Below are positions 1 through 36,266 of a DNA stretch of 36,266 nt, piece after piece. The notes beneath the pieces are model-generated. The model did no database searches and was not told where the DNA came from. It saw only the letters and a list, made by a program, of their open reading frames with translations. Position 1 is the first letter of the stretch. Every line of letters starts with the position of its first letter. This DNA is from Verrucomicrobiota bacterium (GTDB taxonomy: Bacteria > Verrucomicrobiota > Verrucomicrobiia > JABWAM01). A program made the translations under genes and the position numbers. The DNA is taken from positions 1 to 36,266 of the forward strand of contig JACQHZ010000417.1 of assembly GCA_016198745.1 (NCBI GenBank), written 5' to 3'.

Positions 1-1190
1 AAGGCGGCGTTCGCGGCGGGGGCGGTGATGGAGACGGTGGGCGGCACGGCGCTTGATACGTTGATCGAGATAATGACAGCGTTGGAAACGCCCGTGGCGC
101 CGCGGTTATCGGTGGCCACGGCGGTGAAGGCATGCGTGCCCTGGGTCGCGCTGGAGAAGGTGTGGGTGTAAGGCGCGGTCGTGTCTTCGCCGACCTTTTG
201 GGCGCCGTCGAAGAACTCGACTTTCGTGATCGTGCCATCGGTGTCGGCGGCCGTGGCCGTCAAGTCAATGGGCGTGCCCGGGATGAAATCGCCGGTGATC
301 GAAGCGGTGAGGCTGACGGTGGGCGGCGCGTTGGCGGGCGGCACGCTGATGGAGATGGAGACCGGCGCAGAGGTGACCAGTGCACCGCGGTTATCAGTGG
401 CAGCGGCAACCAAAATATGCGGGCCTGCGGCCAGATGAGAAGTTAAAAATGAGAAAGGAGGAGTCAGGTCTTCGCCAATCTTGATGTTGTCGGCGAAGAA
501 CTCGACTTTCATGATCGTGCCATCGCTATCGCTGGCGGCAGCGGTGATGGAGATGGCATCGCCAAAAGCGAACGCGGTCCCGCCAAGCGGGATGGTGATG
601 GCCACGGCAGGCAGAAGATTGGCGGGTTCCGAAACCGAGACGCGAACAGGGGCCGAGACCGCGGATGCGCCGCTGTTATCGGTGGCAACCGCCTGAATGT
701 TATGGGCCCCCAACGCGGCATCGTTCCAAATGAAACTGTAAGGGGCGGTAAGATCCTCGCCGATTTTCTGGGCGTTGTCGTAGAACTCGATTTTCGCGAC
801 GGTGCCATCGGTGTCGGCGGCCGTGGCGGTGATGGTGATGGCGTCGCCAAAAAGAAAATTGGAATTATCGGCCGGAGCCGTGACGCTGACGGTGGGCGGC
901 ACGGCGTTTACCACATTGATCGTGATGGTGACGGTATTGGATGTGCTGCTGAAACCGAGGTTGTCGGTGGCCACGGCGGTGAAGACGTGCGCACCCTGGG
1001 TCGCGCTGGAGAAAATATGGGTGTAAGGGGCGGTCGTGTCTTCGCCGACCTTTTGGGCGCCGTCAAAGAACTCGACTTTCGCGACGGTGCCGTCGCTGTC
1101 GGTGGCGGTGGCGGTGAGGGTAATGGGCGTGCCCGGGGTGAAATCTCCGGTGGTGGAAGCGTCGAGGCTGACGGTGGGCGGCGCGTTGAC
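1..1190 (-). repeat. 855-bp internal duplication within the Ig array
   Basis: The stretch at about 1-335 closely matches 856-1190 at an exact 855-base offset. For example, the block starting GGTGGCCACGGCGGTGAAG occurs at 111 and at 966. Within the blocks, long runs such as GTGTCTTCGCCGACCTTTTG are identical. 855 bases is 285 codons, or three Ig units, so the duplication keeps frame and domain phase. The high DNA identity, compared with the diverged other units, suggests a recent tandem expansion. Confidence 0.75.
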
Positions 1191-4100
1191 GAGGATGCTG
1201 ACGGGCGCCGAGTCGGTGGAAGCGTTGTCATTATCAAAAGCGCGGGCGACGAGGAGGTAGTTGCCGCTCGCAACGCCTGTCCAGTTGAAGGAAAAGGGGA
1301 TGGTTGAAGCCTCGCCGATTTTGGTGCTGCCCGCGTTGAAGTACTTCGAGCTGAGATAACTTTCGACGGTCCGGCGTTCGGTCCCGGGAAGGGCGCGCTC
1401 ATAGACGATGATTTCGGCGATGTCGCCGTTCAAAAAGGCAAGATCACCCTGACCGTCATTGACTTTTCCAAGAGTCAACCCATCAAGGGAATTGTTTCCC
1501 ACGTTGCCGGTAACCTGCAGGACGCCATTGCGATAAATGCTTGAGTTTGCTCCGTTGAGAGTCAGCGAAAAGAGGTTGTATTGCGAGGGGCTGGCTTCCT
1601 GGTAAGTGATGAAGCTTCCGGCATACAAACAGTTTTCACCGGTTCCCGTGCAGAGACTACGGCCAAAAGCCTGACGATTCCCGCCATTGGTCAGGCCATC
1701 AAAGACGTAGGACTGGGCGGCGCTTGATTTAACCACCACAAAGATCGTGTCCGGCTGACTGATGACGGATGAAAAAGGATTGGTTCTCAAAACATCATTG
1801 CCATCAAACCGCACCACGGGTTTGTTGTTGACGGCATTGTCCACCCGTGTCGGTTGCTGGGCAGCCGCACTCTGGACGGCGTGATTTCCGTTGTTGGACG
1901 CATCCCGCCATTGGCTCACCCGATTGGAAGCATCCGTGATGACGCCTTCATCGGCCTTGAGCCAGAGTTTCATGCCGGCGCGCGGCGGCTGAGCATGGAA
2001 CTCGACCCGGGTGACAAAACCGTCCGGATCGGTGGCGATGGCGGCAAGGTTGATGGGGTCTCCCGCGCGATGGATGGATTGGTCAGCCGGTGAAGTGAGG
2101 ACGATCTCGGGCAGGAGGTTGACGCGAATGGAAACCGGCGGCGAAACGGCGACAAATCCGCTGCCGGCTGTGGCGCGGGCCGTCAGGGAATGCGCGCCGG
2201 CGGCGGCGTTTGTCCAATCGAATGAAAAAGGAGCGGTGGCGTCTTCGCCCAGCTTGGTCGTGCCGTCAAAAAACTCCACTTTCGCAACGCTGTTCCTGGG
2301 ATCGGCAATCGCGGCCTCGAGACGGATGGTTTGTCCAGGCTGAAAGGATTCGCCGCTGACCGGGCTGGTCAGGGTGACGCTGAGAGGATCCCCCACGCGG
2401 ATGACAATCGGATTGGAAACGGCGGTCGCCCCGTCGCTGTCGGTCGCTCGCGCCGTTACGAGATAATCCCCACGCGGCGCCTGCGCGAACCTGAAAGCAA
2501 AAGGCGGAGTGATGGATTCCCCCAGTTTGGTCGAGCCATTGAAGTATTCCACCTTGGCAACCGCCCCGTCGCTGTCGGAAACGTTAACGGCCAGGACAAT
2601 GTCGCTACCGGTCAGGAAAAGCGAGTTGGAGGCCGGGCTGGCGATGCTGATAGTGGGCGGCGCGTTGACCCTGAGGTGAACAGGGGCCGACGTGCTGCTT
2701 GCACCCAGGTTGTCAAAGGCTTTGGCGGTAAAAACATAGCTGCCGGCCGCCAAGCCAACCACGGTGTGCGAATAAGGCGGATTTTCAACGCCGCATACTC
2801 GGGTGGCGCCTTGATAGAAATCAACGTGGGTAATGGTGGCATTCGCGCTCGTCGCGTTGGCGGCCAGCGTGACAGTCGCGCCGGATTGGACGACGCTGTT
2901 GTCCGCGGGTTGCGTCAGGGACACGAGTGGCGCTGCGTTTTCACTAAATGTAATTGCGCTGGAAGTGGTCGCGACCCCATCGTTGTCCGTCGCTTTGGCC
3001 GTGATCGTGTGGCTGCCGGGGGCAACTCCGATCCATGCAAAGGAGAAAGGAACCTTGGTGGACTCCCCGATCTTGGTGGAGCCATTATCCCCCTCCCCAG
3101 GGGGACTTTGCCCTGAGAAATACTCCACTTTGACCACCTGACCATCCGTATCGGTTGCCGAGACTCCAATGTTGACCAACCCGCCTGCTGGAGCGACCGA
3201 GCCTTCGGTCGGATAGGAAATCGAGATCGAGGGGGGAACGTCCACCCGGACCGTGACCGGCGCCGACGTGGTCACGTTCCCATCGTTGTCGGTGGCGCGG
3301 GCATAAAGGAAGTAGGTCCCAGCCGCCACGTTGCTCATGGTGACGGTGTAAGGCGAAGAGGTCACCTCTCCAACCTTGGCCGCACCGGCGAAAAATTCCA
3401 CCTTGGCAACCGTTCCGTCGGCATCCTGCGCCACGGCGGTAAGCGTGATGTTCGAGTCGGGCGGGAACACCAAATGGTCCGCGGCGGGACTCGTGAGGGT
3501 CACCACCGGCGGCTGCAAAACCTGGATCGTGGCCGCGCCCGAAGTGGCGGCAAAGCCCGATCTGTCGGTGGCTTTCGCCGTCAGCGTGTGCGAACCCGGC
3601 GTCGCACCCACCCAGGCAAAGGTGTAGGGGTAAGCGGTGGCTTCGCCAAGCTTGGTCGTCCCCCCACCACCGTTGGGTGGCAAGTCAAAGAACTCCACCT
3701 TCGAAATGGTCCCGTCAATCTTGTATGCTTCGGCAGCGAGGTTTACCGTCTGGCCAAGGGTATAAATGGTCCCGGTCACCGGCGTTACCCAAGTCACCAC
3801 TGGAAACTGCTGCACGTGGATCGTCACCGGCGCGGAAGCCGCCTGTTCGCCCGAACTGGTTGTGGCAATCGCCGTGAGGGTATAGTCGCCACCGGTCGCT
3901 CCCGTCCACGTGATACTATAAGGAGCACTGGTGTCCTCGCCAATCTTCGTGAACCCCTGGAAAAATTCCACCTTCGTGATGCTTCCGCTGCTCGTCGTCG
4001 CCGTGGCGTTGATCGGGATGGGAGCGCCCGCGCCAAAGGTTGTGTTGTCGGCGGGGCTGGTGATGGAAACCGTTGTAGTGGAAGAAGGCAGTGTGCTGAT

Positions 4101-7100
4101 ACCGCCTGCAATCAGGAAGAATCCCGTCGGAGGAGTTCCCGTGCTCTCGCAGGTTGACTTGGCCGTCGCAGCCTGCGCGTTGACCGAGTCAATGTCCGCC
4201 TTGCTCTGGCTGTGGGGCACCACCACCGTCGAACAACACCGCCCCACGTTGCCTTCATTGTCTGTAGCCGTGGTGACAATCAGGTAAACGCGCCCATCAG
4301 AATCCCCTTTGCGTTCAGACCGCAGGAAAACCTTGGGAGGAGCAATGCTTGCATCCGGTGACGCGTTGCCATCGCCGGTTGGGGATTCATCCGGCTCGTC
4401 GGAATAAACAGCGATATTGACCTTGGGAGATGGGTCGTGATCATCCTTAACGTTGAGAGCGAAGCCCACGTCCACCATCTGGTGATTCGGCGGCCAGAGG
4501 GAACCGCTGGCCGCTGAACAGGTCACCGCTGGCGGAACGTTGTCCCGCACCACCACCGTTTGGGCGCAGGTGGTTGTGTTGGTCGAGGTATCCTTGGCTA
4601 TCCACGTGACGGAGTTCACGCCAAATGGAATCTTCACCGGAGCGTTGTTGGTCACGCTCAAGATGCCCACATTATCGGAGGTTAGCGGCGTGCCCAAGTT
4701 CACGCCAGTCGCAAACTCAGTGCCTGCATCCGCCTTGACAATCACCGGTGGCGGACAGATCAACACCGGTGGCTCGGTGTCAATGACATGAACAATCTGC
4801 GTGCTGGTGGCCTTCTGCCCACTGAGGTTGACCGCGGTCCAGGTGACCGTGGTATCTCCCTTGGGGAACTTCGCCGGTGCATCATTGGTCAGGCTTGCAA
4901 TCCCCGCTTGATCGCTGACGCTCGGAAAACCAAGCTGCACATTGCTGGCGTAGTTCTGACCGGGGTCCGTCTTCACCGTAACATCCGCCGGACTCACGAT
5001 GCTCGGCCCGGTCTGCTGCTTGACGGTGATGGTTGCAATGCCTGTATTGGACAATCCCTGGGTGTTGGTGGCCGTGAATCGCACCTGGTTGACCCCAACG
5101 GGGAACGGTCCCGCGGGCGTCAACGTGAATGTCATGGGGAAGCCCCCGGGATCGGTGGTCCCATTATCCAGAAGAGAAGGGGCTACGGCCGCCGTCAATT
5201 TTCCCGGATCCACGTTCACGGTAACATTCTTGAACTTGAGAATCGGCGGAAAACCGGCTGCACCTCCGGCCGTTACCGTGAGCAGAGTCGAACAATTAAC
5301 CACCGCTCGCCCGTCAGATGCGGTTACTCTCACGATATATTCACCGGGCAAATAGACGTGCGTGAAGGTCACATCGGCGGATGTGGGCGGTCCGCCGGCA
5401 GGAACACTGTCCACTTGGGAAGGCTGGATGCTGTCCAGGTTGGTCATTTGCAAGCGATAAAAATACTGCGTGTTTGCCACAAGCCCCGTGTCAATAAAGC
5501 TCCCTGCGCCCGGCCCAACCGAAGCAATGGTTTGAAAGGCGCCACTCACCCCTGCCTTGCGTTCAATCTTAAACCCGCTTGAATCGCTTGGGATGTTGGA
5601 CCATTGGAGGTACGCTTGCGTGGAAGAAAGGGCGGTTACGGTGAGTTGCGAAGGAACAACGGGGGTGAAATACTTCAGATTGAGGTAGCTTTCAATAGCC
5701 TGTCGTTCCGCCGGGGTGACTGCCCGATTATAAACAAGGGCCTCCGCGATGTCGCCCAAGAAACCGCCGAAAAAGGAGTCGCCGCCAATGCCCGTGTTCC
5801 CTGTTCCCGTATTGATGGCCGCGGAACTCTGGGACAGAGCGCCTCGTTCCTGGCCGTTGATCCACGCATGCGTATCGGTCACGTCGCTATTGGCCGCTGA
5901 TTGGACAGTCAAAAGACTGAAAGCCTGCGTGGATAATGGTGAATCAAAAAGCTTGAAACCGCCCCCGCCAAAGAAGGAGGGGCTTGTGCGAACTGCAACT
6001 TCGGACGTAACCGAGTAGCCGGTCCCCGGGCTAAATCCAGAAATGTTGAGGTTCAAGATCGGAGGAATAAAAAAGGAAAAGGAGGAAGACTGGGGTCGGG
6101 TCACCGTAAAAACCGTTCTTCCCCCAGTGCCTGAAATGATTGATGGCGCCTGCAAGAAAGGACCAAAAAAAGCATCAAACCGAACGACTGGTTTGCCGTT
6201 AAGAACATTATCAGCCCAGTGTATATTGCCACCGAAAAATGGCCCGGCAGTTTGAGGTTTTGCGTCGTTTCCATTTCCAGATTGATCCAACCACTTGCTC
6301 AAATTATTGGAGGAATCCTTGCTCACCCCAGCGTCCGCTTTGAGCCATAGCTTGAGATCGGCAAACGGCATATCGGCAGCGCCAACCGGCGTGGTCGTAT
6401 TCGCCTCGTTGGAAAAAACGAAACTGCCCACTTTCCACGTCACGGTCAAAGGATCGCCATCGGGATCGGTCACATGCGCGGTAATCGGAATCGAAGTGCC
6501 GCTAATTGAACCACATTCGGCCGTCAATGTGGCGGGACAGGTCAGAGTGGGAGGCTGATTGGGCAGGGGACACACATAAGCCTCATTAGCGTGCCCTCCA
6601 AATGCCGAACCGAAAAAACCGCCCCCTTCCACGTAAATCACATTGCCAATGACTGCTGAGCCAAGCTCAGACCGCGGAGTTGGCATCGAAGCTTCGGTAG
6701 CCCATGTGCCACTGACAGGATCGAAGGCTTCATTCGTGCTAAAGGGGGAACTAAACATTTGATTTAGCCCTCCAATCACGTGGAATTTCCCTCCACACGA
6801 AGCCGCTGTGGCATTCGAACGGGCTGTCGGCATCGAAGGTCCCGTTGTCCACGTATTGCTAACTGTGTCGTAAATCTCAAGCACATCAAGGCTCGTAGAA
6901 GAGAAAAAGCCTAGGTTCCCGCCGGCGACATAAATCTTGGTGCCAATGGCAGCCACCGAATAAACATCCCCTCGCGCCGTTGGCATGGGCGCGCCCGTGC
7001 TCCACGTATCGGTGGCAATATCATAGATCTCCACTGTGTTGAGCGGCGCCCCGGAAAAAGGCGCGCCTCCTTGGCGACCACCGATGACATAAATCTTGTC

Positions 7101-7550
7101 TCCCACCACCGCCGCGCCCAATCCACCGCGCCCCGTCGGCAAAGAACGGAGGATCGTCCAGGTGTCCGTTGCCGGATCATAGCGTTCCATAGCCGCTATA
7201 GTGGCTCTGCCTCCGATACAATAAACATACCGCCCATCGGAAACCGCGATGAGTTCGCTACGGCTGGTTGGCATTGGAGCCAGATTGGTCGTCCATGTGC
7301 CCGTCACGGTATCAAAGACGGTATTGACGTTGCGGTCACCAAAATTATAACCGCCAATGACATAAACCTTGGTTCCCACTGCTGCCACGCCCACCCCTTC
7401 CCGAGGAATGGGGTTATTGGCTTTGATCGACCAAGTATCTTCCAACTGAGCCCCAACCGGATGCACGGCTGCCAACAATGTCAGAAAAGTCAGGAAGCTG
7501 AATAACCAGCCTTGGCTGATCACTTCTGCTTTTTTTGAGATTGTTTTCAT
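1..7550 (-). CDS. Giant secreted multidomain protein: kelch, LamG-like, FN3, HYR-like and Ig-like repeats (C-terminus beyond window)
   Basis: The frame opens at ATG 7550 and stays open to position 1, giving 2516 codons with no stop, so the C-terminus is missing. Residues 1-34 look like a signal peptide: a lysine-rich start, a hydrophobic core, and cleavage near VGA-QL. Six kelch motifs follow (VIGG, CIGG, VIGG, VAGG, VIGG, VEGG; about 7440-6570), a likely beta-propeller. Then come a LamG-like domain (about 6355-5670, LKLWLKAD to LKYF), an FN3-like stretch (5665-5420), a PKD-like piece, three HYR-like modules (5265-4530), a WPPNH-containing module (4530-4180) and an array of Ig-like repeats (4080-1). 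A second LamG-like domain is nested in one Ig repeat. Such architectures are typical of secreted or cell-surface adhesion and carbohydrate-binding proteins; the ligand is unknown. The start lies five bases after the stop of the preceding secreted protein, so the two are probably co-expressed. No strong Shine-Dalgarno is visible, and translational coupling is plausible. Confidence 0.9.
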   Translation of the reverse strand, partial: MKTISKKAEVISQGWLFSFLTFLTLLAAVHPVGAQLEDTWSIKANNPIPREGVGVAAVGTKVYVIGGYNFGDRNVNTVFDTVTGTWTTNLAPMPTSRSELIAVSDGRYVYCIGGRATIAAMERYDPATDTWTILRSLPTGRGGLGAAVVGDKIYVIGGRQGGAPFSGAPLNTVEIYDIATDTWSTGAPMPTARGDVYSVAAIGTKIYVAGGNLGFFSSTSLDVLEIYDTVSNTWTTGPSMPTARSNATAASCGGKFHVIGGLNQMFSSPFSTNEAFDPVSGTWATEASMPTPRSELGSAVIGNVIYVEGGGFFGSAFGGHANEAYVCPLPNQPPTLTCPATLTAECGSISGTSIPITAHVTDPDGDPLTVTWKVGSFVFSNEANTTTPVGAADMPFADLKLWLKADAGVSKDSSNNLSKWLDQSGNGNDAKPQTAGPFFGGNIHWADNVLNGKPVVRFDAFFGPFLQAPSIISGTGGRTVFTVTRPQSSSFSFFIPPILNLNISGFSPGTGYSVTSEVAVRTSPSFFGGGGFKLFDSPLSTQAFSLLTVQSAANSDVTDTHAWINGQERGALSQSSAAINTGTGNTGIGGDSFFGGFLGDIAEALVYNRAVTPAERQAIESYLNLKYFTPVVPSQLTVTALSSTQAYLQWSNIPSDSSGFKIERKAGVSGAFQTIASVGPGAGSFIDTGLVANTQYFYRLQMTNLDSIQPSQVDSVPAGGPPTSADVTFTHVYLPGEYIVRVTASDGRAVVNCSTLLTVTAGGAAGFPPILKFKNVTVNVDPGKLTAAVAPSLLDNGTTDPGGFPMTFTLTPAGPFPVGVNQVRFTATNTQGLSNTGIATITVKQQTGPSIVSPADVTVKTDPGQNYASNVQLGFPSVSDQAGIASLTNDAPAKFPKGDTTVTWTAVNLSGQKATSTQIVHVIDTEPPVLICPPPVIVKADAGTEFATGVNLGTPLTSDNVGILSVTNNAPVKIPFGVNSVTWIAKDTSTNTTTCAQTVVVRDNVPPAVTCSAASGSLWPPNHQMVDVGFALNVKDDHDPSPKVNIAVYSDEPDESPTGDGNASPDASIAPPKVFLRSERKGDSDGRVYLIVTTATDNEGNVGRCCSTVVVPHSQSKADIDSVNAQAATAKSTCESTGTPPTGFFLIAGGISTLPSSTTTVSITSPADNTTFGAGAPIPINATATTSSGSITKVEFFQGFTKIGEDTSAPYSITWTGATGGDYTLTAIATTSSGEQAASAPVTIHVQQFPVVTWVTPVTGTIYTLGQTVNLAAEAYKIDGTISKVEFFDLPPNGGGGTTKLGEATAYPYTFAWVGATPGSHTLTAKATDRSGFAATSGAATIQVLQPPVVTLTSPAADHLVFPPDSNITLTAVAQDADGTVAKVEFFAGAAKVGEVTSSPYTVTMSNVAAGTYFLYARATDNDGNVTTSAPVTVRVDVPPSISISYPTEGSVAPAGGLVNIGVSATDTDGQVVKVEYFSGQSPPGEGDNGSTKIGESTKVPFSFAWIGVAPGSHTITAKATDNDGVATTSSAITFSENAAPLVSLTQPADNSVVQSGATVTLAANATSANATITHVDFYQGATRVCGVENPPYSHTVVGLAAGSYVFTAKAFDNLGASSTSAPVHLRVNAPPTISIASPASNSLFLTGSDIVLAVNVSDSDGAVAKVEYFNGSTKLGESITPPFAFRFAQAPRGDYLVTARATDSDGATAVSNPIVIRVGDPLSVTLTSPVSGESFQPGQTIRLEAAIADPRNSVAKVEFFDGTTKLGEDATAPFSFDWTNAAAGAHSLTARATAGSGFVAVSPPVSIRVNLLPEIVLTSPADQSIHRAGDPINLAAIATDPDGFVTRVEFHAQPPRAGMKLWLKADEGVITDASNRVSQWRDASNNGNHAVQSAAAQQPTRVDNAVNNKPVVRFDGNDVLRTNPFSSVISQPDTIFVVVKSSAAQSYVFDGLTNGGNRQAFGRSLCTGTGENCLYAGSFITYQEASPSQYNLFSLTLNGANSSIYRNGVLQVTGNVGNNSLDGLTLGKVNDGQGDLAFLNGDIAEIIVYERALPGTERRTVESYLSSKYFNAGSTKIGEASTIPFSFNWTGVASGNYLLVARAFDNDNASTDSAPVSILVNAPPTVSLDASTTGDFTPGTPITLTATATDSDGTVAKVEFFDGAQKVGEDTTAPYTHIFSSATQGAHVFTAVATDNLGFSSTSNTVTITINVVNAVPPTVSVTAPADNSNFLFGDAITITATAADTDGTVAKIEFYDNAQKIGEDLTAPYSFIWNDAALGAHNIQAVATDNSGASAVSAPVRVSVSEPANLLPAVAITIPLGGTAFAFGDAISITAAASDSDGTIMKVEFFADNIKIGEDLTPPFSFLTSHLAAGPHILVAAATDNRGALVTSAPVSISISVPPANAPPTVSLTASITGDFIPGTPIDLTATAADTDGTITKVEFFDGAQKVGEDTTAPYTHTFSSATQGTHAFTAVATDNRGATGVSNAVIISINVSSAVPPTVSITAPAANAA
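1338..1995 (-). other. LamG-like domain nested inside an Ig-like repeat
   Basis: Reading on the gene strand, the Ig unit runs normally to VEFHAQPPR. The frame then enters a complete LamG-like domain (GMKLWLKADEGV to ESYLSSKYF, about 215 residues) and returns to the Ig unit at NAGSTKIGEAS. Removing the insert would leave a normal VEFF-NAGSTKIGE junction. The same type of domain occurs in non-nested form at about 6355-5670 in this protein, and both copies share LWLKAD near the start and a KYF end. Confidence 0.75.
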
Positions 7551-7555
7551 CCGTC

Positions 7556-8284
7556 TTAATTCGAGCCGGCGTGAATCACAAAATCCGACGTCCAGAGCTG
7601 GTCGCTGCTTTTCGAAATTTTCAGCACCGCACGATAATCCCCTGGCACATCAAACCCATAATCCACAGGTGTAAAGTCGAGCGGAAAGGCCGCCTCCTGT
7701 GGTTTGACGGTCAGCCCTTTGCTCTCCGAAGCCGCAACGGTAGTCCCATCGGGTTTGAGCAGCTTGTACTCAACTGTAAAATCTGCGCTCACATTTGAAC
7801 CATTGGCGATTTGCGCCTGAAACATAAGGCTCTGAGATTTCCCCACCGTCACTTCTCGGACATTGGCAATCATTGCCGCTTGCAAAATTTTTACGTTTTG
7901 CTGGACCACAAAATCCTTGGTGATTCTCTCAATGACATTGCTTGATCCAGCTTCGCACAACGATACATCCACACGATGCGCGCCAGGCGTCATGATCCCC
8001 GTATTGTAGGCGAACGTCTTGGCGGTCACATAGCTCAGGGGCCGATCGTCAACGGTCACTTTCAATGTGAAATTCTGTTGAGCAGTGGTGACCTCACCCA
8101 CGAAGGGCTGGAAGGCGCCGAAACTGTTGGACAAACTACGATCGTTTTTCTCCAGCGCATAGAGATTGACACTTGTTGAACTCTGGCCGACCGCCGCCGT
8201 GGCAAGCGTCATGACAAAAAACGTTGGCAGCAAACCACTCAATTTGCGTCGAACACAAAGTTTCATATTGGCGATGGGTTTCAT
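7556..8284 (-). CDS. Secreted protein of unknown function, partner of the giant kelch/Ig protein
   Basis: The 242-residue product starts with a basic N-terminus, a hydrophobic stretch (LLPTFFVMTLATAAVG) and a likely signal-peptidase site near residue 33, so export is expected. The mature part is polar and rich in alternating hydrophobic residues (FTLKVTVDD, SADFTVEYKLL, DYRAVLKISK), which suggests one or two beta-sandwich domains. I recognise no catalytic motif or named family. ATG 8284 is used here; ATG 8266 (MKLCVRRK) is a good alternative that leaves the signal peptide intact. The stop codon is five bases before the start of the giant surface protein, which points to a two-gene transcription unit. 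It could be a chaperone, anchor or subunit for that protein; this is inference from position only. Confidence 0.75.
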   Translation of the reverse strand: MKPIANMKLCVRRKLSGLLPTFFVMTLATAAVGQSSTSVNLYALEKNDRSLSNSFGAFQPFVGEVTTAQQNFTLKVTVDDRPLSYVTAKTFAYNTGIMTPGAHRVDVSLCEAGSSNVIERITKDFVVQQNVKILQAAMIANVREVTVGKSQSLMFQAQIANGSNVSADFTVEYKLLKPDGTTVAASESKGLTVKPQEAAFPLDFTPVDYGFDVPGDYRAVLKISKSSDQLWTSDFVIHAGSN

Positions 8285-8532
8285 CCCCGGTGATCGGGCT
8301 GATGCAGATGGAGAGAAAGTGCGTCAAAAAAGCAAACGCTACAATCAGCGTCAAGGTTTTTTGAGAGATTTTTTTGATTGCTTTTGACAACTTATGTAGG
8401 TTCCTGATGGTCAACGAGTTGCGGAAAATCGAAATCGGTTGATTTTTTATTTCGGCGCGGAGATTCAGTTCGTCGTCATGCCATCACACACGCGGATTGA
8501 CTTGGTTGACCGCCCGTGATTGAATCATACCC

Positions 8533-8841
8533 ATGAACAAAAAACAGAAAATCGTCATTCGACTTGCGGTTTTGATCGCCGCCCTGTTGGGTCTTTTTCC
8601 TCCGTGGGTTCAGACTTATCATCATGTTCAAGTCGGCTATTCCAGAGTTCCCACCCGTTACGCTTTCATTGGAACACCGCCTTCCCCTCAAAGCGGCGGG
8701 CCGTATTATGGAGTGCAGGTGGATCTCACGCGGCTTCTGCTCCAATGGTTTGTGGTCGTCCTGATCGCAGGCGGATTGGCGTGCACGCTGAGGGATGATA
8801 GCAAAAAAGAGCCTTCTTCCGGCGCGCAAGGACGCACCTGA
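8533..8841 (+). CDS. Small membrane protein with two predicted helices
   Basis: This is the only likely plus-strand gene in the window. Its 102 residues include a basic start (MNKKQK), a first hydrophobic helix (about residues 8-26, ending in LFPPWV), a proline- and tyrosine-rich loop, and a second helix (about 67-86, LLQWFVVVLIAGGLACTL). A short charged tail follows. The layout suggests an inner-membrane protein with both ends in the cytoplasm. I have an unconfirmed impression of similar short FPPWV proteins in Verrucomicrobia and Planctomycetes, with no known function. It is divergent from the secreted-protein pair. The competing frames over this stretch lack the helix pattern and are poorer candidates. 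No convincing ribosome binding site is visible before the ATG. Confidence 0.65.
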   Translation: MNKKQKIVIRLAVLIAALLGLFPPWVQTYHHVQVGYSRVPTRYAFIGTPPSPQSGGPYYGVQVDLTRLLLQWFVVVLIAGGLACTLRDDSKKEPSSGAQGRT

Positions 8842-9051
8842 ATCGCCACACCTATTCGTTGCGTGCGGTTGCATTCGTCGGCTTGAGGTTTGCGCGAAAA
8901 CCACGCCTCTCTGCTTGGCGGCGGGCAGGGCCAGAATGCGGTCAGGTCCACGGTCAACGATTGCGCGAGTACGATGCCGTTGGGCGAGCGAAAAACGTTG
9001 TTGAAGTTCCGCAGGCAATCCTCCGGCGGCATGGTTGATCGGTTGGGGAAC
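8842..9051. other. Non-coding gap at the end of the ribosomal cluster
   Basis: The 210 bases between the small membrane protein and the rplF stop hold no recognisable gene, and no strong hairpin followed by a T run on either strand. Open frames cross it on both strands, but their translations are low-complexity Arg/Pro/Ser-rich and look like chance frames. In most bacteria rplR would begin here directly after rplF. Confidence 0.5.
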
Positions 9052-9588
9052 TCATTGAACAGTTTTGCCTTCCTTGCGGCGGACCTTCTCGTCCACGTAC
9101 CGCACGCCTTTGCCCTTGTACGGTTCGGGCGGATAAAATCGCCGGATCGAGGCGGCCACTTCGCCCACCTTCTGCTTGTTCGCGCCATCGATCTGAATCT
9201 GGGTGTTCTCCGTCACCTGCACCTTGATGTCGGGCGGGATCTGGAAAAGAATCGGATGCGAAAATCCGAGGCTCAAATTGAGGATTTTTCCCTGGACGAC
9301 GGCCTTGAATCCGACGCCCTGGATTTCGAGTTTCTTCTGAAACCCATCCGTCACGCCGCGCACCATGTTATGGATCAGACTCCGGGCAAGACCATGTCGC
9401 GCCTTTGCCTCCGCCCCTTCGCCGCGGGATGTCACCGAAACGCGGTTGTTGGCGACCGCGGCATCAATGGGATCGGGCAGATCGAGATCGAGCTTGCCCT
9501 TTGGCCCCTCGACGAGCACATGCCGCCCCTCGACCGCCACCTTCACTTTCGGCGGGATTTCAACGGGTTTTTTTCCAATGCGTGACAT
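9052..9588 (-). CDS. rplF: 50S ribosomal protein L6
   Basis: The 178-residue product begins MSRIGKKPVEIP and ends near FYPPEPYKGKGVRY, with the typical DEKVRRKEGKT tail, all diagnostic of L6. It contains the two repeated alpha/beta domains of the family, with QGVGFKA at the start of the second. L6 binds 23S rRNA near the sarcin-ricin loop, where elongation factors dock. ATG 9588 is chosen over an in-frame TTG at 9600 because it gives the conserved MSRIG start. This is the last ribosomal gene of the run; the expected next gene, rplR, is absent. A heptad-repeat pair separates it from rpsH. Confidence 0.97.
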   Translation of the reverse strand: MSRIGKKPVEIPPKVKVAVEGRHVLVEGPKGKLDLDLPDPIDAAVANNRVSVTSRGEGAEAKARHGLARSLIHNMVRGVTDGFQKKLEIQGVGFKAVVQGKILNLSLGFSHPILFQIPPDIKVQVTENTQIQIDGANKQKVGEVAASIRRFYPPEPYKGKGVRYVDEKVRRKEGKTVQ

Positions 9589-9600
9589 GGCTAAATCCAA

Positions 9601-9716
9601 TGAGAAGTTAGGAATGAAAAATTAAAAATCACCGAAAAGCCAGATCGGATTCATGCGCATTTCCGTTTTAATTTCTCATTCCTCATTTCTAATTTCTAAT
9701 CGCGCGTTCGTCGCGC
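9601..9716. repeat. Facing heptad-repeat arms plus G+C hairpin between rpsH and rplF
   Basis: Arm A (9601-9629) reads in sevens as GAGAAGT, TAGGAAT, GAAAAAT, TAAAAAT. Arm B (9666-9700) is its near reverse complement, with TTCTCAT, TCCTCAT, TTCTAAT, TTCTAAT. A loop of about 36 bases separates them. Next to the rpsH stop sits a five-base-pair hairpin, GCGCG-TTCGT-CGCGC (9702-9716). On the transcript the order is stop, G+C hairpin, GAAATTA-type arm, loop, complementary arm, then the rplF start. Confidence 0.8.
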
Positions 9717-9717
9717 T

Positions 9718-10113
9718 TCACCACACGTGGCAGAGGACCTCGCCTCCCACGTTTTTCTTTCGGGCATCGTGTCCGGCCATCACCCCTTGCGGCGTCGAGA
9801 GGATGGCGACGCCCATGCCGCCCAGCACCCGCGGGATGTCGCGCACGCCGACGTATTTTCTGCGGCCCGGCGTGCTGATCCGTCGCAGACCGGTGATCGC
9901 CCGTCCTTCGCCCTTGCCTTTGAGGGTGATTTGCAGGTCGAGTTTCTTGCCGTCTTTTTGCACCTTGAAATCCTCGATGTAACCCTCGCGTTTGAGGACG
10001 CGCGCCATGTCGCTTTTGATGCGGGAATGCGGAAGGCGCACTTCGGGTTTGCCGCGCTGGCCGGCGTTGCGCAGGCGCATCAGCATGTCCGCGATGGGAT
10101 CGGTGAGGTTCAT
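9718..10113 (-). CDS. rpsH: 30S ribosomal protein S8
   Basis: The 131-residue protein starts MNLTDPIADMLMRLRNA and ends GGEVLCHVW, both S8 hallmarks. The central region includes LRRISTPGRRKYVG and IPRVLGGMGVAILSTPQGVM, the conserved C-terminal RNA-binding core. S8 binds helix 21 of 16S rRNA in the 30S platform, and in E. coli it also represses its own operon by binding mRNA. It follows rpsN, from which it is separated by about 125 bases holding a facing heptad-repeat pair rather than the usual few bases. Confidence 0.97.
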   Translation of the reverse strand: MNLTDPIADMLMRLRNAGQRGKPEVRLPHSRIKSDMARVLKREGYIEDFKVQKDGKKLDLQITLKGKGEGRAITGLRRISTPGRRKYVGVRDIPRVLGGMGVAILSTPQGVMAGHDARKKNVGGEVLCHVW

Positions 10114-10120
10114 GGCTTTG

Positions 10121-10236
10121 AAATGAGAAGTGAGAAATTAAAAGTGAGAAATGGAGTCATCAGATAATGAAATCGAACATGAACCGAAGGAAATTTTTAT
10201 TTTTAATTTCTAATTCTCCATTGCGCGCTTTGCGCC
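10121..10236. repeat. Facing heptad-repeat arms plus G+C hairpin between rpsN and rpsH
   Basis: Arm A (10121-10155) reads GAGAAGT, GAGAAAT, TAAAAGT, GAGAAAT in a seven-base period. Arm B (10193-10221) is roughly its reverse complement (TTTTTAATTTCTAATTC). Beside the rpsN stop, 10223-10235 can pair as GCGC with GCGC. The layout is the same as between rpsH and rplF, although the loop sequence differs. Confidence 0.75.
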
Positions 10237-10237
10237 T

Positions 10238-10423
10238 TCACCAGCTTGCCTTGGTGACGCCGGGGATCTTGCCGCAGAGCGCCAGTTCGCGGAAACAGAG
10301 CCGGCACATCTCGAACCGCCGGAGCACGGCTCGAGCACGCCCGCACACCTTGCAGCGGGTGTAGCGGCGCGTCTTGAACTTCGGCGGCAGCCGTTGTTTG
10401 TTCATCAAGCAGAGTTTGGCCAT
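10238..10423 (-). CDS. rpsN: 30S ribosomal protein S14, zinc-binding type Z
   Basis: The short 61-residue form carries two CxxC pairs (C24-x2-C27 and C40-x2-C43), the zinc ribbon of type Z S14, and ends [10 protein letters not shown] as usual. It binds 16S rRNA in the head of the 30S subunit. The long zinc-free form seen in E. coli is not present here. It lies 14 bases after rplE, in the standard spc order rplE-rpsN-rpsH. The keeping of the four-cysteine form suggests this copy is the zinc-replete housekeeping version. Confidence 0.97.
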
Positions 10424-10437
10424 AACGAATCGGATTT

Positions 10438-10986
10438 TCAGTTCTTGCGCTCGGCAGCGAACGGCATTCCCAGGTGTTTGAGCAATTCCTTCGTCTCTTC
10501 GACATTGCGGGCGGTGGTCACAAAGGTGATGTCCATGCCCAGGCGTCGTTTGATTTTATCAAGTTCAATTTCCGGAAAGATTGTCTGGTCATCAACGCCA
10601 TAGGTGTAAGCACCGTGTCCGTCAAACGCGCGGTTGGAGACGCCCCGGAAATCGCGCACGCGAGGAAGCGCGCTGTTGATGAAACGCTCCATGAATTCGT
10701 ACATCCGATTCCCGCGCAGGGTCACCTTGCATCCGATCTCCTGATCCTTGCGCAGCTTGAAGTTGGAGATGCTTTTCTTCGCCTTCGTGATGATCGGTTT
10801 CTGTCCGGAAACAATCGTCATCTCGCGAGCGGCGTCTTCCACGGCCTGCTTGTCGCCGGCCGACCCAACGGAGGTGTTCAGGACTATTTTGAGCATCCTC
10901 GGCACCTGCATCGGATTCTTGTAGCGGCCCCCCGCCACAAGTTGCGGGACCACCTTCGTCCGGTAATTATCAAAAAGTTCGCTCAT
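10438..10986 (-). CDS. rplE: 50S ribosomal protein L5
   Basis: The product has 182 residues from ATG 10986 (MSELFDNY); an upstream in-frame ATG at 10998 would add four residues. It carries L5 signatures: [14 protein letters not shown] near the start, [19 protein letters not shown], and [20 protein letters not shown] in the middle. L5 binds 5S rRNA and contacts the peptidyl-tRNA T loop in the central protuberance. It follows rplX, with about 40 bases between them, in the usual spc order. Confidence 0.95.
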
Positions 10987-11027
10987 CGGTCTTATCATGT
11001 TGCGTGGGTGAAAACAAGGAGGGGCGT

Positions 11028-11333
11028 TTAGGTCTTCGCCTCCTTCGCGGCCCGTTTCGCGCGTCGTTCGTCGTACGTCTTGGCGAGCATCACTGCCGAG
11101 ACATGATAGGAACGATCCATGTCAATGAACCCGCCCCGCGGATGGTCCTGGCTCTTGCGGACCGCCTTTCGGATGACGCCGATTCTTTCATTTCCCTCAT
11201 CCTCGTCGCGCCGTTGAGCGCGAACGACAACGCGCGCCTTTTGGGGATTGGCGGAGAGAATCGTGCCCCGCACGCCGCGGTTATTGCCGCGAATCACCAC
11301 CACCAGATCGTTCTTTTTTACGTGCAGTTTCAT
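11028..11333 (-). CDS. rplX: 50S ribosomal protein L24
   Basis: The 101-residue protein has the N-terminal KOW motif (KNDLVVVIRGNNRGVRGTIL) that defines L24, and a C-terminal stretch with the SYHVSAVML strand. L24 binds near the 5' end of 23S rRNA and starts large-subunit assembly. ATG 11333 is preferred; a TTG at 11339 would overlap the rplN stop. The start lies two bases after the rplN TGA, so the pair is probably translationally coupled. The middle is rich in charged residues (RRDEDEGNER). Confidence 0.94.
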   Translation of the reverse strand: MKLHVKKNDLVVVIRGNNRGVRGTILSANPQKARVVVRAQRRDEDEGNERIGVIRKAVRKSQDHPRGGFIDMDRSYHVSAVMLAKTYDERRAKRAAKEAKT

Positions 11334-11335
11334 GT

Positions 11336-11701
11336 TCAAATGACCTCGGGCGCGAGGGATACAATTTTCATGAAGTTTTTCTCGCGCAACTCGCGCGCCA
11401 CCGGGCCAAAGATGCGGGTGCCCACGGGATTCATCTGTTTGTCGATGATCACGATGGCGTTGCGGTCGAAACGAAGGACAGAACCGTCCTTGCGTCGAAT
11501 GTCCTGCCGCGTGCGCACCACGACGGCGTCCACCACGGCGCCTTTTTTCACCGTTCCATCCGGATCGGCGTCCTTGACGTTTGCCTTGATGACGTCGCCA
11601 ATTCGGGCGAATAAGGTCGGACGTCCAAGGACGCCGATCATCGAGGCCTTGCGCGCCCCGGTGTTATCGGCAACATCAATGATGGAACGAATCTGAAGCA
11701 T
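11336..11701 (-). CDS. rplN: 50S ribosomal protein L14
   Basis: The 121-residue protein starts [18 protein letters not shown] and includes [19 protein letters not shown] and [24 protein letters not shown], all L14 hallmarks. L14 sits at the subunit interface and contacts 16S rRNA helix 14 in the 70S ribosome. Its length matches the family (120-123). It is placed between rpsQ and rplX as in most bacteria. Confidence 0.98.
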
Positions 11702-11723
11702 AAATCACTGTTTGATCAGCGGA

Positions 11724-12059
11724 TCAGGAGTCTCCGGGCTTTGGCGTCGGTTCCGCCACCGGCGCTTCGGCGCTTGGCGCGGCGCGTTCCGCTCCTCGAC
11801 GAATCACTTCCACCAGGCGCCAACGTTTGAGGCGGCTCAGGGGGCGGGTTTCCACAATGCGCACACAATCGCCCATCTTCGCCTCATCCTTTTCGTCGTG
11901 GGCATAAAATCGGCTGGCAAGCGTCAACACCTTTTCGTAACGCGGGTGGCGCACCCGGCGGTCCACGCGCACCACGATGGTCTTGTCCATCTTGTCCGAA
12001 ACCACGTGCCCCACCCGCTCTTTTCGCGCGCCGCGCGTCTTTTGATTTGGATCGCTCAT
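11724..12059 (-). CDS. rpsQ: 30S ribosomal protein S17 with Ala/Pro-rich tail
   Basis: The core shows S17 features: [37 protein letters not shown] and [24 protein letters not shown]17 is an OB-fold primary binder of 16S rRNA. The protein has 111 residues against roughly 80-90 in E. coli-like forms; the extra length is a C-terminal tail of about 25 residues rich in Ala, Pro and Glu. Such tails vary between lineages and are probably disordered. It starts seven bases after the rpmC stop. Confidence 0.96.
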
Positions 12060-12066
12060 GGTGCTT

Positions 12067-12276
12067 TCAGGCCGCCTTGCGGCGGGTTTGATTTAGAAAA
12101 GTCGCGATCCGCGCGATGTCCGTTTTCAGTTCACGCAGACGGCTTGGTTTGTCCAGTTGCCCGGTGGCCTGGCGAAGACGCAGATTGAAAAGCTCCTGGC
12201 GATAGTCGCGATCCCTCACCTCCAGTTCAGAGACCGTCAACGACTTCAATTCCTTGACTTTTTCCTTCGTCTTCAT
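12067..12276 (-). CDS. rpmC: 50S ribosomal protein L29
   Basis: The product has 69 residues, [22 protein letters not shown] onward, with [30 protein letters not shown], the two-helix hairpin of L29. L29 lies by the peptide exit tunnel and helps dock trigger factor and SRP. An upstream in-frame extension exists, but its sequence is out of character and antisense-like, so ATG 12276 is used. It starts five bases after the rplP stop and precedes rpsQ, the conserved S10-cluster order. Confidence 0.94.
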
Positions 12277-12281
12277 GATTT

Positions 12282-12704
12282 TTAACCGGAAATGTGACGG
12301 CGCCCGATAAACCGCGTGCGAATGGGCAGTTTCGCGGCGGCAAGCGCGAAGGATTCGCGCGCCATGTTTTCCGGAATGCCGTCCATCTCGAACAGCACAT
12401 TGCCCGGCCGCACCACGGCGACCCATGTCTCCGGCGCTCCTTTGCCCTTGCCCATCCGGGTCTCCAGCGGCTTTTTCGACACGGACTGGTGGGGAAAAAT
12501 GCGAATCCACACCTTGCCTTTGCGTTTCATGTTGCGGGTGAGCGCCACGCGCGCCGCCTCGATCTGCGTGGTGGTGATCCAGGCGCGGTCCAGCGCCTGC
12601 AAACCGTAAGAGCCGAAATCAATGTGCGTAGCCCGGCTGGCCATGCCGGCGCGGCTTCCGCGCTGCATGCGGCGATACTTCACTCTGGCGGGCTGGAGGG
12701 GCAT
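12282..12704 (-). CDS. rplP: 50S ribosomal protein L16
   Basis: The 140-residue protein carries L16 signatures: a basic N-terminus with [31 protein letters not shown], and [24 protein letters not shown]. The arginine in the TRMGKGKG motif corresponds to the one hydroxylated in E. coli. L16 helps position the A-site tRNA and is needed for peptidyl transferase centre assembly. A gap of about 140 bases with facing heptad repeats separates it from rpsC, where most bacteria have near-overlap. Confidence 0.98.
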
Positions 12705-12716
12705 GATCGTTAACTC

Positions 12717-12840
12717 AAGTGAGAAATTAAAAGTGAGAAGTTAAAAATAAAAGCTGGGGTGTGGCGCATCAGATCTGGGAGTGTTGGTCGAAAAAGCCGG
12801 ATTTTGAGTTTCTGACTTCTCACTTCTAATTTCTAATTTC
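12717..12840. repeat. Facing heptad-repeat arms between rpsC and rplP
   Basis: Arm A (12717-12752) reads in sevens as AAGTGA, GAAATTA, AAAGTGA, GAAGTTA, AAAATAA. Arm B (12802-12840) is complementary in type (TCTGACT, TCTCACT, TCTAATT, TCTAATT). A unique loop of about 50 bases lies between. On the transcript arm B follows the rpsC stop after about four bases, and arm A lies just before the rplP start. Confidence 0.8.
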
Positions 12841-12843
12841 CTT

Positions 12844-13494
12844 TCAGGCGGTTTTTTTGAGTTCCAGTTGTTTTTGTCCCTTGTAAATCCAGACCTTCAC
12901 CCCGATCTTGCCATAGACCGTCGCGGCCTCGGCGAAACCGTAATCAATTTCAGCGCGCAGGGTTTGCAGCGGCACTTTTCCTTCGTGATATCGCTCCATG
13001 CGCGCCAGTTCCGCGCCTCCCAACCGTCCGGAACAGCGGATCTTGATGCCTTCGGCGCCAAAATTCATGGTCGTCTGAATCGCCTTCTTCATGGCGCGAC
13101 GAAACGAGATGCGTCGTTCCATCTGAAGCGCGACGTTTTCCGCGACCAATTGGGCGTTGGTTTCGGGCTGCTTGACCTCCTGAATCTCCACATAGATTTC
13201 CTTCACGGTGGTGAGGCGCCCGATTTCCTCCTTCAACTTTTCGATTTCCGTTCCTTTGCGCCCGATGACAATACCGGGACGCGCCGTGAAAATCGTCACG
13301 CGAATCCGTTGCGCCGCGCGTTCGATATCAATGCGCGGCACGGCCGCCTGTTCCAGCTTCTTCTTGAGGTGGTCCCGAATCTTGAGATCCTCGTGAAGGA
13401 ACTGGCGGTACTCCTTGACCGGAGCGTACCATCGCGAACACCAGTCGCGATTGACGGCAAGCCGCAGTCCGATTGGATGGCATTTCTGTCCCAT
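12844..13494 (-). CDS. rpsC: 30S ribosomal protein S3
   Basis: The product has 216 residues from [15 protein letters not shown], the invariant S3 start. It contains the KH domain with the GxxG loop ([17 protein letters not shown]) and the C-terminal domain ([41 protein letters not shown]). S3 lies at the mRNA entry channel and contributes to ribosomal helicase activity. An in-frame GTG at 13545 would extend it into rplV and is not favoured. A run of nine T on the gene strand lies just before the start, with no clear Shine-Dalgarno. Confidence 0.97.
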
Positions 13495-13534
13495 AGGTTT
13501 TGGAAAAAAAAAGGAGCGCGAGTTTAGGGCGGAC

Positions 13535-13867
13535 TTATTCGTCACTCAAGATAATTCTGATGTGGCACGTCTTTTTTCGGAGCATGGAGGAACTCCCCCT
13601 GGCGCGGGAAGCGACTCTTTTGATGGTGACCGAAGAACCGGCAACCGCCTCATGAACCTTGAGCGCATTGGAGGAAACCTTGTCCCTGGCCTCAGCATTG
13701 GCAATGGCTGACTTGAGCGTGCGCGACACCAGCCGCGCCGCCTTTGACGGGATGAATTGAACCAGGTCCAGGGCGCGATTCGCCGGCAATCCCTGGATTT
13801 CCCGGGTCACCTGCATCACCTTGCGAGGCGACATCCGCACATGTTTTGTAATCGCTTGAACTTTCAT
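13535..13867 (-). CDS. rplV: 50S ribosomal protein L22
   Basis: The 110-residue protein shows L22 motifs: [31 protein letters not shown], the SAIANAEAR helix, and a C-terminal hairpin region with RASRARG-like residues ([12 protein letters not shown]). The extended hairpin lines the peptide exit tunnel and is a target of macrolide resistance changes elsewhere. It is separated from its usual neighbour rpsS by an unrelated 285-residue gene. Confidence 0.97.
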
Positions 13868-13877
13868 AAAATGTCAG

Positions 13878-13904
13878 TTTCATTTCTTCTAATTTCCAAT
13901 TTCC
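13878..13904. repeat. Single heptad-type arm between the coiled-coil gene and rplV
   Basis: The sequence reads TTCATTT, CTTCTAA, TTTCCAA, TTTCCG, the same seven-base texture as the paired arms. No facing partner is present in this short gap of 38 bases. Confidence 0.5.
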
Positions 13905-13905
13905 G

Positions 13906-14763
13906 TCACATCTTTCGCAAGACGGCCGCATCGCCCTCCCGTATCGGCCGGTCTGGGTCCATCTGTTCGATGATCGCCAGCGCCGCATTTTCACGAACCT
14001 CGGCCAGCGTAAGCGCCGCCAGCACCGTTTTCCCCCGCTGAACGAGAAAGGGCATCCCCACTCTCGCGCCATGTTTGCGGCCGATCCCCAAAGCGGCCAC
14101 GCCCAAATCCAACCGCACCCCGATCACCTTCGCCGAAGAGGGGGGCGTTGAATCCGTCGCCGTCAAAACGCCTCGCGGCCTGGGCTCCTCCTTTCCGGCG
14201 AGAACTTTTTCGGCCTGCCGCAGTTCCGCCTCCAACAGCGCCCGCTTGGCGGGGTCCACCCTTTCGGCGGACTTGAAGGCTTGCTGAGCAGCGAACTGGA
14301 GCTGGCGCAGGCGTTTCTGCAATGCCTGCATCTCACGATCCGTCTCAGCGAGAATCTTCAAGGCGTTCAAAAGAAACGCGCGCCATTCTCCCGCGCTGCG
14401 AACCTCCTCATCGTCCGCAACCATGCCCGATCGCGCGTCGCTCTGGCGGATTTCGAGACGGGCGAGCCGGTTCGTCGCAATCGCCAGTTCTCTCTGACGC
14501 GCGCCGTCCATTTTCCGCAACTTCGCGTTTTCCTGGCGCAATGCCTCCACTGCAATTTTAAACTCCTGCTTCTCCGAATCAGCCGCTGTTTGCGGCGCCG
14601 CGCACCAGCCCGGCGGTGTCTCCATCCACATCGCCAAAATAAAAATTAACAAAGAACATCCAACTCCAACCACCAATGTCCCGGCCGTCCGGGCCCCCTG
14701 CCTCCCGCATCTTTTCGGGACATCCAGGCAACCTCTCCGTGTTCGTGGATGAGGCGCGCTCAT
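13906..14763 (-). CDS. Membrane-anchored coiled-coil protein of unknown function inside the S10 cluster
   Basis: This is not a ribosomal protein. From ATG 14763 the 285 residues form a basic N-terminal segment, one transmembrane helix (about 29-48, TLVVGVGCSLLIFILAMWM), and a long charged helical region (about 62-192) with Glu, Lys, Gln and Leu typical of a coiled coil. A compact C-terminal domain follows (about 212-285, VIGVRLDLGVAALGIG, HGARVGMPFLV, REGDAAVL). The C-terminal pattern resembles beta domains seen after coiled coils in some PVC proteins and loosely MreC; this is not a firm assignment. The active part probably faces the periplasm. It starts 14 bases after rpsS and ends 38 bases before rplV, on the same strand, so it is likely co-transcribed. 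An upstream in-frame extension would overlap rpsS and is rejected. Confidence 0.75.
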   Translation of the reverse strand: MSAPHPRTRRGCLDVPKRCGRQGARTAGTLVVGVGCSLLIFILAMWMETPPGWCAAPQTAADSEKQEFKIAVEALRQENAKLRKMDGARQRELAIATNRLARLEIRQSDARSGMVADDEEVRSAGEWRAFLLNALKILAETDREMQALQKRLRQLQFAAQQAFKSAERVDPAKRALLEAELRQAEKVLAGKEEPRPRGVLTATDSTPPSSAKVIGVRLDLGVAALGIGRKHGARVGMPFLVQRGKTVLAALTLAEVRENAALAIIEQMDPDRPIREGDAAVLRKM

Positions 14764-14777
14764 GCCATCGAAAAACC

Positions 14778-15059
14778 TTATTTCGCCGCGGCCTTCTCGG
14801 TATGCGCGCCATGTTTCTTGAACGTCCGCGTGGGCGAAAATTCGCCCAGCCGATGTCCAACCATGTTTTCCGTCACAAATACCGTGTTGAAAACCTTTCC
14901 GTTGTGAACCAGGAATGTGTGCCCCACAAATTCCGGGACCACCATGGAGCGGCGCGACCATGTCTTGATCGGCTTTTTGTTTCCGGAACTGGTCATCTTC
15001 ATGACCTTTTCCATCAGGTGATCATCGCAAAAAGGGCCTTTTTTAAGGGATCGGGACAT
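14778..15059 (-). CDS. rpsS: 30S ribosomal protein S19
   Basis: The 93-residue protein starts [19 protein letters not shown] and continues [49 protein letters not shown], an unmistakable S19. It forms part of the 30S head near the A site and bridges to the 50S. It follows rplB with a 32-base gap that holds a heptad-like stretch. The next gene is the unrelated coiled-coil protein rather than rplV. Confidence 0.98.
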
Positions 15060-15069
15060 AGGGGGGAAA

Positions 15070-15092
15070 TGTTGAATTAAGAATGCAGAATT
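15070..15092. repeat. Single GAATTAA-type heptad stretch between rplB and rpsS
   Basis: The plus strand reads TTGAATTAAGAATGCAGAAT, that is GAATTAA, GAATGCA, GAATTTA in a seven-base period. It is a variant of the longer arms found elsewhere and similar to the one between rpsL and rpsG. Confidence 0.45.
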
Positions 15093-15931
15093 TATTTTCT
15101 TGGGCGATGCTGGATGATGAAGCGATCCGTCGGCTTATGCTTCTTGCGGGTCTTCAACCCTTTGGCAAGTTGACCCCAGGGCGAAACCGGGTGATGCCAG
15201 CCGCCGCCGCCCTTGCTCTTGCCCTGGCCGCCGCCATTCGGGTGATCAATGGGATTCATCGCCATGCCGCGCACGGTGGGACGCCATCCGAGATGCCGCG
15301 ATTTGCCGGCCTTGCCGTAGGAGATTGCTTCATGATCGAGGTTGCCCACCTGGCCGAGTGTGGCGTAACAATCCAGATGCACCCTCCGGATTTCGCCGGA
15401 GGGCAGCTTGACGTTGGCATAGTCGCCCTCCTTGGCCATGAGCGTCGCAGCCATGCCGGCGCTGCGAACAAGCTGGCCGCCTCTGCCGCGCGCCAACTCG
15501 ATGTTATGGATCGGCATTCCCATGGGAATGGTTCGCAACGGAAGCGCGTTGCCGACTTCGGGCGGCGCGCCCGGTCCCGACTCCACCTCCTTGCCCACTT
15601 CCAATCCCACAGGCGCCAGGATGTAACGCTTCTCGCCGTCGGCATAGCAGAGCAGGGCAATTCGCGCCGAGCGCACAGGATCATATTCGATGCTCTCCAC
15701 CTTCGCCTTCATCCCGTGCTTGTTGCGGCGGAAATCCACGATCCGATACCGCTGTTTGTGGCCGCCGCCGCGATGGCGCATGGTGAGACGCCCGTAACAG
15801 TTGCGGCCGCCCGTCCGTCGCAACGACTCGGTGAGACTCTTTTCCGGCGTGTCGCGCGTCAACTCCTCAAAGGTGGAAGACGCCTTGAAGCGGATGCTCG
15901 ACGTGTACGGTCTGTATGTGCGGATGCCCAT
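15092..15931 (-). CDS. rplB: 50S ribosomal protein L2, with Asn in place of the conserved His of DHPHGGG
   Basis: The 279-residue protein has the full L2 layout: an N-terminal RNA-binding OB-fold ([34 protein letters not shown]) and a C-terminal SH3-like domain ([47 protein letters not shown]). L2 is needed for subunit joining and peptidyl transferase assembly. The usual DHPHGGGEG loop reads DHPNGGGQG here; the codon at 15236-15238 gives Asn232 where E. coli has His229. A glycine-rich stretch (SKGGGGW) follows. The gene lies between rplW and rpsS as expected. Confidence 0.97.
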
Positions 15932-15952
15932 AAAAAACAGTTCCTGATTTTT

Positions 15953-16240
15953 TTAGATTCCCAACTCGATCTTGTCGCCCTTCTTGAGCGTCACCACCGC
16001 CTTTTTCCAGTTGGACGTGCGCCCGCGTTGTTTGGTCATCTTGCGGCGCATCCTTCCGAGGCAATTCATGGTGTTGACCCGGACCACGGTGACGTTGAAG
16101 ATTTTCTCGACGGCCTGGCGTATCTGGAACTTGTTGGCCTGGGGTTTTACTGAGAAGACATAGCTGTTGTGTTTCTCTTGCAGCGCCGATCCCTTCTCGG
16201 TAAGCCGCATCCGCTGGATGATCTCAAACGGGTTGTTCAT
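15953..16240 (-). CDS. rplW: 50S ribosomal protein L23
   Basis: The product has 95 residues from ATG 16240 (MNNPFEIIQRMRLTEKG). It contains YVFSVKPQANKFQIRQAVEKIFNVTVVRVNTMN, the L23 core, and the basic GRMRRKMTKQRGRTSNWKKAVVTL loop. L23 sits at the exit tunnel as the docking site for trigger factor and SRP. Its ATG overlaps the rplD TGA in an ATGA arrangement (16237-16240), indicating translational coupling. A longer frame starting upstream inside rplD is not the real start. Confidence 0.96.
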   Translation of the reverse strand: MNNPFEIIQRMRLTEKGSALQEKHNSYVFSVKPQANKFQIRQAVEKIFNVTVVRVNTMNCLGRMRRKMTKQRGRTSNWKKAVVTLKKGDKIELGI

Positions 16241-16875
16241 CGGGGCGTTCCTCCCGAAGCGGTCCGCGCCGCGAGTTTTTCCAGCGCCGCGCGAGTCAAC
16301 ACGATCTTCTTGCAATCCAAAAGTTGATAGGTATTGAGCGATTCAGCCGAGGCGGTAGCGACCCATTCCATGTTGCGCGACGCAAGGCGGAGGTTCTTCG
16401 ATGGCGCCTCGTGGACAATCAGCGCGCGTCCGTCCACCTTGAGTCCCTTGAGGATTCCCGCAAAATCGCGGGTTTTAGGCGTCTTGACGTCGAGCGCGTC
16501 GAGCACGATCACGTCGCCATCCCGGATGCGGGTCGAGAGCGCCTGCTCGAAGGCGAGTTTCTTCACCCGTTTCGGAACGGTCTTGGAGTAATCGCGCGGC
16601 TTGGGACCGAAGACCACACCGCCCTTGCGCCAGATGGGCGACCGCGCCAGGCCGGCCCGGGCGCGGCCCGTGCCTTTTTGGCGCCACGGTTTCTTGCCGG
16701 AACCGGCGACCTCGGCGATGGTCTTCGTGCAGGCCGTGCCGGAGCGTTGGGCGGCGCGATGAGCGGTGATCACATCGTGAATCACCTGCGGACTTATGCC
16801 CTTGAAGTCATCGCGGAGCTTGATCTCCTGATCGCCCTGCGGCTGCCCATCCTGACTGTAAATGGTGATCTTCAT
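16237..16875 (-). CDS. rplD: 50S ribosomal protein L4
   Basis: The product has 212 residues from ATG 16875 (MKITIYSQDG). It carries the L4 tunnel loop (KKPWRQKGTGRARAGLARSPIWRKGGVVFGPKPRDYS) and the globular part (KKLAFEQALSTRIRDGDVIVLD). In E. coli, L4 also represses the S10 operon by binding its leader; no comparable leader can be recognised here. The 200-base gap before it holds a two-hairpin palindromic element. Confidence 0.97.
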   Translation of the reverse strand: MKITIYSQDGQPQGDQEIKLRDDFKGISPQVIHDVITAHRAAQRSGTACTKTIAEVAGSGKKPWRQKGTGRARAGLARSPIWRKGGVVFGPKPRDYSKTVPKRVKKLAFEQALSTRIRDGDVIVLDALDVKTPKTRDFAGILKGLKVDGRALIVHEAPSKNLRLASRNMEWVATASAESLNTYQLLDCKKIVLTRAALEKLAARTASGGTPR

Positions 16876-16952
16876 GAAATTAAAAACGACCCGCTGAAAC
16901 GCCTGAAAGAAGCCGCCGATGAACCCAACACGGCATAGCCCCAACCAAAGGA

Positions 16953-17023
16953 TGTAGCGGCGCTTCTGTGAAGCGCCGTCTTCCGATCATGGCGGACCTG
17001 CGCTTCATAGAAGCGCAGCTACA
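16953..17023. repeat. Two-hairpin palindromic element (REP-like) between rplC and rplD
   Basis: There are two perfect eight-base-pair hairpins, GGCGCTTC-TGT-GAAGCGCC (16959-16977) and TGCGCTTC-ATA-GAAGCGCA (16999-17017). They share the same CGCTTC/GAAGCG core and are separated by a 21-base spacer. The flanks TGTAGC (16953-16958) and GCTACA (17018-17023) are also complementary, closing a three-way, cloverleaf-like fold. This is the structure expected of a mobile palindromic repeat pair such as REP/BIME sequences moved by RAYT transposases. No transposase is present in the window. Confidence 0.8.
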
Positions 17024-17075
17024 ACATCGGGAAAATCTTGTCGAAATTGCTTCACTCTTCATGACTGTGGTACGT

Positions 17076-17726
17076 TCAGCTCTTGGTCGCCGCGGATCGT
17101 TTCTTGATGGCCGGGCGCACCACCAGATAGGAACCGTTGGCGCCGGGCACCGATCCGCGCACAAGCAGCAAATTCTCGGTTTCGCGCACCTGCATCACGG
17201 GAAGGTTCTGAGTGGTGATCCGCACGTCGCCCATATGGCCGGGCATTCGCGAGTTTTTCCAGATGTACCCCGGCCAGGCGCGCATCCCGATGGCGCCGGG
17301 CCGGCGGTGCGCCTTCGATCCGTGCGCCGCTCCGCCGCCCGCAAACCGGTGACGTCGGACCACCCCTTGGAACCCTTTGCCCTTGGAAATCCCGATCACA
17401 TCCACAAGCTGTCCAGCGGTGAAACGCGACACCGTAACCGCGTCGCCGACGTTCAGGTTCTCGCCCTCATCGGCGCGGAACTCACGGATGAACGCCTTCG
17501 GCGCGCTTTTCACTTTCTTGAAATGCCCTTTCATCGGCTGCGGCGTGTTCTTCTCCTTGCGGTCGCCAAAGCCGATCTGGCAGGCGGCGTACTTGTCTTT
17601 TTCGACCGTCTTTTTCTGGAGAACCGGGCATGGCCCGGCTTGGATGACCGTGACGGGGTGCAGCACCCCCTTGTCATCGTAAAGCTGGGTCATCCCCAGT
17701 TTCCTGCCTAAAATTCCAATGCTCAT
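17076..17726 (-). CDS. rplC: 50S ribosomal protein L3
   Basis: The 216-residue protein starts MSIGILGRKLGMTQLYDDKG and has ISKGKGFQGVVRRHRFAGGGAAHGSKAHRRPGAIG and MPGHMGDVRITTQNL, all L3. Its long loop approaches the peptidyl transferase centre. The Gln that is methylated in E. coli (GSIGQNQTPG) is Met here (GAIGMRAWPG). The start lies four bases after the stop of the embedded 542-residue gene, and the best ribosome binding site (GGTGA) overlaps that stop codon, so rplC translation is probably coupled to it. Confidence 0.97.
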   Translation of the reverse strand: MSIGILGRKLGMTQLYDDKGVLHPVTVIQAGPCPVLQKKTVEKDKYAACQIGFGDRKEKNTPQPMKGHFKKVKSAPKAFIREFRADEGENLNVGDAVTVSRFTAGQLVDVIGISKGKGFQGVVRRHRFAGGGAAHGSKAHRRPGAIGMRAWPGYIWKNSRMPGHMGDVRITTQNLPVMQVRETENLLLVRGSVPGANGSYLVVRPAIKKRSAATKS

Positions 17727-17730
17727 GATT

Positions 17731-19359
17731 TCACCGTGATTTCGCGCGGTTCAGCGCGTTGGTGGCAGCCGCCTCGCGCTCTTTTTCCTGGCGCTGGATT
17801 TTAGCTTCCGCTTTGGCTTCTTCCTCGTCCATTCGCTTTTGTTCAGCCTCAATCCCTCTGCGCCGCAGTTCTTGACGTTCGTAAGTCTTTCTGTATACAG
17901 CAAACCAATTGGTAAGGCTTAATGAATTCGCAAGAAATCGTGACGATCTGTGCTCGGTATAGGGTATTGCCATCCCAAATACGACTGATTGACCATCCGT
18001 CCACCATCTTGGCTTATATATAAATTCACCGACTTTCAAACGGTCACCCTCCACAGACCCCCAAAAGACGGATTTATCGCTCTGAGTCAAGACAGGTTTC
18101 TCAATGAGTTTAATAGCGAAAATGGAACGCGCAAGTTGGCTGACCTGATTAACAACCGTAGATGCCTTAATGTTTGCCAAGATCGATTGCGCGTTGGTGG
18201 AATGAATTTGCACCAACAGGAGATCAAGGCCCCAAAAGATATCCACCCACTTGTCATCCAACGCGTAGCGCACTCGAAATCCATCTGAACCTCCATCGGT
18301 GCAATAGTGAACCATCGTGCTGACATGGTTCCGAACAACTTCCGGAGCAAGCATTCGTTCTTGATACAGCAACCTGCCCTCTAAGCAGTAACGCTCCAGT
18401 CCACCTTGAACTCCATTGGTTGTATAAGATTGTGACAACAACATCTCAGGAACAGGAGACGGGTCATAATCAGAAATGACCCTGTTCAAGAGAGGGAATG
18501 TTTCCACCTGGCTGACTGCTTTGGTCGGATGAATCTCCGACTCGTCATTGGCCTCTGCCATTTTTTTACGCTTTTGGTTATAGTTTACGGCATGTGTAAT
18601 CCGACCAGACCAATTTGTTTGCAAATCAATTTGATTCGTCGCAAACCGACGGGAGCTAGGTTCGCCTTCATAGTGAAAAAAGGCGGCGCCTGCAAATACA
18701 ACGCTCTGGCCGTCTGTCCACCAGGGTAAAGCACACGCCCATGTTTTCGGCGCGCCATTTTGATGAATGCCGATCATTTCCTTGCCTTGTTCTTTAAGCA
18801 CCTTGAGTTCAATCTTGTTTCCATCTTTGAATATTTCCCGAGCAATACCCGCCAACTTTACGACGGCATTGTTCTTATCAGCAGGCGTTAGCAACGGAGT
18901 GCCATCCGAGGATTTCACACACACCAGAAGCACGTTGCCATTCTGAACAATTTGGAGCTGATATTTTTTCGTTTCATAGATTGCTTGAGCGGCGTCGAAT
19001 TTGCTTCCGGAAGTGTAGTGGATCCCATATTTGCATGGAAGTTTTCTTATCGGCTCAATCAGGATACCGGCGATTACGCTCTGAGCCTCGCTAAGCGCCA
19101 TTTTTTCTGTTTCGGTGCCGAACGTGCTGTCTTGATATTCATAATTCAATAGCTCAGAAAGAATCTTAGATGGTGACGTTTCATGAAACATCTGAGAAAT
19201 CAGAGGCATCTCATCAGCGTCCAGAATTGTTGCATTAAGCACAAACATGAACAAAGCGGGTTGAAGAAAGCGCGGATGCTGCTCCGAGAGCATGGGCAGG
19301 CAAGCCGCTTGCGGATGAACGGTCAGTCCCTTGATCGCGATTTGCTCGATTTGTTCCAT
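17731..19359 (-). CDS. Unknown two-repeat protein embedded between rpsJ and rplC
   Basis: The 542-residue product is unlike any ribosomal protein. It contains an internal duplication: WWTDGQSVVF occurs at residues 213-222 and 452-461. Each copy is followed by SSR-RFA-type and L-NW motifs and preceded by a helical hydrophobic stretch, so two related domains of about 130-200 residues are likely. The C-terminus (about 490-535) is a highly charged Glu/Lys/Arg/Ala helix. A hydrophobic stretch at 31-48 (FLQPALFMFVLNATILDA) could be a signal peptide if translation starts at Met24 (19290), so the start and the location in the cell are uncertain. DNA here is visibly richer in A+T than the flanking ribosomal genes, which suggests acquisition. 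It lies 25 bases after rpsJ and four before rplC on the same strand, so it is almost certainly in the operon. I recognise no family. Confidence 0.75.
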   Translation of the reverse strand: MEQIEQIAIKGLTVHPQAACLPMLSEQHPRFLQPALFMFVLNATILDADEMPLISQMFHETSPSKILSELLNYEYQDSTFGTETEKMALSEAQSVIAGILIEPIRKLPCKYGIHYTSGSKFDAAQAIYETKKYQLQIVQNGNVLLVCVKSSDGTPLLTPADKNNAVVKLAGIAREIFKDGNKIELKVLKEQGKEMIGIHQNGAPKTWACALPWWTDGQSVVFAGAAFFHYEGEPSSRRFATNQIDLQTNWSGRITHAVNYNQKRKKMAEANDESEIHPTKAVSQVETFPLLNRVISDYDPSPVPEMLLSQSYTTNGVQGGLERYCLEGRLLYQERMLAPEVVRNHVSTMVHYCTDGGSDGFRVRYALDDKWVDIFWGLDLLLVQIHSTNAQSILANIKASTVVNQVSQLARSIFAIKLIEKPVLTQSDKSVFWGSVEGDRLKVGEFIYKPRWWTDGQSVVFGMAIPYTEHRSSRFLANSLSLTNWFAVYRKTYERQELRRRGIEAEQKRMDEEEAKAEAKIQRQEKEREAAATNALNRAKSR

Positions 19360-19384
19360 GGCGATACGTCAATGAGGGAGTCGC

Positions 19385-19693
19385 TTAGATTTTAATCTGG
19401 ATGTCCACGCCGGCGGGGAGGTTGAGTTTCTTGAGTTCATCCACCGTTTTTGCCGTCGGATCGATGATGTCCAAGAGCCGCTTGTGCGTGCGGATTTCAA
19501 ATTGTTCCATGGATTTCTTGTCCGCGTGCGGCGACCGGTTCACGGTGAACCGCTCCACGTGCGTCGGCAGCGGAATCGGTCCGGCGACCTTGGCGCCGCT
19601 GCGTTTGGCGGTTTCGACAATCTCGGTGACCGAGGTGTCGAGCACGCGGTAATCAAACCCTTTGAGCCGAATTCGAATGCGTTGATGTTCCAT
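19385..19693 (-). CDS. rpsJ: 30S ribosomal protein S10
   Basis: The 102-residue protein reads [40 protein letters not shown], then [28 protein letters not shown], the S10 signature. Besides its role in the 30S head, S10 (NusE) joins NusB and NusG in antitermination complexes. It normally opens the S10 operon directly before rplC; here an unrelated gene stands between them. It lies about 90 bases after fusA, across a gap with heptad repeats of two kinds. Confidence 0.98.
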
Positions 19694-19701
19694 GACTGGG
19701 C

Positions 19702-19782
19702 TAAATGAGAAGTTAGAAATTAAAAGTTAGAATTGGAAAGCACAGAAAAATAAACCTTACTGCTTACGGCTTATGGCTCAAA
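19702..19782. repeat. Two different heptad-repeat blocks between fusA and rpsJ
   Basis: The first block (19702-19740) reads AAATGA, GAAGTTA, GAAATTA, AAAGTTA, GAATTGG. The second (19755-19782) reads CTTACTG, CTTACGG, CTTATGG, CTCAAAC. Both keep the seven-base period, but they use different units and are not complementary, unlike the paired arms in other gaps. Confidence 0.7.
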
Positions 19783-19784
19783 CG

Positions 19785-21986
19785 CTACTTTTTGCCGGCG
19801 TCGAGGATTTTGGCGAGGATTTGTTCCGGCACACGCTCGAAGTGCGACGGCGCCATGTTATAAACCGCGCGCCCCTTGCTGAGCGAGCGAATATCGGTTG
19901 CATACCCGAACAACTCCTCGAGCGGGACATCCGCGTGAACAGCACAGGCGCCATCCTTGTTCTCGATGTTCTGAATCTTCCCTCGGCGGCGATTGAGGTC
20001 GCCCATCAAATCGCCCTGATATTCCTCGGGCGTGATCAACTCCACTTTCATGATCGGCTCCAGGACGATGCAGGCGGCCTTTCGCATGGCCTCTTTGAAA
20101 GCAAAAATACCTGCCATCTTGAATGCGATTTCGCTGGAGTCCACCTCGTGATAGGTGCCGTCCAGAATCTCGACCTTGACATCCACCACGGGGTAGCCGG
20201 CCACGATGCCGCCGGTGATGGCTTCTTCGACGCCGTCTTTCACCGCCGGGATGTATTCCTTGGGGATGTTGCCGCCCACCACCTTACTTTCGATGACGGC
20301 GCCCGATCCCTTCGGGCCGGGCTCGACCTTGAGGATCACGTGGCCGTACTGGCCGCGTCCGCCGGACTGACGGATGAATTTGCCCTCCCCTTCGGCCGAT
20401 TTCGTGAGCGTCTCGCGGTAAGCGATCTGCGGTTTGCCGGCGTTGGCCTCGACCTTGAATTCGCGGAACATCCGGTCCCGGATGATCTCGAGATGCAACT
20501 CGCCCATCCCGTGGATGATCATCTGGCCGGTCTCCTGATCGGTCTTGACGCGGAAGGTGGGGTCCTCCTCCGCCAGGCGTTGCAGCGCCTCGCCGATCTT
20601 CTCGCGGTCCGCTTTCGTCTTGGGTTCGACCGCCATCGAGATCACGGGTTCCGGGAAGGAGGGAGGCTCGAGCATGATGGAGAAATCCTCGTCGCACAAT
20701 GTGTCGCCCGTGGTGATGTTCTTGACGCCAACCAGCGCCGCGATATCTCCCGAATAGGTGACATCCACCTCCTCGCGCTTGTCCGCCTGCATCATCATCA
20801 CGCGGCTGACGCGTTCGCGTTTGTTGGTGCGCGGATTGTAAATGGTGTCGCCCTTGGAGAGTTTGCCGGAATAAACGCGGAAAAAGACGAGTTTGCCCAC
20901 ATACGGATCGGTCCAGAGCTTGAACGCCAACGAACAGAATCGGCCATGGTCATTGGGGGGCGTCGTGACCGGTTCGCCGTCGCTGGGGTCATGGCCGGTG
21001 GCAGGCGGGATATCCAGGGGGGACGGCAGATAATCCACCACGGCATCCATCAAATTGTGGACGGCGCGTTTCTTGAATGCCGATCCGCAGAGCACGGGCA
21101 CGATCTGAATCTTGCACGTCAGGCGGCGCAAGGCCGCCTTGAGCGCCTCATTCGAAATGGGTTTTTCCTCCAGATAAAGATCCCCGATTTCCTCGTCCTT
21201 GTCGGCGACCGCTTCGATCAGTTCCCGGCGCGCCTTGCGCGCCGGCTCGACCATGTCGGGAGGCACGTCGGTGATCTGAAAAATCGCGCCGTCGTTTTTT
21301 TCGTTTTCCTCATCATCGGGCCAGACGTAGGCATTCTGGTTGATCACATCCACCACTCCTCGGAAACTCTCGGTCACGCCGACCGGGAGGGTGACCGGCC
21401 ATGCGTTGGCGCCCAGTTTCGTACGCAACTCACGAACTGCTTTCCCGAAATCCGCGCCCACACGGTCCATCTTGTTCACGAACGCGACGCGGGGCACATG
21501 ATACTTCGTGGCCTGACGCCACACCGTCTCGGACTGGGGCTGCACGCCTGCGACGCCGCAAAAGACGGCAATCGCGCCGTCCAGCACGCGAAGCGACCGC
21601 TCCACTTCCGCGGTGAAATCGACGTGCCCCGGTGTGTCAATGATATTGACACGGTGTTTGACGCCGCTGAAGAGCTTGCAGACATCCGGCTCCTTCTTCT
21701 GGGTCCAAAAACAGGTTGTCGCCGCGGAAGTGATCGTGATGCCGCGCTCGCGCTCCTGCTCCATCCAGTCGGTGACGGTGTTGCCGTCATCCACGTCGCC
21801 GATCTTGTGAATCAGGCCGGTGTAGAAGAGCACCCGCTCGGTAAGGGTTGTCTTGCCCGCGTCGATGTGCGCCGCAATCCCGATGTTGCGCGTGCATTCG
21901 AGCGTGAAGAGCCGCTTCGGGTCGTTGGGACCGGAAGCCTTCACAACGGACGAGGCGGGTTTTGAAGCTGTGGCTGTGGAAGACAT
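19785..21986 (-). CDS. fusA: Translation elongation factor G
   Basis: The 733-residue GTPase drives tRNA-mRNA translocation. All G motifs are present: AHIDAGKT (39-46), the switch region [20 protein letters not shown] (117-123) and NKMD (171-174). Domains II-V follow, with [10 protein letters not shown] and [30 protein letters not shown]. There is an N-terminal extension of about 28 residues, rich in Ser and Ala, before the usual start, and a slightly longer segment before DTPGH. It follows rpsG, as in most str operons; tuf is not next to it but lies upstream of the whole cluster. Confidence 0.98.
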
Positions 21987-21990
21987 GACA

Positions 21991-22107
21991 CTGAGAAATT
22001 AGAAATTAGAAATGCGAAATGAAAAGCTATTTGCTTGCGGGGAGAAAATGAATTCGGACAAATTTTTAACTTCTCATTTTTAATTTTTCATTCGCGGCGG
22101 GGCCGCG
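21991..22107. repeat. Facing heptad-repeat arms plus G+C hairpin between rpsG and fusA
   Basis: Arm A (21991-22024) reads GAAATTA, GAAATTA, GAAATGC, GAAATGA. Arm B (22061-22091) is complementary in type (TTTTTAA, CTTCTCA, TTTTTAA, TTTTTCA). Next to the rpsG stop lies a five-base-pair hairpin, CGCGG-CGGGG-CCGCG (22093-22107). Its arrangement equals the rpsH/rplF site, while its sequence is different. Confidence 0.8.
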
Positions 22108-22108
22108 T

Positions 22109-22582
22109 TCACCAGCGCAGGTGGGCAAAGGCCCGGTTCGCCTGAGCCATTTTGTGCACGTCCTCCCGTTTCTTGACGGCCGCGCCTTGTCCGTTGAAGG
22201 CGTCGAAGATTTCGTCGGCGAGGGCGCGCGACAGGGAGACGCCCTTGCGTCCGTCCGCGAGCCGGACAAACCATCGCAACGCAAGCGCAATCTGGCGCTC
22301 ACTGGTCACCTCGACGGGAATTTGGTAGGTGGCGCCGCCCACGCGGCGCGACTTCACCTCGACCCGCGGTTTCACATTTTCCAGCGCCCTGGTCAACACC
22401 TCCAGGGGATCGCCCTTGTTGGCCTTCTCGCTGAGAAGCGCGAAGGCGCCATAGACGATCTTCTGGGCTGTGGATTTTTTTCCGCGCCACATGATCGTGT
22501 TGATCAGACGGCTGACAACCGGACTGTTGTAGCGGCTGTCCGGGTGAGTCGGTCGTCGGTCGGCTTGTCGTCGTCGGGACAT
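22109..22582 (-). CDS. rpsG: 30S ribosomal protein S7
   Basis: The 157-residue protein contains SRLINTIMWRGKKSTAQKIVYGAF, LENVKPRVEVKSRRVGGATYQIPVEV and RADEVHKMAEANRAFAHLRW-type motifs (here REDVHKMAQANRAFAHLRW). S7 nucleates assembly of the 30S head and lies at the E site. In E. coli it regulates the str operon through the rpsL-rpsG spacer; here that spacer of 58 bases contains a heptad-like repeat instead of a recognisable S7 site. Confidence 0.98.
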   Translation of the reverse strand: MSRRRQADRRPTHPDSRYNSPVVSRLINTIMWRGKKSTAQKIVYGAFALLSEKANKGDPLEVLTRALENVKPRVEVKSRRVGGATYQIPVEVTSERQIALALRWFVRLADGRKGVSLSRALADEIFDAFNGQGAAVKKREDVHKMAQANRAFAHLRW

Positions 22583-22594
22583 GGAAGGAAAGGC

Positions 22595-22622
22595 AGAATT
22601 AAGAATTATGAATTATGAATTG
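22595..22622. repeat. GAATTAT-type heptad repeat between rpsL and rpsG
   Basis: The plus strand reads GAATTAA, GAATTAT, GAATTAT, GAATTGA, four consecutive seven-base units. No facing arm is present. Confidence 0.65.
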
Positions 22623-22640
22623 AGCATGGCAGACAAACCC

Positions 22641-23108
22641 TTATTTCTTCGCTGCATCTGCTTTCGCGGGTTCGGCTGCGGCAGCGGCCTTGGCGCCGCC
22701 CTTCGCCGCTTCGGCGGCCGCGGCCTTTGCCCCGCCGGCTTTTGGTTTTTTGGCGCCGTACTTGGAACGACCGCGCCGTCGTCCATCAACCCCGAGCGAG
22801 TCCAGGGTCCCGCGAATGATGTGGTATCGAACGCCGGGCAAATCCTTCACGCGTCCGCCGCGCACCAGGACAATGGAATGTTCCTGCAGGTTATGTCCCA
22901 CGCCGCCGATATACCCCCACACCTCGGCGCCGTTGGTCAACCGCACGCGCGCCACCTTGCGCAACGCGGAATTCGGTTTTTTGGGCGTCATCGTTTTCAC
23001 CTGGAGACACACGCCCCGTCGCTGGGGGCTGCCGGTCAAGGCGGGCGACTTGGATTTGTAGCGCACCTGATGGCGTCCTTTGCGAACAAGCTGGTTGATG
23101 GTCGGCAT
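22641..23108 (-). CDS. rpsL: 30S ribosomal protein S12 with Ala/Lys-rich tail
   Basis: The product has 155 residues from [12 protein letters not shown]. Decoding-centre motifs are intact: [17 protein letters not shown] (Lys43, Lys44) and [14 protein letters not shown] (Lys88), the positions changed in streptomycin-resistant mutants, so a sensitive-type sequence is seen. The core ends near residue 120 ([10 protein letters not shown]). A tail of about 35 residues, rich in Ala, Lys and Gly, follows; E. coli S12 lacks it. ATG 23108 is preferred over an upstream in-frame start that adds a non-conserved leader. rpoC lies 71 bases upstream, joining the rif and str clusters. Confidence 0.97.
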
Positions 23109-23179
23109 GATGATTTGGGGAAAAAGAGCGGGGAATATATCCTGGAAATCGCGTTGCGACAAGCGGTTTTATCCATTTG

Positions 23180-26100
23180 TCAAACATCGGCTTGCGGTGT
23201 CGCCTTGGTTTTCTCTTCCACCTGCGTTTCCGCCAGCACTTTCAATTTGATCGCGCGATAAGCCGGGAAACCCGTTCCAGCCGGAATCGGATGCCCCATG
23301 ATCACGTTCTCCTTGAAACCGCGAAGATGATCCACGCGCCCCAACGTCGCCGCTTCCGTCAACACACGGGTCGTGTCCTGGAACGAGGCGGCGGAAATGA
23401 AACTCTCGGTTTCCAGCGACGCCTTGGTGACCCCCAGAAGAACAGGCTGCGCCTCGGCGGGTTTGCCGCCGGCCTCGGCCACGCGCTCGTTTTCCTCCAG
23501 GAATTTCACGCGGTCCACATGATCGCCCCAGAGCATGATGGTGTCGCCGGGATCGGTGATGCGGACCTTTTTCATCATCTGCCGAAGAATGATCTCGATG
23601 TGCTTGTCGTTGATCTCCACCCCCTGGAGGCGATACACCTCCTGCACCTCATTGAGCAGATACTGTTGCAACTCCGCGGGACCTTTCACCTCCAAAAGCT
23701 CATGCGGATCCACAGGACCTTCCGTCAATTGCTGTCCCTGCTTGACGAGATCCCCCTTGAAGACGATCACATGCTTGTTCATCGGAAGAAGGTGCTCCTC
23801 TTCCGTGCCCGTCTTGGGGTCTTTGAGGACGAGCCGGCGTTTGCCGCGAATATTGGCGGCGAACTCGACCACGCCGTCGATCCGGGCGATGTCGCAGGCA
23901 TCCTTGGGACGGCGCGCTTCAAACAACTCGGCCACGCGCGGCAGCCCGCCGGTGATGTCCTTGGTCTTCGCCATCTTCCGCGGAGTCTTGGCAAGCGTGG
24001 CGCCCGCCTGGACCTTGTCGCCTGCCTCAACGACAATGTGGGCGCCCGCCGGGATGCTGTAGCTGGAGAGCACCGTCTTGGACGAATCCTGCACCACGAT
24101 TTGCGGGTGCAAATCCTCCTTGTGCTCGATGATTACTGTCCCGATGCGTCCGGTCGTTTCGTCCATCTCCCGCCGCATCGTGACGCCTTCGATAATGTCA
24201 TGAAACTCGATCAAGCCGGCTTTTTCAGTCAGGATGGGCACATTGTATGGGTCCCACTTCACGAAGCTTTCACCTTTCTTCACGTGCCCGCCGTCAGGCA
24301 CAGAAATCGTCGAGCCGACCACCAGATTGTAGCTCTCCAGTTCCCGGCCTTCCTTGTTCTGAACGACAATGGAACCGGTTTTATTGAGAACGATGAATCC
24401 GCCTTCCGTGGACTGCACCGCGCGAAGATCGTGGTAACGAATCGTGCCGTCATTTTTCGCCCGAATCTGGGGCTGTTTGAAGACCTGACTCGCCGTTCCT
24501 CCGATGTGGAAGGTGCGCATGGTCAACTGGGTGCCCGGCTCGCCGATGGACTGCGCGGCCATGATGCCCACTGCGGCGCCAAGCTCGACAGCACGGCTCG
24601 ACGCAAGATCGCGTCCGTAGCAGACGGCGCAAATGCCGCGTTTGGTTTCGCACGTGAGCGCCGACCGGATTTTGAGTTTTTCGACGCCGATCTTCTCAAG
24701 GGCTTCGGCCATCAACTCGGTGATCAGTTCCCCGGATTTTACGATTTTCTTGTGGCTCACCGGATCGGCCACATCGTCGCAGGAAACGCGACCGATGATG
24801 CGATCCTGGAATTTCACAACTTCATCATCGCCCTCGTAGATCGCCGAAACCCAGATGCCGTTGGCGGTGCCGCAATCCGGTTCGGTGATGATCACGTCGT
24901 GCGACACATCGCAGAGTTTGCGCGTGAGATAACCGGAATCAGCGGTCTTGAGCGCGGTGTCCGCCAATCCCTTGCGGGCGCCGTGCGTGGAAATGAAGTA
25001 CTCCAACACCGTCAATCCCTCGCGAAAATTGGATAGAATCGGCCGTTCGATGATCTCGCCCGACGGTTTGGCCATCAGGCCGCGAATTCCCGCGAGCTGG
25101 CGCACCTGCTGGCGATTGCCGCGCGCCCCAGAATCCACCATCAGGTACACGGGATTGTACTCCTCCTTGCCCTGGTTGTGCTGCAAGGTCCGGAACATCA
25201 CGTTGGAAATGCTGTCCGTAGCATGCGTCCAGGCGTCCACGATCTTGTTGTAGCGTTCGCCATTGGTGATCACGCCATTGCGGTATTGCCGTTCGACTTC
25301 CGCAATTCCCTTGCGCGCCTCACTGATTTCCGCCGCCTTCTCCTGCGGAATAATCATGTCGTCGATCCCAATGGACACCCCCGCCCGCGTCGCCTCCGTG
25401 AAGCCAAGCTCTTTGAGCCGATCCAACATCTCGACCGTCCGCTCAGGACCGACGACCTGGTAGCAACGCCAGATCAGATCGCCGAGCTGCTTCTTGTTGA
25501 CAACATTGTTGAAGAACCCGAGTTCGGGGGGCCAAATGCTGTTGAACACCACCCGTCCCACCGTGGTCTCAATGGTGCGGGCGGTTTTTTTGCCATGAAA
25601 CGTGTCGCGCCCGAGGTCCGGGTTGCGAAGGACGATCCGCTCGTGCGTGCGCGCCCGGCGCTCGTCACGCGCGTAAAAAACCTCGTCCACATCCGAGAAC
25701 AATTTGAGGGCGTGCCTGGCTTTCTTGGCCTCCTCGGCGCCCGGTCCGATCTCCCGGGGATTCTGCGTCAGGTAGTAACAGCCCATCGTGATGTCCTGCG
25801 ACGGCGTGGTGATCGGCTTTCCGCTGGAGGGCGCGAAGATGTTGTTTGTCGCGAGCATGAAAAGGCGCGCTTCCAACTGCGCTTCCGTCGAAAGCGGGAC
25901 ATGCACCGCCATCTGATCGCCGTCGAAGTCCGCGTTGTAAGCCGTGCAGACCAGCGGATGAATTCGGATGGCCTCGCCTTCGATGAGAACAGGCTCAAAC
26001 GCCTGGATCGAAAGGCGATGAAGCGTGGGAGCGCGATTGAGCATTACCGGATGACCGCGCGTCACCTCCTCAAGAATATCCCACACCTCCGATGCCTGGC

Positions 26101-27337
26101 GTTCGATCATCTTCTTGGCGCTGCGGATGGTGTGAACCAGATTGAGTTCCTTGAGCCGGCGGATGATGAACGGCTCGAACAACACCAGCGCCATTTTCTT
26201 GGGCAGCCCGCACTGGCTAAGTTTCAGATCGGGACCGATGACGATCACCGAGCGCCCTGAATAATCAACCCGCTTTCCGAGAAGATTCTGACGAAACCTT
26301 CCGCCCTTGCCCTTGAGCATGTCGGAAAGCGATTTAAGCGGACGATTGCCGGCGCCGGTAACAGGGCGCCCATGTCGTCCGTTGTCAAACAACGCATCCA
26401 CCGCCTCTTGCAGCATCCGTTTTTCGTTGCGGATGATGACCTCCGGCGTCTTGAGGCTGAGCAGGCTCTTGAGACGGTTGTTGCGATTGATGACCCGACG
26501 ATAGAGGTCATTCAAATCGGAAGTTGCGAACCGCCCGCCTTCGAGCGGCACCAAGGGGCGAAGGTCGGGTGGGATCACGGGAATGACGGAGAAGATCATC
26601 CAATCGGGACGCGATCCTGACTCAATGAACCCCTGGATGAGCTTGAGCCGCATCGAGAGTTTCTTGCGGATTTGCTTGCTCTTGGTCGCCTCGGTGGCCT
26701 TTTCAATGTGCTTGATCTGTTCGTGAAGGTCCATCAGGGCGAGCAGATCGCGAATGGCCTCGGCCCCGATGCCGGCCTTGAAATCCTCGCCATACTGTTC
26801 GCGCGCTTCGCGGTACTCGATCTCATTGAGAAGCTGTTTTCGCTCCATCGGAGTCTTGCCCGGATCAATCACAATATGATCTTCGTAATAGATGACGCGT
26901 TCGAGTTGCCGCGCCGTCGTGTCCAGCAAAAGTGCCAGGCGGCTGGGCATGCATTTGAAAAACCAGATGTGCGACACCGGCACGGCCAGTTCGATGTGTC
27001 CCATGCGCTCGCGGCGCACCCGGGAGAGGGTTACCTCCACGCCGCACCGGTCGCAGATCACGCCCTTGTGTTTGATGCGCTTGTATTTGCCGCAGTTGCA
27101 TTCCCAATCGCGGATCGGGCCGAAGATGCGTTCGCAAAACAGGCCGCCCTTCTCCGGTTTGAAAGTGCGGTAGTTGATCGTCTCGGGATTCTTGATCTCG
27201 CCGCGGCTCCAGGAACGGATCACCTCCGGAGAGGCGATGCGTATGCTGATGGAGGTCGCCCCGCGGCCACGGTCGAGGCCGAGCACCTGACGCACCCCCT
27301 CGGATGGAATAAAGGGACTTTCAGAAGAATTATTCAT
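23180..27337 (-). CDS. rpoC: RNA polymerase subunit beta'
   Basis: The product has 1385 residues. It carries the N-terminal zinc site (C80, C82, C95, C98), the active-site NADFDGDQM motif (468-476) with three Mg-binding Asp, [11 protein letters not shown], and the second zinc site ([15 protein letters not shown]). The trigger-loop region follows ([19 protein letters not shown]). It forms the catalytic centre with beta. ATG 27337 is chosen because GGAGAG lies seven bases upstream. It overlaps the rpoB stop by eight bases, so translation is probably coupled; in-frame ATGs at 27343, 27352 and 27370 are less likely. The length is close to E. coli RpoC (1407). Confidence 0.97.
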
Positions 27338-30300
27338 CGGCATTCTCTCCATTGGTTTGAACGCGAACATCCAACCCCAGACACTGCATTTCTTTCATCA
27401 AGACGTTGAACGACTCCGGCGTGCCGGCCTGCAGGGAGTTGTCGCCCTTGACGATGGATTCGTAGGTGCGGGTCCGTCCGGCCACGTCGTCGCTCTTGAC
27501 AGTGAGCAACTCCTGCAACGCATTGGCGCAGCCGTAGGCCTCCATCGCCCACACCTCCATCTCTCCGAAACGTTGGCCGCCAAATTGCGCCTTGCCGCCC
27601 AGCGGCTGCTGCGTGACAAGCGAATAGGGACCCACCGCGCGGGCGTGGATTTTGTCGGCCACCAAGTGCCCCAATTTCATCATGTAGATGTAGCCCACGA
27701 CAATCTCCTGATCGAAAGGATCGCCGGTGCGTCCATCGTGGAGGCGCACCTTGCCGTGTTCGGGCAGGCGGGCCTCCTTGAGAAATTTCCGTATCTGTTC
27801 CTCCTTGATGCCGTCGAAGACCGGCGTCGCAACGCGAAAACCCAGAATCCTCGCGGCCCATCCGAGGTGTGTTTCGAGCACCTGCCCCACGTTCATGCGG
27901 GAAGGCACTCCCAGCGGGTTCAACACGATTTCCACCGGCGTGCCGTCGGCGAGGAAGGGCATGTCCTCCTCCGCAACAATCTTGGCAATGACTCCCTTGT
28001 TTCCGTGGCGCCCGGCCATCTTGTCGCCCACGCTGAGCTTGCGCTTGCTGGCGATATAAACCTTCACCTGCTTGATGATCCCCGGATCAACTTCGTCGCC
28101 GCTTTCCAGGCGATCGATGTTTTGTTGGTGCTCCATCTCCAGATCAAGAAACTTCTTCTCGAACATGCTGATGATCTCGCGGATCTTGATGCGAATCGGG
28201 CTTGGGTCGATTTCGATGTGGTCATAGACTGACGCCAGCTTGCGAAGGAGCGTCTTGGTGATCTTGCGATTGGCCGGAATGATGATCTCGCCGGTCTCCG
28301 CGTTCACCACATCCAGCGGGATCTTTTCGCCAAGGAGGATGTTGCTCAACGCCTCGGTAAGCTCTTCGCGCAGCTCCGTGGTGCGTTTCAAATACTCATC
28401 TTTCAGCGCCTTCAACTGCCGGCGGCTTTCGGTTGGAGTAAGTTTGGAACGGTTGATCTCCTTGCGTCCTGAAACCTTGACGTCCATCACGATGCCGTAG
28501 GTGCCGCTGGGAACGGTGAGCGAGGTGTCTTTGACATCGGCGGCCTTCTCGCCGAAGATGGCGCGGAGGAGCCGCTCTTCGGGGGCAAGTTCGGTCTCGC
28601 TCTTCGGCGTGATCTTGCCCACCAGGATATCGCCGGGCTTCACCTCCGCTCCCACGCGCACCACGCCGTCCGGACCGAGATTTTTCAGCGACTCCTCGCC
28701 CACATTGGGAATGTCCCTGGTGATCTCCTCAGGACCGAGCTTGGTGTCGCGCGCTCCAATTTCAAATTCGTCGATGTGAATGCTGGTATAGACGTCCTCC
28801 TTCACCAGATTTTCGCTGATCAGGATGGCGTCCTCAAAATTGTAGCCGTTCCACGGCATGAAGGCCACCAACACGTTGCGTCCCAATGCCAGCTCGCCTT
28901 GTTCGGTGCACGGGCCATCCGCAAGAACCTGCCCCTTTTTGACGCTGTCGCCCTTTTGAACAATCGGACGCTGGTTCAGGCATGTGCCCGCGTTCGAGCG
29001 GATGAACTTGCGCAATTCATAGACATAAACGCCCTCCTCGGAATCGGTCTTCAGCTTCTTCTTGCTGTCGGGAAGTTTGCCATCCTTGGTCACCACAATC
29101 TGGTTGGCGGTCACCGTCGCAACCTTGCCGGTGGATTCTGAAATCACCAAAATCTTGGAATCGCGCGCGACGCGCCCTTCCAGACCGGTGCCGACAACCG
29201 GCGCCTCGGGCTGCAAAAGAGGCACTCCCTGGCGTTGCATGTTCGATCCCATCAGGGCGCGATTGGCGTCGTCATGTTCCAAAAACGGAATCAATCCTGC
29301 AGCAACCGAAACGAGTTGCTTGGGCGACACGTCCATGTAATCCACCCTGGAAGGTTCCACCTCCAAGAAATCGCTCTTGAAACGAACGCTCACCTTCGGA
29401 CCGATGAGACGGGAGTGCGAATCGAGCAGGGCGTTGGCCTGTGCGACGATGTATTTCTCCTCCTGGTCGGCGGTGAGATAATCAACCTTTTCCAGCACAC
29501 GCCCATTTTCAACCTTGCGATAGGGCGTCTCGATAAATCCAAACTCGTTGATGCGCGCGAATGTGCTCAGCGAAGCGATCAAACCGATGTTCGGACCTTC
29601 AGGCGTCTCAATCGGACAAATCCGGCCATAGTGGCTTGGATGAACGTCGCGCACCTCGAATCCCGCGCGGTCCCGGCTCAACCCGCCCGGCCCCAGCGCG
29701 CTGAGACGCCTCTTGTGCGTCAGTTCCGAAAGCGGATTGGTCTGATCCATGAACTGCGAAAGCTGGCTCCGTCCGAAGAAATCCCGGACGACCGCCGAGA
29801 GCGCCTTAGGGTTCACCAACTTCTGGGGCGTCATAGACTCGATGTTGGTGTCGAAGAGCGTCATCCGCTCCTTGACGAGCCGCTCCGTCCGATCCAGCCC
29901 TACGCGGCACTGATTGGCAAGCAGTTCGCCGACCGTGCGCACACGGCGGCTGCCAAGATGATCGATGTCATCCACCGATCCCTCCCCCTTTCGCAGCCCG
30001 ATCAGGTACTTCATCGAGGCGATCAGATCATCGTTGGTGATCACGCGAAGCTTCGGTTCTTCGGTGCCGTGGTCGGCTTTGCGTCCCGGAAAAAGCTTCT
30101 GATTGATCTTGTAACGCCCGACACGTCCCAGGTCGTAGCGTTTGGGGTCGAAAAACGTCCGTTTGATCAACGCGCGCGCATTGGCCACCGTCGGAGGGTC
30201 TCCCGGACGAAGCCGGCGGTAGATGTCCTTCAACGCCTCCTCCTCATTGCGCGACGGGTCTTTCTTCAGCGACTTGATGATCACGCCGTCATCCGCCGCG

Positions 30301-31133
30301 GTATCCACCACCTTGATCTTCTCGATCTTGAGGTCAATCAACTGCCGGACGATCAGTTTGGAGAGCGGCTCGAAGGCGCGCACCACCACCAGATTTTTCT
30401 CGGAATCAACGACATCCTCGATAAGAACCTTGTTCGCGAGAGATTCTTCCTCCATGTCCTTGCGAAGCTTGATTTCAGCGACATTGTAAAACAGCTTGAT
30501 GATGTCCGCGTCCTTCTCGTATCCGATGGTGCGCAGGAAGGTCGTCGCCAGGAACTTCCGGCGACGGCGGCGGCGATCCAGATAGATGTAGAGCAGATCG
30601 TTGGTGTCAAACTGGACTTCCAACCAGGAACCGCGGTCGGGAATGATCCGGAAAGAAAAGAGGGTCTTGCCGTTGGGATGGATCGTTTCCTCGAAACATA
30701 TACCGGGCGAACGGTGCAACTGACTCACAATCACCCGCTCCGCTCCGTTGACCACGAACGTGCCCTGCGGCGTCATGAGCGGAATCTCGCCCATATAGAC
30801 CTTCTCCTCCTTCGATTGCTTGTGCCCCTCGTGGTCCTCGGTCAGGCGAAAAGAGACATGAAGCGGCGCGGCGTAGGTGATGCCTTCGCGGATGCACTCC
30901 AGCCATGTCTGCTTCGCGTCGCTGATCTCGTATCGCACAAAGTTCAAGATCGTTTTCCCATCGTAACTCTCGATCGGAAAAACCTCAGTGAACACCGCCT
31001 GCAACCCGATGTTCCGGCGCTTCTCCACAAGCGCATTCGCTTGCAGAAAATCGGCATAGGAAAGATTCTGCAATTCGATGAGGTTCGGAGGATCGATGAC
31101 CTCCGTCACTTTCCCAAAATTGATGCGTTCCAT
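27330..31133 (-). CDS. rpoB: RNA polymerase subunit beta
   Basis: The product has 1267 residues from [12 protein letters not shown]; an in-frame ATG at 31157 would add eight residues. The rifampicin-binding region (about 458-517, [27 protein letters not shown] then [16 protein letters not shown]) matches the sensitive consensus at the usual resistance positions. The C-terminus has [19 protein letters not shown] and [38 protein letters not shown]. With beta' it forms the RNA polymerase cleft. A TCCCGCC/GGCGGGA palindrome lies just upstream of the start, in the rplL-rpoB gap. Confidence 0.97.
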
Positions 31134-31156
31134 GTGGTATTCTATGTTGAGTGGCA

Positions 31157-31172
31157 TCCCGCCGAGGCGGGA
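31157..31172. repeat. Short perfect palindrome upstream of rpoB
   Basis: TCCCGCC-GA-GGCGGGA forms a seven-base-pair stem with a minimal loop (six pairs if the loop is opened). It overlaps the alternative rpoB start at 31157. It lacks a following T run on either strand, so a classic terminator is unlikely. An attenuation structure or dispersed palindrome is possible. Confidence 0.55.
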
Positions 31173-31251
31173 CTTGTGTTCCCATGCGGATGAGGGAATC
31201 CCTTCATTTCCCCTAATCCTTCCTGATCCCCTTAATCACCCTTTCTCCCCG

Positions 31252-31629
31252 TCACTTGATCTCGGCTTTCGCGCCGGCGGCCTCCAGTTTCTTCTTGATC
31301 TCCTCGGCCTCCTCCTTGCTGACGCCTTCCTTCACCGTCTTGGGCGCGCCTTCCACAACGTCCTTGGCCTCCTTGAGGCCGAGCGTGGTCACGGAACGGA
31401 CCTCTTTGATGACGGATATCTTGTTGGGTCCCGTTTCCTTGAGCACGACGTCAAAGGTTGTCTTGGCCTCGGCAGCCGGAGCAGCGGCGGCCGGAGCGGC
31501 GGCGGCAGCCACAGCCACAGGCGAGGCAGCGCTGACGCCCCAGACCGACTCAAGCTCTTTGACAAGCTTGGACATCTGGAGAACGGTGAGTGCGCTTAAC
31601 TGATCGATCAATGCTTGGTGTTCAGACAT
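31252..31629 (-). CDS. rplL: 50S ribosomal protein L7/L12
   Basis: The 125-residue protein has an N-terminal dimerisation domain ([21 protein letters not shown]), an Ala/Pro hinge (about 38-55) and a C-terminal domain ([65 protein letters not shown]) that recruits translation factor GTPases. It follows rplJ as usual. Both flanking gaps hold G-rich seven-base repeats in opposite orientation. Confidence 0.98.
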
Positions 31630-31732
31630 GGGTTGGTTCCTTGGTCTCGTCGGGTCTCAAGGCCATGAGATCGTTTCACCCCAAAGGCCAGCGGGGACGA
31701 CAAGTTGCCGGTTGTGTTGTTGTAATGTGGAA

Positions 31733-31776
31733 ATTGGGTGGAATGGGGAATTAGGGGCGGTGAAGGGGGAAAATTT
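31733..31776. repeat. G-rich heptad repeat between rplJ and rplL
   Basis: The plus strand reads GAATGGG, GAATTAG, GGGCGGT, GAAGGGG, GAAAATT after a GTGGAAATTGGGTG lead-in, a degenerate seven-base series. A C/T-rich opposite-orientation series (about 31199-31245, CCCCTAATCCTTCCTGATCC) lies on the other side of rplL. Confidence 0.5.
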
Positions 31777-32289
31777 CTAGGTTGCCTTCTCCGATTTGGC
31801 CCTGATCGCCTGCACCAGTTGCGAGGCGGGCGCGTTCAACAGCCGCGCCAGGGAGCTTGCCGGCGAGGAAAGGACTCTGAGCAACTGCGCCATCAACACC
31901 TCGCGCGACGGCAGATCGGCGATGGCCTCGATATCCTCGGCTGTCAATGCCATCCGGTCAAGAATGCCGGCCTTGATCTTCGGTTTCTTGAATTCCTTCG
32001 CAAACGCCTTCAACACCGTCGCGGCTGCAGCCACGTCCTTTGCGCCATACACAATCGCCGTCGGTCCTTGCAGCGCGCCATTCAGATCGGGCAGCTTCAG
32101 GTCCTTCAACGTATGCCGCATCAGGGTGTTCTTCACCACCATGGCGCGGGCGCCCGCCTTTGCCAGACGGCTTCGCAGCTCGGAAAAATCCGACACCTTC
32201 AGACCCGTAAAGTCCGTCAGGATCACGTAAGGCGAATCCGCAAGGCGGGCCTTGATCTCATCCGCAATGGCTGTTTTTTCAGGGCGCAT
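31777..32289 (-). CDS. rplJ: 50S ribosomal protein L10
   Basis: The 170-residue protein shows YVILTDFTGLKVSDFSELRSRLAKAGARAMVVKNTLMRHTLK, the L10 rRNA-binding domain. A C-terminal helix follows (PASSLARLLNAPASQLVQAIRAKSE) that binds L12 dimers in the stalk. In many bacteria L10-L12 represses its operon by binding the leader before rplJ; here the gap before rplJ is mostly a facing heptad-repeat pair. Confidence 0.96.
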   Translation of the reverse strand: MRPEKTAIADEIKARLADSPYVILTDFTGLKVSDFSELRSRLAKAGARAMVVKNTLMRHTLKDLKLPDLNGALQGPTAIVYGAKDVAAAATVLKAFAKEFKKPKIKAGILDRMALTAEDIEAIADLPSREVLMAQLLRVLSSPASSLARLLNAPASQLVQAIRAKSEKAT

Positions 32290-32293
32290 GATG

Positions 32294-32390
32294 GAAATTA
32301 GAAATTAGAAATGAAAAATGAAAAGGTAAGACCGCAACGAAAAGGTTTTGAGTTCTGAAATTTCTATTTTCTCATTCTTAATTTCTCATT
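32294..32390. repeat. Facing heptad-repeat arms between rplA and rplJ
   Basis: Arm A (32294-32325) reads GAAATTA, GAAATTA, GAAATGA, AAAATGA. Arm B (32345-32390) reads TTGAGTTC, TGAAATTTC, TATTTTC, TCATTCT, TAATTTC, TCATTG, largely complementary to arm A. About 20 bases of loop separate them. The pair occupies nearly the whole gap where an L10 leader would be expected. Confidence 0.78.
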
Positions 32391-32394
32391 GAAA

Positions 32395-33087
32395 TCAGGC
32401 TGCGAGAAACTCGCGCGTATCCACGCGCACACCGGGACTCATGGTCGTCGAGAGCGTGCAACTGTTGAGGTAAGCGCCTTTGGCGCTGGACGGACGCGCC
32501 TTGAGCACCGCCTCGATCACCGCCCGCGCGTTTTCGAGAATCTGCGCCGCTTCAAATGAAGCCCGGGCCACCACCACGTGGAGATTGGCGGTCTTGTCCA
32601 TCTTGAATTCCACGCGTCCGGCCTTGACCTCCTTGACCGCCCTGGCGAGGTCCTCGGAGACCGTGCCCGTTTTCGGGTTCGGCATCAAACCTTTCGGACC
32701 GAGTTCCTTTCCGAGTTTGCGGACCTCCTGCATGGTTCCCGGCGTGGCAATGGCGACATCAAAATCAAACCAGCCGCCCTTGATCTTCGCGATCAGGTCT
32801 TTATAACCCACGTGCTCGGCGCCGGCGGCGCGGGCGGCTTCTGCCTCGGTCCCCTCGGCAAAGGCAAGGATGCGCACCTTCTTGCCCGATCCATGCGGGA
32901 GCGGGACGGTGCCGCGCACCATCTGATCGGACTGTTTCGGGTCCACGCTCAACTTGATGGCGAGGTCAACCGACTCGTCAAACTTGGCGCGCGGAAACTT
33001 CTTGAGCGTTTCCACGGCGTCCTTGAGCGGATAGGCCTTGCGCGGGTCCACCAGTTTCAGGGCTTCCTTGAATCGTTTGCTTGGCAT
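32395..33087 (-). CDS. rplA: 50S ribosomal protein L1
   Basis: The 230-residue protein contains [42 protein letters not shown], the second-domain segment [15 protein letters not shown], and the C-terminal [20 protein letters not shown]1 forms the mobile stalk at the E site and in E. coli represses the L11 operon. It follows rplK with a 62-base gap that lacks the clear heptad pair seen in other gaps. Confidence 0.98.
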
Positions 33088-33149
33088 AAATAACGAAATT
33101 TTTTCACGCCGCCCGAACCTTCACGTTCAGAGCGTTCGCAGGGTCGTTC

Positions 33150-33575
33150 TTAATCAGCCACCTCAATCCCCATGGAACGGGCTGTCCCCACAATCGTGCG
33201 ATAAGCGGCGGCCTCGCTCTTGCAGTTCATGTCCTTGGCCTTCTTGGCAACGATCTCCATGATCTGCTTGCGCGTCACCTTGCCCACCTTGTTCCGGTTG
33301 GGCTGGCCGCTGGCGGTGGCGATGTTGGCGGCCTTTTTCAAGAGCACCGGCGCCGGCGGCGATTTGGTGATGAAGGTGAACGTCTTGTCCTTATATACTG
33401 TGATCACCACCGGCAAAATTTCTCCGGCCTGCTTTTGCGTCGCCGCGTTGAACTCCTTGCAGAAGCCCATGATGTTGACCCCCTGTTGTCCCAGGGCCGG
33501 GCCAACCGGCGGCGCGGGGTTGGCCTGTCCCGCCGGAATCTGCAATCGGATGATGCCTGTCACTTCTTTGGCCAT
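33150..33575 (-). CDS. rplK: 50S ribosomal protein L11
   Basis: The 141-residue protein has the proline-rich N-terminus ([36 protein letters not shown]) and the C-terminal rRNA-binding domain ([36 protein letters not shown]). L11 forms the GTPase-associated centre with 23S rRNA and is needed for RelA-type stringent activation and thiostrepton binding. It follows nusG across a heptad-repeat gap. Confidence 0.98.
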
Positions 33576-33585
33576 ATAAAATTCA

Positions 33586-33674
33586 ATGAGAAGTTGAAAA
33601 TTAGAAATTAAAAAATTCAGCGGGTGAAAATTTTCCTGTGAAAAATTATAACTTTTAATTTCTAATTTCTAATT
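33586..33674. repeat. Facing heptad-repeat arms between nusG and rplK
   Basis: Arm A (33586-33617) reads AATGA, GAAGTTG, AAAATTA, GAAATTA, AAAAATT. Arm B (33640-33674) reads GAAAAATTATAACTTTTAATT then TCTAATT, TCTAATT. The last units are exact complements of GAAATTA units in arm A. The loop is about 22 bases. Confidence 0.78.
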
Positions 33675-33681
33675 GGCCGTC

Positions 33682-34242
33682 CTACGCCTTCTCCACCTGC
33701 CAGAATTCGAGTTCCACCGGCGTGGAACGTCCGAAGATGGAGACGGAAACCTTGAGCTTGCCTCTCACCTGGTCCACCTCCTCGACCACGCCGGTCATTC
33801 CTTTGAAGGGACCGTCGTTCACGTTGAGCGATTCGCCCATCTCGAAATTCACCTTGGGCACCACCTTGTCTTCGCGATCATGGATCTGGTTCATGATGCT
33901 TTCCACCTCCTCCTTGCGGAGCGGGATGGGCCGCTCGCCGCCCACGAACCCGATGATGCCCGGCGTGTCGCGGATGAAGTACCAGGATCGGTCGTTCAAC
34001 TGGTTCTTTTCGTCCAGCAAATCCATGTTCACGATGAGATAACCCGGAAAAAATTTGCGTGTCGTCGTGGCGCGTTTGCCGCGCTTGACCTCCTCCACCC
34101 GCTCGGTCGGGATGAGAACCTGATGGATAAGGTCGGTCACCTCCTCGCGCACCTTGCGTTTTTCGATGCTCTCCAACACCTTCTGTTCCTGACCCGGAAG
34201 ACAGTGGAGCACATACCATTGCGATGAGGAGTTGGAGGCCAT
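33682..34242 (-). CDS. nusG: Transcription termination/antitermination factor NusG
   Basis: The 186-residue protein starts with the NGN domain (QWYVLHCLPGQEQKVLESIEKRK, KFFPGYLIVNMDL, WYFIRDTPGIIGFVGG) and ends with a KOW domain (VNDGPFKGMTGVVEEVDQVRGKLKVSVSIFGRSTPVELEF). NusG binds RNA polymerase and links it to Rho or to ribosomal S10. It follows secE by 18 bases, the usual secE-nusG pair. Confidence 0.97.
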   Translation of the reverse strand: MASNSSSQWYVLHCLPGQEQKVLESIEKRKVREEVTDLIHQVLIPTERVEEVKRGKRATTTRKFFPGYLIVNMDLLDEKNQLNDRSWYFIRDTPGIIGFVGGERPIPLRKEEVESIMNQIHDREDKVVPKVNFEMGESLNVNDGPFKGMTGVVEEVDQVRGKLKVSVSIFGRSTPVELEFWQVEKA

Positions 34243-34260
34243 GGGTGAGAAAAATTCGCC

Positions 34261-34458
34261 TTAGCGCGTGATCGCCAGTCCGAGCACCCGGCTGATGACA
34301 CAATCCGAGGCAAAGATGAACAAACCCAGGATCGCCATCGTCACCACAACCACCACGGTGGATTCCTTCAACTCGGCCGCACTCGGCCGGGTGCACTTCC
34401 AGAATTCCTCCGACACCTCCCGGAAGAATCCCCGGATTTTGTCATACCACGCTTTCAT
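34261..34458 (-). CDS. secE: Preprotein translocase subunit SecE
   Basis: The short 65-residue form has an amphipathic N-terminal helix (WYDKIRGFFREVSEEFWKCTRPS, with the conserved E-x-K/R-x-W/P type region). A single transmembrane helix follows (about 34-55, STVVVVVTMAILGLFIFASDCV). SecE clamps SecY in the translocon. Position between tRNA-Trp and nusG is the common bacterial context, which supports this assignment for a weakly conserved protein. Confidence 0.93.
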   Translation of the reverse strand: MKAWYDKIRGFFREVSEEFWKCTRPSAAELKESTVVVVVTMAILGLFIFASDCVISRVLGLAITR

Positions 34459-34506
34459 GGATATAGTTCGTTTTGTATTCGTTCCTGTCCATCACCCCCC
34501 GAAATA

Positions 34507-34582
34507 TGGCACGGCAGGAGGGACTCGAACCCCCAACCGACGGTTTTGGAGACCGCTACTCTACCAATTGAGCTACTGCCGT
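34507..34582 (-). tRNA. tRNA-Trp (anticodon CCA)
   Basis: The acceptor stem is ACGGCAG/CTGCCGT, with discriminator G and an encoded 3' CCA (34507-34509). The D arm contains AGCTCAATTGGTAGAGT. The anticodon loop is CTCCAAA, with CCA reading UGG. The T loop is TTCGAGT. All stems pair with a few G-U wobbles, and the body is 73 bases plus CCA. It lies between rpmG and secE, a position common for tRNA-Trp in bacteria. Confidence 0.97.
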
Positions 34583-34620
34583 TTTCGCGCCCCGTTTCAC
34601 CGGGCGACGGAGCGGCCTGG

Positions 34621-34776
34621 TTATTTCTTCTCCCGGTGCAAAACGTGTTTGCCGCACCATTTGCAGAACTTCTTGATCTCCACCCGCTCGCTCCCCTGCT
34701 CCTTCTTGTTGCGGGTAGAGATGTAGTTCAGGCGCTTGCACTCAGCGCACGCCAGTTGAATGAATTCACGCGCCAT
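34621..34776 (-). CDS. rpmG: 50S ribosomal protein L33, zinc-binding form
   Basis: The 51-residue protein has [20 protein letters not shown], then a basic stretch and [16 protein letters not shown]. Four cysteines (C10, C13, C38, C41) make the zinc ribbon of the C+ form of L33. The [13 protein letters not shown] ending is diagnostic. It starts six bases after the tuf stop and is followed by tRNA-Trp, the common tuf-rpmG-tRNA-secE order. Confidence 0.96.
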
Positions 34777-34782
34777 GGCTTT

Positions 34783-35979
34783 TCACGCAAGGATTTCGCT
34801 CACCCGTCCCGCGCCCACCGTCTTGCCGCCCTCGCGGATGGCGAAGCGGATGGTTTTCTCCATGGCGATGGGCGTGATCAACTCGACCTCAATCGTCACG
34901 TTGTCGCCAGGCATCACCATCTCCACCCCCTGGGCAAGCTTCACAACGCCCGTCACATCCGTCGTCCGGAAGAAAAATTGCGGCCGGTAACCGTTGAAAA
35001 ACGGCGTGTGCCGTCCACCTTCCTCCTTGCTCAGGACATAGACCTCCGCCTTGAATTTGGTGTGGGGCGTGATGCTTCCCGGCTTGGCAAGGACCTGTCC
35101 CCGTTCCACCTCCTCTTTCTTGGTGCCGCGCAGCAATGCTCCGATGTTGTCGCCCGCGATGCCCTCGTCGAGTTCCTTGCGGAACATTTCGACGCCCGTC
35201 ACCACGGTCTTGGTGGTGGCTCGGATGCCCACGATTTCCACTTCGTCGCCGACCTTGACCTTGCCGCGCTCGATGCGGCCGGTGACAACCGTGCCTCTGC
35301 CTTCGATGGAGAAAACGTCCTCCACCGGCATCAAATATGGCAGATCAACCGAACGTTCGGGCGTCGGGATGTAGCTGTCCACCGCCTCCATCAAATCCAG
35401 CACACATTTGGCATCCTCATGTTTCGGATCGCCGGCCGCCAGCGCCTTGGTCGCGGCGCCCTTGATGATCGGGACCTTGTCTCCCGGAAATTCATATTCC
35501 GTCAACAACTCCCGCACCTCCATCTCGACAAGGTCCAGCAGTTCCTTGTCATCCACCATATCGCACTTGTTCATGAAAACCACCAGCGACGGCACTCCCA
35601 CCTGGCGGGCCAGAAGGATATGCTCCCGCGTCTGGGGCATGGGACCATCCGCTGCGCTGACAACCAGAATGGCGCCGTCCATTTGAGCGGCGCCGGTAAT
35701 CATGTTTTTCACGTAGTCCGCGTGTCCCGGACAATCCACGTGCGCATAGTGCCGTTTGTCAGTCTGGTATTCCACGTGGGAGGTGTTGATCGTGATGCCG
35801 CGCTCCTTTTCTTCGGGCGCGTTGTCAATCTGATCGTAGGCCCTGGCCTCCGCCAGCCCCTTCTTTGAAAGAATGGTGGTGATTGCAGCCGTCAAAGTGG
35901 TTTTGCCATGGTCAACGTGGCCAATCGTTCCCACGTTCACGTGCGGCTTGTTGCGTATGAATTTGTCTTTGCCTGCCAT
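34783..35979 (-). CDS. tuf: Translation elongation factor Tu
   Basis: The 398-residue GTPase delivers aminoacyl-tRNA. G motifs are GHVDHGKT (20-27), DCPGH (82-86) and NKCD (137-140), with ERGITI in switch I. Domains II and III are complete, ending [12 protein letters not shown]. It is placed upstream of rpmG and downstream of tRNA-Thr, away from fusA. About 217 bases separate it from tRNA-Thr; this gap holds no gene and probably the leader of tuf. No strong Shine-Dalgarno is visible. Confidence 0.98.
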
Positions 35980-36196
35980 AATGATGTTTGGTTGATTGCG
36001 GTTGTTGCTGCTGCCTTGTTTTGTCTGCGCCCGCCGAGACGGACGACAGCCCCTGCCAAGGTTTTGTCCTTGTTTCCCAAATTTTTTTCTGTTTCAATGG
36101 CAACCCCCGTTTCGCAAAACGGCAGTTGCCCTTTTCCTTTTCCCATCCCCACCATCACCAACCAGGTCGGGACCCGTTCCAGCATTTTTTATCATC

Positions 36197-36266
36197 TGGA
36201 GCCCACGACCAGGTTTGAACTGGTGACCTCGTCCTTACCAAGGACGTGCTCTACCAACTGAGCTAC
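36197..36266 (-). tRNA. tRNA-Thr (anticodon GGU), 5' end cut by window
   Basis: The gene strand begins at acceptor position 7 and continues TAGCTCAGTTGGTAGAGCA (D arm). The anticodon arm has loop TTGGTAA (GGT, reading ACC), and the T arm is ACCAG-TTCAAAC-CTGGT. The 3' acceptor strand is CGTGGGC, followed by discriminator T and an encoded CCA. About six 5' acceptor bases lie beyond the window. Confidence 0.93.

Follow-up and report, generated by a model that had tools for sequence, protein, structure and literature searches.

The S10 operon is a textbook example of frozen gene order, and foreign genes inserted into conserved operons are a general phenomenon; our literature search found no paper on insertions at the rpsJ-rplC junction. 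Such foreign genes are typically non-disruptive, lie on the same strand as their hosts and have coupled stop and start codons, features that the gene described here shares. It differs from them in its site, the rpsJ-rplC junction with its normal gap of 2 nt, and in apparently being itself a chimera of two accessory genes.

The window, that is, the whole stretch of 36,266 nt that was analysed, is part of contig C361 in an assembly of 6.4 Mb (522 contigs, 74% complete, 3.1% contamination). Its minus strand carries, in this order, rpoB, rpoC, rpsL, rpsG, fusA, rpsJ, the insert, rplC, rplD, rplW, rplB, rpsS and onward. The inserted reading frame (17731-19359, minus strand) runs from an ATG to a TGA stop and encodes 542 aa. 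The rpsJ stop codon ends at 19385, leaving 25 nt (19360-19384) ahead of the insert, and the rplC ATG at 17726 follows the insert's stop after 4 nt (17727-17730); these coordinates agree with the sequence-only reading, which had described a same-strand gene of 542 residues at exactly these distances. Both the insert and rplC are single-copy in their own genome. The features of the locus, in the direction of transcription, are:

19385-19693, minus strand: rpsJ (uS10), intact, upstream neighbour; 96% identity to rpsJ of the relative G002 over 102 aa
19360-19384, minus strand: 25-nt spacer GCGACTCCCTCATTGACGTATCGCC, without Shine-Dalgarno sequence
17731-19359, minus strand: inserted reading frame, apparently chimeric, 542 aa, single copy in the genome
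19261-19359, minus strand: codons 1-33, apparently derived from the N-terminal end of a ParB-like gene (MEQIEQIAIKGLTVHPQAACLPMLSEQHPRFLQ), with the join near codons 31-36; based on N-terminal matches, profile score and GC drop
19210-19269, minus strand: signal-peptide-like hydrophobic segment FLQPALFMFVLNATILDADE, about 30 residues inside the reading frame; aligns with the homolog's signal peptide
18550-19209, minus strand: repeat domain 1 with the first WWTDGQSVVF; 30% identity to the G001 homolog, BLASTP E 3e-35
17875-18504, minus strand: repeat domain 2 with the second WWTDGQSVVF; BLASTP E 1e-20 to the G001 homolog, 5e-13 to domain 1
17734-17874, minus strand: charged helical C-terminal tail; alignment with the homolog, QRQEKEREAAATNALNRAKSR / QRQEAERSGGSTNKVMRTPPK
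17727-17733, minus strand: TGA stop and AATC spacer ahead of the rplC ATG, coupling geometry
17076-17726, minus strand: rplC (uL3), intact, downstream neighbour, the sole copy found in the genome; 81% identity to G002 rplC

The motif WWTDGQSVVF occurs twice, once in each half of the protein, and the two halves can be aligned over their full length (25% identity, BLASTP E 5e-13); on this alignment, one domain is present in two copies. Charged residues mark the C-terminus (EEAKAEAKIQRQEKERE). Both the duplicated domains and the charged end had been noticed in the sequence-only reading.

We found rpsJ and rplC adjacent, with no more than 62 nt between them, in 30 of the 31 relatives that carry both genes on the retrieved stretch. 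The gap was 2 nt in all three other family members tested, including G001 (Verrucomicrobiia bacterium STC_78), the genome that bears the homolog described below. No relative examined has the insert at this site. This adjacency marks the insert, as judged from gene order, as a lineage-specific insertion, with its genus represented by one genome in the comparison. The remaining relative has the longest gap, 186 nt (G018, contig C23). Two genomes of one genus, G034 (contig C141) and G050, stood out in another way: rpsJ was not found near or upstream of rplC. In G034 the 3.9 kb upstream of rplC are occupied by other genes, and rpsJ therefore seems to have moved in that genus.

The insert also differs from its host in base composition. 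Its GC content of 47.6% is below that of 99.4% of the host ORFs sampled (n = 166, median 58.6%), and its GC3 is below that of 98.8% of them. The earlier statement that this DNA is more A+T-rich than its surroundings thus holds for the gene overall (GC 0.476 vs 0.581 in sampled host contigs), but not for its first ~100 nt, where GC is 0.53-0.67 before it settles at ~0.4 from about codon 31 on.

This deviating 5' end has a counterpart of its own, which the sequence-only reading had not recognised. In a search with residues 1-39, matches came from the N-termini of ParB-like reading frames in the relatives G007 and G014 and in the insert's own genome, there on contigs C504 (E 0.003; 48% over 29 residues) and C160. 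A profile of these four N-termini gave the insert 27.9 bits, compared to at most 4.0 in 2000 shuffles, and the two pairs of these sequences, used separately, gave 18.8 bits each, compared to at most 3.4. The homology ends at about residue 31-33; at the same point GC falls from 0.55-0.67 to ~0.4, and the alignment with the signal peptide of the G001 protein begins. These three borders agree and therefore argue for a single join at codons 31-36: the insert is apparently a chimera, in which a ParB-like start was fused to the body of an exported-protein gene. With the C504 and C160 proteins it has the N-terminal ~31 residues in common, including LT-HP-A--LP--SE, whereas it lacks the ParB_N domain itself and all that follows. 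The C160 protein passes the Pfam cut-off for ParB_N (PF02195) and the C504 protein falls just under it. By these comparisons the insert is not a member of the ParB-like family and carries a 5' remnant only, because Pfam detects no ParB_N nuclease/CTPase-type domain in it and the homology stops near residue 33. On C504 the ParB-like gene and the next gene, whose product has a signal-like N-terminus, share an overlap of 4 nt, and on C160 a gene with a signal-like N-terminus likewise follows the ParB-like gene. Such pairs in the insert's own genome would thus be a natural precursor of the chimera.

Runs of 11 C occur only three times in the 6.4-Mb genome, and two of these (C504:2306-2316 and C160:2364-2374) sit at the 5' ends of the two ParB-like genes. 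By hand count, the ATG that precedes the tract shares its frame with the ParB domain on C160 but not on C504. These look like phase-variation (contingency) tracts controlling the ParB-like genes. The genome furthermore encodes two small proteins with signal-like N-termini that are 63% identical (L079 3945-4511 and L090 1390-1980). The first follows a ParB-like gene and the second a gene related to that for the 493-aa protein in the G001 operon described next; we read the pair as accessory genes that are probably interchangeable between the same slots.

A search of 384 genomes of the class, 388 of the phylum, GTDB contigs, viral contigs, plasmids and phages yielded a sole homolog of the insert body, a single-domain hypothetical protein of 279 aa from a genome of the host's own family (G001, JAQUAF010000096.1); viral contigs, plasmids and phages contained none, and as sampled here the protein family is very rare. 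The homolog's N-terminus clearly resembles a signal peptide, and its gene comes third in a tight operon, in which an RHS-repeat protein (Pfam RHS_repeat, E 1e-6) and a protein of 493 aa, itself with a signal-like N-terminus, are encoded ahead of it; 9-10 nt separate the three genes from one another. This operon lies away from the intact rpsJ-rplC junction of G001. Its RHS area is flanked by a repeat of 463 nt with near-perfect identity (99.8%); by eye, the reading frames of this repeat resemble insertion-sequence integrase fragments.

Both repeats of the insert match the homolog over the whole domain (E 3e-35 and 1e-20). The two proteins have in common the WWxDGxxVVF core domain (30% identity), a signal-peptide alignment and a charged tail; they differ in that the homolog has one domain instead of two, its own start and signal peptide, and a place in an RHS-repeat operon outside the ribosomal operon. 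The insert does not share this context, its neighbours being rpsJ and rplC, and we do not treat as defining a context known from one member. Its signal-like segment falls opposite the homolog's signal peptide in the alignment, but lies ~30 residues from the ATG and is less hydrophobic (1.7 vs 2.7). The tails align through the last residues of both proteins, which makes the 3' end of the insert look original. A borderline match in G506 was a short stretch of a 420-aa ORF that resembles, by eye, a beta-propeller oligogalacturonide lyase, and was taken as chance. The insert has no matches in Pfam, NCBIfam, PHROGs or PADLOC, and neither PDB sequences nor Foldseek gave anything significant, so that no translation-related family or fold emerged. 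AlphaFold models from a three-row alignment reached a pLDDT of 60-61 and had no significant PDB match; the two models agree only on the order helix, four strands, helix, strands, long helix. Because of the homolog, our best guess for the insert body is a predicted exported accessory protein.

The spacing of the insert resembles that of the ancestral junction: 4 nt separate its stop from the rplC start, compared to 2 nt between rpsJ and rplC in relatives, and a stop 4 nt ahead of a start is a usual geometry for re-initiation. A GGTGA does overlap the TGA stop ahead of rplC, as had been proposed for a ribosome binding site at this position. The claim is nevertheless weak, because its anti-Shine-Dalgarno pairing reaches only -2.2 kcal/mol and most ribosomal genes in the window have no Shine-Dalgarno match (rplW, rpoC, nusG and rplB have one); the coupling geometry itself is real. 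The insert start likewise has no Shine-Dalgarno match, and no promoter or terminator signal above chance expectation was detected within the insert. Many operon genes, among them rplK, rpsG, fusA, rpsJ and rpsS, are preceded by TTTCTAATTTCTAA-like stretches in place of a Shine-Dalgarno sequence; these could represent a repeat found between genes or an element that enhances translation.

We consider it probable, at roughly 60%, that a foreign exported-protein gene was neutrally inserted and kept through restored stop-start coupling. Foreign DNA would have entered the rpsJ-rplC junction, bringing a gene for a predicted exported protein from an RHS-associated accessory family. At or after insertion, most of the preceding ParB-like gene would have been lost, which could have joined what remained of it, the start and ~31-33 codons, in frame to the exported-protein gene immediately upstream of the signal peptide. 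The chimeric frame would be read within the ribosomal transcript, and ribosomes finishing it could re-initiate on rplC, as after rpsJ in relatives. The insert would thus have been retained because its neighbours stayed intact and coupling was rebuilt, and not through service to the ribosome. We found no transposase, integrase, terminal repeats or target-site duplication at the insert, no repeats shared by its borders and no Rfam match, and the DNA-level donor search returned short chance matches and no donor copy; the route is therefore unproven. An AAATC 5-nt repeat at both borders was rejected as a target duplication, since the implied empty site would miss the rpsJ stop.

Against this explanation, the ParB homology spans ~31 residues, and a two-domain frame with 542 uninterrupted codons may be under selection. 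Selection might have favoured promoter capture, by which an exported accessory protein, such as a partner of the RHS operon or a protective protein, gained strong, growth-linked expression from the S10 operon. The long intact frame with both repeats and tail, the retained signal-like segment and the non-disruptive, same-strand position with plausible translational coupling would all fit this idea, which we nevertheless hold to be rather unlikely, given the weak start region without a Shine-Dalgarno sequence, the internal and less hydrophobic signal-like segment, and the occurrence of the insert in one genome only. A more demanding version, in which the chimera is a functional, selected exported-protein gene and also an obligatory translated spacer that locks synthesis to ribosome production and makes rplC translation dependent on it, appears doubtful.

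An assembly artefact, in which two false joins placed an unrelated fragment in this metagenome-assembled contig, is unlikely. The fragmented, incomplete and partly contaminated assembly, the foreign composition and the lack of a second genome with this arrangement would be compatible with it; however, both joins would have to fall exactly between the stop and start of two essential genes, both intact and in the same orientation, the borders share no repeats, and the chimeric frame would require a third join. Least probable is a function tied to growth or translation, as an operon regulator or ribosome factor, which the sequence-only reading had put first. Only the position speaks for it; the gene is missing from this site in all relatives examined, it has a signal-peptide-like segment and no translation-related family or fold, and its homolog is an exported-type protein in an RHS-repeat operon. 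That relatives keep rpsJ and rplC adjacent and the related gene lies elsewhere argues against a conserved functional tie and, together with the ancestral-like spacing, favours the second earlier suggestion of an accidental insertion kept by coupling.

The locus is a concrete case of how a long foreign gene may sit in the S10 operon without breaking expression, with neighbours intact, the same strand and a rebuilt stop-start distance. It also illustrates the apparent formation of a new reading frame from two accessory genes, one of which supplied its start, and it draws attention to an unnamed family of predicted exported proteins. As far as the evidence goes, nothing new is learned about ribosome function.

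Other extra sequences were observed among ribosomal genes. Between rpsS and rplV, a reading frame at positions 13906-14961 of the window encodes a coiled-coil protein whose N-terminal segment is hydrophobic. It is conserved at the corresponding position in G002 (55% identity) and represents a further extra gene of the S10 operon, in this case one that is shared within the family. In G040 (C60:14769-15521), rplC matches in two pieces ~108 nt apart within the same open frame, which indicates an in-frame insertion in uL3.
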